From contig NZ_LT827010.1 of the NCBI RefSeq assembly GCF_900119315.1, positions 4,683,001 through 4,747,000 on the forward strand: a DNA stretch of 64,000 nucleotides, given 5' to 3'. The stretch's first letter is position 1; the number at the start of each line of letters is the position of its first letter. Shown piece by piece: positions 1 to 64,000 of the stretch. The notes beneath the pieces are model-generated. The model was not told the DNA's origin and searched no databases. It worked only from the letters and a program-made list of their open reading frames with translations. This DNA comes from Actinoplanes sp. SE50/110 (lineage in GTDB: Bacteria > Actinomycetota > Actinomycetes > Mycobacteriales > Micromonosporaceae). Both the position numbers and the translations under genes were made by a program.

Positions 1-2
1 TC

Positions 3-104
3 ACCGACGCCGACCGGCGCGGCCTGACCCCGCTGTTCTGGACCCATGTGGCCCTGTACGGCGAGGTCAAACTCGATATGAGCAGCCGTCTGCCGCTGGG
101 CTGA
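3..104 (+). pseudogene. C-terminal end of a Tn3-family transposase (runs in from the left)
   Basis: The first 33 codons read to a TGA and match the extreme C-terminus of Tn3-type TnpA proteins: a LTPLFWTHV segment followed by YGEVKLDM and a short tail. The start lies outside the window, so it cannot be told whether the gene is whole. It differs from the second transposase of the window (tail LPDLGGRTYR), so it belongs to another Tn3 branch. No matching terminal inverted repeat is visible in the 48 bases before the next gene. Assignment rests on a short stretch and is an inference from family resemblance. Confidence 0.6.
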
Positions 105-152
105 CCTACTGGCCCACGTGATGGACCAAAGGGTGAAAACAGGGCTGGCGGC

Positions 153-2165
153 CTATCGGGGCGGTTGCGGATCGTTGTCGTTGCCGTCGGGGTCGGTGGT
201 GGTGTGGGGCAGGTTGATCAGGCTCAGCACGTGGTGGGCGGTGCTGCCGGCGGGCGCGTAGAGGCGTAGCGGGTAGGGGCGTGCTGGGTCGTACTGCTGT
301 GGCCGGTACAGCTCGGCGACGGCCGCGCTGGCGAGGTGGGTGACGCCGGTGAGGTCGACGGTCAGCTCGTGGGTGCCCCCGAGGGTGTATCGGTCCAGTT
401 CTGTACGCAGGTTGTCGACGGTGTCGGTGTCGAGGGGGCCGTGGATGGCGATGCGGCTGCCGGCAGCGTGCGGCTGATCAAGAATGATCATCACTTTCGG
501 CGCTTCGTCCGCGGGGGGACGCTCGTGGTTGATCTGTTCGGCGGTGAGCAGCCGGGCCGGGCGGTACAGTCGCCGCCGCACGCTGACGGTAGTGCCGTGC
601 TCACCGCGGTCGATGTCGAGGTCATCGGCGAAGCTGGCGGTCATGGCCAATCCGAAGCCATGGCCGGCACGGAATTGCTCGTCGCCGGGGCGGTCGCGGT
701 GCCGCCAGCGGCCGTTGTCGGCGACGCACAGTCGTGCCTCGCCGTCGTCGCGCAGTTCGGCGGTGACCGTCACCGTGGCGTCGGCGGTGTCGGGCCGGGC
801 GTGCTCGTCGGCATTGGTGACCAGCTCGCCGACCGCGTGCGTCAGCGCGACAAGGTCTTCTTCCCCGGCTTCATGCAGCCTCAGCCAGTCCTCGACGGCG
901 GCCCGGGCAGCCCGCGGGGTCACTGTTGCTGTCGGACCGCTCAGGTGCAGCGGCGGTGACGGCGTGCGGCGTTGCGCGGCGAGCAGGGTGATGTCGTCGG
1001 TGTGCCCGGTTCGGCGGACCAGTAGTTCCAGAATCTGTGTGCAGGCCCGCTCGACGGCGGACAGGTCGTCGGTGTCCATGCCGCGCCCGGCGACGGTGTC
1101 GACGGCGACCTGGGACAGCTCGACGGTGGCGGCGGCGGGTTCGCGGCCGGGTCGTTCGATGATGCCGTCGCTGTAGAGCAGCACCATCTCACCGGCGCGC
1201 AACTGGTCGCTGGACACGGTGTAGCGCCCGCCGGTGCCCAGCGGGGCGGTCCCGGACGAAGGCAGGAACCGGGCGGCGTCGGCGTTGACCACCAGCGGCG
1301 GCGGATGCCCGGCCGAACACCAGCTCAGTGCGCCGTCGACGGGGTCGAGTACCACGATGCACACCGTAGCGGCGCGGGCGGCCGGCATCCGACGGGCCAT
1401 CCGGTCAGCCGCGCCCATCGCGGTCAGAATGTCACCGCTGTCGTCAAGCCGGTCCTGCAGCACCGCACGCAGCTGCCCCATCGCGGCGGACGCGGCGACG
1501 CCGTGCCCGACCACGTCGCCGACGACCAGCGCCACCCGGCCGCCGGCTAACGGCACCGCGTCGAACCAGTCACCGCCCGCGGCGGTTTCGGCGTCGGCGA
1601 GCAGGTAGCTGCCCGCGATCCGCGCCGACGGCAGCACGGGCAACCCGGGGGGCAGCAGCTGTCGTTGCAGGGCGTTGATGACGTCGCGGGCTTGGGTATA
1701 GCGATGTTCGGCCGCCGCCGTGCGCTCCTGGGCCGCCTGCCGTTCCCGTACGCGGTCGGTTACGTCGGTGGAGAACGCTCGCATGCCGACCACCGCACCG
1801 CTGTCGTCGTACACCGGGACCAGGTAAAAGTCGAGGAAGATTTCCCGCAGCTCGCCGCCCGGTCCGGCACTGACCTGCAAACGCCATTCCCGCGCTACCT
1901 GCTCGCGGCCGGTCGTGTAGACCTCGTCGAACATCTCGAAGACCTGCTGACCGGCGAGTTCCGGCGTGGCCTCACGCGTCGGCAGGCCGACCAGCCGCTC
2001 GTGCTCGCGGCCCACGATCCGGCGGAACGCCGCGTTGATGGCGGCGATGCGGTGGTCGCTACCCGCCCACTCAATCATGATCAACGGCATGGACTCGAAG
2101 GTGTGCCGGACGGTCTGCGCGTCCCCCACCAGGCCATCGAGGTCGTTAGCTGAGCTGTTCTGCAC
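153..2165 (-). CDS. PAS - SpoIIE phosphatase - HATPase - STAS regulator
   Basis: 670 residues, GTG start. Order: PAS/PAC sensor (about 20-140, ending in the typical ...VTDR stretch), linker, PP2C-type SpoIIE serine phosphatase (about 165-400, with GGDWFD, VVGDVVGHG and a C-terminal TDDITLLA metal-site motif), HATPase_c anti-sigma-type kinase domain (about 415-535, with NADEH and GHGFGLAM boxes) and a C-terminal STAS domain (about 560-650). Such proteins dephosphorylate anti-sigma-factor antagonists in partner-switching stress pathways; here antagonist-like STAS, kinase and phosphatase sit in one chain. The next gene on the same strand also carries STAS domains, so the two probably act together (inference). 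Ligand of the PAS domain is unknown. Confidence 0.9.
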   Translation of the reverse strand: MQNSSANDLDGLVGDAQTVRHTFESMPLIMIEWAGSDHRIAAINAAFRRIVGREHERLVGLPTREATPELAGQQVFEMFDEVYTTGREQVAREWRLQVSAGPGGELREIFLDFYLVPVYDDSGAVVGMRAFSTDVTDRVRERQAAQERTAAAEHRYTQARDVINALQRQLLPPGLPVLPSARIAGSYLLADAETAAGGDWFDAVPLAGGRVALVVGDVVGHGVAASAAMGQLRAVLQDRLDDSGDILTAMGAADRMARRMPAARAATVCIVVLDPVDGALSWCSAGHPPPLVVNADAARFLPSSGTAPLGTGGRYTVSSDQLRAGEMVLLYSDGIIERPGREPAAATVELSQVAVDTVAGRGMDTDDLSAVERACTQILELLVRRTGHTDDITLLAAQRRTPSPPLHLSGPTATVTPRAARAAVEDWLRLHEAGEEDLVALTHAVGELVTNADEHARPDTADATVTVTAELRDDGEARLCVADNGRWRHRDRPGDEQFRAGHGFGLAMTASFADDLDIDRGEHGTTVSVRRRLYRPARLLTAEQINHERPPADEAPKVMIILDQPHAAGSRIAIHGPLDTDTVDNLRTELDRYTLGGTHELTVDLTGVTHLASAAVAELYRPQQYDPARPYPLRLYAPAGSTAHHVLSLINLPHTTTDPDGNDNDPQPPR

Positions 2166-2353
2166 GGACTCACCATCTCACTGATCAAACGCCTTGGTGC
2201 GCAGCGACTCCCCGCGCCGGCCGGAACTTACCTCGCGACGTTGCCGCACCGGTAGCGCGTCGTGGCTGTCGCGGTAGAGGTCTACACAAGCGGATGGCTG
2301 GGTTGGCCACTAGCGTCGCGACCCTTGGGCGAGGACGACGTCGCGGTCGAGAC

Positions 2354-3790
2354 TTACGGCGCGGCCGGTCCTTGCCCCTGCTGGCCACGAAGCAGGTGCA
2401 CGTCCTCGACGATGCGCAGGCTGCTGGGTGCTTGCAGCCGGGTCAGCACGGTGCGGGCGGGATCATCGGCGCCCATGATCAGGTAGCAGTCGACCCCATG
2501 GGCGTGGCATCGCTCGGCGGCCTGGATGAGGGCGCGCCCGCCCGCCGCCGCGAGATGCTGCAGCTGACGCAGGTCCATGTGGACTGCATGGGGCGTCGTG
2601 AGGCGGTTCAGCGTCTGATGGATGAGGTCGGTCAGCTCAGGGGCGGTGCTGGCGTCGAGCGATCCGGACACGGTGATCGTCGTGGTGCTCGCATCAGAGG
2701 CGGCCACGGCGATGCCGGCGCTCATCGACTCTGTCATGAGCTGCCCGGCATCGGCTGCGAGTGTGAAAGGCAGGGCAACGCGGGAGAGTGCCTGCTCGGC
2801 GTACCAGGCGAGCAACTCCTGACCGGGATGGCGTCCCGCACTGTGATAGTGCAGCGACAGGACCGCTCGTAGCCGGCGGTGGTCGTCGTGCAAGGGATAG
2901 CTGTGCACAGCACGTGACCCGGCGGCCAGCAATACCTCGCGTGTCGGCTGGCCGTCGAATACCCGGCTGGCCGCGACGCCGTCGACGAGCACCGGTTCAC
3001 CGGTGCGCGCCGCGACCCCGGCCGCGGAACCGGCCGTCACGTCGAGCGTGGCGACATGCTCCACGAAGGCCCGCGGCAGACCCCGCTGCGCAACCACCTG
3101 CAACGACCGGGTCACCGGGTCGTAGGTCTGCACATCACAGGCATCGGCGACACCGAACGCCGCGGTAGTGATCGCCGAGAACACGAGTGGCTCGTCGGCG
3201 AGCACCAGGAAATCCGGCGCGACCAGCGTGGCCACGTCGGTGCGCAACCGGCGGCGAAACAGCGCCAGGATCGCGCGCCGGCTGGCCCGCATCTCGGCGT
3301 CGATGATCGCCTGCTCGGGGCGACTGCGCCACGCCGGTCCCGCGACCGCCGGCAGCGCGGGAGCGCCGACGAAGCGGTGAAGTGGTTCGGGCACCGCCGA
3401 CGCCGATGGTTGTGGTGCATGAGCCGCCTGACCGAGGGCGAGAGCATCGGCCACGCTGCCGAACACCGGCACGTCGCCACCGGGCGGACACAGCTGCAAG
3501 ACTCTGGTAGTGCAGGCGCCCGGGGCGCTGACGAGCCGGACCGGAACGCGCCGCTCAGAGCAGACTGCGGCAACCTCGCCGAGCACGTGCAACCCTGCGG
3601 CGGCAAGAAACGCCACGGCGCTCAGGTCGATGACGACCACGTCCGGAGGTGATGAGGCGGTGACAGCCGCCAACAGTTCACGCGTCACCACAGCACGGGT
3701 GTCTTGATCGACATCCCCATGGACGGTGCAGACCACGCCGGCACGATCGGTCCGCGTCACGGTAACCCAGGCGTTGCCGGCGTCACCCAT
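2354..3790 (-). CDS. STAS-GAF-STAS signalling protein
   Basis: About 478 residues. Chosen start is the ATG six bases after an AGGAGG ribosome site; two upstream TTG codons also fit the frame. An N-terminal STAS domain (about 5-115, with the VVVIDLSAVAFLAAAGL strand-helix that carries the phosphorylatable position in antagonists) is followed by a GAF-like sensor (about 165-345) and a second STAS domain (about 365-465, with VHMDLRQLQHLAAAGGRAL). In the first STAS the position usually Ser/Thr reads A-A-A, as it does in the second, so regulation by phosphorylation may be lost (inference). It lies 188 bases upstream of the PAS-SpoIIE gene in the same direction and is its likely partner. Confidence 0.85.
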   Translation of the reverse strand: MGDAGNAWVTVTRTDRAGVVCTVHGDVDQDTRAVVTRELLAAVTASSPPDVVVIDLSAVAFLAAAGLHVLGEVAAVCSERRVPVRLVSAPGACTTRVLQLCPPGGDVPVFGSVADALALGQAAHAPQPSASAVPEPLHRFVGAPALPAVAGPAWRSRPEQAIIDAEMRASRRAILALFRRRLRTDVATLVAPDFLVLADEPLVFSAITTAAFGVADACDVQTYDPVTRSLQVVAQRGLPRAFVEHVATLDVTAGSAAGVAARTGEPVLVDGVAASRVFDGQPTREVLLAAGSRAVHSYPLHDDHRRLRAVLSLHYHSAGRHPGQELLAWYAEQALSRVALPFTLAADAGQLMTESMSAGIAVAASDASTTTITVSGSLDASTAPELTDLIHQTLNRLTTPHAVHMDLRQLQHLAAAGGRALIQAAERCHAHGVDCYLIMGADDPARTVLTRLQAPSSLRIVEDVHLLRGQQGQGPAAP

Positions 3791-3997
3791 CAACAACCTC
3801 CTGGAGAACGGCTAGTGCGGCTGGACGGCTGAGTCGACACGATCCGGTGCGTCGGGACCGGCCGCCTTCACGGTAACCCCGACGCTGACAGGTGCCCGGC
3901 AGGCGAACCGTCGAACCCCCACAGCCGCACATGCCAACATGCGCGGCCGGTCGCGGCCGGATGAACGACAACTGTGTCCGTGCCGGCTTCCCGGAGT

Positions 3998-4132
3998 CGT
4001 CTCGCAAACGAGGGTTTCCGGGACGCCCGGACCTGCAGCCACGATCGCCGCCGTTTCCGCAGGTCGCAGAGTCCCGTAATCCGTCCCGAAACCAGCGTGT
4101 ATTCATCCTGGTTGTGGGACGTTTGCGGGACG
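3998..4132 (+). promoter_or_regulatory. res-like cluster of resolvase half-sites upstream of the resolvase gene
   Basis: At 3998-4025 lies a 28-bp dyad with 12-bp arms (CGTCTCGCAAAC / GTTTCCGGGACG, 10 of 12 pair) and a 4-bp centre, the size of a Tn3-type res subsite. A second nested dyad spans 4071-4132: direct half-sites GTCCCGTAAT and CGTCCCGAAACC on the left face GGTTGTGGGACG and GTTTGCGGGACG on the right. All half-sites share the core GTCCCG or its complement. The cluster ends 10 bases before the resolvase start codon, which suggests recombination site and autoregulatory operator in one. Binding itself is inferred. Confidence 0.55.
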
Positions 4133-4141
4133 ATGCCGGGC

Positions 4142-4789
4142 ATGACCACTGCCCCTACCGGCATCCCGGCCGGCATCGAGCATCCGCACAACCGGATCCG
4201 CGTCGGCTACGCCCGGGTGTCGACTCGGGCCCAGGATCATCAAGCGCAGCTGGATGCCCTCACCGGCGCGCACTGTCGCGAGGTGGTGGTGGAAACGGCA
4301 AGCACCCGAGGCGATCGACCGAAACTACGCGCCACCCTCGCCCGGCTGCAGCCGGGCGACACCCTGGTGATCTACAAGCCGGACCGAGTAGCCCGGTCGA
4401 TGAAGGAGCTGCTGATCTTCGTCGAGGACCAACTGCACGCCCGCGGCATCGTGCTGGAGATCCTGACAGGGGTCTGCGCCGGCGTCCACCGCCCCGACGG
4501 AGCCACCATCGCCGACCGGCTGCTGTTCGCCGAACTGGAACGCGAACTGATCCGCGAACGAACCCTCGACGGGCTACGCGCCGCCGCAGCCGCCGGGCGC
4601 CGCGGTGGCCGACCGGTCGCCGTCACCGCCGACCAACTCGACATCGCCCGCGCCCGGCTGTCCCGCGGCGAATCCGTGACCGCGATCGCCGCGCACCTGG
4701 GCGTCGGCCGGTCAACGCTGTACCGAGCACTGGACCTAGCAGCCGACGCCCCTAACGGACAGACGCGAACTGAAACAGACACCCATTAA
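4142..4789 (+). CDS. Serine resolvase/invertase
   Basis: 215 residues from the ATG after the res-like cluster; the frame stays open upstream but that part is not protein-like. The N-terminal catalytic domain shows RVGYARVSTRAQD with the nucleophilic serine, the D-rich LQPGDTLVIYKPDRVARS segment holding the arginine pair and the conserved ELERELIRERT helix; the C-terminus is a Hin-like helix-turn-helix (VTAIAAHLGVGRSTLYRAL). These enzymes resolve cointegrates or invert DNA by a two-strand serine cut. There is no complete transposase alongside, so it is either an orphan or a remainder of the Tn3 element whose TnpA tail opens the window, with the two signalling genes lying between (inference). 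Confidence 0.9.
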   Translation: MTTAPTGIPAGIEHPHNRIRVGYARVSTRAQDHQAQLDALTGAHCREVVVETASTRGDRPKLRATLARLQPGDTLVIYKPDRVARSMKELLIFVEDQLHARGIVLEILTGVCAGVHRPDGATIADRLLFAELERELIRERTLDGLRAAAAAGRRGGRPVAVTADQLDIARARLSRGESVTAIAAHLGVGRSTLYRALDLAADAPNGQTRTETDTH

Positions 4790-4878
4790 GCGAACGCACA
4801 TACAGGCCGTCATCTGCGGCTGGTGACAGGTTTCTTACCGGCACCCCAGCAGGCCGTTCCGACGCCGCACCCCGTCAC

Positions 4879-4939
4879 GGCCATTGAGACTGGCAGGCTC
4901 CGACTACTCGATCAACGGAGCCCGCCAGTCTCAATGGCC
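4879..4939. repeat. Long hairpin: 24-bp inverted repeat with 13-base loop
   Basis: Arms 4879-4902 and 4916-4939 are complementary over 24 bases with a single mismatch; the outer 16 bases (GGCCATTGAGACTGGC) are perfect. It stands in the 324-base gap between the resolvase and the zinc dehydrogenase and no T-tract follows, so it is not a classical intrinsic terminator. It may be a strong transcription stop, a recombination site or the scar of a small mobile element. The rest of 4790-5113 shows nothing else recognisable except the GGAGG ribosome site of the next gene. Confidence 0.7.
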
Positions 4940-5113
4940 TTCTATACGACGGGCCTCGTCATCACGCCCCGGCCGGGCATGACCGCCATGATCCGGATTG
5001 GCGCATCCGCGGCCCCGGCGATCCGTAGAGTGCGAAGAGTCGGCCCCCGGCTGAGCTGGCGTGCCACTCGCCTGCGCGACCGGCTCGCGAACCGGATCGA
5101 GGAGGCGCCGCGC

Positions 5114-6166
5114 ATGCGGGCAGCGGTCAAGACAGCGGACGGGACATTCACCGTCGAACAAGTCGACTCGCCGGAGCTTCCCGGCCCGGACTGGGCCCGG
5201 ATCCGGGTGCGTGTGGCCGGTGTCTGTGGAACGGATCTGCGGCACTGGAAGGTCCCCGATCCCGCGGTGACGGGCCGTGTCATGGGACATGAGGTGGCCG
5301 GCGAGGTCGCCGAGGTGGGACCGGGCGTGTCAGACCTGAACCCGGGCGACCGCGTGGTGGTCGAAACCGTGATGGGTGACGGTGTCTGCCCATGGTGCCG
5401 GGTCCGCCGCTACAACATCTGCCCCCATCTGTACGACGTGCGTACGCGCACCGTCTCGCGCGCCTACGCCGAGTTCCTCGTCGCGCCGCGGGCGAAGCTG
5501 TACCGGCTCCCGGAGCGGATCAGTTTCGAGGAGGCGGCGCTCGTCGACACGCTTTCGGTGTGCCTGCATGCGCAGCATCTGAGCGGGCTCTCGATCGGCG
5601 ACCGGGTCGCCGTGCTCGGCGCCGGCCCGATCGGGCTGGGCCAACTGATGCTCGCCAAGGCCACCGGCGCCCGGGTGATCATCAGTGACGTGGTGGCGTC
5701 GTCGCGGCGCATGGCCCGCGAGCTGGGGGCGGACGCCGTCGTCGACGCCGCGAACGAGGACGTCGTCGCCCGGGTGATGGAGTTCACGGGCGGTCGGGGC
5801 GCTGACGTCGTGTTCGAGTGCGTGGGCGGCCCGGCGATGCCGGTGACGCTCCCGCAAGCCACCCGGGCGGCGCGCCGCGGCGCAGCGGTCGTGGTGGTGG
5901 GCGGCTTCGACGAGGGTGACGTGGAGATCGCACTGCCGTGGCAGGACATCCAGAAGTCGGAAATCCGGATCCTGCCCAGCGCCAGTTTCGCCGTGCACGA
6001 GCTCGACCCGGAACAGGGCATGGTGGTCGACCTGCTGGCCAGCGGCATGCTCGACGCCCAGCGATTGATCACCCACCGGTTCCCGCTGGAACGCATCAAC
6101 GAGGCGTTCGAGACCGCGGCCGACAAGAGCGGCACCGGGGCGGTCTTCGTGGCGATCAGCGTGTGA
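5114..6166 (+). CDS. Zinc-dependent alcohol/polyol dehydrogenase
   Basis: 350 residues, ATG nine bases after GGAGG; an in-frame extension to 4823 crosses the hairpin and is not credible. MDR-superfamily medium-chain dehydrogenase: catalytic zinc ligands in CGTDLRHW and GHEVAGEV, structural zinc loop CPWCRVRRYNIC (the first of the usual four cysteines is replaced, an Asp standing at that place), Rossmann motif VLGAGPIGLG and cofactor strand after it. Closest in look to sorbitol/threonine/glucose dehydrogenases, so it likely oxidises a sugar alcohol or hydroxy-amino acid with NAD(P). Substrate cannot be read from sequence. The neighbouring PQ-loop protein and glycosidase-like gene fit carbohydrate use. 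Confidence 0.88.
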   Translation: MRAAVKTADGTFTVEQVDSPELPGPDWARIRVRVAGVCGTDLRHWKVPDPAVTGRVMGHEVAGEVAEVGPGVSDLNPGDRVVVETVMGDGVCPWCRVRRYNICPHLYDVRTRTVSRAYAEFLVAPRAKLYRLPERISFEEAALVDTLSVCLHAQHLSGLSIGDRVAVLGAGPIGLGQLMLAKATGARVIISDVVASSRRMARELGADAVVDAANEDVVARVMEFTGGRGADVVFECVGGPAMPVTLPQATRAARRGAAVVVVGGFDEGDVEIALPWQDIQKSEIRILPSASFAVHELDPEQGMVVDLLASGMLDAQRLITHRFPLERINEAFETAADKSGTGAVFVAISV

Positions 6167-6229
6167 CCTGACCCCGGTTTGCTCTCGGGTCCCGGTCGGT
6201 AGCAGCCGGCCGGCTCGACTCAGCGGCTC

Positions 6230-7009
6230 GTGACGCGGGCCGAATCAGCAGACGTTCCCCGGCGGCTGGCACCCGGCCGTCGCATGTCTGCGATGGGTAG
6301 GTTCATGTTCTCCGCTGTGCTGGGCTGGTTCGCCGCGGCGTTGTCGATCGCCCTGATGTGGCCGCAGGTGTGGCGCTCGTGTGTGCTGCGCCGCACCGCC
6401 GGGTTGTCGCCCACCGCCACCTGGCTGGGATTCGCGCTGCCGGTGGGATGGGTCGAGTACGGGCTGCTGATCGACGACCCGGTGCAGATCTACACCAACA
6501 CGGTGGGCGCGGGCGCCGGAATCGCGGTGCTGGTCGCTCTGCTCGCGGCACGCGCCGAGCTGCGTCAGCGCCGTTTCGGTGCGCGTGCCGCCGTGGGTGC
6601 GGCGGTGCTGCTGTCGGCCACGGCGCTCACCGCCGGGCTCGCGAGCCTGCCCGGCGGTGAGCACCGCACGCTCGCGTCGGTCCTGGGCATGGTCCTGACC
6701 GTGGCGGTCGTGCTGGCCAACGTGCCGCAACCGCTGGCCCTGCTGCGCGACCGCCGGCAAGACCTGTCCGGAGTGTCCGGGCTGCGGTGGGTGCTGGCCA
6801 GCGCGGCGAACCTCAGCTGGGCGGCGTACGCCTACAGCCTCGGCCAGGGCGCCGTGCTGGTGTGCTCGCTGACCGGGCTGGCCTGTTCTCTGGTGGTGTG
6901 CACGGTGCTCGTCAGCGCCCGCCGGCAGCGAGCGGTGCCGCCGGTCGCCGCGTCCGCCGTGGCGAGCGTGCCGCGCGCCGCGGACCAACTGGCGGTGGCC
7001 GCGGCATGA
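6230..7009 (+). CDS. PQ-loop (SemiSWEET-like) membrane protein, duplicated
   Basis: Up to 259 residues from a GTG; ATG codons at 6284, 6293 and 6305 are equally possible and the first hydrophobic helix begins only after them. Two PQ-loop units are visible: WPQVWRS with GLSPTATWLGF near residues 44-70 and NVPQPLALL with GVSGLRWVLASAANLSW near 163-200, giving about seven membrane segments. PQ-loop/SemiSWEET proteins move sugars or other small solutes down gradients; bacterial ones are usually single-unit dimers, so a fused pair is the less common form. C-terminal 30 residues are Ala/Val-rich and probably cytoplasmic. It converges on the SDR gene, from which 21 bases separate it. Confidence 0.75.
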   Translation: MTRAESADVPRRLAPGRRMSAMGRFMFSAVLGWFAAALSIALMWPQVWRSCVLRRTAGLSPTATWLGFALPVGWVEYGLLIDDPVQIYTNTVGAGAGIAVLVALLAARAELRQRRFGARAAVGAAVLLSATALTAGLASLPGGEHRTLASVLGMVLTVAVVLANVPQPLALLRDRRQDLSGVSGLRWVLASAANLSWAAYAYSLGQGAVLVCSLTGLACSLVVCTVLVSARRQRAVPPVAASAVASVPRAADQLAVAAA

Positions 7010-7030
7010 GGCGGCCACACGGGCGGTGGA

Positions 7031-7807
7031 TCAGATCTCCTGCCGGTGCGGACGGATCTTGATGTCGACGACGTCGCAGCGGCGCGGCTGGGTGAGCGTG
7101 TAGAGCACGCAGGCGGCGATGTCCCGGGCGTCCAGCATCGTCATCGCTTCGATCTGCTCACGCTGCTGTTGCGGCGAGAACTGCGCCTGCATGTCGGTGC
7201 CGACCGCGCCCGGTTCGATCAGGCTCACCTTGATCCCGAACTCGTTGACCTCCTTGCGCAGCGCCTCGGTGAAGCCCTGGATCCCGGATTTGGTGGCCAC
7301 GTAGACCGAGCTGCCCTTCTCGCGTACGTCCGCGCTCATCGACCCGATGCAGACGATGTGGCCGCTGCCCTGCTCTCTCATCCGGGTGACGGCCTCATGG
7401 GTGACGGCCAGGTAGGCCAGCAGGTTGGTGCGTACCACGTACTCCCACTGCTCGTACGTGCCCTCGGCGATCGACCCGGCACCCAGCGCGGCGTTGTTGA
7501 TCACGATGTGAACGTCGCCGAAATGCCGGTCGAGCTCGGCGAAGACCCGCTGGACGTCGCGGTCGGCGGTGAGGTCGGCCCGCAGTGCCAGCACGTCACC
7601 GCCGGCCGCGTGGATGTCGTGTGTCGCGTCGTCGAGTTCCGGCTGGTGGCGTCCGACGATCGCCACCCGGGCCCCGGCGGACGCCAGCAGCTCGGCGGTG
7701 GCCCGGCCGATACCGGTGCTTCCGCCGGTGATCAGGATGTTCTTGCCGGCTACCGACTCGGGTAGCAGGGCAGTGGCGGGTTCATGCTTCTGCGCGGTGG
7801 CGGTCAT
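7031..7807 (-). CDS. Short-chain dehydrogenase/reductase
   Basis: 258 residues, ATG preceded by GAGGAG. Classical SDR: cofactor loop TGGSTGIG (about 27-34), NNAALG strand, catalytic serine in CIGSMSADV, and YVATK as YxxxK. The GAR after the second strand with R in VGRHQ hints at NADP(H) preference (inference). The start lies inside the end of the large glycosidase-like gene (26-base overlap), so both form one transcript from the palindromic promoter at about 10,130. Likely modifies the product or substrate of that enzyme; exact reaction unknown. Confidence 0.88.
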   Translation of the reverse strand: MTATAQKHEPATALLPESVAGKNILITGGSTGIGRATAELLASAGARVAIVGRHQPELDDATHDIHAAGGDVLALRADLTADRDVQRVFAELDRHFGDVHIVINNAALGAGSIAEGTYEQWEYVVRTNLLAYLAVTHEAVTRMREQGSGHIVCIGSMSADVREKGSSVYVATKSGIQGFTEALRKEVNEFGIKVSLIEPGAVGTDMQAQFSPQQQREQIEAMTMLDARDIAACVLYTLTQPRRCDVVDIKIRPHRQEI

Positions 7808-10097
7808 GGACGTGCTCCTCGTTCTCAGTCGGTTGCCAACGGATGATCACGGCCTGGTCGCCGCGCAGCCGGTGGTCCAGGTATCCCTCGCTGGTGCGGT
7901 CAGCGGGCACGAGCCCGCCGTCGGCGGCGTCGCTCACCGAGACCTGCGGCGTACGGTCGGGATCGTCGGGGATCAGCAGCAGCCGGCAGGTGAACCGGGC
8001 GTCCCCGGTCACCCGCAGCGTCGCCCGGCCGGTGCCGACGGTGAACGCGGCGATCGGGTAGTCGGTGAAGACCAGCAGGCCGGCCTCGGGGATCCGGCGG
8101 TACTGCCGGGGGACGAGGGCGAAGGGCACACCGGCGCCGTACACCTCCTGCCCGACCTGGCCCGGCCGTTCCCAGCCGTCGCGCAGGTCCTCCAGGGGGA
8201 TCCAGAGCCGCGCGTCGAGCGATCCTGACTCCTGCTCGTCGCTGATCACGTCGTCCGGCAGGTTCTGCGGGTAGTAGAAGGCCGCACGCTCCAGCAGTCC
8301 GCGGCAGAACTGCGGCAGCAGGACCGTCATCCAGGACGGCATCGGCTCGGAGAACGAGCGCAGGTAGTACTGGACCGCACTGAAGGCCTCGATCGCTTCC
8401 ATGACGGCGATGTACGGAGCGGCGCGCAGCGGCAGCATGGCCAGGAACGTCGGGTAGTGAGCGGCGTGGCCGTAGTCGCACTCCCAGGTCCAGGTGTTGT
8501 TGAAGGCGCTGGCCAGGGCCACGTAGCTCAGGCGGCGGAACCGCTGCTCGCCGGTGAGCTCGGCCAGGCGCAGCAGCGCGGCGCAGCCGAACATGGTCAC
8601 GTTGGCCTGGTAGAACATCCGCATCCCGAGCCCTGCCAGCCGGTCGGCGGCGACCGTCGCCTCGGTGACGAAGCGCCGGTCCTGGGTCAGCTCGAAGGCC
8701 TCCAGCATGACGTGCACGTACAGGCCGGCGACGTCGCTCTCCCCGGCCTCGTCCTCGCCCGAGCGGGCCACCTCCACGTCGAGGGTGTACATGTCGTAGA
8801 GCACCGGCCAGCGGTACTCGAAATGGTGCGCCACCTCGACGGCGAAGTCCATCGAGTCGAGGAACAGCCGCCGGGCCGTACGGTCACCGTGGCGTGCCAG
8901 CCGGGCGAGGTTGAGCAACGAGTGGTACAGGTACCAGGAGTCCATGGTCCCCGGCTTCTTCTGCGGCTCGGAGCCGTCCAGCCGGTCCTTCCGGGCCATC
9001 AGCCAGCGCCCCATCACCCCGGCCTCGTCGTCGAAGAAGCCCGGCAGCCCGTCCAGCAGTTCGCCGGTCAGCGCGATCTCGTCGCCGCGCCACTCTGCGT
9101 ACTCCAGCAGCGGCAGCAGGACGGCCAGCTGCACCATGCTCTCCGGCGGTGTATCGACGTCGCCGACGTAGGCGTTGAGGAACCGGTGCCCGTCGATGCG
9201 GGTGCTGCAGCCGGCCGCTTGGGACAGGTCCCGCAGCGCTTTCTCGGCGATGTCCGGCCACGGCATGTAGGCCGGCTCGCGGTGCGGCAGCAGCAGCAGG
9301 ATGCGCGCCAGCGAGTCGAGGAACTGCTCGGCCATCCCCGTGTCGTCATCGGGGATCGACGGCCAGAACAGCACGTACGCGTCGGACAGCACCGTCTCCT
9401 GCCCCGCACGCAGGGGGTTGTCCACCGAGACCGGCAAGGACAGGCCGAGTTCCGGCCACGCGCCGCCCACCACCCCGGCCAGCGAGGTGGTGGTCTGTTC
9501 GGCGTAGTCGTTGAGCGCCGTGAGGTTCTGGAAGTAGTAGATGCTGCCGGCGCCTTCGGGCCGGGTGACGCTGAAGTGCACGCATCCGGTGCGCACGCCC
9601 TCCTGATACGCGTACACGCGCCCGGCCGAGTCGGTGAGGGCGTCGCCGTCACCCAGCGGGATCAGATCCCGGGGCCAGTACGGCACGCTCAGCGTGGCGG
9701 CGGGCGTCAGCGTGGTCGTCGCGTGCAGCAGGGCCACGTCAGAATCCGGCAGCGCGATCTCGGTGCGGAACGTCCCGATCGCCGATTCGACCCGCAGGCG
9801 TACACCGCTGCCGGCCGGCTCCACGTCCACCGTTCGCAGCAGCCCGCCGGGACAGTACGCCACGCGCAGGGCCGTGCGGGCCCCGTCGCCGGCCGTGGCC
9901 AGGACCCAGACCGAGTCGTGGCCCTGCACCGTGGTGAACCGGGCGTCGTGGCAGGAGCCGGACCAGAGCGGCTCTCGCCGGGTGGCCTGGTCATCGGCGG
10001 GCGAGAACATCCAGGGTGAGGTGGCTTGCGCCGCACGCTCCTCGTACCAGTGAGCCTGTGCGTCGTCCGTGGTGATGCGGCTCGACGTGGATGTCAT
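7782..10097 (-). CDS. Large glycosidase-like protein of unknown function
   Basis: 771 residues; start is the ATG eight bases after GAAGGAG (an 18-codon extension would swallow the palindrome at 10,129). No signal peptide. N-terminal half (about 1-270) is beta-rich with YWPRDLIPLGD and FSVTRPEGAGSIYYFQNL; the middle and C-terminal part is helical with repeated W/Y-rich pairs (YHSLLNLARL, TWTWECDYGHAAHYPTF), resembling the alpha/alpha toroid of six-hairpin glycosidases. A short beta domain closes the chain (after about 670). I do not recognise the family with certainty. Operon with the SDR downstream suggests intracellular sugar metabolism. Acidic pairs that could be catalytic (for example ECDYGH) are present but unproven. 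Confidence 0.7.
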   Translation of the reverse strand: MTSTSSRITTDDAQAHWYEERAAQATSPWMFSPADDQATRREPLWSGSCHDARFTTVQGHDSVWVLATAGDGARTALRVAYCPGGLLRTVDVEPAGSGVRLRVESAIGTFRTEIALPDSDVALLHATTTLTPAATLSVPYWPRDLIPLGDGDALTDSAGRVYAYQEGVRTGCVHFSVTRPEGAGSIYYFQNLTALNDYAEQTTTSLAGVVGGAWPELGLSLPVSVDNPLRAGQETVLSDAYVLFWPSIPDDDTGMAEQFLDSLARILLLLPHREPAYMPWPDIAEKALRDLSQAAGCSTRIDGHRFLNAYVGDVDTPPESMVQLAVLLPLLEYAEWRGDEIALTGELLDGLPGFFDDEAGVMGRWLMARKDRLDGSEPQKKPGTMDSWYLYHSLLNLARLARHGDRTARRLFLDSMDFAVEVAHHFEYRWPVLYDMYTLDVEVARSGEDEAGESDVAGLYVHVMLEAFELTQDRRFVTEATVAADRLAGLGMRMFYQANVTMFGCAALLRLAELTGEQRFRRLSYVALASAFNNTWTWECDYGHAAHYPTFLAMLPLRAAPYIAVMEAIEAFSAVQYYLRSFSEPMPSWMTVLLPQFCRGLLERAAFYYPQNLPDDVISDEQESGSLDARLWIPLEDLRDGWERPGQVGQEVYGAGVPFALVPRQYRRIPEAGLLVFTDYPIAAFTVGTGRATLRVTGDARFTCRLLLIPDDPDRTPQVSVSDAADGGLVPADRTSEGYLDHRLRGDQAVIIRWQPTENEEHVHDRHRAEA

Positions 10098-10128
10098 GGA
10101 GAACTCCTTCGGCGATGTCCGGCGCCGC

Positions 10129-10148
10129 ATTCCCGACATGTCGGGAAT
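10129..10148. promoter_or_regulatory. Perfect 20-bp palindrome, putative operator of the glycosidase-SDR operon
   Basis: ATTCCCGACATGTCGGGAAT reads identically on both strands. It begins 32 bases upstream of the chosen start codon of the glycosidase-like gene, the place of a repressor operator. No regulator gene is adjacent, so the binding protein must lie elsewhere or outside the window. A related but imperfect CCCGGCATGTCGGG occurs near 54,070 and is probably chance. Confidence 0.6.
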
Positions 10149-10189
10149 CAAACAGCAGGCACCGCCCGCTTCGGAGCAATACTCACCTC

Positions 10190-10455
10190 ATGGCCCCACT
10201 CATCGCCGCCGATGCGGCGGGTATCGAATTGCTGGAGTTCCGACCAGGCGGAAATTGAGCCAGGGCTGCTCGAAGCCGACATCCCGCTTCCGCTCGCGCT
10301 GGTGGTGGCCACGCACGAGGGCGAGACCCTGCTCGTGCTGAACCGGTCTTGAGGGCAGTGGGAACTATCGGGTGGCATGGTGGAGCGGGGCGAGACACCG
10401 CGAGAAGCGGCGGTTCGTGAATTCGAGGAAGTAAGGACACCGCTGCTTTTCTGCT
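10190..10455 (+). pseudogene. Broken Nudix hydrolase gene
   Basis: An ATG at 10,190 opens a short frame (MAPLIAADAAG...) that stops after 22 codons; another frame then gives PLALVVATHEGETLLVLNR, an in-frame TGA where a Trp or similar is expected, and GQWELSGGMVERGETPREA followed by AVREFEE, a clear Nudix box (GX5EX7REXXEE). After this the similarity ends and the frame becomes unlike protein. At least one frameshift, one stop and a lost C-terminus make this a decayed gene. The following stretch to about 10,740 shows nothing else recognisable. Confidence 0.7.
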
Positions 10456-10748
10456 CGTCGGCGTGCCGGGCCCGGGCATTGGCGCACGGTCCGGCGGAGC
10501 CGGACTCGGAGCGCTCTGACCACGGGGCGGCGTTGGCTCGAGTTGATCACACAAGAGGCGACAGTCTCGGCGCCGTTGAGTGAACCAGGACGTCACCTGT
10601 GCCCGCCGGAAAAGCCCGGAACCGGGTGCCCGGAGAGCAACACTGCCGGCCTCGATGGAGTCGGGCGGCGTGGCACGAATTTTCGGATCCGGCGCCGCCC
10701 ACGGTCAGAGGTGTACCGGCTGCTGCGGAGTGCGTAGCATCGACAACT

Positions 10749-11489
10749 GTGGACTGGCTCACTCCTGACCGGTATCTGTCCGCCCTGGAATCCGAGACCA
10801 CCCGCCTGATCACCGCGATCCGCGGGCGTGCGGCCGGGGAGCCGATCCCGACCTGCCCCGACTGGACGCTGCGTGACCTGGTCACCCACGTCGGCACCGG
10901 CCATCGGACGGCCACCGGCGTGATCAGATCACCATCGCCGACCCCGCCGGCGTACGCGGTGATCCCGGCCCCCGACGACCCGGACGACTGGCCCGGGTGG
11001 CTGAGTTCGGGTGCCGCGGACCTGATCGCCGCGGTCCGCGACGTCGGCTTCGACACGACGGTCTGGGCGTGGGTGCCGAAGTATCCGATCGCCGGTTTCT
11101 GGGCGCGCCGCATGCTGCACGACCTGATCATCCACCGGTTCGACGTGGCGCCCGGCGGTGACCTGGACCAGGATCTGGCCGTCGACGGGGTCAGCGACAT
11201 CCTGCTGTGCTGCGCCACGCTCAGCGCCCGCCCGCAGCCGAGGATGGCCGGCCTGCGCGGCGCTGGCGAAACGTTGCGCTTCAGCGATGGCCGGCACACC
11301 TGGCATGCCACCCTCACCCCGACCGGCGCCGCCTGGACCGACACTCCGGACGTCACCGTCCCCGCCGCCGTGACCCTGCGCGCGCCGGCCAAGGAGCTGC
11401 TGCTGACCCTGAACCGGCGCCGCGAACCGGGCCCGTCCACCGGCGACCGCGCCCTGCTGCGCCGCTGGCTGGCCAACAGCCGCTTCTGA
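10749..11489 (+). CDS. Maleylpyruvate isomerase family, mycothiol-dependent type (DinB-like)
   Basis: 246 residues from a GTG start; a longer frame to 10,599 exists but lacks family likeness. The N-terminal four-helix DinB-like domain has the hallmark TCPDWTLRDLVTHVG, where C-P-D-W and the following His belong to the mycothiol/metal site, then FWARRMLHDLIIHRFD with further His residues; the C-terminal part is the small MDMPI_C domain. Members include mycothiol-dependent maleylpyruvate isomerase but most are uncharacterised, so a detoxifying or isomerising role with mycothiol is the fair reading. The stop lies about 150 bases before the left end of the Tn3 transposon, which therefore separates it from its former downstream neighbour. 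Confidence 0.8.
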   Translation: MDWLTPDRYLSALESETTRLITAIRGRAAGEPIPTCPDWTLRDLVTHVGTGHRTATGVIRSPSPTPPAYAVIPAPDDPDDWPGWLSSGAADLIAAVRDVGFDTTVWAWVPKYPIAGFWARRMLHDLIIHRFDVAPGGDLDQDLAVDGVSDILLCCATLSARPQPRMAGLRGAGETLRFSDGRHTWHATLTPTGAAWTDTPDVTVPAAVTLRAPAKELLLTLNRRREPGPSTGDRALLRRWLANSRF

Positions 11490-11641
11490 AAGCTTCTCCC
11501 GGTGCGATGTCGTACCTTCTCTTGCACCGCGGCCCCGCCGCCGGGTTCGCTGGCCTCCATGGCGCCTATTGCGTACGACTCCGGCGACGCCGCTGCTTCG
11601 CCGCGACTGCTGGTCCTGCGATGACCGCGCCGGTGGCGGGG

Positions 11642-11685
11642 GTTGAGGAGCATCGGAGCGAAAACTGGCGCTAACGGTGATCTTG
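11642..11685 (+). repeat. Left terminal inverted repeat of the Tn3-family transposon
   Basis: 44 bases beginning GTTGAGGAGCATCGGAGCG and ending GGTGATCTTG. It pairs with the complement of 22,230-22,273 at 41 of 44 positions. The internal AAAACTGGCGCTAA resembles the inner part of Tn3-type ends. The resolvase gene stop is 35 bases further in. Confidence 0.9.
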
Positions 11686-11719
11686 GAGAGTTCCGCTGCG
11701 GCGTGAAGGTGAGGAGCGG

Positions 11720-12781
11720 CTACTCGATCCGGTCGAGGGGGCGGCCTTGGATCCGGGCGGCCAGTTCGGGGTCGATCGGGTCGAGAACCCGAGCGGGCCG
11801 GGGGCGCACGATCGCCGGGAGGCGGTCGCTGGCTCGCTTTGCGTGCTCAGCGTGTGCCTGCTCGATGGCGTCCGGGTAGCCCTGGGCCTTCTCGTACGCG
11901 GCGATGGCCCGGTAGATGCTGGCCACGCTCGGGTTGCGGCCTTTGCGCTTGCCGGTTGGGATGATCAGGTCGGGCTGGATCCTTTCGACGGTCTCGCCGT
12001 TGGCGCGGCGCCGTAGCACGGTGTGCAGCATGTCGTCGGTGATGACCGGGGGCCGGCCGCCGTGTTTGCCCTGCCGGGCGGCGGCATCGAGGCCTTCGAG
12101 GGTGCCTTCGCGGATGTTGTCGCGTTCGGTCTCGGCCAGGGCGGCGAAGAACGCGAACAGGATCCGGCCGGGCCCGGTCGGGTCGTAGATGCCCGGCAGC
12201 GGTCCGGCGAGCATCTCCAGGACCAGGCCGTGCGCGACGAGGTGGTCGGCGAGGGCGGTGAGTTCGGCGGCGTCGCGGCCGAGGCGCTTCATCTCGTTGA
12301 CGGTGAGGATGACCCGGCAGTGCGGGGCGTGGGCCTTGATCTCGCGGGCGAGGGCGAGGGCCGCCTCGAACTGTGGCCGGATGCGCATCCGGGTGGAGAT
12401 CTTCTCGGAAAAGATCTTGTCGCGGGGGATGCCGTGCGCGGCGAGCGCGTCCAGCTGTGACTGGAGCTCCTGGGTCATGGTGCTGCACCGGGCGTACCCG
12501 ATCCGGATGTCGGCGCTCGGGAGGTCGGCGGGTATCAGCGTCAGCGGCGGGGTGCCGGGCCGCCACGGCTGGCCCGGGCCGCGGCCGGCCGGGGTGAGCA
12601 CGCGCAGGGCCTTGCTCAGCCGGCCGACCCTGGTGAACCGGCCGGTGTGGTACGAGGTTGCGACCACGCCGGAGCGCGACCGGCACGGCGAGCCGGGCTG
12701 CGCCAGACAGCGTGGGCACGGGTGCCGCTCGATCGCGGCGGCGTCACGCGAGTCGGATTCGCGGTTCTCGGGTTCGGCCAT
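11720..12781 (-). CDS. tnpR: Zinc-finger serine resolvase of the transposon
   Basis: 353 residues from the ATG at 12,781; a further ATG at 12,856 would place the start inside the res half-sites. N-terminus carries CPRCLAQPGSPCRSRSG followed by YHTGRF, a CxxC...C...H small zinc-finger common in actinobacterial DNA-binding proteins. Then comes the resolvase catalytic domain: RIGYARCSTMTQELQ with the serine, VNEMKRLGRD with arginines, AALAETERDNIREGTLEGL long helix, and a C-terminal HTH (PSVASIYRAIAAYEKA). It is longer than Tn3 TnpR (about 185) because of both extensions. Expected job: resolving cointegrates at the res site directly upstream. It is the last gene in the direction of chrA but 236 bases separate them. 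Confidence 0.9.
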   Translation of the reverse strand: MAEPENRESDSRDAAAIERHPCPRCLAQPGSPCRSRSGVVATSYHTGRFTRVGRLSKALRVLTPAGRGPGQPWRPGTPPLTLIPADLPSADIRIGYARCSTMTQELQSQLDALAAHGIPRDKIFSEKISTRMRIRPQFEAALALAREIKAHAPHCRVILTVNEMKRLGRDAAELTALADHLVAHGLVLEMLAGPLPGIYDPTGPGRILFAFFAALAETERDNIREGTLEGLDAAARQGKHGGRPPVITDDMLHTVLRRRANGETVERIQPDLIIPTGKRKGRNPSVASIYRAIAAYEKAQGYPDAIEQAHAEHAKRASDRLPAIVRPRPARVLDPIDPELAARIQGRPLDRIE

Positions 12782-12799
12782 GCCCGGAATGCTCGCACA

Positions 12800-12925
12800 A
12801 ACATTTCTCAGAATCGCGGACCGACGCGCTTGCGTGAGAACGCGTTGTGAGAACAAATCCGACCCGAAGTGATGCCGGTGGTGTCGGTCGGCGGACGGTT
12901 CTCACAATGGACCGTTTGTGAGAAC
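12800..12925 (-). promoter_or_regulatory. res site of the transposon
   Basis: Subsite at 12,898-12,925 is 28 bp with perfect 10-bp arms, GTTCTCACAA / TTGTGAGAAC. Further half-sites of the same core (GTGAGAAC at about 12,833 and 12,847; TTTCTCAGAA near 12,804) are spread to 12,800, giving the usual multi-subsite layout upstream of the resolvase gene. The subsite distant from the gene is the best dyad and the probable crossover site (inference from Tn3 layout). Confidence 0.75.
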
Positions 12926-13017
12926 GCCTACAGGTGCCGCGGGTCGGGTGCCGGGAAAGGCACAAGCGAGAGTGATCTTTAACCGGGCCGGGACGTCCGC
13001 CCGGGGGCGCCGGTTTG

Positions 13018-14442
<1,425 letters not shown>

Positions 14443-14489
14443 CAGCGCCTTTCTGGAGCTCGGGCGGGCATGCGGGTGACGGCTGATGC

Positions 14490-14921
14490 TCAGGCAGGTG
14501 GGCGGTTCAGCAGCAGGGCGCGGCGGTGGTACTCGTACAGGCCGTCGAAGACCGGCCCGGTCAGGGCGAGGATCTGCTCGTCGTCGCAGATCATCGACAA
14601 GCCGCGCAGGATCACGTCGAGGCCGGGGGCTTCGGGGGCGTCGTAGCGTTCGTCGTCGAGGTCGGCTTCGTGCACGATCTCGGCGAGTTTCCACAGGATC
14701 GGGTCGGTGAGTTCGTAGCGGCGCACGATCGTTTCGAAGCTGCAGTCGTCGCCGTGGTGGCCCAGATCCACGCCGCGCATGTCGAACGGGGTCGCATCGG
14801 CCGGGACCGCCGTCATGTCGGTGACGAACACGAACTCGGCGTCTGGGTCGATGTGGCGGCGGATCAGCCAGGCGCATGCGGCCCGGTCGATGTGTACGCC
14901 GGCACGGGTGGCCCACTTCAT
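14490..14921 (-). CDS. chrB: ChrB C-terminal-domain protein (split ChrB, second half)
   Basis: 143 residues. Matches the C-terminal domain of ChrB: WATRAGVHIDRAACAWLIRR, FDMRGVDLGHHGDDCSFET and the tail LSMICDDEQILALTGPVFDGLY. Proteobacterial ChrB proteins join this part to an N-terminal domain in one chain of about 310 residues and act as chromate-responsive regulator or as reductase-like accessory protein. Here the two halves are separate genes overlapping by ATGA, hence translationally coupled. Cys and His (C-A-W-L, GHHGDDC) are candidates for metal or chromate sensing. Role in transport accessory or regulation cannot be told apart from sequence. Confidence 0.88.
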   Translation of the reverse strand: MKWATRAGVHIDRAACAWLIRRHIDPDAEFVFVTDMTAVPADATPFDMRGVDLGHHGDDCSFETIVRRYELTDPILWKLAEIVHEADLDDERYDAPEAPGLDVILRGLSMICDDEQILALTGPVFDGLYEYHRRALLLNRPPA

Positions 14922-15409
14922 GCGTCCTCCTCCACCGGGACGTCGGTTGCGGCGCCGGTGAGGGCCTGGATCGCGGCGCGGGCCGCGTCGCGCTCGGCCG
15001 GCGGGAAGAAGTCGCGGCGGTCGATCCGGCGTAGCTCAGCCCGCAGCCGGCGCACGACGCGGGCCCGCTCGGTGTCCGGCAACCCGGCAGCGGCTTGCGC
15101 TTCGAGTCGCACGGCCTCGTACTCGCCGGCACGGGCGTCGCGCATCGACTCGGCGATGGCGCGTTCCTGGGCGGCTGTGGTCGGAGCGGCCAGCCACACC
15201 GTCGCCGATCCGCCGGCCTGCAGGATCTCGTCGGCGATCCAGTCGAGCGCCTCCCGGGTGCGCGCGTCGGCCGGCAACCCCACCAGGCCATCGCCGAGGC
15301 GGGCGACGCCCAGGCGTTCCAGCTTGCGCCACACCGCGATGCGCGGCGCGGACGGCTCCCGCGGAATCCGGTAGGACAGCAACACCCACTGCCCGGCTGG
15401 TCGGCTCAT
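14918..15409 (-). CDS. ChrB N-terminal-domain protein (split ChrB, first half)
   Basis: 163 residues. WVLLSYRIPREPSAPRIAVW, KLERLGVARLGDGLVGLP and the AGGSATVWL strand match the N-terminal ChrB domain, which in the joined protein resembles PaaX-like regulators. The second half is helical and Arg/Glu-rich (LRAELRRIDRRDFFPP). It overlaps the phosphatase-like gene upstream by four bases and chrB-C downstream by four bases, so all three are made together. If any local protein binds the GTAACC-NN-GGTTAC operators, this or the ArsR protein is the first candidate (inference). Confidence 0.82.
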   Translation of the reverse strand: MSRPAGQWVLLSYRIPREPSAPRIAVWRKLERLGVARLGDGLVGLPADARTREALDWIADEILQAGGSATVWLAAPTTAAQERAIAESMRDARAGEYEAVRLEAQAAAGLPDTERARVVRRLRAELRRIDRRDFFPPAERDAARAAIQALTGAATDVPVEEDA

Positions 15410-15786
15410 GACGGCTGCCCGGCAAGAGCAGCGGCGAGGGCCTGCACCCGGTCGCGGATCTCGGTGCACATCTGCGGGGTGAACTGCTGCTGCTCCAGGT
15501 CCCACCGGTGGTCGGCGGGGAACTCGCGGGAGCAGTCGATGGCGACCAGCAGGTCCCGCTCCGGGACTGCCGACAGGGGCCGGGGCATCGCCTCGTCCAG
15601 CAACGGCAGCACCGGCGTGTTCTGCAGCAGCCGTGCGGCGTGCACGCTGACCTGCTGCTGAGGTTCCATGCCGGCCGAGGTCGCCGTCCAGCCGGGCAGG
15701 CCCAGCCCGTTGAACCAGGCCGCCGCGATCCGGCTCTTGCCCGCCCCGTGGGGACACACGAACACCACCGTGCGCTGTGCCGTCAC
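15406..15786 (-). CDS. Low-molecular-weight phosphatase/arsenate-reductase-like protein
   Basis: 126 residues, first gene of the chromate operon. TVVFVCPHGAGKSRIAAAWF at the N-terminus sits where LMW tyrosine phosphatases and ArsC-type reductases have the C(X)5R loop, followed by the ATSAGMEP strand typical of that fold and a late acidic loop with DLEQQQF. The loop here is C-X7-R (or lacks the Arg at the standard place), so classical phosphatase chemistry is unlikely; the conserved Cys could still serve redox or oxyanion binding. The chromate context suggests an oxyanion-handling role (inference). The palindrome at 15,812 is 26 bases upstream. Confidence 0.7.
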   Translation of the reverse strand: MTAQRTVVFVCPHGAGKSRIAAAWFNGLGLPGWTATSAGMEPQQQVSVHAARLLQNTPVLPLLDEAMPRPLSAVPERDLLVAIDCSREFPADHRWDLEQQQFTPQMCTEIRDRVQALAAALAGQPS

Positions 15787-15811
15787 CGCATACCACCCTC
15801 ATCCCGATTGA

Positions 15812-15827
15812 TGTAACCATGGTTACA
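15812..15827. promoter_or_regulatory. Operator palindrome of the chromate operon
   Basis: TGTAACCATGGTTACA is a perfect 16-bp palindrome 25 bases upstream of the phosphatase-like start codon. A sister copy lies at 16,926-16,941. The pair of matching dyads at two promoters of the same cargo points to one repressor, probably encoded in the transposon. Confidence 0.75.
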
Positions 15828-15936
15828 GTAGATGAGTCGTCGGGAAACGGCACTACCCGGCCGGCACACGGACAGGCGGACCAGCAAGCCGGACAGCGAC
15901 GCCCAGGCTGACGAGGCGGCCCTCGTGCCGAGGTGC

Positions 15937-16899
15937 TTACGGCGTGGTGGCGGTGGCGTTGACCGCGGCGCGCAGCGTCCGGGCGAGGGCCTGCGCGTCC
16001 GCGTGGCCCCAAAAATGCAGGTAGAACATGCGCGGCTCGTCGTGCAGGGCGTGGTTGTGCAACTCCACCACCGCTACGCCGCCGCCGCGCAGGGCGGTGA
16101 TCACCGGCTGGACCTCGTCGGCGCGCATGGCGATGTCACCGTTGACCGCCGCCTGGCCGTCGCCGGCGGGCTGGAAGCCGAGCCCGGTGGTGACGCCCAT
16201 GCCCGGGGTGAGGGTCCGGCCGTGGTCGGTGATCGTTTCCGCGCGGGCGATCGTGTATTTGTAGACCCCGCCGTCCCAGGCGCCGGTCCGGCCCAGGGCC
16301 TGGTCGAGGGCGGCGGTGTCCAGCTCGCCAGGGGTGGTGTTCGCCGGTGCGGGCGGTGGAGTGCCAGTGTGGTCGAGGGCCGCGCGGACACCGCGGGCGG
16401 CGCTCACCGGGTCGCCGACGGCGTGGATGTGGGTCCACCACAGCTGCGGCTCGTGCGCGAGCAGGTGTTTGTGGATGCCGGTCTGCGCCAGCCCGGCAGC
16501 CTGCAGCGCGTCGGTGACGGCGGGCATTTCCTGCTCGGTGACCACCAGGTCGCCCATCAGCAGGACCTGTCCGTCGCGGTAGCGGGTGAAAGCCGCGTAG
16601 GACCCCAGCGACAACGCCGGCTTGATCGTCACGGCGCCGCTGACCACGGTCAGGTCCCGACGGGCGAACCCGACCCGGTAGACCCGGCCGTCGTCGAGCA
16701 GCTTGCCCTCTCGCCCCAGCGCCTGCGCGACCGGCGCCCAGTCCGCCGCGGCGGTCACCACCGGCGCGAGGCGGCCATGGCAGTCCCCGGCATGGTCATC
16801 GCCGGCGGCCCGCGCCGGTTGCGCCGCGGCCGCGACGGTCAATGCCGCGGCCGGGACTGTCCAGCCGGCCTGCAGGAGTCGCCTGCGTGTCGTGTCCAT
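15937..16899 (-). CDS. Tat-exported DUF1259 protein
   Basis: 320 residues with a twin-arginine signal peptide: MDTTRRRLLQAGWTVPAAAL, hydrophobic stretch and an AQPARA cleavage region. Mature part shows two repeated halves (WAPVAQALGREGKLLDDGRV ... and LDQALGRTGAWDGGVYKYTI ...), each ending in a conserved H-N-H / H-I-H segment (HIHAVGDP, ELHNHALHDEPRMFYLHFWG). This is the DUF1259 (LppY/LpqO) fold, biochemical function unknown. The GTAACC operator copy lies just upstream, so it is probably co-induced with the chromate operon. Exported, so it may act on the oxyanion or damage outside the membrane (inference). Confidence 0.85.
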   Translation of the reverse strand: MDTTRRRLLQAGWTVPAAALTVAAAAQPARAAGDDHAGDCHGRLAPVVTAAADWAPVAQALGREGKLLDDGRVYRVGFARRDLTVVSGAVTIKPALSLGSYAAFTRYRDGQVLLMGDLVVTEQEMPAVTDALQAAGLAQTGIHKHLLAHEPQLWWTHIHAVGDPVSAARGVRAALDHTGTPPPAPANTTPGELDTAALDQALGRTGAWDGGVYKYTIARAETITDHGRTLTPGMGVTTGLGFQPAGDGQAAVNGDIAMRADEVQPVITALRGGGVAVVELHNHALHDEPRMFYLHFWGHADAQALARTLRAAVNATATTP

Positions 16900-16925
16900 C
16901 GCGCGTCCCCGTCCACCCTCGGTAA

Positions 16926-16941
16926 TGTAACCGTGGTTACG
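16926..16941. promoter_or_regulatory. Second copy of the chromate-locus operator
   Basis: GTAACCGTGGTTAC (16,927-16,940) has the same half-sites as the 15,812 palindrome with a GT centre. It lies between the divergent DUF1259 gene and the small membrane-protein gene and could control both. Confidence 0.7.
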
Positions 16942-16974
16942 GTATCGCTGGCGGGAACGAGTTCGGGAGGAATC

Positions 16975-17343
16975 ATGCTCAGTTGGGGCACGATGATCTA
17001 CGGCGCGGCGCTGTCCGCGCTGCTCGCCGCCGTTCTGGTCGCCGCCGCCGTGCGGCCGCGTCGCCCGGCCGTGATCGCCACCGCCGCGATCGGCGCCCTG
17101 CTCGGGCCGCTGGCGTGGAACGCGATCCTGCGCGCCGCCCACGGCGCCCAGTTCTTCACCGACGCGCCCGTCGCGGTCCTGCCCGCCTCGTGGCAGGACA
17201 CCGGCAGCGGCGTGTTCACCATCGCGGTCACCGCGCTCGCGCTCGGCCTCGGGCCCCTCGCCGCGGGAACCGGCCGCCGGCTCGCCGCCACCGCCGCACT
17301 CGCCGGCCTGGCAGCCTTCCTCATCGACGTCTACCTGTACTGA
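16975..17343 (+). CDS. Small integral membrane protein of the transposon cargo
   Basis: 122 residues, ATG four bases after GGGAGG. Four predicted membrane helices (about 8-28, 34-52, 72-92, 99-118) with Arg-rich short loops and no domain I can name. It diverges from the DUF1259 gene across the operator at 16,926, so it is likely switched on with the chromate genes. Function unknown; an accessory membrane role is inference only. Confidence 0.65.
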   Translation: MLSWGTMIYGAALSALLAAVLVAAAVRPRRPAVIATAAIGALLGPLAWNAILRAAHGAQFFTDAPVAVLPASWQDTGSGVFTIAVTALALGLGPLAAGTGRRLAATAALAGLAAFLIDVYLY

Positions 17344-17441
17344 GACGCACTGCGATCGTGCGCAGCAACGCGAGGCAGGGGAGCCGATCGGGGGCGGACA
17401 CCGCCTCCCTGCGGTTCCGGCTGGGTATTCGCCGAGGCGGG

Positions 17442-17822
17442 TCAGCGTTGCGGGGGCAGATGATGGTCCGGGCTGGCCGACACCCGGTGCTCGGCGGTGT
17501 AGACCGCCTCGGTCACCAGCCGGGCCACATGCTCGTCGGCGATCACGTAGATCACCCGGCGCCCGTCGCGCCGAGCGGCCACCAGGCCGGCCAGTCGCAG
17601 CTTGCTCAAGTGCTGGGACACCGCCGGACGCGCCGCGCCCACCGCTGCCGTCAACGCGGTCACGTCCTGCTCGCCGGCCAGCAGCGCGACCATCAGCCGC
17701 AGCCGCGTCGCGTCCGCAAGCATCCCCAGCGCCAGCGTTGCTGCACCGATGACGTTGTCACTCACAGCGCGTTGTTGCAGGTCACTGGCACTTGCCATGT
17801 TGTCGCGTGCGTGCATGAGCAC
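17442..17822 (-). CDS. ArsR/SmtB-family metal-responsive repressor
   Basis: 126 residues from ATG at 17,822; an ATG at 17,798 would give 118. Winged HTH: LGMLADATRLRLMVALLAGEQDVTALTAAVGAARPAVSQHLSKL, then wing LVAARRDGRRVIYVI. The last helix reads DEHVARLVTEAVYTAEH, keeping D, H and the last H of the four-ligand alpha-5 site of CzrA/NmtR-type sensors; the third ligand is a Thr. It diverges from the cation exporter, so it most likely represses that gene and lets go on binding Zn, Co or Ni (family knowledge plus context). It might also bind the chromate-locus palindromes. Confidence 0.88.
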   Translation of the reverse strand: MLMHARDNMASASDLQQRAVSDNVIGAATLALGMLADATRLRLMVALLAGEQDVTALTAAVGAARPAVSQHLSKLRLAGLVAARRDGRRVIYVIADEHVARLVTEAVYTAEHRVSASPDHHLPPQR

Positions 17823-17875
17823 ATATTATGGCGGTGACAGCACGTAGACCACCCGCGAGCACGAGGACGATTGCG

Positions 17876-19120
17876 ATGGCTGAGCCGGCGCACCGCCACG
17901 AACCGCACGGCGTCGCACCCGAGCACCACGGCCACGGCCACGACCATGGCCATGAGCACCCGCACGGTGAAAGCCACGGACATGATCACGATCACGGAGG
18001 CCACGAGCACGGCCAGGGACTCTGGCATCGCCTCCAGCACATGATCACACCGCACTCGCACGACAGCGCCGACAAGGTCGACTCGGCCATGGAAGCCTCC
18101 CGCGACGGCATGCGCGCCCTGTGGATCTCGCTCGCCGTGCTCGGCGCGACCGCGATCATGCAGGCGCTGATCGTGGTGTTCTCCGGATCGGTCGCCCTGC
18201 TCGGTGACACCCTGCACAACGTCGCCGACGCACTCACCGCCGTCCCGCTGGGCATCGCCTTCATGCTCGGACGCCGGGCCGCCACCCGCGCCTACACCTA
18301 CGGCTTCGGCCGCGCCGAAGACCTCGCCGGCATCGTCATCGTGCTGGTCATCGCCGCCTCGTCGATCACCGCCGCCTGGCTCGCCGTTGACCGGCTGCTG
18401 CACCCGCAACCCATGACGCACCTGCCCTGGGTTCTCGCCGCTGCCGTGATTGGCTTTGCCGGTAACGAGATCGTCGCCCGCTACCGCATCACCGTCGGCC
18501 GCCGGATCGGCTCCGCCGCCCTGGTCGCCGACGGCCTGCACGCGCGCACCGACGGCTTCACCTCCCTCGCGGTCGTCCTCGCCGCGCTCGGCACCTGGGC
18601 GGGCTGGAGCTGGGCCGACCCGGCCGTGGGCCTGGCCATCACCATCGCGATCGCCTTCGTCCTCAAAGACGCCGCCCGCGAGGTCTACCACCGGCTCATG
18701 GACCGCGTCGACCCTGAACTGGTCGACCAGGCCGAGCGGACCTTGCGCGCCATCCCCGGCGTTCACGACGTCTCCGGTCTGCGGCTGCGCTGGATCGGGC
18801 ACCGCATGCACGCCGAAGCCGCCGTCGTCGTCGACGCCAACCTCACCCTGCTCGCCGCACACGAAATCGCCGCCGACGCCGAACACCAACTCACCCACGG
18901 CGTGCCCCGGCTGACCGGCGTCACCGTCCACGTCGACCCCGACAGCCACCCCGGCGGCCAGCACCACACCGACATCTCCCACGACCGCCGCGACCGCATC
19001 ACCGCCAGCGTCGCCACCACCGTTGTGCCAGCCAAGCCGGTCAACAGGGCACTAGCCCTGCTGAGCTCCTCTCCGATCTACTCGTCGTCGCCGGCGTCCG
19101 GGTCGCGCAGCCTGCGGTAG
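17876..19120 (+). CDS. Cation-diffusion-facilitator metal exporter (CzcD/ZitB type)
   Basis: 414 residues from the ATG at 17,876; the in-frame ATG at 17,828 would leave five bases to the arsR start. A His-rich N-terminus of nearly thirty His in sixty residues (HGHGHDHGHEHPHGESHGHD) precedes six membrane helices. Metal-site motifs of CDF helices are seen as LLGDTLHNVADA (helix 2) and LVADGLHARTDG (helix 5), followed by the cytoplasmic C-terminal domain (VHDVSGLRLRWIGHRMHAEAAV). Expected to extrude Zn2+/Co2+/Cd2+ by proton antiport. The last 45 residues look unrelated to the family and overlap the tnpA end by 43 bases, suggesting the original stop was lost when cargo and tnpA were joined. Confidence 0.9.
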   Translation: MAEPAHRHEPHGVAPEHHGHGHDHGHEHPHGESHGHDHDHGGHEHGQGLWHRLQHMITPHSHDSADKVDSAMEASRDGMRALWISLAVLGATAIMQALIVVFSGSVALLGDTLHNVADALTAVPLGIAFMLGRRAATRAYTYGFGRAEDLAGIVIVLVIAASSITAAWLAVDRLLHPQPMTHLPWVLAAAVIGFAGNEIVARYRITVGRRIGSAALVADGLHARTDGFTSLAVVLAALGTWAGWSWADPAVGLAITIAIAFVLKDAAREVYHRLMDRVDPELVDQAERTLRAIPGVHDVSGLRLRWIGHRMHAEAAVVVDANLTLLAAHEIAADAEHQLTHGVPRLTGVTVHVDPDSHPGGQHHTDISHDRRDRITASVATTVVPAKPVNRALALLSSSPIYSSSPASGSRSLR

Positions 19121-22100
19121 GTGCGCCCACCCAAGTCGGGCAGGGTGAAGGTGTAGTGGCCGTGGACGCGGATGTGGTGGCGCACGAACGGCGAGAGCCG
19201 GCCGACGTCGGCGTCCAGGACCGGATAGCCCTGCGCACGCAGCCCGGCCAGGGCGAGGTCCAGGTAGAGGGTGTTCCACAGCGTGATGCAGTTAAGGACC
19301 AGGCCGAGCGCGCCGAGCTGGTCCTCCATGCCGTCGTGGTAGGCACGGTGCAGTTCCCCGCGGCGGCCGTGGAAGACGTGCCGGGCCAGGTCATGGCGTC
19401 CCTCGTTGAGGTTGCGCATGCCCTTGATCTGGCGCCGGTACGGTTCGTCGTCGACGAAGGTCAGCACGTGCAGGGTCTTAAAAATCCGCCCATAGGCCGC
19501 CAGGGCCTCGCCGAGCTGGGTCAGGTTCCCGCCGGCCGACAGCACCCGCAGCACGTCGTAGGCCGACACCTGCCAGGTGTGAATGGATCCGGCGATGCGC
19601 AGCATGTCGGGCCAGTGCCGGCGGATCCGGTCCAGGTCGATGATCCCGCGGGCGGTCGCGTCCAAGGGGCCGTAGTCGGCGCTGCGGTCGATGCGCCACA
19701 GCTTGGCGTCGGGCAGGTCGGCCAGCTGCGGCCGGTAGTCGAAGCCGAGTAGCTGCAGCAGGCCGAAGACGACGTCGGAGTACGAGCCGGTGTCGGTGAT
19801 GATGACCTCGGGGCGGCGGCCGCCGTCGCGCCGGTACAGCAGGTCGATCAGGTGCATCGAGTCGCGCGGCGTACCGGACAACACCCGGCCGGCGGTGCCG
19901 ACGGCCTGGTCGTTGACCATGTTGAGCCAGGTCGCGCCGCGCCGCTGACCGAAGTATTTCGGGTTCGGCCGGGCGTGCACGCTGCGCACCGGAACCACGA
20001 ACCGCATCCCGTCAGCTGCGGCGACCAAGCCGCCGCCCCACGCCCGGGCCATGCCGATGCCGTCCTGGGCGTCGATCAACACGCCGTTCGCGGCGGCGTA
20101 GGTCTCCGGCCGCAGGTAGGTCGCGTCGACGTGGCTGATCCGGCCCCTGGTCAGCGCCGGGATGCCGTCGGAGATGACCGGGCGAACCCGACGTTGAGCG
20201 CGTGCGCCGTCAAGGTCGCGGCGATCGTCACGTGCAGGTCGTCCAGGCGGGTGGCCGACCCGGACAGCGCGGTGAACGCGGCCGCGAAGCCCGGGTACCA
20301 GGCCATCACCTCCAAGATCAGCTCGCCCAGGTCGATGCGCGGCAGCATCGCCTGCACCCGATGGCGCAGGTCGACCAGGCTCGCCGGGTCCGGGATCGCG
20401 GTGACCTTCTGCGCGTGCAGCCGGCCCTCGTCGTCGAGCCGGGCCGCGGTGTCCGCGGACAGCCCGGCCGCGACCGTCCGCCACGCCTCGTCCAGCGTCA
20501 CCGCGTGAGCCTGCAGCAGGTCGTGGGGTTCCTCGGGCAGTTGCAGCGCGTTCAACGCGGGCGCCTTGGCCTGCTGCCAGGCGTCGCCGTCGAGTAGCCG
20601 GGCCCGCGGGTCACCCCAGCGTTCGGAGACCGCGGCGAAGATGTCACGGCGCTTGAGCCGCTGATGGAACTGCTCGAGCACGCAGAACACGTACGCGGCC
20701 TTGTCCACCGTGCCCGGCGGCCGGTCCTTCGGGAACACCAGGCGCTGCCACCAGCCGGACGGCACGACGTCCACCTGGATCCGGCGGGCGTCGAGGAACC
20801 CGGCGGCGACCTTGCGGCCCTGCCGTGCATCCAGCAGCTCCGGCAGGCCGTTGACCGCGTACAGCACCGGCGCGGCGTCCGCGGTGGCGCCGAACTCGAT
20901 GACCTGACACAACATGGGCACGAACCCGCGGATGGTGGCCATCCGCTCCAGCAAATGCGCCCGCCACTCCCCATCCGGATCCGCGTCCGCCGGCGGCAAC
21001 ACCTCAGCGATCCCGGCGACCGCCGCCCGCAGCTCAGCGCGCGACACCTTGCTCTCGATCGCGTCCCACACCTGCTGCAGGCGCACCTGCTCACCCCACT
21101 CGGCCGCCTCCAGCAGCACCGCCACCGCGGCCGCGAGCTTCCCGGCATGCCGCGACACCTTCGGATAGCGGCGCAGCTTCTCCTTTTTCGACTGCCGCTC
21201 GGCCCGGCTCATCAACTCCGTGGTCATCAGCACGTCGAACAACTCCAACGCGTCATCGACCGAGCGCGCCTCCAACGCCCGCACCGTCGCCAGCAAGGTG
21301 GCCAGCTTGCGCGGGTACGGGTGCCGGCGCAGCGTCGGCGCCTTCGCCTCCAACCCGTAGCGGGCCAGCTCCCACACCCGCCGCCACGGCACCATCGCGA
21401 CATCCAGCCCACCCAAGCCGAGCCCGGCGACCTCACCGGCCCGCTGCAACGCCCGCACCATGCCGATACCCGACGTCCTCGTCACCGGCGTCCGTAACCG
21501 CTCCAGCTGCGAGAACCGAGAACCCTCCGGAACGTCGAGCAGACCCTCCAGCAGCCGCGCCTGCTCCGCCGACACCAGCCCCGACAGCCGCTCGTGCAGC
21601 CGATCAGTGGCCTTCCCACGAACCTGCGCCACCAGCCGGGCCAGCGTGCTCACCGCCGGCAGTAGCACCTTGCGCTCGCGCAGCCAGCCCACCGCCACGT
21701 CGAACAGCGCCTTCGGCCCGTCCCCACTCGTCCACGCCTGGTCATCGACCCAGCGAATCAGCTCCGGCTCCGCCGCGGCGAAGTCGGTGTACCCGTACTC
21801 CCGGGCGATCTCCCACTGATGCTCGAAACGCGTCTTCTCCCGCCGCAGGTACCCCTTGACCCTGGACGGATCCGCCACGCCGACCTGGCGCGCGACGTAG
21901 TCGACCGCCTCGGTCGGCACTTCGAGGGGATCGGCCAAAAACAAGCCCAGCGCCCGCACGGTCGCCACCTGCAACCCGAACCCGATCCGGTTCTCGTCAC
22001 CGCGGCGCCGGGCCACCAGGTCCCGGTCGAAGTCGTCCAGGAAGAACAGGCCCTCCAGCTCCGTCGGCGTCAGCCTGGCCGGAAACCGGCCATAGGCGGA

Positions 22101-22133
22101 GGCCTGCTCATCAGTGAGGAACTCAACCGGCAC
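19078..22133 (-). pseudogene. tnpA: Tn3-family transposase with one frameshift
   Basis: Two overlapping frames give one TnpA of about 985 residues, the family length. Frame one (from 22,133) runs from PVEFLTDEQASAYGRFP through the DUF4158 and central helical domains to AHALNVGF and stops at 20,151; frame two resumes with PVISDGIPALTRGRISHVD and carries the DDE core: HVDATYL, VIITDTGSYSDVVF, RNLNEGRHDLAR, ending LPDLGGRTYRRLRD. The break is a one-base loss at about 20,184-20,190. Either the gene is dead, or it is expressed by frameshifting, or the read is wrong. Its start lies 97 bases from the right inverted repeat, and it reads toward the cargo. Confidence 0.9.
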
Positions 22134-22229
22134 AGCCCAAAACGCTAGAAGAGATCGAACATGATCGAAGCCGGGCTAACGGTCAGCCGATCACGACGAC
22201 CGACGTACCCCAATCGTGTCCGCCCGGAT

Positions 22230-22273
22230 CAAGATCACCCTTAGCGCCAGTTCTCGTTCCGATGCTCCTCAAC
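22230..22273 (-). repeat. Right terminal inverted repeat of the Tn3-family transposon
   Basis: Read on the minus strand it begins GTTGAGGAGCATCGGAACG and ends GGTGATCTTG, differing from the left end at three positions. It ends 69 bases before the GTG of the neighbouring SDR gene, so insertion probably displaced that gene's promoter. Confidence 0.9.
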
Positions 22274-22342
22274 GGCCGTGGCTGGCTCGGTGGTGCGACC
22301 GGCTGTTCCGCACCGTCGCTTCCGGCAGTGCGCGGTGAGCCG

Positions 22343-23023
22343 GTGAACCGCCTGGCGGTGGTGACCGGGGCGGCCCGCGGTTTCGGCGCGGCCCTGTCCG
22401 AGCGGCTCGCCGCCGGCGGCTGGGATGTGGTGGCCTGCGTCCGGGATGCCGGTGCGGCTGCGGGCCGTGGCCGGGTGCGGGTCGTGCGGCACGACGTGCG
22501 GGACCCGGTCGGGGAGGAGCTACTCGCCGCGGTCGGGGAGCGGGCCGTCGACGTGCTGGTCAACAACGCGGGGATCGGTGCGCCGGGCCGGCCGCTCGCG
22601 GAGACCGACCCGGCGACGATTCTGGCCGCGGTCGACGTGAACGTGGCCGGTCCGCTGCGTCTGGCTCAGGCGCTGGCGCCGCGGCTGCTGCAGGCCCGTG
22701 ATCCGCTGATCGTCAACGTGTCGTCGCGGTTGGGTTCGCTGACCGCGCAGGCGGCCGGGGTGTTCGCCGCGCACCGGACCAGCTACGCCTACCGGATCTC
22801 GAAGGCGGCCCAGAACATGCTGACGGTCGCCCTCGCCCAGGAATTCGCCGGGCGGATCCGCTGCTGGGCGGTCCATCCGGGCGCGCTGACCACGGCGATG
22901 GGTGGCCGGGACGCCGCCACCGATCCGGTCGACGCCGCGGAACGCCTCGCGGCACTGCTGGACCGGCACGATCAGACCTCGCCCCGCTACTTCTCGCTGG
23001 ACGGCCCGGAGCTCACCTGGTAG
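22343..23023 (+). CDS. Short-chain dehydrogenase beside the transposon end
   Basis: 226 residues from GTG (another GTG at 22,328 is possible). SDR features: VVTGAARGFGAAL cofactor loop at the very start, VLVNNAGIG, catalytic serine in VNVSSRLGS and YRISK as YxxxK, HPGALTT after it. The protein is short for the family and its cofactor region is compact. No obvious ribosome site. The proximity of the right inverted repeat means its expression may now depend on the transposon (inference). Substrate unknown. Confidence 0.82.
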   Translation: MNRLAVVTGAARGFGAALSERLAAGGWDVVACVRDAGAAAGRGRVRVVRHDVRDPVGEELLAAVGERAVDVLVNNAGIGAPGRPLAETDPATILAAVDVNVAGPLRLAQALAPRLLQARDPLIVNVSSRLGSLTAQAAGVFAAHRTSYAYRISKAAQNMLTVALAQEFAGRIRCWAVHPGALTTAMGGRDAATDPVDAAERLAALLDRHDQTSPRYFSLDGPELTW

Positions 23024-23053
23024 CGCATCCACCGCGGGCGCATAGCCGTGGGG

Positions 23054-23545
23054 TTACAGGGGCCCCAGCGCTGAGTGCGGTTCCACGTCGAGAGCCAGGC
23101 CCTCCAGGATGCTCAGCAGCTGGCGCTCCTCGTACCTGAAGTGCGATTCCATGATCGCCGCCACACCGTCCAGGTGACGGTGCAGCTCTGCGGGTGGCGC
23201 AGCCCGGGCGACGGCGGACTGCAGCCCACCCACCAGGTGAGCGATCATCGAGTGGTCCTGCTGCAGGCGACGCAGCGTTTCCCGCAGGTGGGGATGCTGC
23301 TCGACGATCGCGGGGAACAGGTGATGATCCTCGCCCTCGTGGTGGGCGGCCAGCGCCGTGCAGAACCCGTGACAGAACAGCAGCAGATCTCTGGTGGCCG
23401 GCTCGACCGCTTCGCCCGCGGCCAACGCGTGCCGGGTCACTGCCAGCGCCTCGCGCAATCTGCCGTGGACGCTGCGCAGCTCGCGATTCCAGGCGATCAC
23501 CCTGGTCTTCTCGCCCTCACCCACAGGGGCGGGGCGAAGGGACAA
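23054..23545 (-). CDS. Hemerythrin HHE-domain protein
   Basis: 163 residues from a TTG; GTG codons at residues 8 and 17 are alternatives. Four-helix bundle with the iron ligands in place: RSVHGRLREAL, HHEGEDHHLFPAI, QQDHSMIAHLVGG and SHFRYEERQLLSIL. These cation-binding proteins hold a di-iron centre and bind oxygen or nitric oxide or sense redox state. A Cys pair (FCHGFC) stands next to the second helix. Convergent with the SDR upstream, 30 bases apart; no operon partner. Confidence 0.85.
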   Translation of the reverse strand: MSLRPAPVGEGEKTRVIAWNRELRSVHGRLREALAVTRHALAAGEAVEPATRDLLLFCHGFCTALAAHHEGEDHHLFPAIVEQHPHLRETLRRLQQDHSMIAHLVGGLQSAVARAAPPAELHRHLDGVAAIMESHFRYEERQLLSILEGLALDVEPHSALGPL

Positions 23546-23697
23546 CGATCATCATGGTGATCTCCCCTTCCGTCCGGCGCCTCCATGCCTGACACGGTCT
23601 GCCACCGACACGCGACGCTACGGACGAGCCTAGCGCCGACCCGGATCCACCGGGAGCGCGGGGATGGTGCGCCGGCGATGGTCGGCATGCTCATCCG

Positions 23698-24024
23698 TCA
23701 GCACACGCTGAGACCCTCAGCCGGATTGGTATAGCCGAAGAGGTCGCCGTTGCGGATCCAGCCGTATGCGGACAGCGACGGCACGTAGGCGTTGGTTTGC
23801 CAGCCCCAGATGCCGTCCTGCTGGCAGACCGCGTAGACGTACTCGTTCTGGGTGTGCCCGATGGTGGTGGGGCCACCATACTCGTCGAAGACCAGGGCGA
23901 AATACGGTGCGGCCACGGTGCTCCAGTCGGCGGCCCGGGCCTGTGCGGCCCGGCTCACGCCAAGCGTCCCGGCCAGGACTGCGGTGGTCAGTGCGGCGCC
24001 GAGGAACGGCTTACGAATATTCAT
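23698..24024 (-). CDS. Small secreted SH3-like protein
   Basis: 108 residues, ATG seven bases after GGAGGAG. Signal peptide: MNIRKPFLGAALTTAVLAG, then SRAAQARA cleavage region. The mature 75 residues are rich in Trp, Tyr and Gly (YVYAVCQQDGIWGWQTNAYV, YGWIRNGDLFG) with two cysteines, one at the very C-terminus, that probably pair. The pattern resembles bacterial SH3-type cell-wall-binding modules of actinobacterial secreted proteins, but I do not claim a family. The long leader region upstream implies regulated expression. Confidence 0.7.
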   Translation of the reverse strand: MNIRKPFLGAALTTAVLAGTLGVSRAAQARAADWSTVAAPYFALVFDEYGGPTTIGHTQNEYVYAVCQQDGIWGWQTNAYVPSLSAYGWIRNGDLFGYTNPAEGLSVC

Positions 24025-24595
24025 GGGAATCTCCTCCGTAGTTCGGCCGGGCCGCGCGATCCGGGCACAACAGGAACATGCCACTTGTCGGCAGGGAATG
24101 CGGGCGCCCGGCGATACTTCTGACTTATCGGGATCAGGCTCAGGTCGCAGTACCGGGGGAGGTGCGGCGAGTTTCGCTGAATCGTCGCGCCCACGAGAGA
24201 TGGTGAAGATGTCCGATCGGTAAAAGGGTGAGCCGGTGGTTTTATATCAGCCACGTCCGGTTGGTCGCCGGTGGCGCGGCGAGCACTTTTTCCGGGAGTG
24301 ATGGCGAGCGCCCTTCGCGTGGCGGACGCACACGGTCGGTGTCGATGGTGCGGGAAAGCCGTGGCTCGGCCGGCGGCCACGGGCGGTCTTTTCGGTGACC
24401 GGCCACGGGCAATGAAGGGCAGGGCGATTTGTCCTGGACGCGCCAGCGGCCAAAATCGCCCTGCCCGGCCTCCGCGGGAGCGGCGATCAGATATCGGCCG
24501 CAGCATGGGACATGAAGAAACTGATCTTTATTTGTCCGCCCGTCCACATCGCCGTCCGGACCGTCGCCCCGCGAATCCGTCGCCGTGGGAATGCG
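24025..24595. other. 571-base intergenic region with promoter of the secreted gene
   Basis: No coding frame with protein-like composition is visible on either strand. The part next to 24,024 must carry promoter and leader of the small secreted protein; I searched it for riboswitch-like conserved boxes and saw none convincing. AT-rich TTTTATATCAG lies at 24,240. A strong stem (see 24,417-24,466) stands beyond it, and the unit GGCCACGGGC occurs twice at about 24,375 and 24,401. Confidence 0.5.
24417..24466. terminator. Stem-loop with perfect 14-bp stem
   Basis: GGGCAGGGCGATTT (24,417-24,430) pairs exactly with AAATCGCCCTGCCC (24,453-24,466), 22-base loop. It lies 130 bases after the TerC stop in the direction of its transcription, so it may end that transcript. 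The T run follows the stem base on the plus strand only weakly. Confidence 0.45.
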
Positions 24596-25588
24596 TCATC
24601 GTCGTGAGCTGATCTTCGACGCGTCGAGGCGGGCTTTGAGGATCGAGGCCAGGGCGGTGATCGACAAAGTGCCGGCGATGACCGACAGGGAGACGCCGAT
24701 GCTGATGTGCGGGGCCCAGTCGACCGGGTCGCCGCCGTTGACGAAGGGCAGATTGTTGTCGGCCAGGGCCTGCAGCACGAGTTTGACGCCGATGAATCCG
24801 AGGACGACGCTGAGGCCGATGGACAGGTAGGCCAGGCGGTCCAGGAGGCCGCCGAGCAGGAAGTAGAGCTGACGCAGGCCCATCATGGCGAAAACGGTCG
24901 CGGTGAAGATCAGGTAGGGCTGGTCGGTGAGGCCGAAGATGGCCGGCAGCGAGTCCAGAGCGAAGATCACGTCGGTGGTGCCGATCGCGATGAACACGAC
25001 GATCAGCGGGGTGAGGCGGCGGCGGCCGCGGGCATCGCGGGTGGTCAGGCGGGCGTTGTCGTAGCTGCCGGTCATCGGCAGGACGTGGCGGGCCCAGCGG
25101 ATGACGATGTTCTCGGCGTATTCCGGCTCGTCGGTGTCGTAGCCGAACAGCCGGACCGCGGTGTAGATCAGGAAGCCGCCGAAAATGTAGAACACCCCGG
25201 TGAAGCGGCTGATCGCGGCGGCGCCGAGGGCGATGAAGACGCCGCGGAGCAGCAGCGACAGGATGATCCCGATCAGCAGGACCTTCTGCTGGTGGCGTCG
25301 TTCGATCCGGAACCGCGACATGATGATGACGAAGACGAACAGGTTGTCGACCGACAGGCTGTACTCGGTGAGCCAGCCGGCCAGGTACTGCCCGGCGGCG
25401 GCGCCGTCGAAGCGCAGCCACAGGAAACCGGCGAACAGCAGTGCGGCGGTGACGTAACCGGTGACCCACAGGGCGCATTCGCGCAGGCTCGGCTCGTGCG
25501 GGCGGCGGCTGACCAGGGCGAGGTCGGCGAGCACGAGGGCGCCGAGTCCGACCAGGGTGACCGTCCACAACCAGGCGGCAACCTCCAC
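24596..25588 (-). CDS. TerC/Alx-family integral membrane protein
   Basis: 330 residues from the GTG after GGGAGG; a TTG nine codons earlier is possible. Nine hydrophobic helices with the family acidic signatures: GWLTEYSLSVDNLFVFVIIM, GTTDVIFALDSLPAIFGLT and the linking loop with FGYDTDEPEYAENIVIRW. TerC-like proteins (Alx, MeeF) export Mn2+ and help metalate exported enzymes; tellurite resistance is the older name. No ter gene cluster surrounds it. The 90 bases upstream are shared with the TetR stop and I see no yybP-ykoY-like Mn riboswitch there. Confidence 0.92.
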   Translation of the reverse strand: MEVAAWLWTVTLVGLGALVLADLALVSRRPHEPSLRECALWVTGYVTAALLFAGFLWLRFDGAAAGQYLAGWLTEYSLSVDNLFVFVIIMSRFRIERRHQQKVLLIGIILSLLLRGVFIALGAAAISRFTGVFYIFGGFLIYTAVRLFGYDTDEPEYAENIVIRWARHVLPMTGSYDNARLTTRDARGRRRLTPLIVVFIAIGTTDVIFALDSLPAIFGLTDQPYLIFTATVFAMMGLRQLYFLLGGLLDRLAYLSIGLSVVLGFIGVKLVLQALADNNLPFVNGGDPVDWAPHISIGVSLSVIAGTLSITALASILKARLDASKISSRR

Positions 25589-25678
25589 GGGCGACGACCT
25601 CCCAGCAGTCCACAACGACGGGGAACTATGTGCAGCGTCCCAGAGTCGGGCCGGGCGAGGAACCCCACGACCGAGACA

Positions 25679-26275
25679 TCAGCCGTTATTTATCCCGTGG
25701 CGGGGCGAACCAGTGCTGCCGGTCGGATATCCGACCTGGGCGACGAGTTCGCGGACCCAGTCGACGGCGACCTCGGCCTGGTCGGCGGGGCCGGCGTACA
25801 GGCCGCCGACGATCAGCCAGATCCGGTCGGCGGTGACCGGTGCCAGGCCCCGGGCGGCGACCAGGTCGTCGATGCGGGCACGGGTGTCACGCAGGTAGGC
25901 GCGGGCGATCCGGGCCGGTTCGTCGTCGTCGCCGGGGAACTCGGTGAGGTAGTTGCGAAACGCGCAGCCGCGGTAGTGCGGGCCGCGGACCAGGGCGGCG
26001 ACCTCGCCGACCAGCGCGACCAGTCGGCTGCCCGGGTCGGCGGCGCCGTTCAGGGCGATGTCGGCGGACCGGTCACGGTCGGCGCGGACCAGCTTCAGGT
26101 AGGCCGCGGCGAGGTCGGTCTTGCTGGGGAAGTGCCGGTACAGCAGGTTCTTGCCGCAGCCGGCGGCGTCGATCACCTGGGCCATGCCGACCGCGCGGAC
26201 GCCGTGCGAGTAGAACAGCCGGCTGGCGGCGTGCAGGATCGCGTCGCGGGAGCCGGGGGTGGCGGGGCGGGGCAC
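25679..26275 (-). CDS. TetR-family repressor of the thiolase promoter
   Basis: 198 residues. N-terminal HTH: SRDAILHAASRLFYSHGVRAVGMAQVIDAAGCGKNLLYRHFPSK; the rest is the helical ligand domain with a Cys (RGCAFRNYLTEFPG). It diverges from the thiolase gene, with two GGACCG-NN-CGGTCC sites between them, the classical layout of an autoregulated TetR switch. Likely inducer is an acyl-CoA or steroid-like lipid (inference from target). Confidence 0.88.
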   Translation of the reverse strand: MPRPATPGSRDAILHAASRLFYSHGVRAVGMAQVIDAAGCGKNLLYRHFPSKTDLAAAYLKLVRADRDRSADIALNGAADPGSRLVALVGEVAALVRGPHYRGCAFRNYLTEFPGDDDEPARIARAYLRDTRARIDDLVAARGLAPVTADRIWLIVGGLYAGPADQAEVAVDWVRELVAQVGYPTGSTGSPRHGINNG

Positions 26276-26290
26276 GGTGACAATGGTAAC

Positions 26291-26335
26291 GGACCGCTCG
26301 GTCCAACTCTCCGCTACGCTGGGACCGATCGGTCC
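26291..26335. promoter_or_regulatory. Twin TetR operators between tetR and thiolase
   Basis: GGACCGCTCGGTCC at 26,291-26,304 and GGACCGATCGGTCC at 26,322-26,335 share both 6-bp arms; the second is a perfect 14-bp palindrome. Their starts are 31 bases apart, about three helix turns. They occupy the divergent promoter of the repressor and the thiolase. Confidence 0.8.
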
Positions 26336-26361
26336 GAAACTTGTGGTCAGGAGAAACCCCC

Positions 26362-27531
26362 ATGCGAGACGCCGTCATCGTCGACGCGGTGCGCACCCCG
26401 CTCGGCAAAGGCAAGCCCACCGGTGCGTACGCCGGGATCCACCCCGTCTCGCTGCACGCCCACGTGCTGCGCGCGCTGATCGCCCGCGTCCCCGACCTCG
26501 ATCCGGCCACGATCGACGACGTGATCGGCGGCGCCGTCGGCCAGGTGGGGGAGCAGTCCGGGAACACCACCCGGCTCGCCGCGCTGGCCGCCGGACTCCC
26601 CGAATCGGTGCCCGGCGTGACCGTCGACCGGCAGTGCGGCAGCAGCCAGCAGGCGCTCAGCTTCGCCGCCCAGGGCGTGATCTCCGGAGCGTACGACCTG
26701 GTCATCGCGTCCGGATCGGAATCGATGTCGCGGGTGCCGATCGGCAGCCAGACCCTGGGCCACGACGTCGGCGGGCCGCTGATCACCGAACGCTACGACG
26801 GCGGCCTGATCCCGCAGGGCGTCGCGGCCGAGCTGATCGCCCGCAAATGGGGCCTGTCGCGCGCCCAGCTCGACGAGTTCGCCCTGCTCAGCCACCACAA
26901 CGCGGCGCGCGCCTGGTCGGCCGGCCGATTCGCGGCGCAGGTCGCCCCGCTGGCCGGCCTGGACACCGACGAGACGGTACGCCCGGGGGCGAACCGGGAA
27001 GCGATGAGCGCGCTGGCGCCGTCGTTCGCCGACCCGCGGTGGGAGCGCCGGTTCGGGGTGATCGACTGGAAGGTGACCGCCGGCAACTCCAGCCCGGTCA
27101 ACGACGGCGCCGCCGCCCTGCTGATCACCACCGGTGAGTACGCCGCCCGGCACGGCTGGCGCCCGCGCGCCCGGATCCACACCGCGGTGGCCGTCGGCGA
27201 CGACCCGATCCACATGCTGACCGGCATCATCCCGGCCACCGCGGCGGTGCTGCGGCGTGCCGGGCTGACCCTGGCCGACATCGACGCCTTCGAGGTCAAC
27301 GAGGCGTTCTCCTCGGTGGTGCTGGCCTGGCTCGCCGAGACCGGCGCCGACCCGGCCAAGGTCAACGTCGACGGCGGCGCGCTCGCGATCGGTCACCCGC
27401 TGGGCGCCAGCGGCGCCCGGCTGGCCACCACCCTGCTCGGTGTGCTGGAGCGCACCGGTGGCCGGTACGGGCTGCAGACCATGTGCGAGGCCGGCGGCAC
27501 CGCCAACGCGACGATCATCGAACGCCTCTAG
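26362..27531 (+). CDS. Acetyl-CoA acyltransferase (thiolase), steroid/fatty-acid type
   Basis: 389 residues, ATG after AGGAG. Catalytic residues seen: Cys in VDRQCGSSQQALSFA, His in IGHPLGASGARLA, and the second cysteine in TMCEAGGTANATIIERL, the C-E-A-G-G variant usual in actinobacterial FadA5-like enzymes. Cleaves 3-ketoacyl-CoA in beta-oxidation or side-chain degradation. Under the divergent TetR and followed nine bases later by a thioesterase-type gene. Confidence 0.93.
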   Translation: MRDAVIVDAVRTPLGKGKPTGAYAGIHPVSLHAHVLRALIARVPDLDPATIDDVIGGAVGQVGEQSGNTTRLAALAAGLPESVPGVTVDRQCGSSQQALSFAAQGVISGAYDLVIASGSESMSRVPIGSQTLGHDVGGPLITERYDGGLIPQGVAAELIARKWGLSRAQLDEFALLSHHNAARAWSAGRFAAQVAPLAGLDTDETVRPGANREAMSALAPSFADPRWERRFGVIDWKVTAGNSSPVNDGAAALLITTGEYAARHGWRPRARIHTAVAVGDDPIHMLTGIIPATAAVLRRAGLTLADIDAFEVNEAFSSVVLAWLAETGADPAKVNVDGGALAIGHPLGASGARLATTLLGVLERTGGRYGLQTMCEAGGTANATIIERL

Positions 27532-27540
27532 GGTGGTCGG

Positions 27541-28340
27541 GTGCAGAGCTTCCCGCAGGCCACCGCCGTGCAGCCGGCCGACGACGGATACCACGCCGAC
27601 CTCGATCCGCAGTGGGGTGTCGGCGACAAACTCCACGGCGGCTACCTGATGGCGGTGATCGCCCGCGCGGTCGCCGCCGCCGCGGACACCGCGGCGCACC
27701 CGCATCCGGTGGCGATGACCACCGCGTTCCTGCGGCCGCCGCGGCCGGCGCCGCGACGGTCGGTGTCGAGCTGCTGCGCTCCGGCCGCGGCTCGGCGCAG
27801 TACCGGGCCCGGCTCAGCCAGGACGGCGAGCCGTGCGCCGAGTCGCTGCTCACCCAGGGCCGGCTCGACGATGCGGCGCCGTGGTGGTCGGGCCTGCCGG
27901 TCCCGGACCTGCCGGCCGAGGACGACTGTTTCCTGCTGCCGTCGCGCCCGCCGGGCGCCGCGTTCCCGGTGCACCTGCTCGACGTCGTCGATCATCGCCT
28001 CGACCCGTCGTGTCTGGGTTTCGCCGTGGGCCAGCCGTCGTCGACCGGGCAGGTCAGCGGCTGGCTGCGGCTGAGCGACGGCACCGACTGGGACCCGTGG
28101 AGCCTGCTCGTCGCGCTCGATCCGTCCCCGCCGATCTCGCTCACCCTCGGCATCCAGGGTTGGGCTCCGACGGTCAGCCTCACCGCGTACCTGCGGCGGC
28201 TGCCCGCCCCCGGCCCGCTGCGCATGACCATGCGGGCCGCCGAGGTCACCAGCGGCCGGATGGACGAGACCGCGCTGCTCTGGGACAGCAAGGGCGCCCT
28301 GGTCGCCCAGGCCACCCAGCTCGCCGCCGTCCGCCCGTAG
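27541..28340 (+). pseudogene. Acyl-CoA thioesterase-like gene with a frameshift
   Basis: GTG start. Frame one gives QATAVQPADDGYHADLDPQW, DKLHGGYLMAVIAR and AMTTAFLRPPRPA, the N-terminal hot-dog of TesB-like thioesterases; the following half is in another frame: ATVGVELLRSGRGSAQYRA, LLDVVDHRLDP, WLRLSDGTDWDPWSLLVALD, ending TALLWDSKGALVAQATQLAA. One missing base near 27,747-27,750, inside a GC run (CCGCGGCCGGCGCCGCG), restores about 266 residues. It could be a true mutation or a read error. The paired hot-dog product would hydrolyse acyl-CoA next to the thiolase. Confidence 0.8.
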
Positions 28341-28372
28341 TCGGGGGCCGCGGCGCGCGCCGCGGCCCCCGA
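28341..28372. terminator. Bidirectional terminator between convergent genes
   Basis: TCGGGGGCCGCGGCGC pairs perfectly with the adjoining GCGCCGCGGCCCCCGA, a 16-base self-complementary arm (effective loop about 4). It fills the gap between the thioesterase-like stop and the M1 peptidase stop. Confidence 0.8.
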
Positions 28373-28376
28373 CCGG

Positions 28377-29882
28377 TCAGTGCTCGTGCAGCAGCGCGTG
28401 GGTCTGCTTGATCGCCGCCCACGACTTCGGGGCGACCGGCGCGCTCAGCGAGCGTGCCGCGGTGGCCACCACCGGCTTGGCCGGGGTGTAGAGCCAGGCC
28501 TGGAACAGTGCGTCCAGGTCCTTTCCGGAGATCTTCTCGGCCAGGGCGGTGAATTCCGGGGTCGTGCCGTTGCCGTACCTGTGGGTGGCGGTCCAGGTGC
28601 GCAGGATCTGGAAGAACGCGTCGTCGCCGACGGCCAGGCGCAGCTGGTGCAGGGTCATCGCCCCGCGGTCGTAGACGGCGTCGCCGAACAGCTCGGCGGT
28701 GCCGGGATCGGCCGGCGCGGTGGTCCACACCGGCGCGTCGTCGGGAGACGTGGCGTACAGGTAATCGAAGATCTCCTGGGCGGTTCCCTCGTTGTTCTTC
28801 TCCGACCAGAGCCATTCGGCGTAACTGGCGAAACCTTCGTTGAGCCAGATGTTCTGCCAGGTCCGCACCGAGACGGAGTCACCGAACCACTGGTGCGCGT
28901 TCTCGTGCGCGATCACGTAGGTGTTCGAGCCGCGCCGGAAGAAGCCGGCGGAGTAGTTGGGCCGGGTCTGGTTCTCCAGCGCGAAATTGATCGTGTTCGG
29001 CGGGACGACGATGCCGCCGCGGGCCTCGAACGGGAACGGGCCGAAGACCGTCGACTCCCAGTCGGTGATCTCCGCGGTGCGTTCGACGCTGGCCTGGGCG
29101 GCGTCCCGGAAGTCCGGGCTCAGCAGCTGGGAGTAGGCGTTGTAGACGACCGACCCGTCCGCGGTGGTGTCGGTGGTGACGTCGTACTGGCCGATGGTCA
29201 GGAAGGTCAGATAGGTGGCCTGCGGCTTCAGCGAACGCCAGCTCCACCGGGTGTATCCGAGGGTTTCCCGGACCGGCGGGCGCGGCTGGACGCCGTTGCT
29301 GATCGCTTCGACGCCGTCGGGCACCGAGACCGACACGTCGAAGGTGGCCTTGTCCGCCGGGTGGTCGTTGCTCGGGTACCACCACCAGGCGATTTCCGGT
29401 TCGCCGACGGCCAGGGCGCCGTCCGGGGTGCGGGTCCACGCGGTGAATCCGCCGGCGACCTTGGTGGACGGCACGCCGGAGTACGTGACGACGATGGTCA
29501 GCGCGCCCCCCTTGGCGACGGTCCGGGCGGGGGTGACGACCAGTTCGTGGTCGCCCTCGCGGGCGAAGGTGGCCGGCCGGTTGTTGACCAGGACGGTCGA
29601 CACGTCCAGGACGAAGTCGAGGTTGAGCCGGCTCAGATCCTGGGTGGCGGTGGCCAGGATCGTGGTGGTCCCGGTCAGCTTGTCGGTGGCCGGGGTGTAG
29701 CGCAGCCGGATGTCGTAGTGGGAGACGTCGTACCCGCCGTTGCCGTAGTCCGGGTAGTACGGGTCCCCGATGCCGGGCGCGCCGGGTGCGGGCGCGGCGA
29801 CCCTGGGGTGTGCCTGGGCGGCCGCGCCCGTTGCGGCCAGCGTCAACGCTGTGGCAAGGGTGGCCACGAGCAGTCGTCGCAC
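28377..29882 (-). CDS. Secreted M1-family metallopeptidase
   Basis: 501 residues from the GTG seven bases after GGAAGGAG. Signal peptide VRRLLVATLATALTLAATGA with cleavage near AQAHP. N-terminal beta domain (about 50-250) is followed by the thermolysin-like core: HENAHQWFGDSVSV (HExxH, here HENAH) and NIWLNEGFASYAEWL supplying the third zinc ligand Glu. The substrate-binding G-x-M-E-N loop reads NTINFALENQT. The C-terminal helical region is short, so it is the compact secreted type of actinobacteria. Cleaves N-terminal residues from peptides outside the cell. Confidence 0.93.
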   Translation of the reverse strand: MRRLLVATLATALTLAATGAAAQAHPRVAAPAPGAPGIGDPYYPDYGNGGYDVSHYDIRLRYTPATDKLTGTTTILATATQDLSRLNLDFVLDVSTVLVNNRPATFAREGDHELVVTPARTVAKGGALTIVVTYSGVPSTKVAGGFTAWTRTPDGALAVGEPEIAWWWYPSNDHPADKATFDVSVSVPDGVEAISNGVQPRPPVRETLGYTRWSWRSLKPQATYLTFLTIGQYDVTTDTTADGSVVYNAYSQLLSPDFRDAAQASVERTAEITDWESTVFGPFPFEARGGIVVPPNTINFALENQTRPNYSAGFFRRGSNTYVIAHENAHQWFGDSVSVRTWQNIWLNEGFASYAEWLWSEKNNEGTAQEIFDYLYATSPDDAPVWTTAPADPGTAELFGDAVYDRGAMTLHQLRLAVGDDAFFQILRTWTATHRYGNGTTPEFTALAEKISGKDLDALFQAWLYTPAKPVVATAARSLSAPVAPKSWAAIKQTHALLHEH

Positions 29883-29960
29883 GTCGAGCTCCTTCCGATC
29901 GGGTGAAGCAGTCCGCTGCAACCTATCGAAGAACCTCGACGCGTGGGGTGTTTAAAACGT

Positions 29961-30905
29961 TTACGTGAGTGAATGTGCGCCGAACCAGGTGACGCTCTGC
30001 CCGTGCCCGCGCACCCAGGCCAGGGGCTCGCCGTCGAGGGCGAGCACGTTGTACAGATCGGCGGTGGGCGGCTCGGGCAGGTCGGCGCCGATGTCGCCGT
30101 CGACGGCGACCCAGCGGGCCGGCAGGGCCCGCACCACGTCGAGGAACGCCTGCCGGTCGGGCAACTGGTACAGCATCGAGGTGTGGTAGACGACCAGCGT
30201 CGCACCCGCCGGAGCCTGGGCGGCCAGAGCCGGCAGGTCGGTCACCGCATCGCCGCGGACCAGGTGTGGCGGGTCGGCCCGGGCGATGGCGACCGCCTGG
30301 CGCAGCCGATCGCGCCGGTGGGTGTGCTCCGGCCAGATCAGCGCGTCGAGCCAGGCGACATCGTCGGGATCGGTCACGTCGAGGGGGTTGAGGTCGAGGC
30401 CGGCGCGCCACACCACCCGCGGCAGCCGGTCCGGCGGGGTGAACCCGGTGGCCGCGCAGTCGAGCAGCGGGCCGCTGTCGCCGACCACGTGCGATCCGTA
30501 GCGGTAGGAATACCGGTCCGGATACAGACACAGGCCCGCGGACGCACCGACATCGATCAACGCGAGCGGTTGCGGCAACGCCGCAAGAACCGGAAGAAGC
30601 GCGGCGGTACGCCCGATCTCGTTGGTCTGGGTGCCCCGGACCATCAGCTGAGCCAGGATCGCGTCCCACTGCGCGAGCGCGAAGTCGTGGAAGCCGGCCG
30701 GGTCACCCACCGGCCCGCCGAGCAGCCGGACCACCGCGAACAGCAGGTTCGGCTGACGCTTCGGTGCGGGCAGCATGGCCAGCCGGTCGAGCAGCTCCGG
30801 GTCGGCGGCCACCTGCCGGGCCAGGCGTTCGTAGATCGGCGACACCCCGCGCGCCTCGGTGGCCGCGAACTCCCGGTAGACATCGGCGACAGTCATGCGA
30901 CCCAT
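29961..30905 (-). CDS. DUF2332 family protein
   Basis: 314 residues from ATG at 30,905 (a second ATG at 30,896 is as good). Family marks: SPIYERLARQVAADPELLDRL, LIDVGASAGLCLYPDRYSY, GLDLNPLDVTDPDDVAWLDA, WPEHTHRR. The VGASAGLCL strand-loop and the following acidic residues recall Rossmann methyltransferase folds, but no activity is known for the family. Stands alone with its own start region; the downstream M1 peptidase is 78 bases away. Confidence 0.8.
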   Translation of the reverse strand: MGRMTVADVYREFAATEARGVSPIYERLARQVAADPELLDRLAMLPAPKRQPNLLFAVVRLLGGPVGDPAGFHDFALAQWDAILAQLMVRGTQTNEIGRTAALLPVLAALPQPLALIDVGASAGLCLYPDRYSYRYGSHVVGDSGPLLDCAATGFTPPDRLPRVVWRAGLDLNPLDVTDPDDVAWLDALIWPEHTHRRDRLRQAVAIARADPPHLVRGDAVTDLPALAAQAPAGATLVVYHTSMLYQLPDRQAFLDVVRALPARWVAVDGDIGADLPEPPTADLYNVLALDGEPLAWVRGHGQSVTWFGAHSLT

Positions 30906-30923
30906 CCTGCATGATCTTCACCC

Positions 30924-30986
30924 ATGGGTACGTTCGAGGATCTCGTCGCCCATTCCCGTCGCTTCCTCATCGGGGCGCGCCGCTGA
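30924..30986 (+). other. Twenty-codon open frame, possible gene remnant
   Basis: ATG to TGA encodes MGTFEDLVAHSRRFLIGARR. It starts right after the divergent DUF2332 gene and ends inside the LysR stop region. The composition is protein-like but too short to assign; it may be the head of a gene cut off by deletion. Confidence 0.25.
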
Positions 30987-31869
30987 GCGTCGGCGCGGTG
31001 CGGGTGGCGGTGTCCAGGGCGGTGATCACCGCGGCGACGGCCGGGTGGGTCGCGGCACCGCGGCGGTAGGCGATCCGGGTGCGCCGCCGGGTGTCCAGGG
31101 CGGTCAGCCGGACTCCGGCCGGCGCGGCCGGAACCGCGAGTTCGGGGACGATCGACACCCCCTGCCCGGCGGCGACCAGGGCGAGGACCGTGGCGAAGTC
31201 GTCGGCATGGTGGCGGGCCTGCGGGCGGAACCCGGCGGTCCGGCAGATCAGCAGCGTGACCTCGTGACACAGGGTGCCCGGGGTGGCCAGGATCCACGGC
31301 AGATCCGCGGCCGCGGCCAGCGTGCCGGCGCCGGCGGGCGCCGGTACGGCCAGGTAGACGGTCTCCTGCAGCAGGGGCACGGACTCCAGCGCCGGGTCGG
31401 TCCCGGCGGGCGCGATGTCGTAGTCGTTGAGCAGCCCGACGTCGAGGCTGCGGTCGAGGAGCGCGGCCGGCACCGCGACCGGGTCCAATTCGGTCACCGT
31501 CAGTTCGAGGGCCGGATGGTCGCGGCCCAGCGCGACCAGCACCTGCGGCAGCAGCGCCCGCATCGCGCTGGGGAAGGCGCCGATCCGGATCGGCCCGGCC
31601 GGCCCGGTCCGCACCGCGGCGAGCGCCGCGTCCGCCTCCTCCAGCGTCGCCAGGACGGCGGTGGCGTGCCGGGCCAGGATCCGCCCGGCCGCGGTGAACG
31701 TCACCCGCCGCCCGGTGCGTTCCAGCAGCGGCACCCCGGCCTCCCGTTCCAGCGCGGCCAGCTGCTGCGACACCGCCGACGGCGTATAGGCCCGCGCCGC
31801 GGCGACCGCGGCGATCGTTCCCAGACGTTCAAGATCACAAAAAAGCAGCAGCTTGCGTACGTCGAGCAT
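30967..31869 (-). CDS. LysR-family transcriptional regulator
   Basis: 300 residues. N-terminal HTH: LLLFCDLERLGTIAAVAAAR and YTPSAVSQQLAALEREAGVPLLERTGRRV; then the periplasmic-binding-like effector domain (IRIGAFPSAMRALLPQVL, GVSIVPELAV). Diverges from the DapA-like gene over a 71-base gap, the standard target layout. Effector probably related to that enzyme's substrate (inference). Confidence 0.9.
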   Translation of the reverse strand: MLDVRKLLLFCDLERLGTIAAVAAARAYTPSAVSQQLAALEREAGVPLLERTGRRVTFTAAGRILARHATAVLATLEEADAALAAVRTGPAGPIRIGAFPSAMRALLPQVLVALGRDHPALELTVTELDPVAVPAALLDRSLDVGLLNDYDIAPAGTDPALESVPLLQETVYLAVPAPAGAGTLAAAADLPWILATPGTLCHEVTLLICRTAGFRPQARHHADDFATVLALVAAGQGVSIVPELAVPAAPAGVRLTALDTRRRTRIAYRRGAATHPAVAAVITALDTATRTAPTLSGAPR

Positions 31870-31940
31870 CAGCTGAGCTTACGGATGGCCCCACAAACGT
31901 GAACTGGATGTGATGCTCGTTGGCGGCAAGGCTGGACTGC

Positions 31941-32822
31941 ATGCAGCTGACCGGTGTCCTCGTCCCGATGATCACTCCTTTCGACGCGTCCGGAGCGGTG
32001 GCGTTACCCGCCCTGGAACGGCTCGCGCACGAGGTCCTGGAGGCGGGCGCGGCCGGCCTGGTGGGGCTCGGCACCACCGGGGAGCCGTCGTCACTCACCC
32101 CCGGCGAGCAGCAGGCGGTGCTCGCCGTGCTGTCCCGGGTCGCCACCGCCCACCACGTCCCGCTGCTGGCCGGCGGGCCCGTGTCCGCACCGCCCCGCGG
32201 CGCTGTGTCCGCATCGGTCGGTAGCGCCGTGTCCGCGCCGGCCGACGCGGGGTTGAGCGTCGTCCCGCCGTTCGTGCGCCCCGGCCCGGACGGTGTCGTG
32301 GCCCATTTCACCGCGCTCAGCGAAACCAGCCCGGTCCCGTTGGTCATCTATCACGTGCCGGCCCGCACCGGTCAGGTGCTGGACGCCGGCACCCTGCGAC
32401 GGATCGGCTCACTCGACCGCGTGATCGGGATCAAGTACGCCACCGGCAGCCTCGACCCGGACGCGGTCGCGTTGCTGGCCGACCCGCCGCCCGGCTTCGC
32501 CATCCTGGCCGGCGACGACGCCCTGCTGTCCCCGATGCTGGCCCTCGGCGCCGCCGGTGGCATCACCGCGTCCGCGCACCTGGCCACCGACCGGTTCGCC
32601 GCCCTGGCCGCGGCCTGGCAGACCGGCGACTTGGACACCGCCCGCAAACTGGGCCACCTGCTCGCCCCGCTGTCCGCGGCCCTGTTCGCCGAGCCCAACC
32701 CCTCGGTCATCAAAGCCGTCCTGCACGCGCAGGGCCGGATCCCCACCCCGTCCGTACGCCTGCCGCTGCTCCCCGCCACCCCCGAATCCCGCGCCCGCGC
32801 CGTCTCGCTGCTTCCGGACTGA
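31941..32822 (+). CDS. Dihydrodipicolinate-synthase-family aldolase/lyase with an odd repeat segment
   Basis: 293 residues from the ATG at 31,941. (beta/alpha)8 DapA fold: LVPMITPFDASGAV, GLGTTGEPSSLT, catalytic Tyr in VIYHVPARTG and Schiff-base Lys in IGIKYATGSLD are all present. Between LLAGG and LSVVPPF, where relatives have a helix with N-T-A-E-A and AGAD, this protein has VSAPPRGAVSASVGSAVSAP, three copies of an 8-residue unit encoded by a 24-base repeat. The TPYY tyrosine motif is PPF here. So true DHDPS activity is unlikely; a pyruvate-type lyase role is possible. Divergent LysR gene suggests inducible catabolism. Confidence 0.85.
   Translation: MQLTGVLVPMITPFDASGAVALPALERLAHEVLEAGAAGLVGLGTTGEPSSLTPGEQQAVLAVLSRVATAHHVPLLAGGPVSAPPRGAVSASVGSAVSAPADAGLSVVPPFVRPGPDGVVAHFTALSETSPVPLVIYHVPARTGQVLDAGTLRRIGSLDRVIGIKYATGSLDPDAVALLADPPPGFAILAGDDALLSPMLALGAAGGITASAHLATDRFAALAAAWQTGDLDTARKLGHLLAPLSAALFAEPNPSVIKAVLHAQGRIPTPSVRLPLLPATPESRARAVSLLPD
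32181..32252 (+). repeat. Degenerate 24-base tandem repeat inside the DapA-like gene
   Basis: Three units start with GTGTCCGC at 32,181, 32,205 and 32,229. They keep the reading frame and encode V-S-A-x5. The overall length of the protein region is as in relatives, so the repeat replaced rather than lengthened it. Confidence 0.7.
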
Positions 32823-32849
32823 TCGCGGAGCCCGGTTAAGCTGCCCGGC

Positions 32850-33668
32850 GTGACACGACGACTGTTGATCACCGGCGGCAGTGGCTCCCTGGGCCGCCGG
32901 GTCTTCGCCCGTGCCGCGGCCGCCGGATGGGAGCCGATCGGCACCTATGTGGCCGCACCGGCCCCGACCGCGTCTGTCCACCTCGACATCCGCGACCCGG
33001 CCGGCATCCGTCGGGTCCTCGCCGACCTGCGCCCCGACGCGATCGTGCACACCGCCTCGGGCCGCGACCGCAACGACTGGCCGTCCACCGCCGACGGCGC
33101 CGCCCACCTGGCCGTCGCCGCCGCGGGCATCCGCCTGGTACACGTCTCCAGCGACGCCGTCTTCTCCGGCCGCGAGATCCACTACGACGAGTCAGCCCTC
33201 CCCGATCCCGTCTACCGCTACGGCGCCGCGAAGGCCGCCGCCGAGACCGCCGTCCGCGCCATCACCCCCTCCGCGGCCGTCGTCCGCACCTCCCTGATCC
33301 TGGGCGACGGCAACGGCGCCCACGAGATCCTCACCCGCGCCCTGATCGCCGGCCGGGCCCGGGGCGCCCTGTTCACCGACGAGATCCGCACCCCCGTCCA
33401 CGTCGACGACCTGGCCGACGCCCTGCTCGAACTGGCCGCCGGCGACTACGCCGGAATCCTGAACGTCGCCGGCGCCGACCCGATCTCCCGTTACGACCTG
33501 GGCGTCCTGGTCGCCCGCCGGGAAGGCCTCGATCCGGCCGCGATCCCCGCCACCACGCTCACCGCACGGGGCCTGCACCGCCCCGGCGACGTCCGCCTCG
33601 TTGTCGACCGTGCCGAACAGCTGCTGCACACCCGCCTGCGCGGCGCCCACGAATTCCTCACTGCATGA
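32850..33668 (+). CDS. RmlD-like NAD-dependent sugar-nucleotide reductase/epimerase
   Basis: 272 residues from GTG. Extended SDR: LLITGGSGSLGRRVFARA, DAIVHTASGRDRNDW, VHVSSDAVFSG and YRYGAAKAAAE as YxxxK, then RTPVHVDDLADAL and the C-terminal substrate lobe. Closest to dTDP-4-dehydrorhamnose reductases though no other deoxysugar gene is near. Starts 27 bases after the DapA-like stop and reads the same way, so it may share its transcript. Confidence 0.85.
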   Translation: MTRRLLITGGSGSLGRRVFARAAAAGWEPIGTYVAAPAPTASVHLDIRDPAGIRRVLADLRPDAIVHTASGRDRNDWPSTADGAAHLAVAAAGIRLVHVSSDAVFSGREIHYDESALPDPVYRYGAAKAAAETAVRAITPSAAVVRTSLILGDGNGAHEILTRALIAGRARGALFTDEIRTPVHVDDLADALLELAAGDYAGILNVAGADPISRYDLGVLVARREGLDPAAIPATTLTARGLHRPGDVRLVVDRAEQLLHTRLRGAHEFLTA

Positions 33669-33724
33669 TCCACTCCAGTCAGGAGAAGCCCCACTTGACA
33701 CCGCCCACCCCAGAGAGGTCCCGC

Positions 33725-34342
33725 ATGATCATTCCGGTGTGGGACATGGACGGCACACTGATCGACTCCACCGAGGCCGTCCCGCGCGCCTTCGTGCAGG
33801 CGGTGGCCGTGCTGGGCGGCCCACCGGTCACGCCCGCCGACGTGGTCGGCTCCTATTGGCGCGGCACGAACGAGGTCATCCTCACCCACCTGGTCGGCCG
33901 CCCCCTGTCCCCGGCTGAACAGGAGATCTATTTCCGCCAGCTGGACGACGTCAGCGTGCCCGTCTACCCCGGCATCCTCGACACCCTCTGCGCTCTGCAT
34001 GCCGCCGGCCTGCCGCTGGTCGTCTTCACCGGCGCCTCCACCCGCGCCGCCACGCTGCTGCTGCACGCCGCCGGCATCACCTGCGACCTGCTGATCGGCG
34101 GCGACCAGATCAGGGCCCCGAAACCGGCCCCGGACGGCATGCTGCTGGCCGCCGACCGCCTCGGGGTCACCCCCGACCGGCTGATCATGGTGGGGGACTC
34201 GCCCCTGGACCTGGGCTCCGCCACCGCCGCGGGCAGCCGCAGCGCCGCCGCGGCCTGGGGCCACATGCACGACCCGGCAGCCCCCGCCGACCACACCCTG
34301 GCCGCCCCCGGCGACCTGCTGCCGATAATCGGCTGTCGCTGA
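33725..34342 (+). CDS. HAD-superfamily phosphatase
   Basis: 205 residues, ATG after an AGAGAGG site. HAD motifs: WDMDGTLIDST (nucleophile Asp and general acid Asp), VVFTGAST, KPAPDGMLLA (Lys) and MVGDSPLDLGSA. Cap of the beta-phosphoglucomutase/phosphoglycolate phosphatase type (residues 15-80). Hydrolyses a small phosphate ester; substrate unknown. 56 bases after the RmlD-like gene in the same direction. Confidence 0.88.
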   Translation: MIIPVWDMDGTLIDSTEAVPRAFVQAVAVLGGPPVTPADVVGSYWRGTNEVILTHLVGRPLSPAEQEIYFRQLDDVSVPVYPGILDTLCALHAAGLPLVVFTGASTRAATLLLHAAGITCDLLIGGDQIRAPKPAPDGMLLAADRLGVTPDRLIMVGDSPLDLGSATAAGSRSAAAAWGHMHDPAAPADHTLAAPGDLLPIIGCR

Positions 34343-34368
34343 CGGGCCGGCATGCCGATACTGGCCGG

Positions 34369-34722
34369 ATGAGCCAGACCCGCACGATCCGTGTCACCGT
34401 CCGCGGATCCTTCGACAATCTGACCGACAAGCAGAAGACCGAGCTGACCGCCAACGGTGGTGACGACCTGCTGACCGCGCAGTACACCGAGCAGGGTCAC
34501 CTGACGTACGACATCGCGGCCCGCCCGTTCTTCACCTTCCGCTTCGCCGAGCAGGTCACCGAGGAGAAGGAGATCCCGCAGGCCGCGATCAACGCCGAGA
34601 TGAAGGCGGTGGCGTGGCTGGAGGAGCACGGTTACGGCTACAAGAAGATCACCTCGCAGACGGTCGACATGTCCGAAGTGCCGCTGGGCAAGCGCGGCCG
34701 CCGCGAGGCCGCGAAGTCCTGA
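34369..34722 (+). CDS. Small DUF6204-type protein
   Basis: 117 residues. TIRVTVRGSFDNLTDKQKTE, LTYDIAARPFFTFRF and EHGYGYKKI followed by TSQTVDMSEVPLGKRGRR recall a small actinobacterial family of unknown role. Alternating strands and a basic tail; no membrane segment or signal. 26 bases after the HAD gene. Confidence 0.65.
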   Translation: MSQTRTIRVTVRGSFDNLTDKQKTELTANGGDDLLTAQYTEQGHLTYDIAARPFFTFRFAEQVTEEKEIPQAAINAEMKAVAWLEEHGYGYKKITSQTVDMSEVPLGKRGRREAAKS

Positions 34723-34829
34723 TTCCCCCTGGCTGCCGGGCGCGCGGAGCGGGCCGTCGTGCGGGATGCGTGCCCGCCTCCGGGGAGTCCCGGAACCCCC
34801 GGTTGTCCGGGAGGGCCGCGAAGCGGGGG

Positions 34830-35031
34830 CCCCGCGCAGCCGAAGCGGCTCCTGACCGGCCCGCTCGGGCGCGCTGCGCTCCACACAGAACTCGTTGCCC
34901 TCCGGGTCGAGCATGGTCACCCAGCCGGTCCCGTCGAGGCGACGATGGTTTCGGCGGACGTCCAGGTCGTCGAGCAGCGGGCCGAGCTCGTCGGCGTCGG
35001 CCGGACGCCATCGCCGCGGGGTCAGATCCAT
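34830..35031 (-). pseudogene. VOC-family C-terminal fragment
   Basis: The first 55 residues (MDLTPRRWRPADADELGPLL, then VTMLDPEGNEFCVERS) are the C-terminal half-module of a glyoxalase/VOC protein; the N-terminal half is missing. The frame stays open far beyond the family end to 33,964 across the DUF6204 and HAD genes, which is not credible coding. Region up to about 34,730 has no other gene. Confidence 0.5.
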
Positions 35032-35047
35032 ACCCTCACCCTACGCC

Positions 35048-35092
35048 GTCAACTCAAGGTTGACGCCAGCAATTCGTCAACCTAAGGTTGAC
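35048..35092. promoter_or_regulatory. Twin 17-bp dyads at the Clp-N/HTH gene start
   Basis: GTCAACTCAAGGTTGAC (35,048-35,064) and GTCAACCTAAGGTTGAC (35,076-35,092) are inverted repeats with 6- and 7-bp arms, 28 bases apart. The second ends four bases before the ATG, so bound protein would block the ribosome site or a leaderless start. The gene product has its own HTH and is a candidate binder. Confidence 0.65.
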
Positions 35093-35095
35093 GGC

Positions 35096-35794
35096 ATGAC
35101 GCAGATTGATCCGCCGGTACGCCTCGATGATCTGATCGCCGCCATCAGCCGAAACCGCCCCGACGACCCGCTGGACCGCCTGTCCGATGCCGTGCTGCTC
35201 GGCGACCACCTCGGCGAGCTGGCCGACCACCTGATCGGGCACTTCGTCGACCAGGCCCGGCGCTCCGGCGCGTCCTGGACCGACATCGGCCGCAGCATGG
35301 GGGTGTCCAAGCAGGCCGCGCAGAAACGCTTCGTCCCCCGGGAGAAGCTGGACCCCTCGCAGGGCTTCAACCGGTTCTCCGAGGCAGCCCGCGCCGCGAT
35401 CGTCGCCTCGTTGAACCTGGCCAAGGCGCACGGCAACCCGGAGATCAGCCCGGCGCACCTGGCTCTCGGCCTGCTCGACCAGCCGCAGGGCACCGCGGTG
35501 ACCGCGATCATGGCGCAGGGCCTGGGCATCGACGAGATCCGGCAGCGGCTGACCGCGGTCCTGCCGGCCCCGGCCGGTGAGGTCCCGGAGCTGGTGCCCT
35601 ACGACGCCCGGGCGCGCAAGGCGCTGGAGTTGACCTTCCGGGAGGCGTTGCGGCTGTCGCACGAGGACATCGGCACCGGCCATGTTCTGCTGGCCCTGCT
35701 GGAGGAGGAGCAGGAGGACGGCACGCTGCGCAATCTGGGCCTGTCCAAGGCCGCCGTCGAGCAGGTCGTGGCGAGCGAGCCGGCCGACGCTTAG
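35096..35794 (+). CDS. HTH plus Clp-N-domain protein
   Basis: 232 residues. Residues about 40-80 form a helix-turn-helix (LADHLIGHFVDQARRSGASW, then DIGRSMGVSKQAAQKRFVP); two Clp amino-terminal repeats follow (SEAARAAIVASLNLAKAHG ... HLALGLLDQ and LTFREALRLSHEDIGTGHVL ... LLEEEQ). No ATPase domain, so it is not a chaperone subunit. Similar actinobacterial proteins couple Clp-N adaptor modules to DNA binding; role may be transcription control linked to proteolysis (inference). A part of this gene recurs at 47,988. Confidence 0.8.
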   Translation: MTQIDPPVRLDDLIAAISRNRPDDPLDRLSDAVLLGDHLGELADHLIGHFVDQARRSGASWTDIGRSMGVSKQAAQKRFVPREKLDPSQGFNRFSEAARAAIVASLNLAKAHGNPEISPAHLALGLLDQPQGTAVTAIMAQGLGIDEIRQRLTAVLPAPAGEVPELVPYDARARKALELTFREALRLSHEDIGTGHVLLALLEEEQEDGTLRNLGLSKAAVEQVVASEPADA

Positions 35795-35835
35795 CCCGGG
35801 CCAGCATCGCCAGGTGGGTCATCATCCGGGGACGG

Positions 35836-35895
35836 TCAGGTGGGCGGTCACCTGAGGGACAGCGGACTGGGCCGTCACCTGAGGTAGGTCAGGTG
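35836..35895. terminator. Paired hairpins between convergent genes
   Basis: TCAGGTG / CACCTGA (35,836-35,855) and TCACCTGA / TCAGGTG (35,875-35,895) form two short stems from a repeated GGTCAGGTGGGC / GTCACCTGAGG unit. They fill the gap between the Clp-N gene and the 2H phosphoesterase, so termination in both directions is the likely role. Confidence 0.5.
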
Positions 35896-35917
35896 GGCGA
35901 GCCGGGTCGGGGGAGGG

Positions 35918-36436
35918 TCAGCCGAGGGGAAAGTCGGTCAGGGTGTGCCAGGAGTCGCCGGGCTCCCGGCGGCCGGCGATCAGCCGTAGCGAGGTGACCC
36001 TGGCCCGGATCGGCAGTAGCGGCTGCACCTGGGCGGCTGCTTCGGGCAGGCCCGGTGTGTCGTGCCCGACGGTCAGGTGTGGGATGACGTCGGCGAATTC
36101 ACCCTCGTAGGGCTGGGTCTGGGGGAATCGGACGGCGAGCCGGTTGGTCAGTTCGCGGAAGGGTTCGGCCGGGCTGGGTGACAGCCACAGCACCCGGTCG
36201 TCGAACCAGCCGATCCTGTCCAGGGTCAGATAGAAGCGCGGCACGCCGGCGGCGATCAGCCGGATCGCGGCCAGCACCTGCGGGGTCAGCTGGGCCGGTG
36301 GCAGGAACGGGTAGAGGACGGTGATGTGTGCGGGCACTCCCCAGGACGCGGCCCGGTCGAGTCGGGCCCTCAGGTCGGCCACCGCCGGCTCGGCTTCGGG
36401 TACAGGAACGATAAGGGCGCTGTGCGTCGGTTCCAT
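35918..36436 (-). CDS. 2H phosphoesterase (2'-5' RNA ligase-like)
   Basis: 172 residues from the ATG at 36,436; the long upstream frame is not protein-like. Two HxT motifs, HITVLYPF (about 38) and HLTVGH (about 125), form the 2H catalytic site. Such proteins hydrolyse cyclic phosphodiesters or 2'-5' bonds in RNA or nucleotides. Stands alone and converges on the Clp-N gene. Confidence 0.85.
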   Translation of the reverse strand: MEPTHSALIVPVPEAEPAVADLRARLDRAASWGVPAHITVLYPFLPPAQLTPQVLAAIRLIAAGVPRFYLTLDRIGWFDDRVLWLSPSPAEPFRELTNRLAVRFPQTQPYEGEFADVIPHLTVGHDTPGLPEAAAQVQPLLPIRARVTSLRLIAGRREPGDSWHTLTDFPLG

Positions 36437-36527
36437 CCCGGAAAGTGTCGTCGATGGACGCCGCCGGACAAAGCACATACTGACGGATGTCATGGGCGAG
36501 CCGTGACGCATAGCGGGGGACAGCACG

Positions 36528-37496
36528 ATGGTGCGCCAACACAATGTTCCCATGACGCTCACCGCTTCAACCGATCTCGCGGCCTCCGGTACGGGGCAGC
36601 TGGCCGTGAATCTGGACGGCGTGGTCAAACGTTTCGGCACGGTCACCGCCGTGAACGGAATCGACCTGCGCATCCGCCCCGGAGAGGTGGTGGCCTTGCT
36701 CGGCCCGAACGGTGCCGGCAAGACGACCACGGTGGACATGCTGCTCGGGCTCTCGCAGCCCAGCGCGGGCACCGTCCAGGTGTACGGGCGGGCCCCGCAC
36801 GAGGCGGTCGCGCTCGGGCTGGTGTCCGCGGTCATGCAGACCGGTGGTCTGCTCAAGGACTACACGGTCGAGGAGACCGTGCGGCTGACCGCGGTGCTGT
36901 TCGGCAAGCCGCGCTCGTCGGTGCAGGTGGCCCTGAAACGGGCCGGGATCGCCGACATCGCCGACCGGCTGGTCGGCAAGTGCTCCGGCGGCCAGCAGCA
37001 GCGGCTGCGGTTCGCGATGGCCCTGCTGCCCGATCCGGAGCTGCTGATCCTCGACGAGCCGACCACCGGCATGGACGTCGGTGGCCGCCGCGAGTTCTGG
37101 GACGCGATCCGCCAGGACGCCGAGGGTGGCCGCACGGTCATCTTCGCGACCCACTACCTGGAGGAGGCCGACGCGTACGCCGACCGGGTGGTTCTGGTGC
37201 GCCGCGGCCGGATCGTCGCCGACGGCACCGCCGCCGAGGTCAAGGCGCTGGCCGCGGGCCGGACGGTGCGCGCCACCCTGCCCGACGCGGAACGCGCCGA
37301 CCTGTCGCAGGTGCCCGGGGTCGAGACGACCGAGATCCGCGGCGACACGATCTACCTGCACGGGCGCGACACCGACGCGATCGCCCGGTATCTGCTGACC
37401 CAGACCGAGGCCCGGGACCTGGAGATCACCTCCCGGAACCTGGAAGACGCGTTCCTGACCCTGACCGCCGACGATGACGAGGAGAAGCCGGCATGA
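36528..37496 (+). CDS. ABC transporter ATP-binding protein (drug/antibiotic type)
   Basis: 322 residues (ATG at 36,552 is an alternative start). Walker A GPNGAGKTT, signature CSGGQQQRLRFAM, Walker B LLILDEPTTGMD, switch His in FATHYLEEAD; the C-terminal extension is the DUF4162-like domain of DrrA proteins. First gene of an operon ATPase-permease-kinase-response regulator with ATGA overlap to the permease. Exports a hydrophobic compound, possibly an antibiotic; the coupled two-component system suggests sensing of the same compound. Confidence 0.92.
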   Translation: MVRQHNVPMTLTASTDLAASGTGQLAVNLDGVVKRFGTVTAVNGIDLRIRPGEVVALLGPNGAGKTTTVDMLLGLSQPSAGTVQVYGRAPHEAVALGLVSAVMQTGGLLKDYTVEETVRLTAVLFGKPRSSVQVALKRAGIADIADRLVGKCSGGQQQRLRFAMALLPDPELLILDEPTTGMDVGGRREFWDAIRQDAEGGRTVIFATHYLEEADAYADRVVLVRRGRIVADGTAAEVKALAAGRTVRATLPDAERADLSQVPGVETTEIRGDTIYLHGRDTDAIARYLLTQTEARDLEITSRNLEDAFLTLTADDDEEKPA

Positions 37497-38287
37497 CCGC
37501 CGTGACCGTGGACCGTAGCCGGACGGACCGCAAACTTCCCAAATTCGGCGGCTTCAACCTGGGCATGATCGCCCTGGAGTTGCGGCGCCTGATCCGCAAC
37601 AAGCGCACCGTCATCTTCAGTGTCGTGATGCCGCCGGCGTTCTTCCTGCTCTTCGGCACCAGCGCCGACTACAAGCACGAGCGCATCGGCGACGGCAACG
37701 TCACCGCGTACGTGCTGATCAGCATGGCCGTCTACGGTGCGATGCTGGCGACCACCTCGGGCGGGGCGATGGTGTCCATCGAGCGGGCCGCCGGGTGGAG
37801 CCGTCAGCTGCGCCTGACCCCGCTCAAGCCGGCGGCGTACGTCGCGATCAAGCTGACCCTGGCGATGCTGATCGGCCTGGTGTCGGTAGTGGTCGTCAAC
37901 GTCACCGGGCTGTTCTTCGGCGCGGACCTGCCGGTCGCCCAGTGGCTGGCCTGCGCCGCGCTGGCCTGGGTGTGTGCCCTGGTGTTCGCCGCGTTCGGCC
38001 TGTTCATGGGCTACCTGCTGCCCAGCGAGAACGTGATGCAGATCCTCGGCCCGGTGCTGGCACTCCTGTCGTTCGCCGGTGGCCTGTTCGTGCCGCTCGA
38101 CCAGTTCGGCTCGACGTTCGCCGCGATCGCCAAGTGGACCCCGGTGTACGGCGTCGGTGAGCTGGCCCGCTACCCGGACACCCACGACGGTCAGCTGTGG
38201 CAGGCCGTGCTGAACGTGGTCGCCTGGACGTTGGTCTTCGCCGCCGGCGCGATGTGGCGGTTCCGTCGCGACACCGCCCGCGTCTGA
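37493..38287 (+). CDS. ABC-2 type permease
   Basis: 264 residues, overlapping the ATPase gene by ATGA. Six hydrophobic helices: MPPAFFLLFGTS, VLISMAVYGAMLATTSGGAM, AAYVAIKLTLAMLIGLVSVV and others; the central GxxxSR-like stretch (ERAAGWSRQLRLTPLKPAAY) is typical of ABC-2 permeases. Forms the membrane part of the exporter with the preceding ATPase. Confidence 0.9.
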   Translation: MTAVTVDRSRTDRKLPKFGGFNLGMIALELRRLIRNKRTVIFSVVMPPAFFLLFGTSADYKHERIGDGNVTAYVLISMAVYGAMLATTSGGAMVSIERAAGWSRQLRLTPLKPAAYVAIKLTLAMLIGLVSVVVVNVTGLFFGADLPVAQWLACAALAWVCALVFAAFGLFMGYLLPSENVMQILGPVLALLSFAGGLFVPLDQFGSTFAAIAKWTPVYGVGELARYPDTHDGQLWQAVLNVVAWTLVFAAGAMWRFRRDTARV

Positions 38288-38307
38288 CCTGCCGGTACCG
38301 TCATCAC

Positions 38308-39465
38308 ATGGCACCGGCACCGACCGCGACACCGGCACCGTCCGGGGCAGCGGCCACGACGCGAACACCCAGCCCAGGCTTCCGGGCCGGCTGGGTGTTC
38401 GCCGGGATCTGGCTGTTCTATCTCGGTGAGAACCTGAACATCCTGCTCCACCAGCCGGACGGCATGTGGCGCGACACCGGCCTGGTGTCGCTGTTGCTGT
38501 TCGCGGCGACCTTCCTGGTCGCCTCGACCACCATGCGCCGGCACCGCCGCGACGGCCCGGAAACGGCCTCGGCCCTGCAGATCTGGATCGCGCTGCTGGT
38601 CATGCTGGTGTTCACGGTGTTGCAGGTGCCGGCGGTCGGTGAGACGACGCTGACCTGCGGGGTGTACATCGCGGCGACCGCGGTGATGGGCCTGCCCCTG
38701 CGGCACGGCCTGACGGTCGTGGTGGTCATCGCCGCGGCCATCGAGTTGACCGTGCGGTTCGTGCCCGGGTGGCAGACCACCAGCGCCCACGGCTACGCCC
38801 TGGCGGTGATCCTGGCCGGCGCCGCGACCTGGGGCATGCGGCTGGCCTTCGAACGGCAGGGCCGGCTGATCCAGGCCCAGCACGAGCTGGCCGAGCTGGC
38901 CGTCTCCGACGAGCGGGCCCGGATCGCCATCGACCTGCACGACATTCTCGGGCATTCGCTGACCGTGGTCGCGGTCAAGGCGGAGCTCGCCCAGCGGCTG
39001 CTCGACGTCGACCTGGACCGGGCCCGCGCCGAGCTGGCCGATCTGGAGTCACTGGCCCGCGACGCGCTGGCCGACGTGCGGGCGACCGCACTGGGCATGC
39101 GCGGCATCTCGCTGCCCGGCGAGATCGCCGCCGCCAAGGCCGCGCTGACCGCGGCGAACGTCCAGGCGGATCTGCCCGGTGCCGCCGACGACGTGCCGAC
39201 CCGTAACCGGGAGCTGTTCGCCTGGACCATCCGGGAGGCGGTCACCAACATCGTCCGGCACAGCCGGGCCCGGCACGCCGAGGTGCGCCTGAGCCCCAAC
39301 AGTGTCGAGATAGTCGACGACGGTCAGGGCGCCGTCGGCAATGACAATCCAGGTCAGGGGCTTGCCGGGCTGCGCCGGCGGGCCGAGGAACTGGGCGCGC
39401 ACCTCACCGCCGGCCAGCGGGGGGACCGGCCGGGGTTCCGTGTTCGAGTGGAGGTCCCCTCATGA
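38308..39465 (+). CDS. Sensor histidine kinase (NarL/LuxR partner type)
   Basis: 385 residues. Six membrane helices (about 25-185), then the HisKA_3 dimer helix with IAIDLHDILGHSLTVVAVKA carrying the phospho-His, then HATPase (REAVTNIVRHSRA, DNPGQGLAGLRRRAEELG). The N-terminus is Pro/Ala/Thr-rich. Its stop overlaps the response regulator start by ATGA. Membrane-embedded input domain without a large loop suggests sensing of membrane state or exported drug. Confidence 0.93.
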   Translation: MAPAPTATPAPSGAAATTRTPSPGFRAGWVFAGIWLFYLGENLNILLHQPDGMWRDTGLVSLLLFAATFLVASTTMRRHRRDGPETASALQIWIALLVMLVFTVLQVPAVGETTLTCGVYIAATAVMGLPLRHGLTVVVVIAAAIELTVRFVPGWQTTSAHGYALAVILAGAATWGMRLAFERQGRLIQAQHELAELAVSDERARIAIDLHDILGHSLTVVAVKAELAQRLLDVDLDRARAELADLESLARDALADVRATALGMRGISLPGEIAAAKAALTAANVQADLPGAADDVPTRNRELFAWTIREAVTNIVRHSRARHAEVRLSPNSVEIVDDGQGAVGNDNPGQGLAGLRRRAEELGAHLTAGQRGDRPGFRVRVEVPS

Positions 39466-40073
39466 TCAAACTGTTGCTGGCCGACGACCAGGCTCTGGTC
39501 CGCGGCGCGATGGCGGCCCTGCTCGACCTGGAACCGGACATCAAGGTGGTCGCCGAGGTGGGCCGGGGTGACGAGGTCGTCGACGCGGCCCGCGCCCACG
39601 AGGTCGACGTCGCCCTGCTCGACGTGCAGATGCCCGGCCTGGACGGGATCAGCGCCGCGCGCAGCCTCAACGAGGCGCTGCCGCAGTGCCGGGTGCTGAT
39701 GGTGACCACCTTCGGCCGGGCCGGCTATCTGCGTCAGGCGATGGCGGCCGGCGCGCACGGGTTCGTCGTCAAGGACACCCCGGCCCGGCAGCTGGCCGAC
39801 GCGGTCCGCCGGGTGCACCAGGGCCTGCGGGTGGTGGATCCGGCGCTGGCCGCACAGAGCCTGGCCCACGGCGATTCGCCGCTGACCGAACGGGAGTCGC
39901 AGGTGTTGCAGGCCGCCCGGGACGGCGGCACGGTCGCCGACATCGCCCGGGAGCTGCGCCTGTCCGACGGCACGGTGCGCAACCACCTGTCCTCGGCGAT
40001 CGGCAAGACCGGCGCCCGCACCCGCGCCGAGGCGGTCCGCCTCGCCGTCGACAACGGCTGGCTGCTGGGCTGA
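39462..40073 (+). CDS. NarL/FixJ-family response regulator
   Basis: 203 residues. Receiver domain with ADDQALVRG, phospho-Asp in VALLDVQMPGLDG, and KDTPARQL; LuxR-type HTH LTERESQVLQAARDGGTVADIARELRLSDGT followed by VRNHLSSAIGKTGA. Phosphorylated by the kinase next to it and probably controls the ABC operon. Confidence 0.93.
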   Translation: MIKLLLADDQALVRGAMAALLDLEPDIKVVAEVGRGDEVVDAARAHEVDVALLDVQMPGLDGISAARSLNEALPQCRVLMVTTFGRAGYLRQAMAAGAHGFVVKDTPARQLADAVRRVHQGLRVVDPALAAQSLAHGDSPLTERESQVLQAARDGGTVADIARELRLSDGTVRNHLSSAIGKTGARTRAEAVRLAVDNGWLLG

Positions 40074-40139
40074 GCCGACCAGGCGTAAGCCACACCGCAC
40101 CCCCGGCGAAAGCCGGGTGGCAACAGCGGGTAGATACAG

Positions 40140-40169
40140 ACGCCGCCGGCCGCCCAGGCCCGGCGGCGT
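40140..40169. terminator. Terminator after the two-component operon
   Basis: ACGCCGCCGG and CCGGCGGCGT form a perfect 10-bp stem with a 10-base loop, followed by TTCC. It lies 66 bases after the response-regulator stop. Confidence 0.75.
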
Positions 40170-40173
40170 TCCT

Positions 40174-40215
40174 GCCGGCAAAGCCGAGACGGCCGCCGGC
40201 AAAGTCAAGACGGCC
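40174..40215. repeat. Two tandem 21-base repeats
   Basis: Units GCCGGCAAAGCCGAGACGGCC and a copy with two changes follow each other directly, ahead of the sigma-factor gene. Function unknown; the remaining stretch to 40,358 holds the leader of that gene. Confidence 0.6.
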
Positions 40216-40358
40216 GCGCTGTGGGTCTGCTATGAACCCGCCTCCCGGACTTGAGAAGAAATTCGCAGTGCAACCGAGCGGCAACCAAGAGTGCCCATCC
40301 GCTGCACCCGTCGCCGCGAAAAGTTCCCCCTGCAACCGACACCACGGGGGGATTCGAC

Positions 40359-41228
40359 ATGACCGCGACCGCGCAGCACACCGGCAACACCCGCTCCGTC
40401 AGCCGGGAGCAGGAGCAGATGATCCGCGACAACATGGCGCTTGTCGGTCACATGGTCCGCGAGATGCTGTTCAAGGTTCCGCCGCACGTGCACCGCGACG
40501 ACCTGGCCTCGGCCGGCTACGCCGCGCTGGTCACCGCCGCGCAGGCCTACGACCCGGCACGCGGCATCCCGTTCGGCCGTTTCGCCGCCGTCCGGGTCCG
40601 CGGCGCACTGCTCGACGAGCTGCGCAGCATGGACTGGGCGAGCCGGTCGGTGCGCGCCCGGGCCCGCCGCGCCGATGTGGCCCGCGAGGAGCTGACCCGC
40701 CAGCTGGGCCGCACCCCGACCGCCGAGGAACTGGCCGAACTGCTCGGTGTCGCGGTCGGCGAGCTCAGCAGCGTCGACGACGACGTGCAGCGTGCCGCGG
40801 TGCTGTCGTTGCAGGGGTTCACCTCGGGCACCGCCGAGGACATGGTGACCGAGTCGGCGATGAACCCGGAGGAGATGCTGCTGCACCGGGAGCGCCTGGG
40901 CTACCTGCACGACGCGGTGACGGTGCTCCCGGAGCGGCTGCGGTTCGTGGTCGAGGCCTCGTTCCTGCAGGAGCGTCCGCTGTCCGAGGTCGCCGCCGAG
41001 CTCGGGGTGACCGAGTCGCGGGTGTCGCAGCTGCGCACCGAGGCTCTCGCCCTGCTGCGCGACGGTCTGACCACGCACATGGAGCAGGTGTCCGGCCCGG
41101 TCGCCAAGGACGGGTGTGTCGCCCGGCGCCGCGCCGCGTACGCCGCGCAGATCGCCGCCCGCTCGACCATGGCGACGCGGCTGAGTGCCACCGACGCGCA
41201 GGGCATGCGCCTGGCCGTGGCGGCATGA
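40359..41228 (+). CDS. FliA/WhiG-type RNA polymerase sigma factor
   Basis: 289 residues from the ATG at 40,359. Region 2: LVGHMVREMLFKVPPHVHRD and ARGIPFGRFAAVRVRGALLDELR; region 3: LTRQLGRTPTAEELAELLGV; region 4: RLRFVVEASFLQERPLSEVAAELGVTESRVSQLR. The order and length match the group that includes flagellar FliA and sporulation WhiG. In a motile actinomycete FliA for flagellin genes is the likelier role, but no flagellar gene is within the window. A 40-residue basic tail follows region 4. No anti-sigma gene is adjacent. Confidence 0.9.
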   Translation: MTATAQHTGNTRSVSREQEQMIRDNMALVGHMVREMLFKVPPHVHRDDLASAGYAALVTAAQAYDPARGIPFGRFAAVRVRGALLDELRSMDWASRSVRARARRADVAREELTRQLGRTPTAEELAELLGVAVGELSSVDDDVQRAAVLSLQGFTSGTAEDMVTESAMNPEEMLLHRERLGYLHDAVTVLPERLRFVVEASFLQERPLSEVAAELGVTESRVSQLRTEALALLRDGLTTHMEQVSGPVAKDGCVARRRAAYAAQIAARSTMATRLSATDAQGMRLAVAA

Positions 41229-41239
41229 CCCGGTTGCAG

Positions 41240-41269
41240 CCGGTGGGGCCGCCGCGGCGGCCCCACCGG
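41240..41269. terminator. Bidirectional terminator
   Basis: CCGGTGGGGCCGCC and GGCGGCCCCACCGG pair perfectly (14 bp, two-base centre) between the convergent sigma-factor and reductase genes. Confidence 0.8.
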
Positions 41270-41271
41270 AG

Positions 41272-41874
41272 TCAGACCTTGCCCTTGGTCTCCTCGTAGC
41301 CGGCCACGAACGGCGCCTCACCCGGCGCATAGATCACCCGTAGCACCCCGGTCGGGAACGCCTCGGTGCTCACCACCTTCAGGTGGTACGCCGTGTCCCC
41401 CTCGTCGAACAGCCGCCGCCCCCGCCGCGCGGCGACCGGATGCACCAGCAGGCGCAGCTCGTCGACCAGCCCGGCGGCCAGCAGCTGCTGCACCACCGAG
41501 ATCGACCCGGGCACCAGGATGCCCTTGACCTGCGGGTCGGCCTTGAGCGCCGCCACACCCGCGGCCAGCTCCCCGCCGAGCAGCTCCGAGTTGCGCCAGG
41601 TGAACTCCAGCGACTGCCGGGACACCACCACCTTGCGGGTGTCGCCGAGCTGCTTGGCGAACGGCGCGTCGTCCTCGCCGCCGGCCTCGCGCAGCGGCCA
41701 CGCCCCGGCGAAACTGTCGTACGTCGATCGGCCCAGCAGCAGCACGTCCGCGGTCTCGTAGTCCTCGCTGACCGCGCGGCCCATGTTGTCGTCGAAGTAC
41801 GGGAAATGCCATGCGGGATCAATCTCGGCCACCCCATCGGCCGAAATGAACAGTGTCGAGACCAGCTTCGCCAT
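41272..41874 (-). CDS. RibD C-terminal/dihydrofolate-reductase-like protein
   Basis: 200 residues, ATG after GAGGAG. VSTLFISADGVAEI, DVLLLGRSTYDSFAG, KVVVSRQSLEF and VPGSISVVQQLLAAGLVDEL are hallmarks of the RibD-C/YyaP NADP-binding reductase family common in actinobacteria. Substrate unknown; not a folate enzyme by motif. Downstream of the aminotransferase gene by 17 bases, so the two may be cotranscribed. Confidence 0.88.
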   Translation of the reverse strand: MAKLVSTLFISADGVAEIDPAWHFPYFDDNMGRAVSEDYETADVLLLGRSTYDSFAGAWPLREAGGEDDAPFAKQLGDTRKVVVSRQSLEFTWRNSELLGGELAAGVAALKADPQVKGILVPGSISVVQQLLAAGLVDELRLLVHPVAARRGRRLFDEGDTAYHLKVVSTEAFPTGVLRVIYAPGEAPFVAGYEETKGKV

Positions 41875-41891
41875 CGCGGTGTCTCCTCAGG

Positions 41892-43073
41892 TCACGTGTC
41901 GGACCCCGCCAGCATGTCAAATGCGGCGTCGATCGCACGCCCCAGCCGACCCAGACCCTCGGTGATCTGCTCCGGCGTGCCGGTGGTGAACGACAGCCGC
42001 AGCGTGGCCGGGTCCGGCCGGCCGGCGTAGAACGGCGCGCCGGGTACGAACGCCACGTCGTGCCGCAACGCGACGGGCAGCAGCGCGGTCGTGTCGGTGC
42101 CCTCCGGCAGCCGCACCCAGACGAACATGCCGCCGTCCGGATCGGTCCACGACGTACCACCCGGGGTGATCCCCTGCAGTCCGGCGAGCATGGTGTCGCG
42201 CCGCAACCGATACCCGTCGCACAGCCGGCGCACATGATCGTCAAGGTCGGTGGCCGCCAGATAGGCCGCCGCCGCGGCCTGATCGATCGTGGACGTGTGC
42301 AGATCGGCCGCCTGCTTCGCGATCACCAGCGCCGACCGCAGCGCCGCCGGGGTGCGCACCCAACCCAGCCGCAGCCCCGGCGCACCGATCTTCGACAAAC
42401 TACCCAGATAAATACCCCGATCACCGTACGTCGTGAGCGGCGCCAGCGGCGTCCCGCGATACCGCAACTCGCCGTACGGGTCGTCCTCCACGATCCACAC
42501 CTCGTGCCCGGCCGCCACCGCGGCCACCTGCGCCCGCCGCGCCGCACTCATCGTCGCCCCGGTCGGATTCGCGAACGTCGGCACCAGATACACCAGCGCC
42601 GGCCGCTCCCGCACGAGAACCTCCGCCAGAGCCGCCGGATCCACCCCCTGCTCATCGGAGGGCACCGACACGACCCGCGCCCCGGCCATCGCGAAACACT
42701 GCAACGCCGCCAGATACGTCGGCTCCTGCACCACCACCGTCGACCCCGGCTCCAGCAACGCCGCCGCCACCAGCGTCAACCCCTGCTGCGACCCGGTCGT
42801 CACCAACAGGTCACCGGCCCCGGTCGCCAACCCGCGCCCGGCCATCCGGGCCGCGACCAACTCCCGCAACCGCGGATCACCCTCGGTCGGCGCATACTGC
42901 AGATGCCGGCGCGCGGCCGGCCCGCTCAACGCCGCGTCGAACGCCGCCCGCCACCCCGGCACATCGAACATCTCCGGCGCCGGCAGCCCACCGGCGAACG
43001 AGATCACCTCCGGCCGGTCGACGAGCGCCAACAGATCACGCACGGGGGAGCTGGCAACAGCGGAAACACGCAT
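41892..43073 (-). CDS. PLP-dependent aminotransferase, class I/II
   Basis: 393 residues, ATG after GGAAGGA. Fold-type I marks: ISFAGGLPAPEMFDV, YAPTEGDPRLRELVA, EPTYLAALQCF, VPTFANPTGATMS, PLP Lys in YLGSLSKIGAPGLRLGW, and the substrate Arg in ATLRLSFTT. Resembles 2-aminoadipate/valine-pyruvate type aminotransferases and the catalytic part of MocR proteins but has no HTH domain. Transfers amino groups between an amino acid and 2-oxoacid. Confidence 0.92.
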   Translation of the reverse strand: MRVSAVASSPVRDLLALVDRPEVISFAGGLPAPEMFDVPGWRAAFDAALSGPAARRHLQYAPTEGDPRLRELVAARMAGRGLATGAGDLLVTTGSQQGLTLVAAALLEPGSTVVVQEPTYLAALQCFAMAGARVVSVPSDEQGVDPAALAEVLVRERPALVYLVPTFANPTGATMSAARRAQVAAVAAGHEVWIVEDDPYGELRYRGTPLAPLTTYGDRGIYLGSLSKIGAPGLRLGWVRTPAALRSALVIAKQAADLHTSTIDQAAAAAYLAATDLDDHVRRLCDGYRLRRDTMLAGLQGITPGGTSWTDPDGGMFVWVRLPEGTDTTALLPVALRHDVAFVPGAPFYAGRPDPATLRLSFTTGTPEQITEGLGRLGRAIDAAFDMLAGSDT

Positions 43074-43258
43074 GACAGGGTCCTTCCAGCGGGAGAACAT
43101 AACCCACGGATCACGGACGGTCGTGCCATCAACGCGCGTGGCGCACACGGGCCTGGTCGAGGCCGACGCCCGCAGCCTAACGCCGGTCAGGCCCATCCGG
43201 CCGTCCACTATTGGTCCCCGGATTGGTTCCCACCCGAGCCCACCCCCAGGAGGCCGCC

Positions 43259-44857
43259 ATGCCCGCCCACCTCAAAGCCACCGGGCTGGCCCGCACCCAC
43301 GACGGCGACCTGCTGTTCTCCGGCGTCGACCTGATCCTGCAGGACGGCGACCGCTACGGCCTCGTCGGCCCCAACGGCGCCGGCAAAACCACCCTGCTGC
43401 GCGTGCTCGCCGGCGACCTGCCACCCACCCACGGCACCGTCACCCGCACCCCCGGAACCCGCATCGCCCACGTCACCCAGCAGATCCCCGACCCCGACCA
43501 CACCGTCGGCGCCTACCTCACCGCCGGCCTCGGCGAACTCGCCACCGTCACCACCACCATGCGCACCCTGGAGAACCGGCTCGCCGCCGGCGCCGACGTC
43601 CTCGACGCCTACGCCCGGGCCCAGGAACGCTGGACCGCCCTGCAAGGCTGGACCGCCGAAACCCGCCTCACCGAAATCCGCCAGCGCCTCGACATCGACC
43701 ACCTCGACGACACCCTGCCCCTGGCCACCGTCTCCGGCGGCGAACAGGCCCGCCTCATGCTCGCCCGCGCCCTGCTCTCCCACCCCCACCTGCTGCTCCT
43801 CGACGAACCCACCAACCACCTCGACACCGACGGCGCCACCTGGCTGCGCGACTGGCTCCAGCAATTCCCCGGCGGCGTGCTCACCGTCAGCCACGACCGC
43901 GCCTTCCTCGACGCCACCGTCACCCGCATCATCGAACTCGACGGCATCGACGAACACCCCCAGGACTATCCCGGCGGCGGCTACACCGCCTACCGCCAGG
44001 AAAAACAACGTCGCTGGGAACGCCTGCTGCTCGACTACGAAGCCCAGGAGAAGGACCGCCTGCGCTGGGAAACCGACATCGAACGCACCAAGAACCACGC
44101 CCGCGGCGTCGAGAACACCGTCCGCTCCGGCGCCGAAGCCCCCCACCTGCGCCGCGTCGCCCGCCGCGTCGCCCGCAAAGCCAAAGTCAGAGAACGCCGG
44201 CTCCGCCGCCAGATGGCCTCCGTACGATGGATCGCCGAACCCCGCCGCCGCCCACCCCTGACCCTCGCCTTCCCCGACGACGACGGCGACCCCGCCGACA
44301 CCGTCCTGGCAATCCGCGACCTCACCCTCGGCTTCGGCGAGCGCACCCTGCTCGACCACATCGACCTCGACGTCACCCGTGGCGACCGGATCCTGATCAC
44401 CGGCCGCAACGGCACCGGCAAAACCACCCTGCTGCGCGCCATCGCCGCCGGCCACCCCGACGTCGCCGTCCTCCCGCAGACCACCGACCACCTGCGCACC
44501 GACACCACCGTCCTGGACCACTTCCGCGCCCACGTCCCGGTCTACGCCGACGACGCCGAACGCCTGCTCACCGGCCACCAGTTCGACCCCGACCAGTGGA
44601 CCGCCCGGCTGCGCGACCTGTCCGCCGGCGAACTACGCCGCCTGCTGCTCGCCATCCTCGTCAACAGTCCCGCCCGCATCCTGCTCCTCGACGAACCCAC
44701 CAACTTCCTCGACTTCGACGCCCTCGACGTCATCGAGGAAGCCCTGCGCCGCTACCGCGGCACCCTGCTCACCGTCACCCACGACCACTACTTCGCCGAC
44801 GCCGTCGGACACACCCGCCACTGGCATGTCGCCGACCGCACCGTGATCGAGAACTGA
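43259..44857 (+). CDS. ABC-F family ATPase
   Basis: 532 residues, ATG after AGGAGG. Two ATPase domains without membrane parts: Walker A GPNGAGKTT and GRNGTGKTT, signatures VSGGEQARLMLARALL and LSAGELRRLLLA, Walker B LLLLDEPTNHLD and ILLLDEPTNFLD. The linker (about 245-340) is charged and Arg-rich with RKAKVRERRLRRQ. ABC-F proteins act on the ribosome, some giving antibiotic resistance (Ribo/Vga/OptrA group), others as translation factors. The second signature LSAGE is slightly deviant. Tyrosine recombinase gene starts four bases after. Confidence 0.9.
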   Translation: MPAHLKATGLARTHDGDLLFSGVDLILQDGDRYGLVGPNGAGKTTLLRVLAGDLPPTHGTVTRTPGTRIAHVTQQIPDPDHTVGAYLTAGLGELATVTTTMRTLENRLAAGADVLDAYARAQERWTALQGWTAETRLTEIRQRLDIDHLDDTLPLATVSGGEQARLMLARALLSHPHLLLLDEPTNHLDTDGATWLRDWLQQFPGGVLTVSHDRAFLDATVTRIIELDGIDEHPQDYPGGGYTAYRQEKQRRWERLLLDYEAQEKDRLRWETDIERTKNHARGVENTVRSGAEAPHLRRVARRVARKAKVRERRLRRQMASVRWIAEPRRRPPLTLAFPDDDGDPADTVLAIRDLTLGFGERTLLDHIDLDVTRGDRILITGRNGTGKTTLLRAIAAGHPDVAVLPQTTDHLRTDTTVLDHFRAHVPVYADDAERLLTGHQFDPDQWTARLRDLSAGELRRLLLAILVNSPARILLLDEPTNFLDFDALDVIEEALRRYRGTLLTVTHDHYFADAVGHTRHWHVADRTVIEN

Positions 44858-44861
44858 CACC

Positions 44862-45794
44862 ATGGACCCCATGTCGCTGCTGCCCCACGTCACCGCGTCA
44901 GCCACCCGCTTCACCGACGCCTGGCTGGAAAACCGGCGACTGTCCGACCACACCCGCGACGCCTACCGCCGCGACGTCACCACCTGGCTCACCTGGTGCA
45001 CCGAACACCACCTCGACCCCCTGCAGGCCACCTTCCTCGACGTCAACGCCTACGCCCGCGGCCTGGAAGCCCGCCCCATGGCCGCCGCCACCGTCGCCCG
45101 CAAACTCTCCGGGCTCTCCAGCTGGTACGCCTTCCTCGTCAAACTCCGCGTCGTCACCGGCAACCCCGTCGCCGACGCCGACCGCCCCTACGTCGACCGC
45201 GACCACTCCGCCACCATCGGCCTGACCCCCGACGAAGTCGACAACCTGCTGGCCGCCGCCGACCGCCAGGACGGACCCGCCGCCGTGCGCCACCGCGCCG
45301 TGCTCACCCTGCTCGCCGACCTCGGCCTGCGCGTCGGCGAACTCGTCAGCCTCGACCTCACCGACCTCGGCTGGGAGCGCGGCCACCGCACCGTCCGCTT
45401 CACCGGCAAAGGCGGCCGCCCCCGCCGCCGCGTCCTGACCCCCAGCGCCGCCGCCGCCCTCGACACCTACCTCCGCGTCCGCGGCACCCAGCCCGGCCCC
45501 CTGTTCGCCACCACCACCGGCGCCCGCCTCGACCGGCACGCCGTCTTCCGCCTCGTCCGGCGCCTGGCCGCCGAAGCCGGCATCGCCGGCGCCGACAAAC
45601 TCTCCCCACACTCGCTACGCCACGCCTTCGCCACCACCGCCCGCGCCGAAGGCGTACCCCTCGAAGACGTCCAGGACGCCATGGGCCACGCCGACCCACG
45701 CACCACCCGCCGCTACGACCGCGACCGCCACAACCTCGACCGCGACCCCGCCTACACCATCGCCGCCGCCCGCGACCGCCGCCGCACCGCCTAG
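44862..45794 (+). CDS. Tyrosine recombinase (XerC/D-like)
   Basis: 310 residues. N-terminal SAM-like core-binding domain (about 15-100), catalytic domain with Arg in DLGLRVGELVSL, Lys in TGKGGRPRRR, HSLRHAFATTA (His-x-x-Arg), GHADPRTTRRYDRD (His and nucleophilic Tyr). All catalytic residues are there. Length matches Xer proteins; but a gene 5 kb away codes for a similar one, and the ABC-F gene directly upstream is unusual for xer loci. It may serve chromosome-dimer resolution or an integrated element. Confidence 0.88.
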   Translation: MDPMSLLPHVTASATRFTDAWLENRRLSDHTRDAYRRDVTTWLTWCTEHHLDPLQATFLDVNAYARGLEARPMAAATVARKLSGLSSWYAFLVKLRVVTGNPVADADRPYVDRDHSATIGLTPDEVDNLLAAADRQDGPAAVRHRAVLTLLADLGLRVGELVSLDLTDLGWERGHRTVRFTGKGGRPRRRVLTPSAAAALDTYLRVRGTQPGPLFATTTGARLDRHAVFRLVRRLAAEAGIAGADKLSPHSLRHAFATTARAEGVPLEDVQDAMGHADPRTTRRYDRDRHNLDRDPAYTIAAARDRRRTA

Positions 45795-45870
45795 CCCCAC
45801 ACACCGAGCGCGTCGCCCGCCCCCTATGCTCTGACCGGCCAGGCAACGGAACAAACAGGGCGGGAACAGG

Positions 45871-46707
45871 TTGAACATCTTTCAGGCGATTCTGATGGGC
45901 GCGGTGGAAGGCGTCACCGAATTCCTCCCGGTCTCCAGCACCGGACACCTGACCATCCTGGAAAAACTGCTCGGCTACCGCCTCGACGACCCGGACATCA
46001 CCGCCTTCACCGTGATCATCCAGTCCGGCGCCGTCCTGGCCACCATCATCTTCCTGATGAAGGACATCCTGCGGATCGTCCCGGCCTTCTTCAAAGGCCT
46101 CACCAACGCCGACGCCCGCAAACACCCCGACTACCGATTCGCCCTGGCCGTCATCCTCGGCTCGATCCCCATCGTGATCGCCGGACTCACCTTCAAAGAC
46201 GCCATCGAAACCACCCTGCGCAGCCTCTGGTTCGTCGCCATCGCCCTGATCGTCTGGTCAGCCGTCATGGCCTTCGCCGACTACGCCGCCACCCAGGTCC
46301 GCCACGAAGACGACGTCACCTGGAAAGACGCCCTCATCATCGGCACCGTCCAGTGCCTGGCCGTCATCCCCGGCATCTCCCGCTCCGGCTCCACCATGTC
46401 CGCCGGCCTGCTGCGCGACCTCGACCGGGTCACCGTCACCAAACTCTCGTTCTTCCTGTCCGTGCCCGCCCTCACCGGCGCCTCACTGCTGCAGGGCTAC
46501 GAGGAATACGACAACATCTCCCACGGCGTCGGCTGGACCAACACCATCGTCGCCACCGCCGTGAGCTTCATCGTCGCCTACTTCGCCGTGACCTGGCTGC
46601 TCAAATTCGTCGCCAAGCACTCCTACCGCATCTTCATCTTCTACCGCCTCGCCCTCGGCGCCCTGCTCCTGCTGCTGCTGGGCACCGGCACCATCAGCGC
46701 CCAGTAA
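45871..46707 (+). CDS. uppP: Undecaprenyl-diphosphatase UppP/BacA
   Basis: 278 residues from TTG. Family signature GAVEGVTEFLPVSSTGHL with catalytic Glu and Ser, and the second motif VIPGISRSGSTMSAGLLRDL; eight membrane helices. Dephosphorylates undecaprenyl diphosphate so the lipid carrier of peptidoglycan can be reused; overexpression gives bacitracin resistance. Monocistronic with a strong terminator. Confidence 0.96.
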   Translation: MNIFQAILMGAVEGVTEFLPVSSTGHLTILEKLLGYRLDDPDITAFTVIIQSGAVLATIIFLMKDILRIVPAFFKGLTNADARKHPDYRFALAVILGSIPIVIAGLTFKDAIETTLRSLWFVAIALIVWSAVMAFADYAATQVRHEDDVTWKDALIIGTVQCLAVIPGISRSGSTMSAGLLRDLDRVTVTKLSFFLSVPALTGASLLQGYEEYDNISHGVGWTNTIVATAVSFIVAYFAVTWLLKFVAKHSYRIFIFYRLALGALLLLLLGTGTISAQ

Positions 46708-46766
46708 ACAGCCCCCACCGGCCGCGCCGAACCGGCCCCGGCCAGTCGTCACGCCCCCATCCCGCC

Positions 46767-46793
46767 GAAGCGCTCGCCCCGTGCGAGCGCTTC
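46767..46793. terminator. Terminator after uppP
   Basis: GAAGCGCTCGC and GCGAGCGCTTC pair perfectly (11 bp, 5-base loop) followed by GCCGTTT, 60 bases after the uppP stop. Confidence 0.85.
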
Positions 46794-46941
46794 GCCGTTT
46801 CCGGCCATCGGGAAACCCGCCGCTAGCGGCGCCGGGGGAGCAGCACCCCGTCACCAAGCCGCCCACGAGACGGCCGGGCACGGACGCACACCGACACCCG
46901 GCCCGTGCTCCCTGATCGACGCACCACCGGACCACCGGTGA

Positions 46942-47694
46942 TCACGACGGCTGCTGACCCGCCTCACCCAGCTCCGCCAACCGCGCCTCGATCTCCGCCA
47001 ACTCCGCCCGCAACCGCTGCGCCTGCTGCTCCGCCTCCGCCCGCTCCGCCGACAGGATCTGCTCCACCGCCTCCTGCACCCCCGGAACGTCGATCAGCTG
47101 CACCATCTTCAACGCCTCGGCCGGACGGATCACATAGGGCTTCGCCAGCGCCTTGGCACCTTGCGTCGCCCCGACCGTCCACTCACCCTCGCCGTAGGCC
47201 AGCGTCACCGTCAACGACGGCGAAGGCTTCGCCTTCACCGAACGAGCCGCCACCTTACGCGGAGCCGGAGCCGTCACGTCCTGCACATCCTTTCCCACCA
47301 CACCATCGTCATCCCCACGCCGCTGCACCGGAGCCGCCCGCGGCTTCTCCACCGGTCTCCCGATCGGCTTGTCGATCAGAAACTCCGGCCCCGACAACAC
47401 CGGCTCAGGCTCCGGCTCCACCACCGGCACCACCTTCCTCACCGGCGCCCCTTTCGGCGCGATCCGCAGATCACCGGGGGAGAAGGGCAGCTCATCACGA
47501 CCGAACCGGACCACCACCCACTCATCGGAGACCGCCGGATCCGCCAGCCCCACCACCTGCCCGATCTGCCCGGCGATCTGCCCCGCCGCCTCGGTGAACT
47601 GCACCCGAGGCTTGCGCCCGGCCGCCAACGCGTCCCGGATCCCGTCCAACTCCTCCGTGGTCAACCCACGGGCCTCCACACCCGCCGCCGCCAT
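46942..47694 (-). CDS. Unknown protein with C-terminal coiled coil
   Basis: 250 residues from the ATG at 47,694, preceded by GAAGGTGG. N-terminus: LTTEELDGIRDALAAGRKPR and VQFTEAAGQIAGQIGQVVGL, then DEWVVVRFGRDELPFSP with small-barrel look; a Pro/Lys-rich middle (about 90-165); a WTVGATQGAKALAKPYVIRP segment; and a heptad helix rich in Glu/Ala/Arg to the end. Architecture suggests a nucleic-acid or nucleoid-associated protein but no family is recognised. The longer frame to 47,937 includes the 76-bp repeat and is unlikely. Confidence 0.65.
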   Translation of the reverse strand: MAAAGVEARGLTTEELDGIRDALAAGRKPRVQFTEAAGQIAGQIGQVVGLADPAVSDEWVVVRFGRDELPFSPGDLRIAPKGAPVRKVVPVVEPEPEPVLSGPEFLIDKPIGRPVEKPRAAPVQRRGDDDGVVGKDVQDVTAPAPRKVAARSVKAKPSPSLTVTLAYGEGEWTVGATQGAKALAKPYVIRPAEALKMVQLIDVPGVQEAVEQILSAERAEAEQQAQRLRAELAEIEARLAELGEAGQQPS

Positions 47695-47910
47695 CAATCT
47701 CAGCCCCACCTTCGTACGCCTGTATGAGAGGGCCTTCTTTCTACCAGCCCCCACCGACAAGAACCCCACGCCCCGCCGACCACCCCACCGCACGTGACGC
47801 ACCACCGCACCACCGCCGCCGATCCGACCGGCCGCCACATCACCGGGCACGCACCGGTGTACCACCCCGGCACGGCCCACAGAGCAGCCCACAGAGCACG
47901 GACACCCACC

Positions 47911-47986
47911 GCGCCCCGCATCCACCACGACACCCATCCCGCCGACCGACCCCCGACGTTGATCATCATGCGAGCCCGGGGGAGAG
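47911..47986. repeat. Direct repeat, copy 1 (76 bp)
   Basis: Matches 48,766-48,841 at 71 of 76 positions. In copy 2 the repeat covers the first codons and leader of an unknown gene; copy 1 has no such gene body attached. It is followed directly by a piece of the Clp-N/HTH gene. Confidence 0.85.
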
Positions 47987-47987
47987 C

Positions 47988-48033
47988 CTGATCGGGCACT
48001 TCATCGACCAGGCCCAGCGCTCCGGCGAAGATG
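47988..48033 (+). pseudogene. Fragment of the Clp-N/HTH gene
   Basis: CTGATCGGGCACTTCATCGA and the next 25 bases repeat the segment of the 35,096 gene near 35,232 (LIGHFVDQARRSG) with two changes, giving LIGHFIDQAQRSG. The similarity stops on both sides, so it is a short recombined scrap. Confidence 0.65.
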
Positions 48034-48040
48034 ATCATTA

Positions 48041-48348
48041 TTGAGGGAGTGGCCGGCGACAAGATCACCCGCAAGACCGCGACCCACCGGCCGGCGCCCC
48101 AGAGGGCGGCAGCGCTCAAGGGAACCGCCGACGCCCGCCGCGCCGGACCCGACAACGACTCAGCCGGACGCAACCGGGTCGACCGGCTCGGCGGACCGTC
48201 TCATCCCGGGCAACCGGTCGCCCTCATGACTGACAGCCGCAAAGAACGGATCCAGCCGGGACGAGGACAAAATCGACGGGCTCAGGAAGCAGCGCGCGCG
48301 GACGAGACCGGGCCGACGGCCGATCAGCCGCACACGCGGGTGGGCGGC
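48041..48348. other. Gene-poor stretch
   Basis: Open frames here have Arg/Pro-rich, low-complexity translations without family features. I see no RNA gene or clear regulatory site. Confidence 0.4.
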
Positions 48349-48792
48349 TCAGGGGAGCGGATCAGCGAGAATCCACGTCGCATACTCCTCCTCGCTGACC
48401 GCGCTACTCGCCCACGTCGTCGGTGACAACGCCACGAACTCCCGGAACCCCGCGACCCGCGGCAACGACTCACCGACCCGCACCCGAATCCACGGCAACG
48501 GACCGAACGAACCCTGAGCCAACGACAGCAGCACCGCACCGTCCGCATCGATCGTGCCGTTGCGGCGACTCACCAGATGCCACAGCCGATCCACCCGGGC
48601 ATCATGATCGTCAGACTCATGACGTACCCATTTCACCGGCCGCGCCGACGACATGATGAACGGCCGCCACACCTCACCCTGCGCGGGCAGCTCCGCGTGG
48701 TCGAGGAAACCCTCCACCACGAAACCCGCACCCGCCAGCGCATCCCGCACGTCGGCCCGCCCCGCGCGCCCCGCATCCACCACGACACCCAT
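48349..48792 (-). CDS. Unknown protein of about 147 residues
   Basis: Start at the ATG encoding MGVVVDAG; further upstream frame exists. Protein-like throughout: FVVEGFLDHAELPAQGEVWR, FIMSSARPVKWVRHESDDH, VDRLWHLVSRRNGTIDADGA, LLSLAQGSFGPLPWIRVRVG, EEEYATWILADPLP. No domain recognised. Its first codons and leader lie in the 76-bp repeat, so its 5' end has been copied to 47,911. Confidence 0.6.
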   Translation of the reverse strand: MGVVVDAGRAGRADVRDALAGAGFVVEGFLDHAELPAQGEVWRPFIMSSARPVKWVRHESDDHDARVDRLWHLVSRRNGTIDADGAVLLSLAQGSFGPLPWIRVRVGESLPRVAGFREFVALSPTTWASSAVSEEEYATWILADPLP

Positions 48793-48841
48793 CCCGCCGA
48801 CCGACCACCGATGTTGATCATCATGGAGGCCCGGGGGAGAG
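48766..48841. repeat. Direct repeat, copy 2 (76 bp)
   Basis: Contains GATGTTGATCATCATGGAGG and the first codons of the unknown gene at 48,792. Copy 1 lies 855 bases upstream. Confidence 0.85.
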
Positions 48842-49202
48842 ACAACCGTCCTCGCGCGAAACCCGCCCGAACCCATTCAGCCGACGGCCCGTCACCGGGA
48901 CTGACCGGCTCGACCTTTTCGCAACCGCAAGTTGCGGGATCACCTTGAGCCGGGGAGAGGGCAAACCGCCTTGACCCGGGAGCACACCTCGGATGCCGCC
49001 CCGCGAGCCCCGCACCGAGACCACATCGCCGCGTGCGAACGAGGGCACGAGCCTGCGTTCGGAGCCGGCCGAAACACCGTACAACCGCTGTCTACTTCGC
49101 CCCGCAAACCAACCGCGCCGCACGCAGCCACCGCAACCCGGCATTTCCCGCCGCGCCCATCGCCGCCGCCGCTGAATCCGCTCAGCCGTCCCTGTGACGC
49201 CG

Positions 49203-49682
49203 TCAATCCAGGGGAGCGGCAAACCAGGGACCGGCGTCGTCAGACAACGCGAGCGCCAGACATCGCGCCTGGTGCGCCGGCAACGGCGGCACCGAATCCG
49301 GATCGAACCAGCCCACCTCGACGGATTCATCGTCGTTGACCCGGGCGTCACCCTCGACGGACCGGCACAGCAAACCGATGGCGAGCCAGTAGATCTGATC
49401 GCCGTTGGGTGCGACCGACAGATCCAGCGCCTCCACGGAAAGCAGGCGTTCCACCCGTGCGCGGACACCGGTTTCCTCGAAGACCTCGCGGAGCGCGCCG
49501 TCGGCGGGTTGTTCGCCGGGTTCGAGGCATCCGGTGGTGAGGGCCCATTCGCCGGTGTCGGAGCGCCGGACGAGCAGGATCCGGTTGTTCTCGTCGAGCA
49601 CCACGGCGATCACACCGTTCAAGGGCAGTGGGTCGTGCCCGAGCTTGGCGCGCAGGGCGAGGACGAATGCGGGGATCGGCAT
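49203..49682 (-). CDS. Nudix hydrolase
   Basis: 159 residues. VIAVVLDENNRILLVRRSDT, then Nudix box GCLEPGEQPADGALREVFEE followed by TG, complete (GX5EX7REUXEEXG), and downstream strands with YWLAIGLLCR. Hydrolyses a nucleoside diphosphate linked to X; substrate unknown. Unlike the decayed Nudix gene at 10,190 it is intact. Confidence 0.9.
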   Translation of the reverse strand: MPIPAFVLALRAKLGHDPLPLNGVIAVVLDENNRILLVRRSDTGEWALTTGCLEPGEQPADGALREVFEETGVRARVERLLSVEALDLSVAPNGDQIYWLAIGLLCRSVEGDARVNDDESVEVGWFDPDSVPPLPAHQARCLALALSDDAGPWFAAPLD

Positions 49683-50224
49683 GCGCGTCAGCCTATGGTC
49701 CGCTCGCCAAAATCTCAGGTCGATAATGTATATTATGTCAACTAGAGGCTGGAGAGGTGTGGTCGTGCCATCCCCTGCGGTGTCACTCCGGGACGTCTCG
49801 TGCGATCGGCAGACCGGCCCGGAAGCTGTGGAGGTTTCACCGCGGGGCCGGCCCGTTCCGGCGAGCGCATCACGCCGAACTCAATGGTTTCCGGCAGATC
49901 GAGATGGCCGAGTCGGGCCAGTTGCCGGGCGTCGTGTGGATCGGCGAGCCGAACCAAGTCAGCCGCGGCCCGATCCGCCCGTGGTAGCCGGCCAACGGTG
50001 ACCACCGACCGGTCCGAGCGTTTCCGGGTGACTACCGTGCTGGGCGGAACCGTTCCCGAGATGATTTCCACACCGGTTTAGCCACGCCACGCATGCGGGG
50101 GTGTTCGGCATCGTGGCTGCCCTCCCCGACCGGCGGATTCGGGTGATCGGGTGTCCTGGTCGGTGGCGGGCATGCTACGGTGCAGACGGGCACGAATGCG
50201 GATATATCATGCATAATATCTCTT
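49683..50224. other. Intergenic stretch with two AT-rich dyads
   Basis: ATAATGTATATTAT at 49,723-49,736 and GATATATCATGCATAATATC at 50,201-50,220 stand out in very GC-rich DNA; the second is a dyad around ATGCAT and ends four bases before the recombinase start codon. Between them a minus-strand frame (49,742-50,071) has some protein-like runs but no family and I do not call it a gene. Confidence 0.55.
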
Positions 50225-51193
50225 ATGCAGCACGAACCATCTGTCGATCCGCCCTCTCCCCTTTCTGACCTGGTCGAGGAGTTCCTCGCCGCGCGGGCCA
50301 CGCGGAAGCCGTCGGCGCACACTCTCGCTGCGTATCGGCGCGATCTGTCCCTGGTGTTGCGGCAGGTGTCCCCCGCGCCGGCCGATCCGGCGGACCTCTC
50401 CCCTCGCCTGTTGCGGGCGGCGTTCGCGCGTTTCGCGGCGGACCGCGCCCCCGCTTCCGTGGCGCGTGCCTGGTCGTCGTGGAATGCGTTTTTCACGTTT
50501 CTGGTGACCGAGGGTGTGGTGGCGGGCAATCCGATGTCGGCGGTGGACAAGCCGCGGATGGTGGCGCACTCCCCCAAGCCGTTGCGGGGTGAGGACACGC
50601 CGGAGCAATTGTTGCGGGTGGCGAGTGTCGCGGATGAGCGTCAGCGTGATCCGTGGCCGGAGCGGGATGTGCTGGTTCTGGCGTTGGCTCTGTGTGCCGG
50701 GTTGCGGCTTTCGGAGTTGCTGGGGTTGACCGTCGGTGCGGTGTCGGGTCGTGATGGTGAGCGGCGGATCGAGGTGGCCGGTAAGGGTGGGCGGCCGCGG
50801 TCGGTGCCGATCGATGCGGGGCTGGATGCCGCGGTGGCGCGGTATGTGGCGAGCCGGCGGGTGCGGTTCGGTCGGGTGGCGAGTGTGGATCGGTTGCTGG
50901 TGGATCGGCATGGGGCGCCGTTGCAGCGGGGTGGTCTGCAGTATCTGGTGCGGTCGTGTTTCCGGCGGGCGGGTATCGGTGACCGGGTGCCGCGGGGTGC
51001 GCAGTTGCATGCATTGCGGCATACCTTTGCGACGCGTCTTGCCGAGGATGGGGCGAATGCGTCGGAGATCATGCGGCTGTTGGGGCATGCGTCGTTGGCG
51101 ACGTCGCAGAACTATATCGAGGTGACGGCGGAGCAGCAGCGGGCGGCGATCCAGTCGAATCGTACGAACCGGGTGTTGCGCGAGTTGGCGTGA
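50225..51193 (+). CDS. Second tyrosine recombinase
   Basis: 322 residues; ATG at 50,225 directly after the AT-rich dyad. N-terminal core-binding domain (about 15-110), catalytic domain with Arg in LCAGLRLSELLG, Lys in VAGKGGRPRSV, HALRHTFATRL and GHASLATSQNYIEV. All residues of the R-K-H-R-H-Y set are present. Its codon use is less C-ending (many TTG, GTG, CGG) than the first recombinase, as is that of the next genes. Role: site-specific recombination, target unknown. Confidence 0.88.
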   Translation: MQHEPSVDPPSPLSDLVEEFLAARATRKPSAHTLAAYRRDLSLVLRQVSPAPADPADLSPRLLRAAFARFAADRAPASVARAWSSWNAFFTFLVTEGVVAGNPMSAVDKPRMVAHSPKPLRGEDTPEQLLRVASVADERQRDPWPERDVLVLALALCAGLRLSELLGLTVGAVSGRDGERRIEVAGKGGRPRSVPIDAGLDAAVARYVASRRVRFGRVASVDRLLVDRHGAPLQRGGLQYLVRSCFRRAGIGDRVPRGAQLHALRHTFATRLAEDGANASEIMRLLGHASLATSQNYIEVTAEQQRAAIQSNRTNRVLRELA

Positions 51194-51218
51194 TCGTGCC
51201 GGGCGTAGGTTGGCTCGC

Positions 51219-51938
51219 ATGAAGCTGGTCGAGGATGAGGTGCGAATCGGTGAGATTCGTGCGGTGGTGGTGGGGCCGTCCGGTGGTGGGTCGTTTCCCG
51301 GGGTGTTGTTGTACACCGACATTTTTCAGCTGACGGAGTCGACGTTGCGGTCGGCGCGCAGGCTGGCGTCGGAGGGTTTTGTGGTGTGTGTTCCGGAGAT
51401 CTATCCGCGGGGTGAGCTGGCCGGGGTGGCGTTGGCGTTCGACGATGCGGGCAAGGCGCGGGGGTTGGCGGGTGCGGCGGCGACGCCGACGGCGCAGTTC
51501 GATGCCGATCGGGTGGCGGTGCTGGATTATCTGCAGGCCCGGGCGGATGTGTCGGCGCTGTTGGTGACGGGCTTCTGTATCGGTGGGCATCTGGCGTTCC
51601 GGGCGGCGTTGGATCCGCGGGTGTCGGCGACGGTGTGTTTTTATCCGACCGGTTTGCAGGATGGTGGGTTGGGTGCGGATGTGGCGGATTCGCTGGCGCG
51701 GGCCGGGGAGATCCGGGGGCGGTTGATGGTGGTGTTCGGGTCGCGGGATCCGCATGTTCCTTCGCAGGCGCGGCTGCGGATCGTGGGTGCGTTGTATGCG
51801 GCGGGGCTCGATGATGCGGAGTTGCATGTTTATCAGGGTGGGGAGCATGCGTTCATGCGGGATGTGGGTGCCCGGCATGATCCGGTGCTGACGGATCTGG
51901 CGTTGGCGGAGGCGGTTTCTTTTTACCGTGGGCGTTGA
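51219..51938 (+). CDS. Dienelactone hydrolase family protein
   Basis: 239 residues. Alpha/beta hydrolase with Cys nucleophile in VTGFCIGGHLAFRA, Asp in VFGSRDPHV and His in YQGGEHAFMRD, the DLH triad. Hydrolyses dienelactone-like or other small esters. Overlaps the GNAT gene by 11 bases. Confidence 0.9.
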   Translation: MKLVEDEVRIGEIRAVVVGPSGGGSFPGVLLYTDIFQLTESTLRSARRLASEGFVVCVPEIYPRGELAGVALAFDDAGKARGLAGAAATPTAQFDADRVAVLDYLQARADVSALLVTGFCIGGHLAFRAALDPRVSATVCFYPTGLQDGGLGADVADSLARAGEIRGRLMVVFGSRDPHVPSQARLRIVGALYAAGLDDAELHVYQGGEHAFMRDVGARHDPVLTDLALAEAVSFYRGR

Positions 51939-52470
51939 GTCGGGGATTCCGCGGGTGAGGTTGGAGTCGGCGCGCCTGGTGTTGCGGCCGTTCGAGTCCG
52001 GGGATGCGCCGGGGGTGCATGCGGTGTGGAACGAGCGGGAGTTTCTGCGGTTCGCGCCGGTCGGTTTCCGGTTCGCGGGTGCGGATCTGTCCCGGGTGGC
52101 GGACTGGTGTGCCCGGGGTGAGGTGTTCGCCGGGGTGGAGCGGTCCAGTGGGCGGTTGGCGTGTCATGTGGGGTTGTTCGGGGCGGACTGGTCGGCGATG
52201 ACGGTGGAGATTCATTACTGGACGGCGGTGTGGGCGCGCGGTAATGGTTTCGCGGTGGAGGCGGCGCGGTTGGTGGCGGGGTGGGCGTTGTCGGTGTTGG
52301 GGTTCGCGCGGGTGACGTTGCAGACGGATGTGCGGAATGTGGGTTCGCGGCGGGTGGCGCGGGGGGCGGGTTTCCGGTTCGAGGGGGTGTTGCGGAATGC
52401 GTCGTGGACGCGGTCGGGGCGGGCTGATCTGGCGGTGTTCAGTGTGATTCCGGGGGATGTGGGTCAGTAG
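51928..52470 (+). CDS. GNAT (RimJ/RimL-type) N-acetyltransferase
   Basis: 180 residues from GTG. LESARLVLRPFESGDAPGVH start, VEIHYWTAVWARGNGFAVEA as acetyl-CoA site, TDVRNVGSRRVARGAGFRFEG near the end, as in ribosomal-protein-alanine acetyltransferase relatives. Translationally coupled to the hydrolase gene. Converges on the methyltransferase with 7-base overlap. Confidence 0.88.
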   Translation: MGVESGIPRVRLESARLVLRPFESGDAPGVHAVWNEREFLRFAPVGFRFAGADLSRVADWCARGEVFAGVERSSGRLACHVGLFGADWSAMTVEIHYWTAVWARGNGFAVEAARLVAGWALSVLGFARVTLQTDVRNVGSRRVARGAGFRFEGVLRNASWTRSGRADLAVFSVIPGDVGQ

Positions 52471-53048
52471 GAGCGGGCGGTGCGCAGTAGGTAGGCGGGC
52501 ATGGTGATGGTGGTGTCGTCGACCTGGGCGGTGACGGTGACGTCTTTGATTCTGGTGTCGGTCCAGGTGGGTTCGGGGAGGTTTTCCTGGAGGTATTCGC
52601 GGGTGATGGTCCATCCCTGTCCGGCGGTGGCGGAGATGGCGAGGATGTAGAGCAGGGTGCCGGGTTCGGCGAGTTCGGGGAGTTGGGCGAGGTACTGGTC
52701 GACGGGTCCGCCGTTGCGGTGCAGGTTGTGCAGCAGGCCGGAGTCGAAGATGGTGTCGAACGGTTTGTTGGGCAGGTCGAGTTTGGTGGCGTCCTGCACG
52801 TGGAAGGTGGCGGTGAGTCCGGCGGCTTTCTGGCGGGCGCGTTCGATGGCGGTGGGCGAGATGTCGATGCCGGTGACGTGGTATCCGCGGCGGGCGAGGG
52901 TGCAGGCGAGGTCGCCGGTGCCGCAGCCGAGGTCGAGGACTTTGGGTCCGCGGACGCCGTGTTCGAGCAGTGCGGTGAGGGCGGGTTGTGGTTTCCCGAT
53001 CTCCCAGGGTGTGTTGCCGCTGCGGTAGCGTTCGTCGTAGTCGCTCAT
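52464..53048 (-). CDS. Class I SAM-dependent methyltransferase
   Basis: 194 residues. SAM motif VLDLGCGTGDLACTLA, GIDISPTAIERA and FDTIFDSGLLHNL, similar to TehB/thiopurine-type small-molecule methyltransferases; TPWEIGKPQPAL at the start is common in this group. Substrate unknown. Confidence 0.88.
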   Translation of the reverse strand: MSDYDERYRSGNTPWEIGKPQPALTALLEHGVRGPKVLDLGCGTGDLACTLARRGYHVTGIDISPTAIERARQKAAGLTATFHVQDATKLDLPNKPFDTIFDSGLLHNLHRNGGPVDQYLAQLPELAEPGTLLYILAISATAGQGWTITREYLQENLPEPTWTDTRIKDVTVTAQVDDTTITMPAYLLRTARSY

Positions 53049-53325
53049 GGATTCTCCTGTGGTTGAGGCTTTGTTGGTCTGATTCCGGGTTTGGACTCGG
53101 GAACTTTAAACCGGGATTGCTTTTGTACGGTCCTGTCGCGATCGGCTGGCCGGGGGCCCGGGCGGTGATCTGGTCGTCGCGTACGCCGAGGATACGGTGC
53201 GCCGTTTCCGGCTCGGTGGTGCTCCTGATGGTGGGTCCGCTGGTGGGTGCCGACGCGGATGGTGTCGTCCTGGGCGGGGTCGCTGAGGGTGGTCCGGCGG
53301 TGGACGGCTGCGGGCGAAGATCGGA

Positions 53326-53949
53326 ATGCGAGCGCTTGATATCTTCCCCATCATCATGATCAATTCGCAGACCGCTGCCACCGCGGCTCTCATCGCGCTC
53401 GCCGCCTACCTGATCATCATCACCGCGCTGCACGTCCTGCCGACCGGATACCGGCTGGCCGACCACGCCGTCAGCGACTACGGCGTGGGCCGGTACGCCC
53501 GCCTGTTCCACACCGGCCTGATCGTCAACTCGCTGGGCGTCCTCGCGCTCGCGGCCGCCCTGGCCCTCGCACCGAACCTGGACCCGCCCACGACTCCCCT
53601 GGTCTACCTGGTGCTGCTGCCGGTAGCCAGGATCGGCATCGCCGTCTTCCCGACCGACCTCGAAGGCCGCGGGCTCACACCGACCGGCATCGCCCACTAC
53701 CTGTCGGCCATCGCCGCGTTCACCCTCACCTACCTCGCCATCGACGGCCTCACCCCCACGCTGCGCGCCGCCACCTCACACCCCGACGTGCCACATTGGC
53801 TCGCCATCGCGACGCCCGTACTGCTCGCCGCCGTCGCCGTCACCATGTTCCGGCCACTACGCCGGCTCTTCGGGGTCACCGAGCGGCTGTTCCTTCTGGT
53901 CACGAACGCCTGGTACGTCGCCGCTGCCCTCATCGTCCTGGCCCGCTGA
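53326..53949 (+). CDS. DUF998-type membrane protein
   Basis: 207 residues (ATG at 53,356 would give 197). Six hydrophobic helices; between helices 1 and 2 the DHAVSDYGVGRYARLFHTGL loop and later IAVFPTDLEGRGLTPTGIAH match the DUF998 family pattern. Function unknown. The 277 bases upstream contain no gene. Confidence 0.75.
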   Translation: MRALDIFPIIMINSQTAATAALIALAAYLIIITALHVLPTGYRLADHAVSDYGVGRYARLFHTGLIVNSLGVLALAAALALAPNLDPPTTPLVYLVLLPVARIGIAVFPTDLEGRGLTPTGIAHYLSAIAAFTLTYLAIDGLTPTLRAATSHPDVPHWLAIATPVLLAAVAVTMFRPLRRLFGVTERLFLLVTNAWYVAAALIVLAR

Positions 53950-54146
53950 GCGCCCGCTCCTCGGTATCACCCTCGTGAGACCGCCGGATGATCTACCGGC
54001 GGGGCAGCTCAGCGAGTGGACTCGCAACGTTCAATGTCGCTACTCACAGTGCCCATCCCGCCGGGCCTCAGCCCGGCATGTCGGGCCGGAGACACCGCTC
54101 CTGGCACAGTCCCGGTCGCTGTGGTGGTGGCTGCCATGATGCTGCG

Positions 54147-54512
54147 GTGGGTGAGGTGCGGGTGCCGTTTCACTGCGGGACGGCGACGGTGTCGGAGGCT
54201 GTCCGGGATGGGCGGCTGCTGTGGGACGTCCATCACCGGTGTCCGGACGGGGATCAGGTCTCGTGCGGCCGGGACGGGTTGCCTGACGAGCTGCGGCAGG
54301 CGGTGCTGGCGCAGGGTGGACGGTTCCGGGTCGGGTTTCCGGAGGCGGATCGGCTGGCGGTGCTGCGGGTGTTGCGGCGGCGCGGGGTGGCGATCGGGTC
54401 GTTGGACGGCGTACGGCAGAGGGGGGTGACCGGGACCGAGGCGGAGATGGAGCTGTTGCGGCAACAGCTCGCCGCGGTGGGTGTGGTGGTGGTCGTCGAG
54501 CGGTGTGGGTGA
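54147..54512 (+). CDS. Unknown small protein
   Basis: 121 residues from GTG. VRVPFHCGTATVSEAVRDGR, LLWDVHHRCPDGDQ, FPEADRLAVLRVLRRRGVAI; two Cys and several His suggest metal possible. No family. Upstream reading frame exists but looks like noise. Confidence 0.5.
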   Translation: MGEVRVPFHCGTATVSEAVRDGRLLWDVHHRCPDGDQVSCGRDGLPDELRQAVLAQGGRFRVGFPEADRLAVLRVLRRRGVAIGSLDGVRQRGVTGTEAEMELLRQQLAAVGVVVVVERCG

Positions 54513-54632
54513 CGGCGGGTCCGGTCCGGTCGCTGTGGCTGAGCGGGTAAGCCGACCGGGCCGGCGGGAGCGGGGTCGATACTCCATTGAATCGACGGCG
54601 GTGGAACTGTCGGTAACGACAGGTATCGCGAA

Positions 54633-55232
54633 ATGCGCTCACCCGTCCTTTGTGGATGCTATGAATGTGCGGTGCGGAAACGGGTCACGGACGCCTGCGC
54701 GCGAGCGCTGGCCTGTTGCGGTTTCACCCGGCGGCGGCACGGGATCCTGTTGCAGGCCGATTCCGGCTGGCTGGACCTGGGCCTGACCGATCATCAGACG
54801 TCGGTGGTGGCGGAGCCGGTGGTCGGGGTGCGGCATGCGGTGGTGGAGCGGATCCTGGTGGCGACGGCCGGCTGGGATGAGCCGGTGGCGTGTGTGACGT
54901 TGCCGCTGGGGCGGGGCTGGCGGTTCCCGGCGGGGGCGGATCTGAGCGAGATCGCCGCGGAGCTGGCGGAGGAGGTGGTGGTGCGCGGGCAGCCGTTCAT
55001 CGACCGCTGGTCGGATCCGGTGGCGTTGCGCCGTGACATCGGCACGGTGGTGGCGCAGCAGACGCGGCATCTGGTGGTGCCGGCGGTGGCGCTGGCCGGC
55101 GGGCAGCGCGAGCGTGCGGTGGGTCTGGTCCGGGCCGAGGTGCGACAGTTGAGCGGGCGCGACGACGGGTACGCGGTCGCCTACCGCGAGTTCGCCCGCC
55201 GGTTCACCCGGCTCGCCGAGGGGGGTGCCTGA
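54633..55232 (+). CDS. Unknown protein, first gene of a five-gene operon
   Basis: 199 residues; GTG at 54,672 may be the true start because homology-like sequence begins with RKRVTDACARALACCGFTRR. Then VGVRHAVVERILVATAGWDE, LPLGRGWRFPAGADLSEIA and VVAQQTRHLVVPAVALAGGQ. No domain recognised. The stop overlaps the HD gene start (TGATG). Confidence 0.6.
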   Translation: MRSPVLCGCYECAVRKRVTDACARALACCGFTRRRHGILLQADSGWLDLGLTDHQTSVVAEPVVGVRHAVVERILVATAGWDEPVACVTLPLGRGWRFPAGADLSEIAAELAEEVVVRGQPFIDRWSDPVALRRDIGTVVAQQTRHLVVPAVALAGGQRERAVGLVRAEVRQLSGRDDGYAVAYREFARRFTRLAEGGA

Positions 55233-55828
55233 TGGCTGCGGCCACGTTGAGCGGGGCGTTGCGGGATCCGTGCGTACCGCGGCTGCGGTTGTTGCCGCCG
55301 GAGGTGGCTGATCTTCTGGTGTCGATGCAGGCACCACCGCGGCTGGGCGCGCATCTGCGGGCGGTGCACGATGTGGCGTGGGAGTTGACCGGCTGGCTCG
55401 CCGCGGCGTATCCGGGGCTGGTCTTCGATCGGGCGGCGGTGCTGTTCGGGGCGGCCACGCACGACATCGGCAAGGTGTGGCATCCGCGGGAGTTGTCGGG
55501 TCCGGGGTCGCGGCATGAGTCGGCCGGGCAGCGGCTGCTCCTGGCGGCGGGGGTGGCGCCGCGGCTGGCCCGGTTCGCGGCCAGTCACGGGGTGTGGGAT
55601 GCGCCGGGGCTGGGCGTGGAGGATCTGCTGGTCGCCGTCGCCGACAAGGTGTGGAAGGCGAAGCGGGTGCCGGATCTGGAGCAGCTGGTGGTGGAGCGGC
55701 TGGTGGCGGTGTCCGGGCGTGAGCCGTGGTCGGTGTTTCTGACCTTGGATGATCAGCTGGATGTGCTGGCGGCGGGGGCGGACGCCCGGTTGGCGTATCA
55801 AAATGGGTTTCCCGTCGCCGTAGGGTGA
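55232..55828 (+). CDS. HD-domain phosphohydrolase
   Basis: 198 residues. Metal ligands in order: HLRAVHDVAWEL, GAATHDIGKVWHPREL (HD), GSRHESAGQRLL, FAASHGVW and VAVADKVWKAKRV, typical of HD hydrolases acting on nucleotides or phosphodiesters. Coupled to the preceding unknown gene; metallophosphoesterase follows after four bases. Confidence 0.82.
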   Translation: MAAATLSGALRDPCVPRLRLLPPEVADLLVSMQAPPRLGAHLRAVHDVAWELTGWLAAAYPGLVFDRAAVLFGAATHDIGKVWHPRELSGPGSRHESAGQRLLLAAGVAPRLARFAASHGVWDAPGLGVEDLLVAVADKVWKAKRVPDLEQLVVERLVAVSGREPWSVFLTLDDQLDVLAAGADARLAYQNGFPVAVG

Positions 55829-55832
55829 TCGC

Positions 55833-56573
55833 ATGCGGCTTGCGGTGATCTCCGATGTGCACGGCAATCTGCCGGCGTTGGACGCGGTGCTCGCGGCGAT
55901 CGCCGCGGACGGCGTCGATCTGACCGTCAACCTGGGTGATCTGCTGTCGGGCTATGTGCAGCCGGCCGAGACCGCGGACCGGTTGATCGCCGCGGATCTG
56001 GTGACGGTGGCCGGCAACCACGAGCGGCAGGTGCTGACTCTGCCCGAGGATCGCCAGGGCATGGCGGACCGGATCACCACCGGGTTGCTGACCGGTGCGC
56101 ATCGGGCGTGGCTGGCGGCGCTGCCGGCGGTGGTGTCGCCCGCACCGGGGGTGCTGGCGTTTCACGGCACGCCCACCGACGACCTGCAGTATCTGCTGCA
56201 CACGGTCACCGCGGACGGGGTTCGGGACGCGACCGGGGACGAGGTGCGTGAGCGGCTCGGTGCGGCGGCCGCCGGGCCGGCGCTGCTGCTGTGCGGGCAC
56301 ACCCATCTGGCCGGATCGCTGCGGCTGCCGGGCGGGCCGCTGATCGTGAACCCCGGCAGTGTCGGCTGGCCGGCGTACACCGATGACCGGCCGTTCGAGC
56401 ACCAGATGGCGGCCGGCAGCCCGCATGCCCGGTATGCGGTGGTCGACGATGCGTCGGGCCGGTGGGAGGCGCAGTTGCGGGCGGTGGAGTATCCGTGGGA
56501 GGTCGCCGCCGGGTTCGCCGAGGGTTTCGGGCGCCCGGATGTGGCGCGGGCGTTGCGGACGGGGAGGAACTGA
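55833..56573 (+). CDS. Metallophosphoesterase
   Basis: 246 residues. Calcineurin-like motifs: ISDVHGNLPALDAVL, VNLGDLLSG, VTVAGNHERQ, LAFHGTPTDD and CGHTHLAGS, as in YfcE/diadenosine-type phosphoesterases. Sits between HD hydrolase and oxidoreductase. Confidence 0.9.
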   Translation: MRLAVISDVHGNLPALDAVLAAIAADGVDLTVNLGDLLSGYVQPAETADRLIAADLVTVAGNHERQVLTLPEDRQGMADRITTGLLTGAHRAWLAALPAVVSPAPGVLAFHGTPTDDLQYLLHTVTADGVRDATGDEVRERLGAAAAGPALLLCGHTHLAGSLRLPGGPLIVNPGSVGWPAYTDDRPFEHQMAAGSPHARYAVVDDASGRWEAQLRAVEYPWEVAAGFAEGFGRPDVARALRTGRN

Positions 56574-56578
56574 CACTG

Positions 56579-57487
56579 ATGCGGCGGGTGCGTTATCACC
56601 GGCACGGCGGTCCCGAGGTGCTGGTGGTGGAGGACGGTCCGGAGCCGGTTGCGGGCGAGGGTGAGCTGCTCATCCGGGCGGCGGCGATCGGGGTGACCCG
56701 GCCCGGGGTGGCGCGGGTGCGCGGCGGGGACGGTCCGCTGCCGGCGATGCCGGGTGGGGAGGTCGCCGGTGAGGTGATCGGTATCGGTCCGGGCGTGTCG
56801 GGTTGGGCGGTCGGGGACCGGGTGGCGGCGTTGCCGTTCGGTGGTTCGTATGCCGAGGTGGTGGCGGTGCCGGCGGCGTTTGCGGAGCGGATTCCCGGTT
56901 CGTTCGTCGACGCGGTGGCGTTGGTGCGCTCCGGGCATGTGGCGCTCGGGGTGCTGACCGTCGCGGCGCTGCGCGGGGGTGAGTCGGTGCTGGTCACGGC
57001 GGCGGCCAGCGGGGTCGGTCATCTGCTGGTGCAGGCCGCTCGGCGGCGCGGGGCGGGGCGGGTGGTCGCGGCGGCGGGGCCCGGAAAAGCCGATTTCCTG
57101 TACGGGCTCGGGGCGGATGCCGTGGTCACGTACGACCGGTTGCCGTTGCCGGACCCGGTGGATGTGGTGCTCGACGGGGCCGGTGGTGACCTGCTGGGCG
57201 CGGCGCTCGGGTCGGTGCGGGCCGGCGGCAGGCTGATCTTCTTCGCCAGTGGTGGTGGCACGGTGCCCGCTTTCGATCTGCTGGCGGGGGCCAAGACGAT
57301 GACCGGGTTCACGATGGCCAACTTCGCCCGCGGCAATCCTGAGGTGTATGCCGGGCACGGTCGTGAGCTGTGGGATCTCGGGCTGACGGTGTGTGTGCAC
57401 GCGGCGTTGCCGCTGGCGCAGGCGGCGCGGGCGCACGAGATCGTCGAGGCGCGGGCGAACTGCGGGAAGGTGGTGCTGCTGCCGTGA
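56579..57487 (+). CDS. Quinone-oxidoreductase-like dehydrogenase
   Basis: 302 residues. MDR fold without zinc cysteines: RYHRHGGPEVLVVEDGPEPV, MPGGEVAGEVIGIGPGVSGW, VLVTAAASGVGHLLVQAAR; C-terminal VEARANCGKVVLLP. NADPH-dependent reduction of a quinone or enone is the family role. Five bases after the phosphoesterase. Confidence 0.9.
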   Translation: MRRVRYHRHGGPEVLVVEDGPEPVAGEGELLIRAAAIGVTRPGVARVRGGDGPLPAMPGGEVAGEVIGIGPGVSGWAVGDRVAALPFGGSYAEVVAVPAAFAERIPGSFVDAVALVRSGHVALGVLTVAALRGGESVLVTAAASGVGHLLVQAARRRGAGRVVAAAGPGKADFLYGLGADAVVTYDRLPLPDPVDVVLDGAGGDLLGAALGSVRAGGRLIFFASGGGTVPAFDLLAGAKTMTGFTMANFARGNPEVYAGHGRELWDLGLTVCVHAALPLAQAARAHEIVEARANCGKVVLLP

Positions 57488-58188
57488 CGATCCGCTGGGT
57501 GACCGGTTTCCTGGACTCCCCCGCCGGGCTGGCCGCGGCCGGTGAGCGGTTCTGGCTCGCCGTGACCGGTTCGGTGATGTCGCCGCGGCGCGGCGGTGGC
57601 ACGTTCGCGACGTTGCTGCCGCCGGCCGGTGACCCGTGGCTGCGGGTGCAGGTCGTCGGGGACGGCCCGGCCCGTACGCATCTGGACCTGCACGTCGACG
57701 ACTTCGCCGGCTTCGAGGTGCCCGGGGCGCGGGTCGTCGACCGGCAGGACGACGTGATGGTGCTGCGGTCCCCGGCCGGGATCGTGTTCTGTGTGGTCCC
57801 GTGGTCCGGGGAGAAGATCGTCGCGCTGGACCGGTCCGCGGTCGTCGACCAGGTGTGTCTCGACATTCCCGATCAGCTGTACGAGGTGGAGGCCGCGTTC
57901 TGGACGGCCCTGACCGGCTGGGCGCGGACCCCGTCCGGGGCGCCGGAGTTCGAGCATCTGACCCCGCCGCCGACGCTCCCGATGAAGCTGCTGCTGCAGC
58001 GGGTGGGCGCGGGGCCGGCCGGAATGCACCTGGACTGGGCGTGCACGGATGTGCCGGGCGAGGTGGCGCGGCACGAGTCGCTGGGTGCCACGGTGGTGCG
58101 CCGGGTGCCCGGGGACTGGACGACGCTGCGGGACCCGGCCGGCCGGGAGTACTGCTTGACCGCCCGCCCGCCCCGCCGTCCGGGCTGA
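57484..58188 (+). CDS. Two-module VOC/glyoxalase-like protein
   Basis: 234 residues, GTG overlapping the preceding TGA. Two halves, each with a VOC beta-alpha-beta pattern: ...THLDLHVDDF...VMVLRSPAGIVFCVVP and ...MHLDWACTDVPG...WTTLRDPAGREYCLTA. The His/Glu metal positions are partly replaced, so enzymatic or binding-only role is open. Last gene of the operon. Confidence 0.8.
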   Translation: MTIRWVTGFLDSPAGLAAAGERFWLAVTGSVMSPRRGGGTFATLLPPAGDPWLRVQVVGDGPARTHLDLHVDDFAGFEVPGARVVDRQDDVMVLRSPAGIVFCVVPWSGEKIVALDRSAVVDQVCLDIPDQLYEVEAAFWTALTGWARTPSGAPEFEHLTPPPTLPMKLLLQRVGAGPAGMHLDWACTDVPGEVARHESLGATVVRRVPGDWTTLRDPAGREYCLTARPPRRPG

Positions 58189-58224
58189 AGGCGCCGGCCG
58201 ACGGTCCTGACCAGGGTCGGCGCG

Positions 58225-58360
58225 GCGTCCCGGCCGGCGAGGTAGTCACGCAGGAACCGGCTGGAGCAGGTGTGCGGCCATCTCGTGCACCCGCCAGCCC
58301 GCGCACACGGTCGGCGCCCGCCACTGCTGCTCGGCGAGGCTGGCGGGCAGGTCGGCGACC
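58225..58360 (-). pseudogene. DinB/maleylpyruvate-isomerase-family N-terminal remnant
   Basis: On the minus strand the frame reads RVADLPASLAEQQWRAPTVC and AGWRVHEMAAHLLQPVPA to a stop, matching the N-terminal helix pair and CAGW...H mycothiol/metal motif of the family seen at 10,749. No C-terminal part. Confidence 0.5.
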
Positions 58361-58363
58361 CTG

Positions 58364-58900
58364 TCAGCGCTCGCCGAACCAGAGGTCCGCGACGGCGGTT
58401 ACCTGCTGCTCAACCGTCAGACCCGCGACCTCGATCCGAGCGTCGGCTTGCGGAGGCGCCTCTCGATCTCTGCGGTGGAGCAGCTCAAACTCCGCATCCG
58501 TCAACCAGACCTTCCGAGTCATCGCCCTGCGCCGCGCTTCATCCGGACTTGCCCGAAGATGAACTATCAGGCAGGTCGGAAGCAGCCGCCGGTAAATCAC
58601 CGACGTAGCCGGCGTAAGCACGTCAACGATCACGACGTCGAACCCCTCAGCCAGAAACCGCTGAGCAAGACCGCAGGCGTTCTCGGCCGCAAGAGCGGCT
58701 TGAGTGGCTCCCTGGGTGCCCCGCCAGGGCGCCTCAGCCCCGGCCACCACCAGCTGCCGCACATCATCGACATCAACGAAAGCGGCCTGAGCTCGGCCTT
58801 CCGCCAGAAGCCGACCCGTAGTCGTCTTGCCGACCGCCGGTCCTCCAGTCAACACCAACGGCCGTAGGACGGTATTGCCGGCGTCGATTCTCGGCTGCAC
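58364..58900 (-). CDS. P-loop kinase-like AAA protein
   Basis: 178 residues. Walker A GGPAVGKTTTGRLL, VDVDDVRQLVV, VVIVDVLTPAT (Walker B-like) and LRASPDEARRRAMTR lid. Resembles small-molecule kinases such as shikimate/chloramphenicol-phosphotransferase types. GC is somewhat lower and codons less biased than the neighbours, suggesting transfer (inference). Confidence 0.82.
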   Translation of the reverse strand: MQPRIDAGNTVLRPLVLTGGPAVGKTTTGRLLAEGRAQAAFVDVDDVRQLVVAGAEAPWRGTQGATQAALAAENACGLAQRFLAEGFDVVIVDVLTPATSVIYRRLLPTCLIVHLRASPDEARRRAMTRKVWLTDAEFELLHRRDREAPPQADARIEVAGLTVEQQVTAVADLWFGER

Positions 58901-59175
58901 GCCACGACTGTATCGAAGTACCCCGTCCTACCTCGGACAGCGTCGTCGGCGTCCGAGCTCGGATGCCGGGCCAGGTCGAGCCGGTCCGCGGGCGCCGGCA
59001 CGGCGACCACGATGTCATATCGGCACCGGCCGCCGCCGCCACCTCCAAGGCATGGCGCGGCCGCGCCGGCCGGTCGTGAGTTCCGCGAGCCTGGGATCGA
59101 CAGGCCGTGGTTAACGCCGGCCGGCCGCCGCATCCTGGTCACAGCACCCGCGCACCGACCACGGAGGAGCAGCCC

Positions 59176-60120
59176 ATGCCGCGCACCCAGCCCGACCTCA
59201 CCCTTCCCGACCTGTCCGACCGGCGGGCCGTGGTCACCGGCGGCAGCGACGGCATCGGCCTGCGCGTGGCCACCCGGCTCGCCGCCGCCGGCGCCGAGGT
59301 CGTCCTCCCGGTCCGCAACCGGGACAAGGGCGAGGCCGCGATCGCGGCGATCCGCCGGCAGCAGCCCGCCGCACGGGTCTCTCTGCGCGAGCTCGACCTG
59401 TCGTCGCTGGCCTCGGTGGCGGCGCTGGGCGCCACGCTGCGGACCGAGGACCGGCCGATCCACCTGCTGATCAACAATGCGGGGGTGATGACCCCGCCGA
59501 GCCGGCAGAGCACCATCGACGGCTTCGAGCTGCAGTTCGCCACCAACCACCTGGGCCACTTCGCCCTGGTCGCGCACCTGTTGCCGCTCCTGCGGGCGGG
59601 CGCGGCGCGGGTGGTCAACCAGATCAGCGTCGCGGCCGACTCCCACGCCATCGACTGGGACGATCTGAACGGGGAACGCTCGTACGACGGCATGCGGGCG
59701 TACAGCCAATCGAAGATCGCTCTCGGGTTGTTCGGGCTGGAGCTGAGCCGCCGCAGCCGGCGGCTGGGCTGGGGCATCACCTGCACCCTGGCACACCCCG
59801 GGGTCGCACCGACCAGTCTGCTGGCCGCCCGCCCGGAGGTCGGCCGCGACCGGCAGACCATCGGCCGGCGACTGATCGGCGCCCTGTCGGCGCGCGGCAT
59901 CCTGCTCGGCACCGCCGACTCGGCGAGCCTGCCCGCGCTGCTCGCCGCGACCGGGCGCGACGGCGCCTTCTACGGCCCGGGCGGGCCCGGGCGCCTGGGT
60001 GGGGCGCCGGCCGAGCAGAAGCTGTACTCGCGGCTGCGCGGGGAGGCCGACGCCGAGCGGATCTGGCGCGTCTCCGAGGAGATGACGCGGGTGTCGTTCG
60101 CCGCCGGGTTGCACCGGTGA
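59176..60120 (+). CDS. Short-chain dehydrogenase, retinol-dehydrogenase-like
   Basis: 314 residues, ATG after [50 protein letters not shown], and YSQSK as YxxxK with S in QISVAAD. C-terminal tail with [11 protein letters not shown] is typical of actinobacterial homologues. An MmyB regulator follows 92 bases later, a common pairing. Confidence 0.9.
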
Positions 60121-60212
60121 GCGACCGGTCGTCCTGATCGTGTTCGCGTCCTGGTTGACCGGTGGGCGCGTCCTGGCGAGGGAAGCGTGGTTGTGGTGAT
60201 GGAGGGGGACGC

Positions 60213-61064
60213 ATGCTGATCGACCGGGCCGGGCTCGCCGAGTTTCTGCGGCGACGCCGGGAGTCCCTGCAACCTGAGGACGTCGGCCTGCCCCGCGGGA
60301 CCCGCCGCCGCACGGCGGGGCTGCGCCGCGAAGAGGTCGCCACGCTCTGCCACCTGTCCGCCGACTATTACAGCCGCCTGGAACGCGGCCGCGGACCGCA
60401 CCCCTCGCCGCAGATGGTCGCGTCGATCGCGCAGGGCCTGCACCTGTCCCTCGACGAACGCGACCACCTGTTCCGCCTGGCCGGGCACCACCCACCGGTG
60501 CGCGGCGACGCCGGCGACCACATCAGCCCCGGCCTGCTGCGCATCTTCGACCGGCTCACCGACACCCCGGCCGAGATCATCACCGAGCTCGGCGAAACCC
60601 TGCGCCAGAACGCGCTGGGCGTCGCCCTCAACGGCGACCTCACCCGGTTCACCGGCCCGGCCCGCAGCATCGGCTGGCGCTGGTTCACCGACCCGGCCAG
60701 CCGGGCCCGGTATCACCCGGACGACCACCGGCTGCACTCCCGGGTCTTCGCCTCCGGCCTGCGGCAGGTGGCAACCCTGCGCGGCCCCGGCTCCCGCGCC
60801 GCGCAACTGCAGCAGCAGTTGCTCGACGGGTGCGCGGAATTCCGGGAGGTCTGGAACGAGCACGAGATCGGCATTCGGTACCAGCACGTCAAACGCTTCG
60901 TGCATCCCGAGGTCGGCGGGCTGGAACTGACCTGCCAGGCGCTGCTCGACCCCGAGCAGGGCCACTCGCTGCTGGTCTACACCGCCGTCCCGGGCAGTGA
61001 CAGCCACCAGAAGCTGGCCCTGCTCTCCGTCATCGGCACCCAGGACCTGACGGTCGACACCTGA
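60213..61064 (+). CDS. MmyB-type HTH regulator
   Basis: 283 residues. XRE HTH: LAEFLRRRRESLQP, LRREEVATLCHLSADYYSRL; then the MmyB-like ligand domain (ALNGDLTRFTGPARSIGWRW, VFASGLRQVATLRGPGSRAA, LTCQALLDPEQGHSLLVYTA). Typical regulator of the neighbouring SDR gene; ligand may be a fatty acid (family structure knowledge). Confidence 0.9.
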   Translation: MLIDRAGLAEFLRRRRESLQPEDVGLPRGTRRRTAGLRREEVATLCHLSADYYSRLERGRGPHPSPQMVASIAQGLHLSLDERDHLFRLAGHHPPVRGDAGDHISPGLLRIFDRLTDTPAEIITELGETLRQNALGVALNGDLTRFTGPARSIGWRWFTDPASRARYHPDDHRLHSRVFASGLRQVATLRGPGSRAAQLQQQLLDGCAEFREVWNEHEIGIRYQHVKRFVHPEVGGLELTCQALLDPEQGHSLLVYTAVPGSDSHQKLALLSVIGTQDLTVDT

Positions 61065-61189
61065 CCGACAGGTCCTGGATGCCGGCCCGCGACATTGTGC
61101 AGACCCGGAACCGCACCGGAACGTACGGGTGCTGACCCGCTCCGAGGGCAGTGCAGCACAGGCAGTCGGTTGCTCGACGCGCGCGGCGG

Positions 61190-61800
61190 CTTCCACGATC
61201 GCGTCGGCGGCGTAGGCGAGACCGGTCAGCCGGGGCCGAGCCCGTCGTGCAGGTCGCGGCGCAGCCGGCGGCGCTCCTCCTCGATGGCCTGGACCATGGC
61301 GGCGCGGGAGGCGCGCAGGTCGGCGCCGAGCCGGCGGGCGTGCAGCAGCTGGGCCAGGGCGGGGGCGAGCACGGTCAGCACCTGCACGGCGCCGGGCAGC
61401 AGGTGGGACTGACCGGTCCGCAGGCCGACGTCGAGGTGCCCGAGGCCGGCCAGCCGGTGGCGCACCACGGTCGCGCTGGTGGTGCCGCTGGCGGCCACCA
61501 CCTCGCCGGCGGCGTCGAGCAGCGCCGCGTACGGCAGGGCCAGGGATTCGCGCAGCGACCGCAGGGCCGGGACCGGGTCGTCGCCGAGGCGGCCGCCGGC
61601 GCGGGTGGCGGCCCGGATCGGGTCGTGCCGGGCGCCGAACAGCAGGATCTCGATGATCTGCCGGAACAGCCGGGCGAACGGGGCGTAGCCGAGCGCGCAG
61701 CCGGCCGCGATCAGGCCGAGCACGCCGGGGCTCAGCGTCCGCGGCCGCCGCGGCGGTCAGCGTGCCCGGTCCGGCGCCCAGGGCCAACCAGTGCAGTGCC
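61190..61800 (-). pseudogene. Degenerate sensor histidine kinase
   Basis: A frame from 61,723 gives LGLIAAGCALGYAPFARLFR, a GAF-like middle and IEEERRRLRRDLHDGLGPG, the HisKA_3 H-box, then stops; the missing continuation RLTGLAYAADAIVEAA is in another frame. Upstream, RRALHWLALGAGPGTLTAAA is in yet another frame. HATPase domain is absent. At least two frameshifts and a deletion. Confidence 0.75.
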
Positions 61801-61963
61801 CGGCGGGTGGCCGGGTCGCCGTGCTGACCGCGCTGCCGGCGTTCTTCGCCGGGGTGCCCACCGGAATCGTGCTGCTCGTCACGGCGATCGTGGATCACCA
61901 TCGGATGTGTGGCGCTGATGCCGATGCCCTCGCGGACCCCGGTCCCGGTCGCCGACTGACGGC

Positions 61964-62422
61964 TCACAGGTCGAGCGGGTCGATCACCGGTTTCCGGGTG
62001 TGCTCGTAGATGATCGAGCTGCGGAAACCGATGATCTCCCGGCGGCCGCTGAGCTTGTCCATCAGGAACGCGTGCAGCCCGTCGACGCTGGGCACGGCGA
62101 CGTGTACCAGGAAGTCGTCGCCGCCGGCCAGCACGTACACCGACAGCACTTCGGGCAGGCCCATCGCGTACGCCTTGAAGCTCTCGATGACACCACGGTT
62201 CAGCGGGCGGACCTGCACGTGCAGCAGGGCCTGCACCGCGCGGTTGAGGGCGCCGAGGTCCACTTCGGCGTGGAAGCCGCTGATCACCCCGCGCTCGCGC
62301 AGTGACCGGACCCGCTCCAGGCAGGTCGACGGGGCGATCCCGACGGCGCGGGCCAGGTCGCGGTTGGTCTGCCGGGCGTCGGTCTGCAAATGGGCCACGA
62401 TCGCCGAATCAAGTTCGTCCAC
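61964..62422 (-). CDS. Lrp/AsnC-family regulator
   Basis: 152 residues from GTG. HTH ELDSAIVAHLQTDARQTNRD followed by LARAVGIAPSTCLERV, then the RAM domain with VYVLAGGDDFLVHVAVPSVD. Divergent from the amino-acid dehydrogenase-like gene over 78 bases, the usual arrangement of Bkd/leucine-dehydrogenase regulators responding to branched-chain amino acids. Confidence 0.92.
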   Translation of the reverse strand: MDELDSAIVAHLQTDARQTNRDLARAVGIAPSTCLERVRSLRERGVISGFHAEVDLGALNRAVQALLHVQVRPLNRGVIESFKAYAMGLPEVLSVYVLAGGDDFLVHVAVPSVDGLHAFLMDKLSGRREIIGFRSSIIYEHTRKPVIDPLDL

Positions 62423-62500
62423 GGCCGGAATTATCGCCCAGCGCGCGAACATCGTTCGGAAACAGATCGCCCACGACGTACACCTCATTAGTTTTTTGCC

Positions 62501-64000
62501 ATGGACCACGAATATGTTGTTACGCGGCGTGGGGAGCGCTCGGGGCTGGCCGTGACGATCGCGGTGCATGCCACCGCGCACGGCCGGTCCGCCGGCGGCT
62601 GCCGGATCAAGCACTATCCGGATTGGCGCGCGGGGCTCGCCGACGCGTTGCGGTTGTCGGCGGCGATGACCGCCAAGTGTGCGTACGCCGGTCTCCCGCT
62701 CGGGGGTGGCAAGACGGTGGTGACGCTGCCGCCCGGACACCGGCTGGACGCGGCCGGGCGGCGGGATCTGCTGCACGACGTCGGTGACCTGATCGAGGAT
62801 CTGGGCGGGCGGTACGCGACCGGTCCGGATGTCGGCACCGGCCCCGACGACATGACGGTCATCCACGACCGGACGCGGCACGTGTTCTGCCGTCCGCGGT
62901 CGCAGGGGGGCAGCGGGGATTCCTCGCCGCACACCGCGGCCGGTGTCGTGGCCGCCCTGCGGGCCGTGGGCACCCACCGGTTCGGCACGCCGGAGCTGGC
63001 CGGGCGCCGGATCGCGATCCTCGGGCTGGGCCACGTCGGCGCGCACCTGCTGCGCATGCTGGCCGCCGAGGGCGCGGTGCTGACCGTGGCCGACGTCGAC
63101 GACAGCCGGCGGGCGCTCGCCGACCGGCACGGCGCGACCTGGACCGGCCCGGACGACTGCCTGCGCGCCGAGACCGACATCCTGGTGCCGGCCGCGCTGG
63201 GCGGGGTGCTGACCGCGGCGACCGTGCCGCGGCTGCGGTGCGCCGCGGTGGCCGGGCCGGCCAACAACCAGCTCGACGACCCGCGGACCGCGGATCTGCT
63301 GCGCGAGCGGGGCATCCTGTGGGCGCCGGACGAGGTGGTCAGCGCCGGTGGCCCCGCCGGCAGCGCCCTGCTCAGCCTCGGCCGGGCCTTCCCGCTGCTG
63401 GCCGACGCGGCGTCGTTCGCCGTCTCCGCCCTGCTGGTCAGGTCACTGCCGGCGCTGCACCGGCCGGCCCGCCAGGCCCGGGAGTCGCTGCTGCGGCAGG
63501 CCCGGTCCGGGGCGTCGTACGTGTTCCGCGACCGGCTGCTGCTCGGCCTCGCGCTGCGCCCCGCGATCGGCAACATCGCCTTCGTGGCCGCCGAAACCGT
63601 CCTGGCCCTGTTCGCCCACGATCGCCTCGGCCTGGGCACCGCCGGTTTCGGCCTGCTGCTGACCGCCGAGGCCGCCGGCGGGCTGCTCGGCGCCGGCCTC
63701 GCCTCGCCGCTTCGCCGGACCCTGGGCACCGGCACCGCGCTGACCTGCACCGCCGCCATCGAAGGCCTCGCCGTCCTGGGCCTGGCCGCCGCCCCGAACC
63801 CGTATGCCGCCGGGCTGGCCCTGGCCGTCTGTGGCGCCGGCATGGGCGCGACCATGGTCCTCGCGCCGTCGCTGCGCCAGTCGATCGTCCCCGGTCATCT
63901 GCTGGGCCGGGTCACCGCCACCTCCCGGATGCTGGCCATGTGCGCGGCACCGCTGGGCGCCTTCCTCGGCGGCTGGCTCGCCGCCGCGTTCGACGTGCGC
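62501..64000 (+). CDS. Leucine/valine-dehydrogenase-like protein fused in frame to an MFS transporter half (no stop in window)
   Basis: Open from ATG 62,501 to the last base, 500 codons. Residues 1-about 282 are a Glu/Leu/Phe/Val dehydrogenase: GGCRIKHYPDWRAGLADALR, catalytic Lys in MTAKCAYAGLPLGGGKT, TGPDVGTGPDDM and Rossmann ILGLGHVGAHLL, reaching APDEVVSAGG. Directly after this the sequence becomes GSALLSLGRAFPLLADAASF, AVSALLVRSLP, then five further membrane helices of an MFS drug/siderophore exporter (EntS-like). The dehydrogenase lacks its last helix region (about 60 residues) and the transporter its first half. Best read as a deletion joining two genes. DH activity is doubtful. Confidence 0.75.
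   Translation, partial: MDHEYVVTRRGERSGLAVTIAVHATAHGRSAGGCRIKHYPDWRAGLADALRLSAAMTAKCAYAGLPLGGGKTVVTLPPGHRLDAAGRRDLLHDVGDLIEDLGGRYATGPDVGTGPDDMTVIHDRTRHVFCRPRSQGGSGDSSPHTAAGVVAALRAVGTHRFGTPELAGRRIAILGLGHVGAHLLRMLAAEGAVLTVADVDDSRRALADRHGATWTGPDDCLRAETDILVPAALGGVLTAATVPRLRCAAVAGPANNQLDDPRTADLLRERGILWAPDEVVSAGGPAGSALLSLGRAFPLLADAASFAVSALLVRSLPALHRPARQARESLLRQARSGASYVFRDRLLLGLALRPAIGNIAFVAAETVLALFAHDRLGLGTAGFGLLLTAEAAGGLLGAGLASPLRRTLGTGTALTCTAAIEGLAVLGLAAAPNPYAAGLALAVCGAGMGATMVLAPSLRQSIVPGHLLGRVTATSRMLAMCAAPLGAFLGGWLAAAFDVR

What the first reader, a model, noticed from the sequence alone, without database searches (positions are those of the whole stretch)
11642..22273. Complete Tn3-family chromate-resistance transposon with 44-bp ends
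Seen: 44-bp inverted repeats (41/44), resolvase, res and tnpA frame a cargo of split chrB, chrA, DUF1259, small membrane protein, arsR and a CDF exporter. Chromate cargo on an actinobacterial Tn3 unit with zinc-finger resolvase is unusual and may be undescribed. The cargo orients away from the tnpA strand at the CDF end. No 5-bp target duplication is visible.
Basis: partly seen in the sequence, partly recalled or inferred. Interest (0 to 1): 0.75.

Follow-up and report, generated by a model that had tools for sequence, protein, structure and literature searches.

The report
Chromate-resistance Tn3 transposon in Actinoplanes
A soil actinobacterium carries a jumping gene of a well-known kind whose cargo looks like a set of chromate- and metal-export genes; it is a real, properly bounded insertion, but its own transposase gene reads as broken in this copy.

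Summary
The finding is real and mostly read correctly, with three corrections. The inverted repeats are 48 bp (43 of 48 matching) and a perfect 5-bp target duplication, GTGGC, flanks them. The same GGGG/GGCC end register with exact 5-bp duplications occurs in 4 of 8 related elements scored. A sister element in Actinoplanes sp. NBRC 103695 has matching duplications and empty sites in other Actinoplanes. (2) "Complete" is too strong: tnpA is split over two frames, one nucleotide shorter than relatives near 20181-20183. (3) A gene was missed, a low-molecular-weight-phosphatase-like ORF at 15406-15786. One end is TIR-tnpA, the other res-tnpR-TIR with a zinc-finger resolvase of a kind frequent on actinobacterial plasmids. 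The cargo (split chrB, chrA, DUF1259/chrL-like) resembles the known actinobacterial chromate determinant and usually occurs in this genus without this Tn3. The intact res-chrA junction was seen in 1 of 354 family genomes, the window's own; one other Actinoplanes holds a decayed tnpA-chr sibling. Novelty: new member of a known kind.

The parts
11633..11637 (.). left copy of the 5-bp target-site duplication, GTGGC
11638..11685 (+). left terminal inverted repeat, 48 bp (GGGG start)
   Evidence: 43 of 48 identical to the right repeat; similar TIR beside tnpR in L137
11720..12784 (-). tnpR, serine resolvase with N-terminal zinc-finger domain. Start uncertain: 12784 (Met25 of the open frame, which reaches 12856); some relatives align from residue 24-25, others from residue 2
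   Evidence: PF00239 E 2e-25, PF24623 E 5.7e-12; best relatives 78-93%
12795..12926 (-). probable res site: GTTCTCACAA-8-TTGTGAGAAC (12898-12925, proposed crossover site I) plus TTCTCA/TGAGAA half-sites at 12805-12854
   Evidence: homology of the tnpR-res module reaches 12923-12926 and no further in 4 of 12 matching loci; the proposed site I is absent from the sister contig L137
13018..14442 (-). chrA, chromate efflux transporter
   Evidence: PF02417 E 1.4e-65, TIGR00937 above its cut-off; start chosen
14490..14921 (-). chrB C-terminal-domain gene
   Evidence: PF09828 E 3.3e-50
14918..15409 (-). chrB N-terminal-domain gene
   Evidence: PF20229 E 1.4e-10
   Evidence: PF01451 E 0.0074, below Pfam cut-off; copies beside chr genes in L015, L026, L030
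15937..16899 (-). DUF1259 (LppY/LpqO, chrL-like) protein
   Evidence: PF07485 E 7.7e-85; start chosen; ChrL of Arthrobacter FB24 is of the LppY/LpqO family (PMC2751784, passages); that DUF1259 is the LppY/LpqO family is recalled
16983..17343 (+). small membrane-protein-like ORF
   Evidence: open frame, no family match
17442..17822 (-). arsR/smtB-type metalloregulator
   Evidence: NF033788 above cut-off
17828..19120 (+). CDF cation exporter; its last 43 nt overlap the tnpA 3' end
   Evidence: TIGR01297 above cut-off, PF01545, PF16916
19078..20160 (-). tnpA, C-terminal part (DDE domain), second frame
   Evidence: PF01526 E 1.4e-112; no relative shown matches below 19078
20151..22133 (-). tnpA, N-terminal part, first frame (frame break near 20181-20183)
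   Evidence: NF033527 and PF13700
22230..22277 (-). right terminal inverted repeat, 48 bp (GGCC start)
22278..22282 (.). right copy of the 5-bp target-site duplication, GTGGC

Best explanation
A Tn3-family (replicative, paste-and-copy) transposon of 10,640 bp inserted between a mycothiol-maleylpyruvate-isomerase-like gene and a short-chain dehydrogenase gene in an Actinoplanes chromosome. One end is TIR-tnpA, the other is res-tnpR-TIR, and cargo sits between res and the tnpA 3' end (12927-19077). Mechanism, inferred from the family: TnpA joins donor and target into a cointegrate, duplicating 5 bp of target, and TnpR recombines the two copies at res site I. The cargo is inferred to pump out chromate (ChrA), to sense or handle it (split ChrB, ChrL) and to export divalent cations under an ArsR-type repressor (CDF). 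Shown: ends, duplication, gene content, a sister's insertion with empty sites elsewhere. Inferred: past transposition of this copy, the res assignment, resistance. This copy is probably not autonomous now, because tnpA is frame-split.
For: 48-bp TIRs with a perfect 5-bp TSD at the register shared with relatives. TSDs in 4 of 8 relatives scored. In the sister element the two TIR-bearing contig ends carry the same GTCTC flank, and their outer flanks are found together in 18 of 19 other Actinoplanes loci examined, 5 with an alignment running through the junction. Backbone homology stops at the tnpA stop (19078) and at the outer edge of the res array (12926, 4 loci), leaving the cargo as a foreign middle. 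The res-chrA junction occurs only in this genome in the listed matches from 354. Cargo families.
Against: No empty site for this very insertion was found: 9 Actinoplanes loci with the right-hand gene lack the left-hand gene within 1.5 kb, and the three genomes that hold both genes hold them on different contigs (the left-gene loci themselves were not read). Four of 8 relatives show no TSD. In the sister contig L137 the accessory half-sites of res are present but the proposed site I is not, so res may be disrupted there or wrongly delimited here. tnpA is frame-split. No phenotype was tested.
Confidence: 0.92

Rival explanations
1. A fixed chromosomal chromate island that happens to lie between inverted repeats, or that was later invaded by Tn3 pieces on each side.
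For: In 15 of 16 other Actinoplanes loci read (18.8-20 kb each, of 20 other genomes with a chrB_C match) the chrB_N-chrB_C-chrA core has no match to this element's tnpA, tnpR or TIR nearby; other kinds of Tn3 genes were not looked for there.
Against: TIR pair with exact TSD at the family register; backbone at both ends with sharp boundaries; G046 carries tnpA remnants joined to the same chr gene order at another place.
Confidence: 0.05
2. The tnpA frame split is a sequencing error or a programmed frameshift, so the element is fully autonomous.
For: The difference is a single base in a C-rich stretch, a common error type; the rest of both parts matches the transposase family.
Against: Relatives read through this place in one frame (L003 and L004, annotated as one gene and aligned; L061; G224, frame of 1020 aa), so no conserved frameshift signal; the assembly is a single contig.
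Confidence: 0.3
3. The element is a remnant whose cargo is dead weight: the chr genes are not expressed or give no resistance.
For: tnpA already broken; many fragmentary copies of this backbone in the genus.
Against: The cargo frames are open, and chrA, chrB_C, chrB_N, DUF1259, arsR and CDF have family matches above cut-off, whereas the sibling in G046 has a broken LMWP-like gene and a truncated chrL.
Confidence: 0.12

Closest known systems
Tn3-family transposons (seven TnpA subgroups named in PMC7157771, passages seen)
   Same: TnpA with DDE_Tnp_Tn3 domain (the only solved-structure matches are Tn4430 TnpA, best E 2.4e-52), long TIRs starting GGGG/GGCC, 5-bp TSD, serine resolvase plus a probable res.
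   Different: tnpR and tnpA at opposite ends with cargo between res and the tnpA 3' end; resolvase has an N-terminal zinc finger; subgroup not assigned here.
Chromate determinant of Arthrobacter sp. FB24 (PMC2751784, passages seen)
   Same: Split chrB, chrA and an LppY/LpqO (chrL) gene.
   Different: On a plasmid; no Tn3 unit mentioned in the passages seen. The window has no WD40 match (chrK) among the ORFs scanned and has an LMW-phosphatase-like ORF, small membrane-like ORF, ArsR and CDF instead.
TnOtChr of Ochrobactrum tritici and Tn5045 (proteobacterial chromate transposons)
   Same: Chromate genes as cargo of a mobile element; in TnOtChr the chr promoter lies within tnpR (PMC3817168, abstract and passages). 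That Tn5045 is a Tn3-family chromate transposon is recalled; one search gave only a listing.
   Different: TnOtChr has chrB, chrA, chrC, chrF, the last two being superoxide dismutases (PMC4779226, start of abstract in a listing); unsplit ChrB and Tn3-family backbone are recalled.
Sister element in Actinoplanes sp. NBRC 103695 (L061 + L137)
   Same: tnpA 93% (C part), tnpR 86%, same TIR type, same layout, TSD GTCTC.
   Different: No chr genes of this kind matched on the two contig ends held; a quinone-oxidoreductase-like and a TetR-like ORF lie beside tnpA (names recalled from the sequence); its tnpA frame is broken elsewhere and the proposed res site I is missing from the contig held.

Membership tests
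Tn3 family | TnpA with Tn3 DDE domain | tested here: met
   PF01526 E 1.4e-112 on the C part; NF033527 on the N part, 391.9 bits, below its whole-protein cut-off of 500 because the protein is split
Tn3 family | Long terminal inverted repeats | tested here: met
   48 bp, 43 of 48
Tn3 family | 5-bp target-site duplication | tested here: met
   GTGGC on both sides; about 0.2% by chance at a fixed register
Tn3 family | Site-specific resolvase | tested here: met
   PF00239 E 2e-25
Tn3 family | res site with three subsites | tested here: inconclusive
   repeat array 12805-12925 with homology ending at its outer edge in 4 of 12 matching loci; subsite limits not proven and site I missing in L137
Tn3 family | Intact tnpA reading frame (autonomy) | tested here: not met
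   frame split near 20181-20183; bears on autonomy, not on family membership
Tn3 family | Replicative transposition via cointegrates | not testable with these tools
   needs a mating-out or trap assay
Actinobacterial chromate determinant | ChrA (CHR family) transporter | tested here: met
   PF02417, TIGR00937
Actinobacterial chromate determinant | ChrB split into N- and C-terminal genes | tested here: met
   PF20229 and PF09828 on separate ORFs
Actinobacterial chromate determinant | ChrL (LppY/LpqO, DUF1259) | tested here: met
   PF07485 E 7.7e-85; PMC2751784 for ChrL
Actinobacterial chromate determinant | ChrK (WD40-repeat protein in FB24) | tested here: not met
   no WD40 match among the ten ORFs scanned against Pfam; shorter or other ORFs were not scanned
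Actinobacterial chromate determinant | ChrJ | not tested
   its protein family was not in the passages seen
Actinobacterial chromate determinant | Confers chromate tolerance | not testable with these tools
   needs MIC or knock-out

The most novel reading that the evidence does not exclude
Two linked readings. First, actinobacterial Tn3 units are modular: a TIR-tnpR-res end is traded between elements with unrelated transposases, probably at res site I, and metal cargo is captured between res and the tnpA stop, this element being a chromate-carrying product. Second, the LMW-phosphatase-like gene with a C-x5-K loop is an undescribed accessory gene of actinobacterial chromate operons.
Probability: 0.35. 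Interest if true: 0.5.

Novelty: new member of a known kind. Interest (0 to 1): 0.36.

Why it matters
It shows a route by which a usually chromosomal actinobacterial chromate operon can become mobile in a soil genus, with exact ends and a target duplication that can be used to find further copies. The corrected end register (GGGG/GGCC, 4 bp further out) makes target duplications visible in relatives. The chr-linked phosphatase-like gene is a testable candidate accessory gene.

Tried and rejected
Empty site for this insertion: 67 genus genomes were searched with the right-hand gene (10 matched, own included) and with the left-hand gene (26 matched, own included). The 9 right-gene loci of other genomes were read and lack the left gene within 1.5 kb; G038, G055 and G066 have both genes, on different contigs; the left-gene loci were not read. 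So no empty site was available. Programmed frameshift in tnpA: rejected because relatives read straight through there. 'Zinc-finger resolvase is unusual': rejected. TIRs in the Pseudonocardia plasmid relatives L003/L004: none within 15 of 38 mismatches. Assigning the TnpA subgroup: pWW0 was fetched as a yardstick, no Tn3 transposase was annotated in the 40 kb fetched, dropped. ChrA tree: the window groups with G046, G045 and G001 (support 92/93 for the four rows), but only 1 of 20 inner branches is strongly supported and 15 are open; row L134 (27% identity, surely a wrong match) was left in and spoils the root, so nothing rests on it. The DNA search of the res-chrA junction gave many weak matches (309 of 354 genomes at E <= 0.001); only matches spanning both sides were counted, and the listing is cut off at weak E-values.
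Full report
Where it is. The window lies in a single-contig 9,240,166-bp genome. The genus is Actinoplanes: same-genus genomes G014 and G005 have contigs with the lengths of Actinoplanes palleronii NBRC 14916 sequence057 (223,303) and Actinoplanes sp. NBRC 103695 sequence078 (7,758). The species is not established; the size resembles that of Actinoplanes sp. SE50/110 (recalled, not tested).

Ends. In related elements the ends begin GGGG or GGCC before a TTGAGG-like core. Applying that register moves both ends 4 bp outward, to 11638 and 22277 (48-bp repeats, 43 of 48 matching). Both sides are then flanked by the identical 5-mer GTGGC. At the window's base composition a 5-mer match at one fixed register is expected in about 0.2% of cases; over 61 registers scanned, two match (0 and +16), and only register 0 fits the family ends.

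Are such duplications general here? Of 17 tnpA-bearing loci examined for paired ends, 8 gave pairs that I judged usable and were scored over 29 registers each. Four of these 8 (L063, L070, L071, L076) have an exact 5-bp duplication, with ends starting GGGG or GGCC; 4 (L072, L075, L082, L069) have none at any register scanned. A further case is split over two contigs in Actinoplanes sp. NBRC 103695: the TIR beside tnpA (L061) and the TIR beside tnpR (L137) are both flanked by GTCTC. Their outer flanks (a nitrilase-like gene and a clpX-like gene, names recalled from sequence) are found together in 18 of 19 other Actinoplanes loci examined (L157 lacks the second flank), and in 5 of these (L148, L152, L156, L161, L164) an alignment runs through the joined site. 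These 19 are the loci made by the tool out of 64 matching genomes other than G005. So insertion of this backbone is shown in a sister.

Backbone and cargo. At the right end homology runs from the TIR into tnpA and none of the 11 non-self matches shown extends below the tnpA stop, 19078. At the left end it runs from the TIR through tnpR and res. Of 14 loci compared, 12 matched the tnpR start region; in 4 (L138, L141, L143, L145) the match reaches 12923-12926 and no further, in the other 8 it stops sooner. That limit is the outer edge of an inverted repeat GTTCTCACAA-8-TTGTGAGAAC, the likely crossover site I (role inferred). Against this: in the sister contig L137 the match stops at 12866, and its upstream sequence holds 3 of the window's 5 half-sites but not the proposed site I; res there may be disrupted, or my limits may be wrong. 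The chrA side of the junction begins to match other genomes near 13017. Cargo is therefore about 12927-19077. The order TIR-tnpA-cargo-res-tnpR-TIR fits the sister, whose tnpA-side cargo is different.

tnpA is not one frame. The N part (20151-22133) and the DDE part (in 19078-20484) are in different frames. Against two Pseudonocardia copies the window is one base shorter near 20181-20183. L061 reads through this place although its own frame is broken near residue 255, and G224 has an open frame of 1020 aa. So this copy, as sequenced, is probably non-autonomous; a sequencing error is not excluded.

Distribution of the backbone. The tnpA N part matches in 79 of 354 family genomes (own included) at E <= 0.001, many matches being fragments or distant. 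The resolvase matches in 33 of 354 (own included) at E <= 1e-20. Of the 5000 best plasmid records (capped list), 66 carry a relative at 60% identity or more. The same kind of resolvase sits beside unrelated Tn3 transposases: L138 and L139 (tnpR 93% and 79%; tnpA 27-30%) and L131 (tnpA about 25%), where a 53-bp inverted repeat pair brackets tnpA and resolvase; that L131 element starts GGCCC and is flanked by GAGTC on both sides (read by eye). The resolvase module thus appears with different transposase lineages. Recombination at res site I is a published explanation for mosaic Tn3 elements (PMC7157771, passages).

Cargo. ChrA, ChrB C and ChrB N are clear family members. Split chrB, chrA and an LppY/LpqO protein (ChrL) belong to the chromate determinant of Arthrobacter FB24, whose accessory genes chrJ, chrK and chrL lower chromate resistance when deleted (PMC2751784, passages). 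ChrB_C matches occur in 21 of 60 genus genomes searched, own included, some only as fragments. I read 16 of the 20 others first: chrB_N, chrB_C and chrA follow in this order in 16 of 16, and pieces of this element's tnpA lie near in only 1 of 16, L015; other kinds of Tn3 genes were not looked for. In L015 (G046), fragments of tnpA are joined to a chrL fragment, followed by the LMWP-like gene (frame broken), chrB_N, chrB_C and chrA in the window's order, without TIR or tnpR alongside. It sits at another place, since no window flank gene tested matched there. I read this as a decayed sibling of the tnpA-chr composite. Two further genomes read later (G045, G030) and two others (G001, G023) hold whole or partial chr genes without a match to this element's tnpA or tnpR in the 18-20 kb read; in G023 a short CDF-like match lies nearby. 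The intact res-chrA junction was seen only in the window's genome in the listed matches from 354. The CDF and ArsR genes suggest an additional divalent-metal function (inference).

LMW-phosphatase-like ORF. 15406-15786 scores below Pfam's cut-off for LMWPc (16.9 against 23.2 bits). Its loop reads C-x5-K in 4 of 4 copies seen, where the classic loop has arginine (recalled). Ten of 354 family genomes (own included) have a match at E <= 1e-20, and in 7 of these 10 it lies within 3 kb of a chrA match (G000, G025, G028, G046, G075, G322, G323). In G041 and G072 it is on another contig than chrA, and G340 has no chrA match in the part listed. Of 16 Actinoplanes chr loci, 3 show it (L015, L026, L030), so it is a minority companion. 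No description of such a chromate-linked gene was seen in one paper search (16 papers, 8 listed).

Literature. Searches of the held open-access library: chromate resistance, transposon, Tn3 family and chrA together, 5 papers, none with an actinobacterial host in the title; Actinoplanes with chromate and transposon, none; Tn3 family transposon with Streptomyces and chromate, none; Actinoplanes with Tn3 and resolvase, one, on genome engineering by its listing; broader mixes listed 12 of 174 and 12 of 63 papers without such an element in titles or abstract starts. A proteobacterial chromate element, TnOtChr, is known (PMC3817168, abstract and passages); Tn5045 is recalled (listing only). The kind is thus known; this actinobacterial member was not found in print, with subscription journals and TnCentral unsearched.

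Verdict. New member of a known kind, moderate to low interest.

Noticed in passing
window 15406-15786 (-): LMW-phosphatase-like ORF with C-x5-K loop, within 3 kb of chrA in 7 of 10 family genomes with a strong match; candidate new chromate accessory gene.
   Followed up: partly
L078 (G000:C1:4651295-4651662), about 32 kb before the window: Decayed fragments of a second, related tnpA (73-78% protein identity) in the same genome.
   Followed up: partly
window 4154-4699 (+): Another resolvase-like match, 42% to residues 105-297 of tnpR (G000:C1:4687154-4687699).
   Followed up: no
L138 8406-15215, L139 5593-13851: Similar zinc-finger resolvase (93% and 79%) near a Tn3 transposase only 27-30% identical to this one: resolvase modules appear with different transposase lineages.
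   Followed up: partly
L131 4253-13133 (Streptomyces sp. NBC_01460 plasmid): A different Tn3 element with a zinc-finger resolvase sits inside a tnpA of this window's kind: residues 236-384 and 382-639 of that tnpA lie on its two sides, with GAGTC on both sides read by eye.
   Followed up: partly
L134 8247-13688 (Streptomyces mirabilis P16B-1 plasmid pI): DUF1259 gene, two-component system and split chrB-chrA on a plasmid without annotated Tn3 genes in the 24 kb seen.
   Followed up: no
L137 11600-11974 (G005:C10 end): Upstream of the sister's tnpR the proposed res site I is missing; the sequence to the contig end ends an open frame that looks like an IS transposase tail (impression from sequence).
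   Followed up: no
L069 (G030:C2): tnpA relative (88%) with TIR-like ends only 3.2 kb apart and an incomplete tnpA 3' region: possible defective short derivative.
   Followed up: no
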